Assembly: GCA_946623765.1 (NCBI GenBank)
Contig: CAMORL010000081.1
Coordinates: forward strand, 1 to 7,313
Direction of reading: 5' to 3'
Origin: an uncultured Clostridia bacterium
GTDB taxonomy: Bacteria > Bacillota_A > Clostridia > Christensenellales > CAG-138
DNA: 7,313 bases
Shown: positions 1 through 7,313 of the stretch, one piece after another
Layout: each line of letters begins with the position of its first letter
How positions within the stretch are numbered: position 1 is the stretch's first letter
Notes under the pieces: model-generated
Told to the model about the DNA's origin: nothing
Seen by the model: only the letters and a program-made list of their open reading frames with translations
The model's database searches: none
Translations under genes and position numbers: made by a program

Positions 1-297
1 GTTCATGCGGCGGAGCCATTCCATCTGGTTCTCGGCTTTCAGGCGCTCGGTGACGCCTTCCAAAGGTGCCATTTTAGAAACCGTGGCTTCGATCTGCTCC
101 CTTGCCGTGCGGTCGATCTCCAGAAGATGATCGGTCAGTTTGCCGGAGAGGACGAGGGCGGTCAGTGTGCCGTCGTGCCGCTGCTCCAGGAAACGCTTCC
201 GCATCCTGCCGTACTTGCCGATGGGTGTGTCGGGCGCGGGATCGAGGACCAGATTCGGGATCTGAATGTTACCGACCGTGGTATATGTGACGTTCAT
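1..297 (-). CDS. tnpV: TnpV family transposon-encoded protein, partial (copy 1)
   Basis: This is the first 99 residues of a TnpV-family protein, read on the minus strand from ATG at 297-295; the C-terminus lies beyond the window edge. The frame is open throughout. A strong ribosome binding site (AAAGGAGG on the minus strand, about 306-313) sits just upstream and fixes the start. Family features visible are an N-terminal VTYTTVGNIQIPNL stretch, GKYGRMRKR near residues 28-35, LVLSGKLTDHL near 48-58 and KAENQMEWLRRMN at the end of the visible part. It matches the second copy in this window (6221-6574) at 79 of 99 residues by hand count. TnpV proteins are named from clostridial Tn4451-type elements, but their biochemical role is not established. 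No recombinase gene is visible next to it here. It is divergent from the cobalamin-regulated operon. Confidence 0.85.
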   Translation of the reverse strand, partial: MNVTYTTVGNIQIPNLVLDPAPDTPIGKYGRMRKRFLEQRHDGTLTALVLSGKLTDHLLEIDRTAREQIEATVSKMAPLEGVTERLKAENQMEWLRRMN

Positions 298-492
298 TTT
301 GATACCTCCTTTAATGAATCCGATGGACTTCGCGCGGGGGCTGCTTTCGCCGGACGGAAGTATGCGTTCCGAGCAGGATCGGCAGATGAATCTTTGCATA
401 CTCCAGCACTTCCCTCTCAACGGGAGGCGGACGATATGGTATTCAGGATCTTTTTGCGGTGTGAATGATAGATCCTGCAAGATCAATGGGGG
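298..492. other. Divergent intergenic region upstream of tnpV copy 1
   Basis: This stretch carries the tnpV ribosome binding site (minus strand) and a 50-bp block at 367-416 that is repeated upstream of the second tnpV. It also has a perfect 8-bp inverted repeat CAGGATCT/AGATCCTG at 444-451 and 470-477, ending 15 bases before the -35 box of the riboswitch promoter. The inverted repeat could be an operator or a weak terminator; nothing in the sequence decides between them. I see no further gene with good support. Confidence 0.5.
367..416 (-). repeat. Conserved 50-bp block upstream of tnpV, copy A
   Basis: This block matches 6644-6693 at 44 of 50 positions without gaps. It lies at exactly the same distance from its tnpV start codon (70 bases) as the other copy. 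The flanks further upstream diverge abruptly. On the minus strand both copies keep the same 34 codons open, ending in a stop 14 bases before the tnpV start. The frame in phase with tnpV is also open in both. Confidence 0.7.
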
Positions 493-521
493 TTGTAAAA
501 AGGGAAAACCGATGTTATAAT
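493..521 (+). promoter_or_regulatory. Sigma-A type promoter of the cobalamin operon
   Basis: A -35 box TTGTAA (493-498) and a perfect -10 box TATAAT (516-521) are separated by 17 bases. Transcription would start near 528, a few bases before the P1 helix of the riboswitch at 533. The position directly in front of the aptamer supports the assignment. Confidence 0.8.
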
Positions 522-532
522 CATATAGTACT

Positions 533-710
533 GTCTGAGTGCTCGAAGCGCCTCGCTCGCGAAGCGTCGAGAGATAAAAGGGAACCGGGTGCAAATCCCG
601 GACGAACCGGTCACTGTAAGCGGTTAGCTTCTGTGCAAAACGCCATTGCCTGAACGGGTGAGAAGGCGCACGGAGGTGTTCGACCCGCAAGTCAGGAAAC
701 CTGCTCAGAC
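533..710 (+). promoter_or_regulatory. Cobalamin riboswitch (aptamer)
   Basis: The conserved landmarks of the cobalamin (B12) riboswitch are present in order: AAAAGGGAA with the CCGGGTGCAAATCCCGG helix (577-602), CACTGTAAGCGG (612-623), and GCAAGTCAGGAAACCTGC (687-704), close to the classic B12-box. The ends pair perfectly as P1: GTCTGAG (533-539) with CTCAGAC (704-710). Between P1 and the core, 542-571 forms an extra hairpin (CTCGA/TCGAG outside, CGCT/AGCG inside). The class is known to bind adenosyl- or methylcobalamin and usually lowers expression of the downstream genes when bound. Here it precedes cobamide uptake and remodelling genes, as expected. Confidence 0.95.
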
Positions 711-810
711 GGAACGATGCGTTTTCTCCGGAGAAAAGCAGCGCATCTGAAAGCAGTCCGACGGGCGCATTTTTCACGTGCAGCGGGCGATTTTCGGTGT
801 GCCGGTTCCG
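710..810 (+). promoter_or_regulatory. Riboswitch expression platform with candidate antiterminator
   Basis: Directly after P1, CGGAAC (710-715) is complementary to GTTCCG (805-810), the 5' half of the terminator stem, and it shares base 710 with P1. This is a candidate antiterminator that a ligand-stabilised aptamer would disfavour. Between the two arms lies a separate hairpin: GATGCG (716-721) pairs with CGCATC (742-747) around the perfect palindrome TTTTCTCCGGAGAAAA (722-737). Another CGCAT at 766-770 followed by T's offers an alternative partner for 717-721. The pairing logic is inferred from complementarity only. Confidence 0.45.
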
Positions 811-830
811 ATTCACGGAAGCGGTTTTTT
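802..830 (+). terminator. Intrinsic terminator of the cobalamin riboswitch
   Basis: CCGGTTCCG (802-810), loop ATTCA, and CGGAAGCGG (816-824) form an 8-bp stem with one internal mismatch, followed by six T's (825-830) and a further T-rich stretch. Its place between the aptamer and the first gene indicates control by transcription termination. Confidence 0.8.
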
Positions 831-879
831 CTTTGGGGAAAGCCCGGTCACAAATGGAATAATCACGGAGAGAGAAAAG

Positions 880-1185
880 ATGCTGACACTGAATCGAATC
901 AAGGACAGCGACAACGTTGTCTACGGCAAGGATGAGGACCTCATTCCGACGCTTTCCAAATATCTGCAGATTTCCGTTCTCGGGGAAAAGATCAGGAAGT
1001 TTCGCGAAGCGCCGGTCAAGGAAGGCGTGATACTGCGCGGCGCAAGGCGCACGAGCGCGCTGATGTTCATTCCGGATCTGTATTTCGACGACGATCTTGT
1101 CATGGGCGGGAACGTCTGGCTGTACCTCGGCGACATGCAGCCCGCTTACTGCATCTACGTCCCTTGGACGGACAACAGGGAATAA
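880..1185 (+). CDS. Uncharacterised 101-aa protein, first gene of the cobalamin operon
   Basis: I do not recognise this protein. The start is ATG at 880, with GGAG at 867-870 as ribosome binding site. A longer reading from ATG at 778 would run through the riboswitch terminator and is unlikely. The protein has no signal peptide or membrane helix and looks like a soluble cytoplasmic protein. Visible points are a charged N-terminal half (KIRKFREAPVKEG, about 38-50), the stretch RGARRTSALMFIPDLYFDDDLVMGG (about 53-77, given here only as composition: basic, then hydrophobic, then acidic), and a hydrophobic, aromatic C-terminal part ending YVPW. One cysteine (C91) is present and there is no obvious metal motif. 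It lies 40 bases before the CbiR-like gene and is the first gene controlled by the riboswitch, so a role in corrinoid handling is plausible but only by association. Confidence 0.75.
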   Translation: MLTLNRIKDSDNVVYGKDEDLIPTLSKYLQISVLGEKIRKFREAPVKEGVILRGARRTSALMFIPDLYFDDDLVMGGNVWLYLGDMQPAYCIYVPWTDNRE

Positions 1186-1225
1186 GGCGAACCGCCCCGA
1201 TGGTTTCATAAACGAGGAGGAGCGC

Positions 1226-2182
1226 GTGAAAACACAGATCAATCTGACAACCTGTTCCTGCGATCTGGATCGGTTTGCTTCGCAAAGGGAGCTGTATGAT
1301 CTGCTCGGGGATGACGGCATCGAGCTGACGTGTTTTGAAGACGACGTGCGTGGCGTCGTGCCGAAGGACCGGGTGACCGGCCTGCACATGAGCTGCCTGC
1401 CGTACTGGGTCGAGCTTTGGCGCGGCAATCTTGACACCTGCATCCGCGAGTTTGACGATCTCGGGACCGTGTGTGCTGTGTTCGGCGGCGATACGCCGGA
1501 CGCGCTGCTCCGGCATTATCAGAGAGACCTCGAAAACGCTGCACGATACGGCGTCGAATACATGGTCTTTCATGTCTGCGACGGCTCCTGTGAGGAGACC
1601 TTCACGGGAAAAAGCCGCCATACCGACGCCGAGGTAATCGACGCGGCGGCGGACCTTCTGAACGAGCTGTTCCGGAACGTAACGGACGGACCGTGGCTGC
1701 TTTTGGAGAATCTGTGGTATGCGGGACTCACATTCACCGATCCGGAGATGACGGAAAGGCTTTTAGAACGCGTCAGGTATCCGAAGACCGGTCTGATGCT
1801 CGATACGGGGCATCTTCTGCACACCGATCCCGATCTTCTGACACAGGAGGAAGGCGTGCGCTATATCCATGAAATGCTGGATCGGCACGGCGATCTTTGC
1901 AAGCATATCCGCGGCGTGCATCTGAACCAGTCCTTGACCGGTTCGATCATCAAAGAGACGCAGGCGCACCAGCCGAAGCTGCTGCCGACCTATGCGGAAC
2001 GCAGCGAGCAGCTCTTCCGCTACGTGTTCTCCATCGACCGCCACGAGCCGTTTACCTGTAAAGGCGTGAAGGAATTTGTCGAACGCATTGCGCCGGACTG
2101 GCTGACCTATGAACTGATTTCGAACGATCTTACGGAACACCGCGCGCTTTTGAACGCGCAGAGGGCTGTATTCGTACCATGA
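1226..2182 (+). CDS. cbiR: TIM-barrel phosphodiesterase, probable cobamide-remodelling enzyme CbiR
   Basis: This is a 318-aa member of the AP endonuclease 2 / xylose isomerase-like TIM-barrel family. The start is GTG at 1226, five bases after GAGGAGG (1214-1220); in-frame ATG at 1097 lies inside the previous gene and has no support. Residues that line up in order with the nine metal ligands of endonuclease IV are H54, H116, E161 (LLLENL), D193 and H196 (LDTGH), H232 (GVHLNQS), D271 and H273 (DRH), and E296 (LTYEL); the DxxH and DxH spacings are kept. CbiR, described from Akkermansia muciniphila, belongs to this superfamily and hydrolyses the phosphoester in the cobamide nucleotide loop, so that a different lower ligand can be built on. 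Riboswitch control and the B12-type transporter downstream favour CbiR over a sugar isomerase or DNA repair enzyme. No signal peptide; acts in the cytoplasm. Confidence 0.75.
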   Translation: MKTQINLTTCSCDLDRFASQRELYDLLGDDGIELTCFEDDVRGVVPKDRVTGLHMSCLPYWVELWRGNLDTCIREFDDLGTVCAVFGGDTPDALLRHYQRDLENAARYGVEYMVFHVCDGSCEETFTGKSRHTDAEVIDAAADLLNELFRNVTDGPWLLLENLWYAGLTFTDPEMTERLLERVRYPKTGLMLDTGHLLHTDPDLLTQEEGVRYIHEMLDRHGDLCKHIRGVHLNQSLTGSIIKETQAHQPKLLPTYAERSEQLFRYVFSIDRHEPFTCKGVKEFVERIAPDWLTYELISNDLTEHRALLNAQRAVFVP

Positions 2183-2212
2183 TCCGAAAGGATTGAAATA
2201 CATTATCCAAAC

Positions 2213-2220
2213 AAGGAGGA
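2213..2220 (+). promoter_or_regulatory. Ribosome binding site of the fusion lipoprotein
   Basis: AAGGAGGA lies six bases before ATG 2227 and selects this start. The 44-base gap after cbiR holds no clear promoter or terminator, so the gene is read from the riboswitch promoter. Confidence 0.75.
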
Positions 2221-2226
2221 ACAAAC

Positions 2227-4278
2227 ATGAAACAGACAAAGAAACTCTGGGCGATCCTGATCGCGGCAGTCCTGCTGCTTTCGGCGTTTGCCTGTAGCAA
2301 ACCGGCAGAGAAGCCGGCGGAGCCGACAGCGGCGCCCGTTCAGCCCGCCGAAAAGACCGATGAAGAGCTCGCGGCGGAATGCGCCGCACTGATCGACGCG
2401 ATCTATGTGCAGGAGCGTACGGACGAGACCGACGCGCAGTGCGCGGCCGCCAAGGCGGCATGGGATGCGCTGACCGATGCGCAGAAGGAACTGGTTGCGG
2501 GTGAGGAGGCCGATCCCGATTACTTCGGAAGAGATACCGGCGACGCGTCGAAGGACGATCCGAAAAACGCGGACGGCATCGGCGAGAACGAATTGCTTGT
2601 CGTGAGCTTCGGCACGTCGTTCAATGACAGCAGAGCCGAGGACATCGGCGGCATTGAAGCGGCGCTTCAGGCTGCGTATCCGGATTGGTCGGTGCGCAGA
2701 GCGTTCACCGCGCAGATCATCATCAACCATGTGCAGGCGCGTGACGGCGAGTTCATCGACAACATGGATCAGGCGCTCGAGCGTGCTGTCGCAAACGGCG
2801 TCAAAAACCTCGTGATCCAGCCGACGCATCTCATGCAAGGCGCGGAATACGATGAGCTTTGCGAGGCGGTCAAAAAGTACGAAGACAAGTTTGAGAGCGT
2901 TCAGGTCGCGCTGCCGCTTCTGGGCGAAGTCGGCACGGACGCGACGGTCGTCAATACGGACAAGGGCGTTGTTGCAAAGGCGATCACGGCGGAAGCGGTG
3001 AAGGCCGCCGGATATGAGAGCCTTGAAGCTGCGGAAGCGGACGGCGTTGCGTTTGTATTCATGGGACACGGCACGTCGCACACTGCAAAGGTCAGCTACA
3101 CGCAGATGCAGAACATGATGAACACCCTCGGCTACAGGAATGTGTTCATCGGCACGGTGGAAGGCAAACCGGAAGAAACCGCTTGCGAAGAAGTCATCAA
3201 GACGGTCAATGCGGCGGGTTATACCAAAGTCATCCTTCGTCCGCTGATGGTCGTTGCGGGCGATCATGCAAACAACGACATGGCGGATCCCGAGGATCCC
3301 GAATCCTGGTATTCCATGTTCAATGCCTCCGGTCTCTTTACGGAGATCACCTGCCAGATCGAGGGCCTCGGCAGAATCGCTGATGTACAGGCACTGTATG
3401 TTGCGCATGCCGGCGCGGCTTTGAAGCAGGTCGAGGGCATCAAACTGGTCGACATGAAGGGCCACGAGGTTACGCTCAAAAAGCCCGCGGAGCGCATTGT
3501 GGCGCTGACCGCGTCCGATTGTGAGATCGTCTTTGCGCTCGGCGCGGGGGATCTTCTGGTCGGCAGAGGCGAGTACTGTGACTATCCTGCAGAGGTCTTT
3601 GCAATTCCGTCCGTAGAATCCGGCGGCAATACGAACATTGAACAGATCCTTGCGCTCAATCCGGACGTCGTCGTCATGAGCAGCATGGCGCAGACCGAGG
3701 AGCAGGTCAAGCAGCTGGAGGACGCGGGCGTTGCAGTCGTCGTCAGCGACGCGCAGGATATCGAGGGCGTCTACACGGCAATCGAACTGCTCGGAGGGCT
3801 GCTCGGCAAGGATGCGGAGGCGGATAAAATCATTTCCGATATGAAAGCGGGCTTTGCGGAGATCGAGGCGAACAAGCTGGACGGCACGCAGACGGTGTAC
3901 TTCGAAGTCTCCCCGCTGCAGTGGGGGCTCTGGACGGCAGGCACCGGCACGTTCATGAATGAGATCGCGGAGATGGTCGGTCTCAGGAACTGCTTCGGCG
4001 ATCTTTCCGGTTGGGCGCAGATCTCCGAGGAACAGGTGCTCGAGCGCAACCCTGACTACATAGTGACGATCACCATGTACTGGGGCGAGGGCCCGACGCC
4101 GGAGGAGGAGATCATGTCCCGTCCCGGCTGGGAGAACATCACGGCAGTCCAAAACGGCGCGATCCTGAATCTCCAGAACAACGAGCTTTCCCGCCCGATT
4201 CCGCGACTTGCGGATGGCGCGAAGATGCTGTATGATTTTGTCATGGAGAAGATGGCAGCACTTCAGCCCGCTGCGTAA
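2227..4278 (+). CDS. cbiK-btuF: Lipoprotein fusing a CbiK-like cobaltochelatase domain to a BtuF-like ABC substrate-binding domain
   Basis: This 683-aa protein has a lipoprotein signal peptide (basic start, hydrophobic 8-22, lipobox AFAC with C23) and a Pro/Ala-rich linker to about 42. A short helical module with AAWDALTDAQKELV at 77-90 resembles helical repeats in clostridial surface proteins. Residues about 121-398 match anaerobic sirohydrochlorin cobaltochelatase (CbiK): VVSFGTSFNDSR (125-136), QPTHLMQG with H201, LPLLGE with E234, FMGHGTSH with H281, VEGKP, and AGDHANNDMAD (344-354). H201, E234 and H281 are candidate metal ligands, E234 being the least sure. Residues about 405-680 form a complete class III substrate-binding protein, with NIEQILALNPDVVV (E472) and ISEEQVLERNPD (E602) in the places of the BtuF glutamates that dock onto BtuC. 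The chelatase part should face outward with the binding domain. Likely role: corrinoid or tetrapyrrole capture, with possible cobalt insertion before import. Confidence 0.85.
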   Translation: MKQTKKLWAILIAAVLLLSAFACSKPAEKPAEPTAAPVQPAEKTDEELAAECAALIDAIYVQERTDETDAQCAAAKAAWDALTDAQKELVAGEEADPDYFGRDTGDASKDDPKNADGIGENELLVVSFGTSFNDSRAEDIGGIEAALQAAYPDWSVRRAFTAQIIINHVQARDGEFIDNMDQALERAVANGVKNLVIQPTHLMQGAEYDELCEAVKKYEDKFESVQVALPLLGEVGTDATVVNTDKGVVAKAITAEAVKAAGYESLEAAEADGVAFVFMGHGTSHTAKVSYTQMQNMMNTLGYRNVFIGTVEGKPEETACEEVIKTVNAAGYTKVILRPLMVVAGDHANNDMADPEDPESWYSMFNASGLFTEITCQIEGLGRIADVQALYVAHAGAALKQVEGIKLVDMKGHEVTLKKPAERIVALTASDCEIVFALGAGDLLVGRGEYCDYPAEVFAIPSVESGGNTNIEQILALNPDVVVMSSMAQTEEQVKQLEDAGVAVVVSDAQDIEGVYTAIELLGGLLGKDAEADKIISDMKAGFAEIEANKLDGTQTVYFEVSPLQWGLWTAGTGTFMNEIAEMVGLRNCFGDLSGWAQISEEQVLERNPDYIVTITMYWGEGPTPEEEIMSRPGWENITAVQNGAILNLQNNELSRPIPRLADGAKMLYDFVMEKMAALQPAA

Positions 4279-4287
4279 AAGGAGTCT

Positions 4288-5319
4288 ATGAAACGGATCG
4301 GCGAGCATTTCGGAGAATGGATCGCGATCTTCGCACTCGTTACCCTGTGCGTGTTTTTCGCATGCGTCTGCATCGGCAGCGTTTCGATCCCTTTGAAGGA
4401 CACCGTTCGCGTCATTTCGGACGCGATCCGCGGGGTCCCGTCCGAAAAAGCGTATGCGCTCGCCCGATCCGTGATTGTGCCGATCCGGCTGCCGCGTGTG
4501 CTGTGCGTGGCGCTGGTCGGCGCATCGTTGTCTCTTGCGGGCGCAAGCATGCAGGGACTTCTCAAAAACCCGCTTGCGGACGGGTCCACAATCGGCGTGT
4601 CCTCCGGCGCGTCGCTCGGCGCGGTCATTGCAATCGCGTTCGGCATCACGTTCCCGAAGCTGCCGTTTGCCGGGACAATGATCATGGCGATCCTGTTCGC
4701 ACTCGGCTCGTTACTAATCATTTTAGGGCTTGCATGGCGCTTGGACTGCTCGCTTTCGACCAATACAATCATTCTGATCGGCGTAGTCTTCTCGATGTTT
4801 GCGTCCAGCGTCATGAGCATAATCATCACGTTTGCGTCCGATCATCTCAAAAGCATCACGTTCTGGACCATGGGCAGTCTGCAGGGTGCGAGCTACCGCA
4901 ACGCCGCAGTGCTCGCGGGAACGTTTTTGATCGCCGGTACGGTGCTGCTGCTGAACGCACGCGAGCTGAACGCCTTTGCGATCGGCGAGGATAACGCAAG
5001 GCAAATCGGCGTCAATGTGCGCCGTGTGCGGCTCACGGTGCTGATCGCAGTTGCGTGCCTGATCGGCGTTTGCGTGTCGATCGGCGGCACAATCGGCTTT
5101 GTGGGGCTTGTTACGCCGCATATGGTGCGCATGATCGTGGGCCCGAATCACAAGCGTCTGCTGCCCGCATCCCTGTTTTCCGGCGCAGTCTTTCTGATGC
5201 TCGCGGATCTGGCGGCGCGGTCGTTGTTCTCCCCGCGTGAGCTGCCGATCGGCGTGGTAACGAGCGTGATCGGCGCGGCGGTGTTCGTGGCGATCTATTA
5301 CCGCGCGAGAAGGAGGTAG
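4288..5319 (+). CDS. btuC: FecCD/BtuC-family ABC transporter permease, probably cobamide import
   Basis: This 343-aa, strongly hydrophobic protein has about nine or ten membrane segments (first at about 11-31, last at about 320-338), the usual size and layout of BtuC/FecD permeases. Family motifs are RLPRVL (67-72), whose two arginines correspond to BtuC arginines that meet the binding-protein glutamates; GASMQGLLKNPLAD (85-98); IGVSSGASLGA (102-112); IGEDNARQIGV (232-242), the cytoplasmic coupling region; TIGFVGLVTPH (268-278); and ELPIGVVTSVIGA (318-330). The start at 4288 is preceded by AAAAGGAG and lies nine bases after the stop of the binding-protein gene. The family also transports haem and siderophores; the riboswitch and neighbours make a corrinoid the best guess. 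Confidence 0.9.
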   Translation: MKRIGEHFGEWIAIFALVTLCVFFACVCIGSVSIPLKDTVRVISDAIRGVPSEKAYALARSVIVPIRLPRVLCVALVGASLSLAGASMQGLLKNPLADGSTIGVSSGASLGAVIAIAFGITFPKLPFAGTMIMAILFALGSLLIILGLAWRLDCSLSTNTIILIGVVFSMFASSVMSIIITFASDHLKSITFWTMGSLQGASYRNAAVLAGTFLIAGTVLLLNARELNAFAIGEDNARQIGVNVRRVRLTVLIAVACLIGVCVSIGGTIGFVGLVTPHMVRMIVGPNHKRLLPASLFSGAVFLMLADLAARSLFSPRELPIGVVTSVIGAAVFVAIYYRARRR

Positions 5320-5323
5320 GGGC

Positions 5324-6085
5324 ATGCTGGAAGTGGAACACCTGACGGTGCAGTACGGCGCGTTTGCCGCCGTAAGAGATTGCTCCTTTACCGTTTCGGA
5401 CGGGCAATGGCTGATGATCGTCGGTCCGAACGGCGCCGGAAAAACGACCGTTCTGAACGCGATCGCACAGGGCGTGCCGTATTCCGGTATAATCCGGTTT
5501 GACGAAAAGGATCTCAAAAAAACAGATGCTGCAGCACGCGCCCGCTCGATCGGCGTTCTGTCGCAGAACCATTATGTCGGGTATGCCTTCTCCGTCGAGG
5601 AGGTCGTTCGTCTCGGACGGTTTGCGCACAGGGGCGGATTGTTTTCTTCACACAGGAAGGATGACGAAAAAGCAGTGGAGGAGGCGCTGGAGCGTACGGG
5701 CTTGACCGCGCTGCGTCAGCAGTCCGTGCTGACGCTGTCCGGAGGGGAACTCCAGCGAACCTTTCTTGCACAGGTGTTCGCGCAGAATCCGCGCTATCTG
5801 ATGCTGGATGAACCGACCAATCATCTGGATCTGATCTATCAGAAACAGATTTTTGCGCTGATCGCAGATTGGCTCAAAACCCCCGGTCGGGCGGTGGTGT
5901 CCGTGGTCCACGATCTTTCACTTGCAAAAGCGTACGGCACACAGACGCTGCTGCTGCATCACGGCAATACGGTTGCGCTCGGCGAAACGCAAGCTGTGAT
6001 GTGTCCCGACAACCTGAACGCAGTTTATGAGATGGACGTCGCTTCCTGGATGCGAACAATGCTGAAGCAGTGGAATAATATGTAA
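5324..6085 (+). CDS. btuD: ABC transporter ATP-binding protein, BtuD/FecE type
   Basis: This 253-aa protein is a complete nucleotide-binding subunit. It has Walker A GPNGAGKTT (34-42), Q-loop glutamine Q81, signature LSGGE (138-142), Walker B YLMLDEP (158-164) with NHLD following, and switch histidine H196. It powers the permease encoded just upstream. The ribosome binding site AGGAGG (5311-5316) ends where the btuC stop codon begins (5317-5319), and ATG follows four bases after the stop, so the two genes are translationally close-coupled. Length and motif spacing are normal for iron-siderophore/B12 importers. The stop at 6083 is followed by a terminator hairpin at 6172. Confidence 0.92.
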   Translation: MLEVEHLTVQYGAFAAVRDCSFTVSDGQWLMIVGPNGAGKTTVLNAIAQGVPYSGIIRFDEKDLKKTDAAARARSIGVLSQNHYVGYAFSVEEVVRLGRFAHRGGLFSSHRKDDEKAVEEALERTGLTALRQQSVLTLSGGELQRTFLAQVFAQNPRYLMLDEPTNHLDLIYQKQIFALIADWLKTPGRAVVSVVHDLSLAKAYGTQTLLLHHGNTVALGETQAVMCPDNLNAVYEMDVASWMRTMLKQWNNM

Positions 6086-6171
6086 TCCGGGAACTTCTGA
6101 AATTACAGGCTGCAGCTCACGCGTTTAAGGTTTCCAACAGATGAGAATATGATTAAGAAATAAGCATTGCG

Positions 6172-6205
6172 ATAAAGCCCGAAGCGTGCGCGCTTCGGGC
6201 TTTAT
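6172..6205. terminator. Bidirectional intrinsic terminator between btuD and tnpV copy 2
   Basis: ATAAAGCCCGAAGCG (6172-6186) and CGCTTCGGGCTTTAT (6191-6205) form a perfect 15-bp stem with a TGCG loop. The A-rich and T-rich ends give a U-rich 3' side in both directions. It lies between two convergent genes, 86 bases after the btuD stop and 15 bases after the tnpV stop, so it can serve both. Confidence 0.85.
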
Positions 6206-6220
6206 GCTGTCTTTCTGCGG

Positions 6221-6574
6221 TTATTCGCCGTAGACGATCTCGCGGAGGACAAGCTCTTCCGCACGGGCGCGGAGGTTGTTCATGCGGCGGATCCATTCCA
6301 TCTGGTTCTCGGCTTTCAGCGCTTCGGTGACGCCTTCGGCGGCTGCCATTTGGCGGACCGTGGCTTCGAGCTGCTCCCTTGCCGTGCGGTCGACGTCGAG
6401 CAGGTGCTCGGTCAGTTTGCCGGAGAGGACGAGGGCGGTGAACGTGCCGTCGTGCTGCTGTTCCAAATAGCGCTTTCGCATCCGTCCGTACTTGCCGATG
6501 CTGTCCTCCGGTTGCGCGTCCATGACCAGATTCGGGATTTGGATATTGCCGACCGTCGTATAAGTGACGTCCAT
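6221..6574 (-). CDS. tnpV: TnpV family transposon-encoded protein (copy 2, complete)
   Basis: This 117-aa protein is a full-length TnpV, read from ATG at 6574-6572 with AGGAGGTG about eight bases upstream. An in-frame ATG at 6676 would add 34 residues, but the internal start has the better ribosome binding site and matches the family N-terminus (MxVTYTTVGNIQIPNL). Visible conserved parts are GKYGRMRKR (28-35), ALVLSGKLTEHLLDVDRTAREQL (47-69, quoted as two runs: ALVLSGKLTEHL and DRTAREQL), GVTEALKAENQMEWIRRMN (81-99), and RARAEELVLREIVYGE at the C-terminus. It is probably a mostly helical, charged, small cytoplasmic protein. Function is unknown; the name reflects its discovery on clostridial mobile elements. 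It is convergent with btuD and shares the terminator at 6172-6205. Confidence 0.88.
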   Translation of the reverse strand: MDVTYTTVGNIQIPNLVMDAQPEDSIGKYGRMRKRYLEQQHDGTFTALVLSGKLTEHLLDVDRTAREQLEATVRQMAAAEGVTEALKAENQMEWIRRMNNLRARAEELVLREIVYGE

Positions 6575-6700
6575 GTTCTTCACCTCCTCAATGAATGCAA
6601 TGCACCGGGCGCGGGGTACGGGTTCGCGGGATCGAAACGCGGATTCCGAGCAGGATCGGCAGGTGCAATCTTGCATACTCCAGCACGTCCCTCGCCACTA
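6575..6700 (-). other. Upstream region of tnpV copy 2 with conserved leader
   Basis: On the minus strand this region carries the tnpV ribosome binding site and, at 6644-6693, the 50-bp block shared with 367-416. Two frames stay open in both copies. One ends at 6588-6590, 14 bases before tnpV, and would give 34 codons starting R(E/D)VLEYA and HLPILLG. The other is in phase with tnpV, starts at ATG 6676 and shares CRSCSE with copy 1. Neither has a convincing ribosome binding site. No -35/-10 pair is evident. Confidence 0.5.
6644..6693 (-). repeat. Conserved 50-bp block upstream of tnpV, copy B
   Basis: Partner of 367-416, with 44 of 50 positions identical, in the same orientation and at the same 70-base distance from the tnpV start codon. 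Confidence 0.7.
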
Positions 6701-6740
6701 CCAAAACAAAACCACCCAAATCGGGTGGTTTTTGTTTTGG
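6701..6740. terminator. Orphan terminator-like hairpin
   Basis: CCAAAACAAAACCACCC (6701-6717) pairs with GGGTGGTTTTTGTTTTGG (6723-6740), with one extra T bulged, around an AAATC loop. The stem is GC-rich at the top and T-rich at the 3' base in both directions, as in bidirectional intrinsic terminators. No recognised gene runs into it from either side: tnpV starts to its left on the minus strand and the LysR gene starts to its right on the plus strand. Confidence 0.6.
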
Positions 6741-6938
6741 TCGTGTGTGGGCAATTCCAACGGGCGCGCAGCGTCCGTTCGTATACGCGCCGAACGCTTT
6801 GCGTTCGCGCGCGTCACCGGAGAAATATCCTTATTCAGCGCGCAGCGCTGTAACTGATCGGATTTCTCCGTATCGGATCGCCGCTGCCATATGCAAGAAA
6901 CGCCGACAACGGCGCGCTGAACTCTGCGCTTTGCGTTG
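6741..6938. other. Hairpin-rich intergenic region, no gene recognised
   Basis: Four inverted repeats follow each other. (a) AACGGGCGC, loop GCA, GCGTCCGTT at 6759-6779, nine pairs including one G-U. (b) CGAACGC, TTT, GCGTTCG at 6791-6807. (c) CGGAGAAAT (6818-6826) with ATTTCTCCG (6862-6870), two further pairs past a bulge, enclosing CAGCGC, GCA, GCGCTG at 6836-6850. (d) CGCCG, ACAA, CGGCG at 6901-6914. The 10-mer GCGCGCAGCG occurs in (a) and (c), and CGCTTTGCGTT occurs at 6795-6805 and again at 6927-6937 beside the -35 box. It may be a structured RNA, a repeat array or an operator region; the strand is undecided. Confidence 0.45.
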
Positions 6939-6968
6939 TTGACATGGCCGGTCGGCGAATGTTAAAAT
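6939..6968 (+). promoter_or_regulatory. Sigma-A type promoter of the LysR-type gene
   Basis: A perfect -35 box TTGACA (6939-6944) and -10 box TAAAAT (6963-6968) are separated by 18 bases. Transcription would begin near 6975, leaving a leader of about 70 bases before the gene. Confidence 0.75.
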
Positions 6969-7012
6969 CAATATGAAAGAATTGCTGAGATACCGTCGGT
7001 TTAAAAGGACGC

Positions 7013-7033
7013 CGGCGATCGGTTCGATCGCCG
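7013..7033 (+). promoter_or_regulatory. Hairpin in the leader directly before the LysR ribosome binding site
   Basis: CGGCGATCG (7013-7021) and CGATCGCCG (7025-7033) form a perfect 9-bp stem with a GTT loop. It ends at the base before the AAGGGAGG ribosome binding site (7034-7040). It could affect translation start or mRNA stability, or act as an operator as DNA. Confidence 0.5.
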
Positions 7034-7045
7034 AAGGGAGGATCT

Positions 7046-7313
7046 ATGAACATTCTGCATATGAAATACGCGGTGGAGGTTGCCCGGATCGGTTCGATCA
7101 ACAAGGCAGCAGGTCAGCTTTTTATTGCACCGCCGAATCTGAGCCGCAGCATCAAGGAGCTGGAAGCGGATCTCGGCATCACGATCTTTGAACGCACCCC
7201 AAAGGGGATGACGCTGACGCCGGACGGAGAGGAGTTTATCCGCTACGCAAAGGGCGTGCTGAATCAGATCGACGATATCGAGCGCAAGTACAGAAGCGGC
7301 ATTCCGCTCAAGC
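7046..7313 (+). CDS. LysR-type transcriptional regulator, partial (N-terminus)
   Basis: Only the first 89 residues are in the window. Start ATG at 7046 follows GGGAGG (7035-7040) at five bases. The visible part is a complete LysR-type winged helix-turn-helix: MKYAVEVARIGSINKAAGQLFIAPPNLSR spans residues 6-34 (helix 2 around SINKAA, recognition helix around PPNLSRSIKELE, quoted in parts), then LGITIFERTPKGMTLTPDGEEF as the wing, followed by the start of the linker helix. Residues 17-21 and 49-53 follow the family pattern (GSxxxAA and FxRxxxG). The effector-binding domain lies outside the window, so the ligand and targets cannot be judged. It is separated from the cobalamin operon by tnpV and a long gap, so a link to B12 is not indicated. 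Confidence 0.9.
   Translation, partial: MNILHMKYAVEVARIGSINKAAGQLFIAPPNLSRSIKELEADLGITIFERTPKGMTLTPDGEEFIRYAKGVLNQIDDIERKYRSGIPLK

Follow-up and report, generated by a model that had tools for sequence, protein, structure and literature searches.

A predicted surface lipoprotein joining a CbiK-type chelatase domain to a BtuF-type binding domain in a cobalamin-riboswitch-led import locus of an uncultured Clostridia bacterium

Gene row and domain structure of the fused protein

The window, a stretch of 7,313 nucleotides from an uncultured Clostridia bacterium, holds a single co-directional row of genes that, according to the ORF list and the sequence, runs from a cobalamin riboswitch through a terminator-like hairpin (Table 1). 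The riboswitch scores above the RF00174 gathering threshold of 31.5 bits and lies about 1.5 kb 5' of an ORF that is uninterrupted for 683 codons and encodes a fused protein, with two further co-directional ORFs in between. The fused gene is separated from the permease gene by 9 bases and the permease gene from that of the ATPase by 4 bases. The fused gene in a row with the permease and ATPase genes under a cobalamin riboswitch had been described in an earlier reading made from the letters alone (hereafter the sequence-only reading).

The first gene after the riboswitch has no NCBIfam match, and the longer frame at 778-1185 has no Pfam match. The TIM-barrel protein encoded next gave no match in a PDB sequence search; an identity as CbiR was considered and is unsupported (NCBIfam score 17.7 bits, cut-off 105), the protein falling far below both the CbiR and the Nfo cut-offs.

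Table 1. Features of the window, with coordinates and supporting evidence.
Feature	Position	Strand	Evidence
Cobalamin riboswitch RF00174	520..722	+	cmscan 108.3 bits, E 4.1e-27, full model 1-189
101-aa ORF, first gene after riboswitch	880..1185	+	ORF list and sequence
TIM-barrel protein AP_endonuc_2, GTG start	1226..2182	+	PF01261 E 9.7e-13 (longer frame from 1097)
Fused lipoprotein (predicted), 683 aa: signal, small helical region, CbiK domain, BtuF-type domain	2227..4278	+	
Predicted lipoprotein signal, Cys23 at 2293-2295	2227..2295	+	By inspection; similar signals in relatives
CbiK-type chelatase domain, residues 123-398	2593..3420	+	Pfam, PDB sequence search, Foldseek
BtuF-type substrate-binding domain, residues 403-683	3433..4275	+	Pfam, alignment, Foldseek
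FecCD-type permease	4288..5319	+	PF01032 E 4.1e-89
ABC ATPase	5324..6085	+	PF00005 E 6.4e-31
Terminator-like hairpin closing the gene row	6172..6205	+	15-pair stem, pattern scan only

The N-terminus of the fused protein, MKQTKKLWAILIAAVLLLSAFAC, has with Cys23 the appearance of a lipoprotein-type signal on inspection, in agreement with the lipobox proposed earlier, and export is predicted. The signal is followed by a stretch rich in Pro, Ala and Glu and then by a small helical region, after which comes the first large domain. This domain matches the CbiK family (PF06180) with an E value of 2.3e-66 over profile positions 3-260 of 262 (224 bits, cut-off 26). A PDB sequence search with this half returned Salmonella enterica CbiK (1qgo; E 2e-37), FetB (9b86) and periplasmic CbiK (2xvx), and the same three entries are the best Foldseek matches of its AlphaFold2 model, with a target-normalised TM score of 0.91 on 1qgo; the two halves were modelled separately, with pLDDT values of 90.4 for the CbiK half and 94.0 for the binding half. 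E207, H281 and H347 (codons at 2845, 3067 and 3265) align with E89, H145 and H207 of S. enterica CbiK, the catalytic residues of its active site. The fused protein falls below the NCBIfam equivalog cut-off for sirohydrochlorin cobaltochelatase (182.7 versus 400 bits). Two relatives in which a non-exported CbiK is fused to a CbiO-like ATPase likewise stay below this cut-off, at 286 and 281 bits.

The second domain matches Peripla_BP_2 at residues 424-649 (Pfam E 2.2e-37). Its sequence matches 4m7o and BtuF in the PDB, and the best Foldseek matches of its model are 4m7o, 4hn9 and BtuF (5ysc), with heme-binding proteins among the structural kin. E472 and E602 (codons at 3640 and 4030) are invariant in an alignment of 36 sequences and are aligned to the BtuF glutamates; we take them to be counterparts of the two residues by which BtuF docks on BtuC. 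The second half, the permease and the ATPase belong to the same superfamily as BtuF and BtuCD-F, but the fused protein differs from BtuF in its fusion to a chelatase and in a score far below the curated BtuF equivalog cut-off (97.2 versus 234 bits). The linker between the domains comprises a few residues, the last CbiK helix ending at about residue 400 and the first strand of the binding domain starting at about 405. Profile searches and structure prediction, the checks put forward with the sequence-only reading, thus bear out its assignment of a complete CbiK-like domain at about 121-398 and a complete BtuF-like domain at about 405-680: both domains were matched significantly, and the models of the separate halves match 1qgo and 5ysc.

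Origin and rarity of the fusion

Two separate genes could have been joined by an assembly or read-through artefact. A database protein from a JGI contig (P0003) has the same length of 683 residues, the same architecture and the same junction, and its two substitutions (residues 294 and 591) fall elsewhere. Since P0003 carries the identical fusion, an assembly error is unlikely; moreover, the reading frame continues across the junction, which coincides with a domain border, the signal of a periplasmic binding protein (PBP) is absent there and composition is alike on both sides, with a third-position GC content of 72% in the CbiK half, 78% in the binding half and 77% in the permease gene. In favour of an artefact, P0003 is the sole fused relative among the matches listed in the protein searches, in which about 8,000 candidates sharing most words were scored and at most 120 best matches were considered for each, and no CbiK-PBP fusion occurs in the 80 loci fetched. 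An artefact is very improbable on this evidence and was rejected. A stand-alone twin of the CbiK half also exists (P0121): it is 404 residues long, shows one difference in the first 130 residues and ends just past the CbiK domain. P0003, P0121 and the similar third-position GC across the junction favour, as far as sequence comparison goes, a true, recent and rare gene fusion.

A second CbiK-PBP fusion was suspected in a 797-aa frame of another genome (G043). The corresponding locus (L091) shows CbiK and PBP as adjoining separate genes, 33 bases apart. Exported CbiK systems are widespread; among the matches listed and the 80 loci the fusion itself was found only in P0003.

Exported CbiK proteins in other genomes

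The closest kin of the CbiK half, among the matches listed, are CbiK proteins with predicted export, mostly from gut and rumen Clostridia according to the titles of their records. The earlier view of CbiK as a free enzyme, normally cytoplasmic and in Desulfovibrio periplasmic, proves too narrow in view of this family and of the lipoprotein IhtB/FetB of Porphyromonas gingivalis. At least two CbiK segments are present in 118 of the 120 best-ranked proteins; because the ranking favours tandem CbiK proteins, this is not a fair frequency, and tandem copies occur in five of the 80 fetched loci. The Glu and two His of the active site are retained in all 85 CbiK domains of the 80 loci according to the alignment, so the exported domains look catalytically competent, and the alternative raised by the sequence-only reading, that the chelatase fold is now a binding module alone, appears weakened.

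Each of the 21 loci tested of the 80 fetched has a cobalamin riboswitch, scoring over the gathering threshold, ahead of its surface CbiK gene; the row at L091, in which the order is permease, ATPase, CbiK and PBP, is also riboswitch-led, giving 22 of 22 tested in all. The usual order is CbiK, NEAT-like protein, PBP, FecCD permease and ATPase, and all four partner types lie downstream in the same direction at 46 of the 61 loci (of 80) with at least 4.5 kb of room. The NEAT-like assignment is to be read with the Pfam scores, every one of which is under the cut-off (best E 1.1e-6). CbiK is fused to the NEAT-like domain at 23 of the 80 loci, the NEAT-like domain to the PBP in 20 ORFs, and the ATPase to CbiA in eight cases and to CbiD in two (three ATPase fusions were verified by Pfam); cbiA or cbiD is present at 30 of the 80 loci. 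An unfused counterpart of the window is found at locus L022, where a CbiK lipoprotein gene (71% identical) with its own riboswitch faces genes for a PBP, a FecCD permease and an ATPase (65%, 66% and 61% identical, in that order), which form a row of their own under a second riboswitch.

The genomes of 40 of the 80 loci (L001-L040), all chosen for carrying surface CbiK, were searched for corrin and tetrapyrrole genes. CbiD is present in 38 of the 40, and neither CobN nor a CbiX outside the CbiK frames was found in any of them. HemC was found in 13 (one partial), SUMT over the cut-off in 14, a strong SirC-type match (E value at or below 3e-20) in 15, and a CbiL that exceeds its cut-off in 26. 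HemC, SUMT and strong SirC matches are all absent from 24 genomes, 23 of which have CbiD; named isolates of this type are Faecalibacterium longum (G006), Gemmiger formicilis (G007), Pseudoflavonifractor MSJ-37 (G018) and Kineothrix MSJ-39 (G026). In 21 of these 23 no CbiK was read as non-exported, while the other two (G010 and G038) have a further, non-exported one; a second frame in G002, which is a lipoprotein, and a fragment in G029 that lacks its N-terminus and has a surface-type sequence were not counted as non-exported. CbiL exceeds the cut-off in 13 of the 23 and has no match in 10, so that in these the known pathway would not be directly open to cobalt-sirohydrochlorin. The 10 genomes either import a later intermediate or use a different methyltransferase, unless CbiL escaped the profile search.

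A less biased sample consisted of 150 genomes of the family to which G022 belongs, in which CbiD, HemC and CbiK were sought. Many of the genomes analysed are draft assemblies and may be incomplete. Exported and non-exported CbiK were classed by reading N-termini in 70 fetched loci, two of which (L169 and L173) lack the N-terminus. In six genomes (G069, G089, G123, G165, G051 and G167) a longer stretch was used to read the start or signal; all six proved signal-bearing, and this additional reading bore out the classification. Neither class was assigned to G122, whose weak CbiK-like protein bears a signal, or to G138 and G136 (below cut-off), and G119 (a fragment) and G109 were counted as non-exported. 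Surface CbiK is present in 25 of the 150 genomes, and CbiD accompanies it in 23 of the 25 compared with 30 of the 125 without it (Fisher test 1.5e-10, kinship ignored). Among the 53 CbiD-positive genomes, HemC is found in six of 23 with surface CbiK and 26 of 30 without (1.1e-5, kinship ignored), and non-exported CbiK in eight of 23 and 24 of 30, respectively (0.0016, kinship ignored). Exceptions occur in both directions: four CbiD-positive genomes lacking HemC have no surface CbiK (G106, G141, G166 and G182), and the six noted above combine it with HemC. On a CbiD tree the two traits change at least 12 and at least 13 times, and a sign test of surface CbiK against HemC, underpowered with only five independent pairs on well-supported branches, is non-significant.

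The binding half has a different distribution. Of the 150 genomes, 22 carry a window-type binding protein (at least 53% identity; two of these proteins are fragments), and 15 of the 22 lack CbiD. In loci fetched from 14 of the 22, a cobalamin riboswitch lies directly 5' of its gene in seven and no CbiK gene is nearby in any. By itself the binding half is probably a corrinoid importer, and the fusion may serve corrinoid capture: the CbiK domain, irrelevant as an enzyme, would bind corrinoids or cobalt-tetrapyrroles at the surface and feed a B12-type importer. With 15 of the 22 carriers lacking CbiD, plain corrinoid import is a serious rival, to which the seven riboswitch-led loci and the presence of BtuF among the closest kin of the binding half also lend weight. 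The retention of all three active-site residues in each of the 85 domains speaks against it, as does the association of surface CbiK with cbiD and with the absence of HemC, which simple B12 scavenging does not predict; this explanation is considered possible, though on the unlikely side.

Comparison with known systems and proposed function

The closest known system is that of Porphyromonas IhtB/FetB, the two names presumably denoting one protein, with IhtC-E, and this kind of system is known in outline. In the available text of its description, P. gingivalis IhtB is a CbiK-like lipoprotein encoded beside a PBP, a permease and an ATPase (PMC10913741). The window shares this set, its lipoprotein being predicted by inspection; P. 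gingivalis, however, makes its chelatase-like protein and its PBP as two proteins and has a TonB receptor as well, whereas in the window chelatase and PBP are fused. The parts of the P. gingivalis sources considered propose iron/heme or Mn-porphyrin roles and carry no mention of a cobalamin riboswitch, and P. gingivalis is listed as lacking the steps to precorrin-2 in the portion of Shelton et al. (PMC6461909) that was available.

By analogy with FetB/IhtB, the fused protein might serve porphyrin metal exchange or heme use, the metal of heme being removed or swapped and the metal or the ring imported. FetB is a top match in both the PDB and the Foldseek search, the gene set resembles IhtB-E as far as its description extends (PMC10913741), and FetB inserts manganese into protoporphyrin according to the accessible text of a review (PMC13402209); the NEAT-like partners, all below the Pfam cut-off, and the heme-binding proteins among the kin of the binding domain point the same way. 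The cobalamin riboswitch at 22 of 22 tested loci, the linkage to cbiA and cbiD with the ATPase fusions to their products and the co-occurrence with CbiD all run counter to such a role, which is judged improbable.

The CbiK fold is found outside the cytoplasm, as predicted for the window protein, in Desulfovibrio vulgaris CbiKP (2xvx), but that one is a free single-domain protein with 30% identity to the CbiK half in the Foldseek alignment. S. enterica CbiK (Foldseek E 6e-22) shares the fold and the three catalytic positions; it is a cytoplasmic single-domain enzyme of a complete pathway, unlike the window domain, which is fused and predicted to be exported. A B12-element controls cbiK-cbiL and btuCDF in Desulfovibrio, as stated in the part of PMC545781 consulted. 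A chelatase homologue in gut-bacterial salvage has a parallel in HmuS of Bacteroides, although its family differs: the available text of PMC12583661 presents it as a class I, CobN-like de-chelatase that takes iron from heme in a membrane-fraction-dependent manner. In the literature surveyed (titles and abstract openings, mainly open-access), neither surface CbiK systems in Clostridia nor a CbiK-BtuF fusion is described, nor is the clostridial NEAT-containing row or its tie to truncated corrin pathways.

In a further alternative, the CbiK domain traps Co2+ and so provides the metal for uptake, either as the free ion or together with a carrier. Periplasmic CbiK has been crystallized with cobalt (2xvz), and the two CbiO-like ATPase fusions of non-exported CbiK would fit such a role. 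The importer is, however, of the FecCD/BtuC type, the known substrates of which are large metal complexes, and cobalt capture would not predict truncated tetrapyrrole synthesis; it is regarded as quite improbable.

With the domain identities, gene order, riboswitch and retained active site as observed, the explanation considered best, with a probability of roughly 0.4, is that a lipoprotein outside the cytoplasmic membrane, in which a CbiK-type chelatase and the binding protein of a FecCD importer are one molecule, captures a tetrapyrrole, probably loads it with cobalt and feeds it to the importer. An importer under B12 control, together with a chelatase of predicted export and a corrin pathway that has no sirohydrochlorin supply of its own, suggests this surface capture and probable loading. 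Low B12 opens the riboswitch, as is established for such elements, and the importer would be made when adenosylcobalamin is scarce. The CbiK domain would then bind an external sirohydrochlorin-type tetrapyrrole and insert Co2+ outside the cytoplasm; the product could move across the few-residue linker to the adjoining BtuF-type domain, which by homology would dock on the permease, with the ATPase driving import; and the cobalt-tetrapyrrole would enter the corrin ring pathway or corrinoid salvage. Of the earlier proposal that chelation outside the cell is coupled to import, the coupling is supported by gene order, by the fusions between neighbours and by the co-occurrence with truncated corrin pathways, whereas metal loading outside the cell is a putative step.

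A more specific version, offered tentatively, is that one step of B12 synthesis takes place outside the cytoplasm: gut Clostridia without the uroporphyrinogen III route may load an external sirohydrochlorin-like ring with cobalt by means of surface CbiK and import it through a riboswitch-controlled FecCD system for the remaining cbi enzymes. Since chelatase and binding protein form one molecule in the window, the product would in that case be handed on directly. The data likewise suggest that carriers of the unfused relatives take up, and may metal-load, starting material for the B12 ring outside the cell.

The fusion in the window is thus real, though rare, and belongs to a widespread import system that has a surface chelatase and is under B12 control; the broader genomic pattern is more interesting than the fusion itself. 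In the part of Shelton et al. (PMC6461909) available, tetrapyrrole precursor salvagers, mostly Firmicutes, have genes for the corrin ring but lack those for early tetrapyrrole precursors, a gene content that surface-CbiK carriers resemble; dependence on ALA was tested there, and that text names no transporter or surface chelatase. For such catalogued corrin-making bacteria the question is which precursor is taken up and by which transporter, ALA in the tested species aside. The B12-controlled importer and its surface chelatase, which in the sample occur mostly in such genomes, are a concrete candidate that is testable in cultured isolates, and the fusion offers a single protein in which chelation and hand-over could be measured together. 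If the proposal is true, metal insertion would be a biosynthetic step performed outside the membrane, and cobalt-tetrapyrroles would count among the nutrients traded in the gut.

Fusions and domain layout among CbiK relatives

A CbiO-like cobalt-importer ATPase carries a non-exported CbiK at its C-terminus, as a single fused protein, at two of the fetched loci (L093, genome G031, and L094, genome G021), an inside counterpart of the window's CbiK–BtuF-type fusion. Importer ATPases also occur fused to the corrin-pathway proteins CbiD and CbiA (table), and the database protein P0002, a relative of 1102 residues, carries a tandem array of three CbiK domains. Long additional regions separate the signal from CbiK in the exported proteins of L244, L245, L246, L247 and L248. 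Since those of L244 and L245 contain, by inspection, SLH-repeat-like sequence, cell-wall anchoring may differ among exported CbiK proteins.

A profile search of the 40 genomes of loci L001–L040 (G001–G040) gave no CbiL match reaching the curated cut-off in 14; SUMT is present in four of these (G012, G015, G019 and G023).

Surroundings of the window's fusion

Homologues of the two ORFs between riboswitch and fusion were not found at the 80 CbiK loci (E 1e-5). The entire gene row is enclosed by two direct repeats, 81% identical over ∼420 nt, whose TnpV-like genes share 71% amino-acid identity, the upstream copy being incomplete and crossing the window edge. These repeats may mark the gene row as a mobile cassette.

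Features of the window and of fetched loci
Feature	Locus	Position	Strand	Remark
Orphan 101-residue protein ORF	window	880–1185		between riboswitch and fusion
TIM-barrel protein ORF	window	1226–2182		between riboswitch and fusion; only weak CbiR/Nfo similarity
Direct repeat, copy 1	window	1–421		TnpV-like gene within, minus strand
Direct repeat, copy 2	window	6278–6698		TnpV-like gene within, minus strand
Importer ATPase + CbiD	L104	6484–9141	−	single reading frame
Importer ATPase + CbiA	L009	4715–7012		single reading frame
Importer ATPase + CbiA	L056	10177–12549		single reading frame
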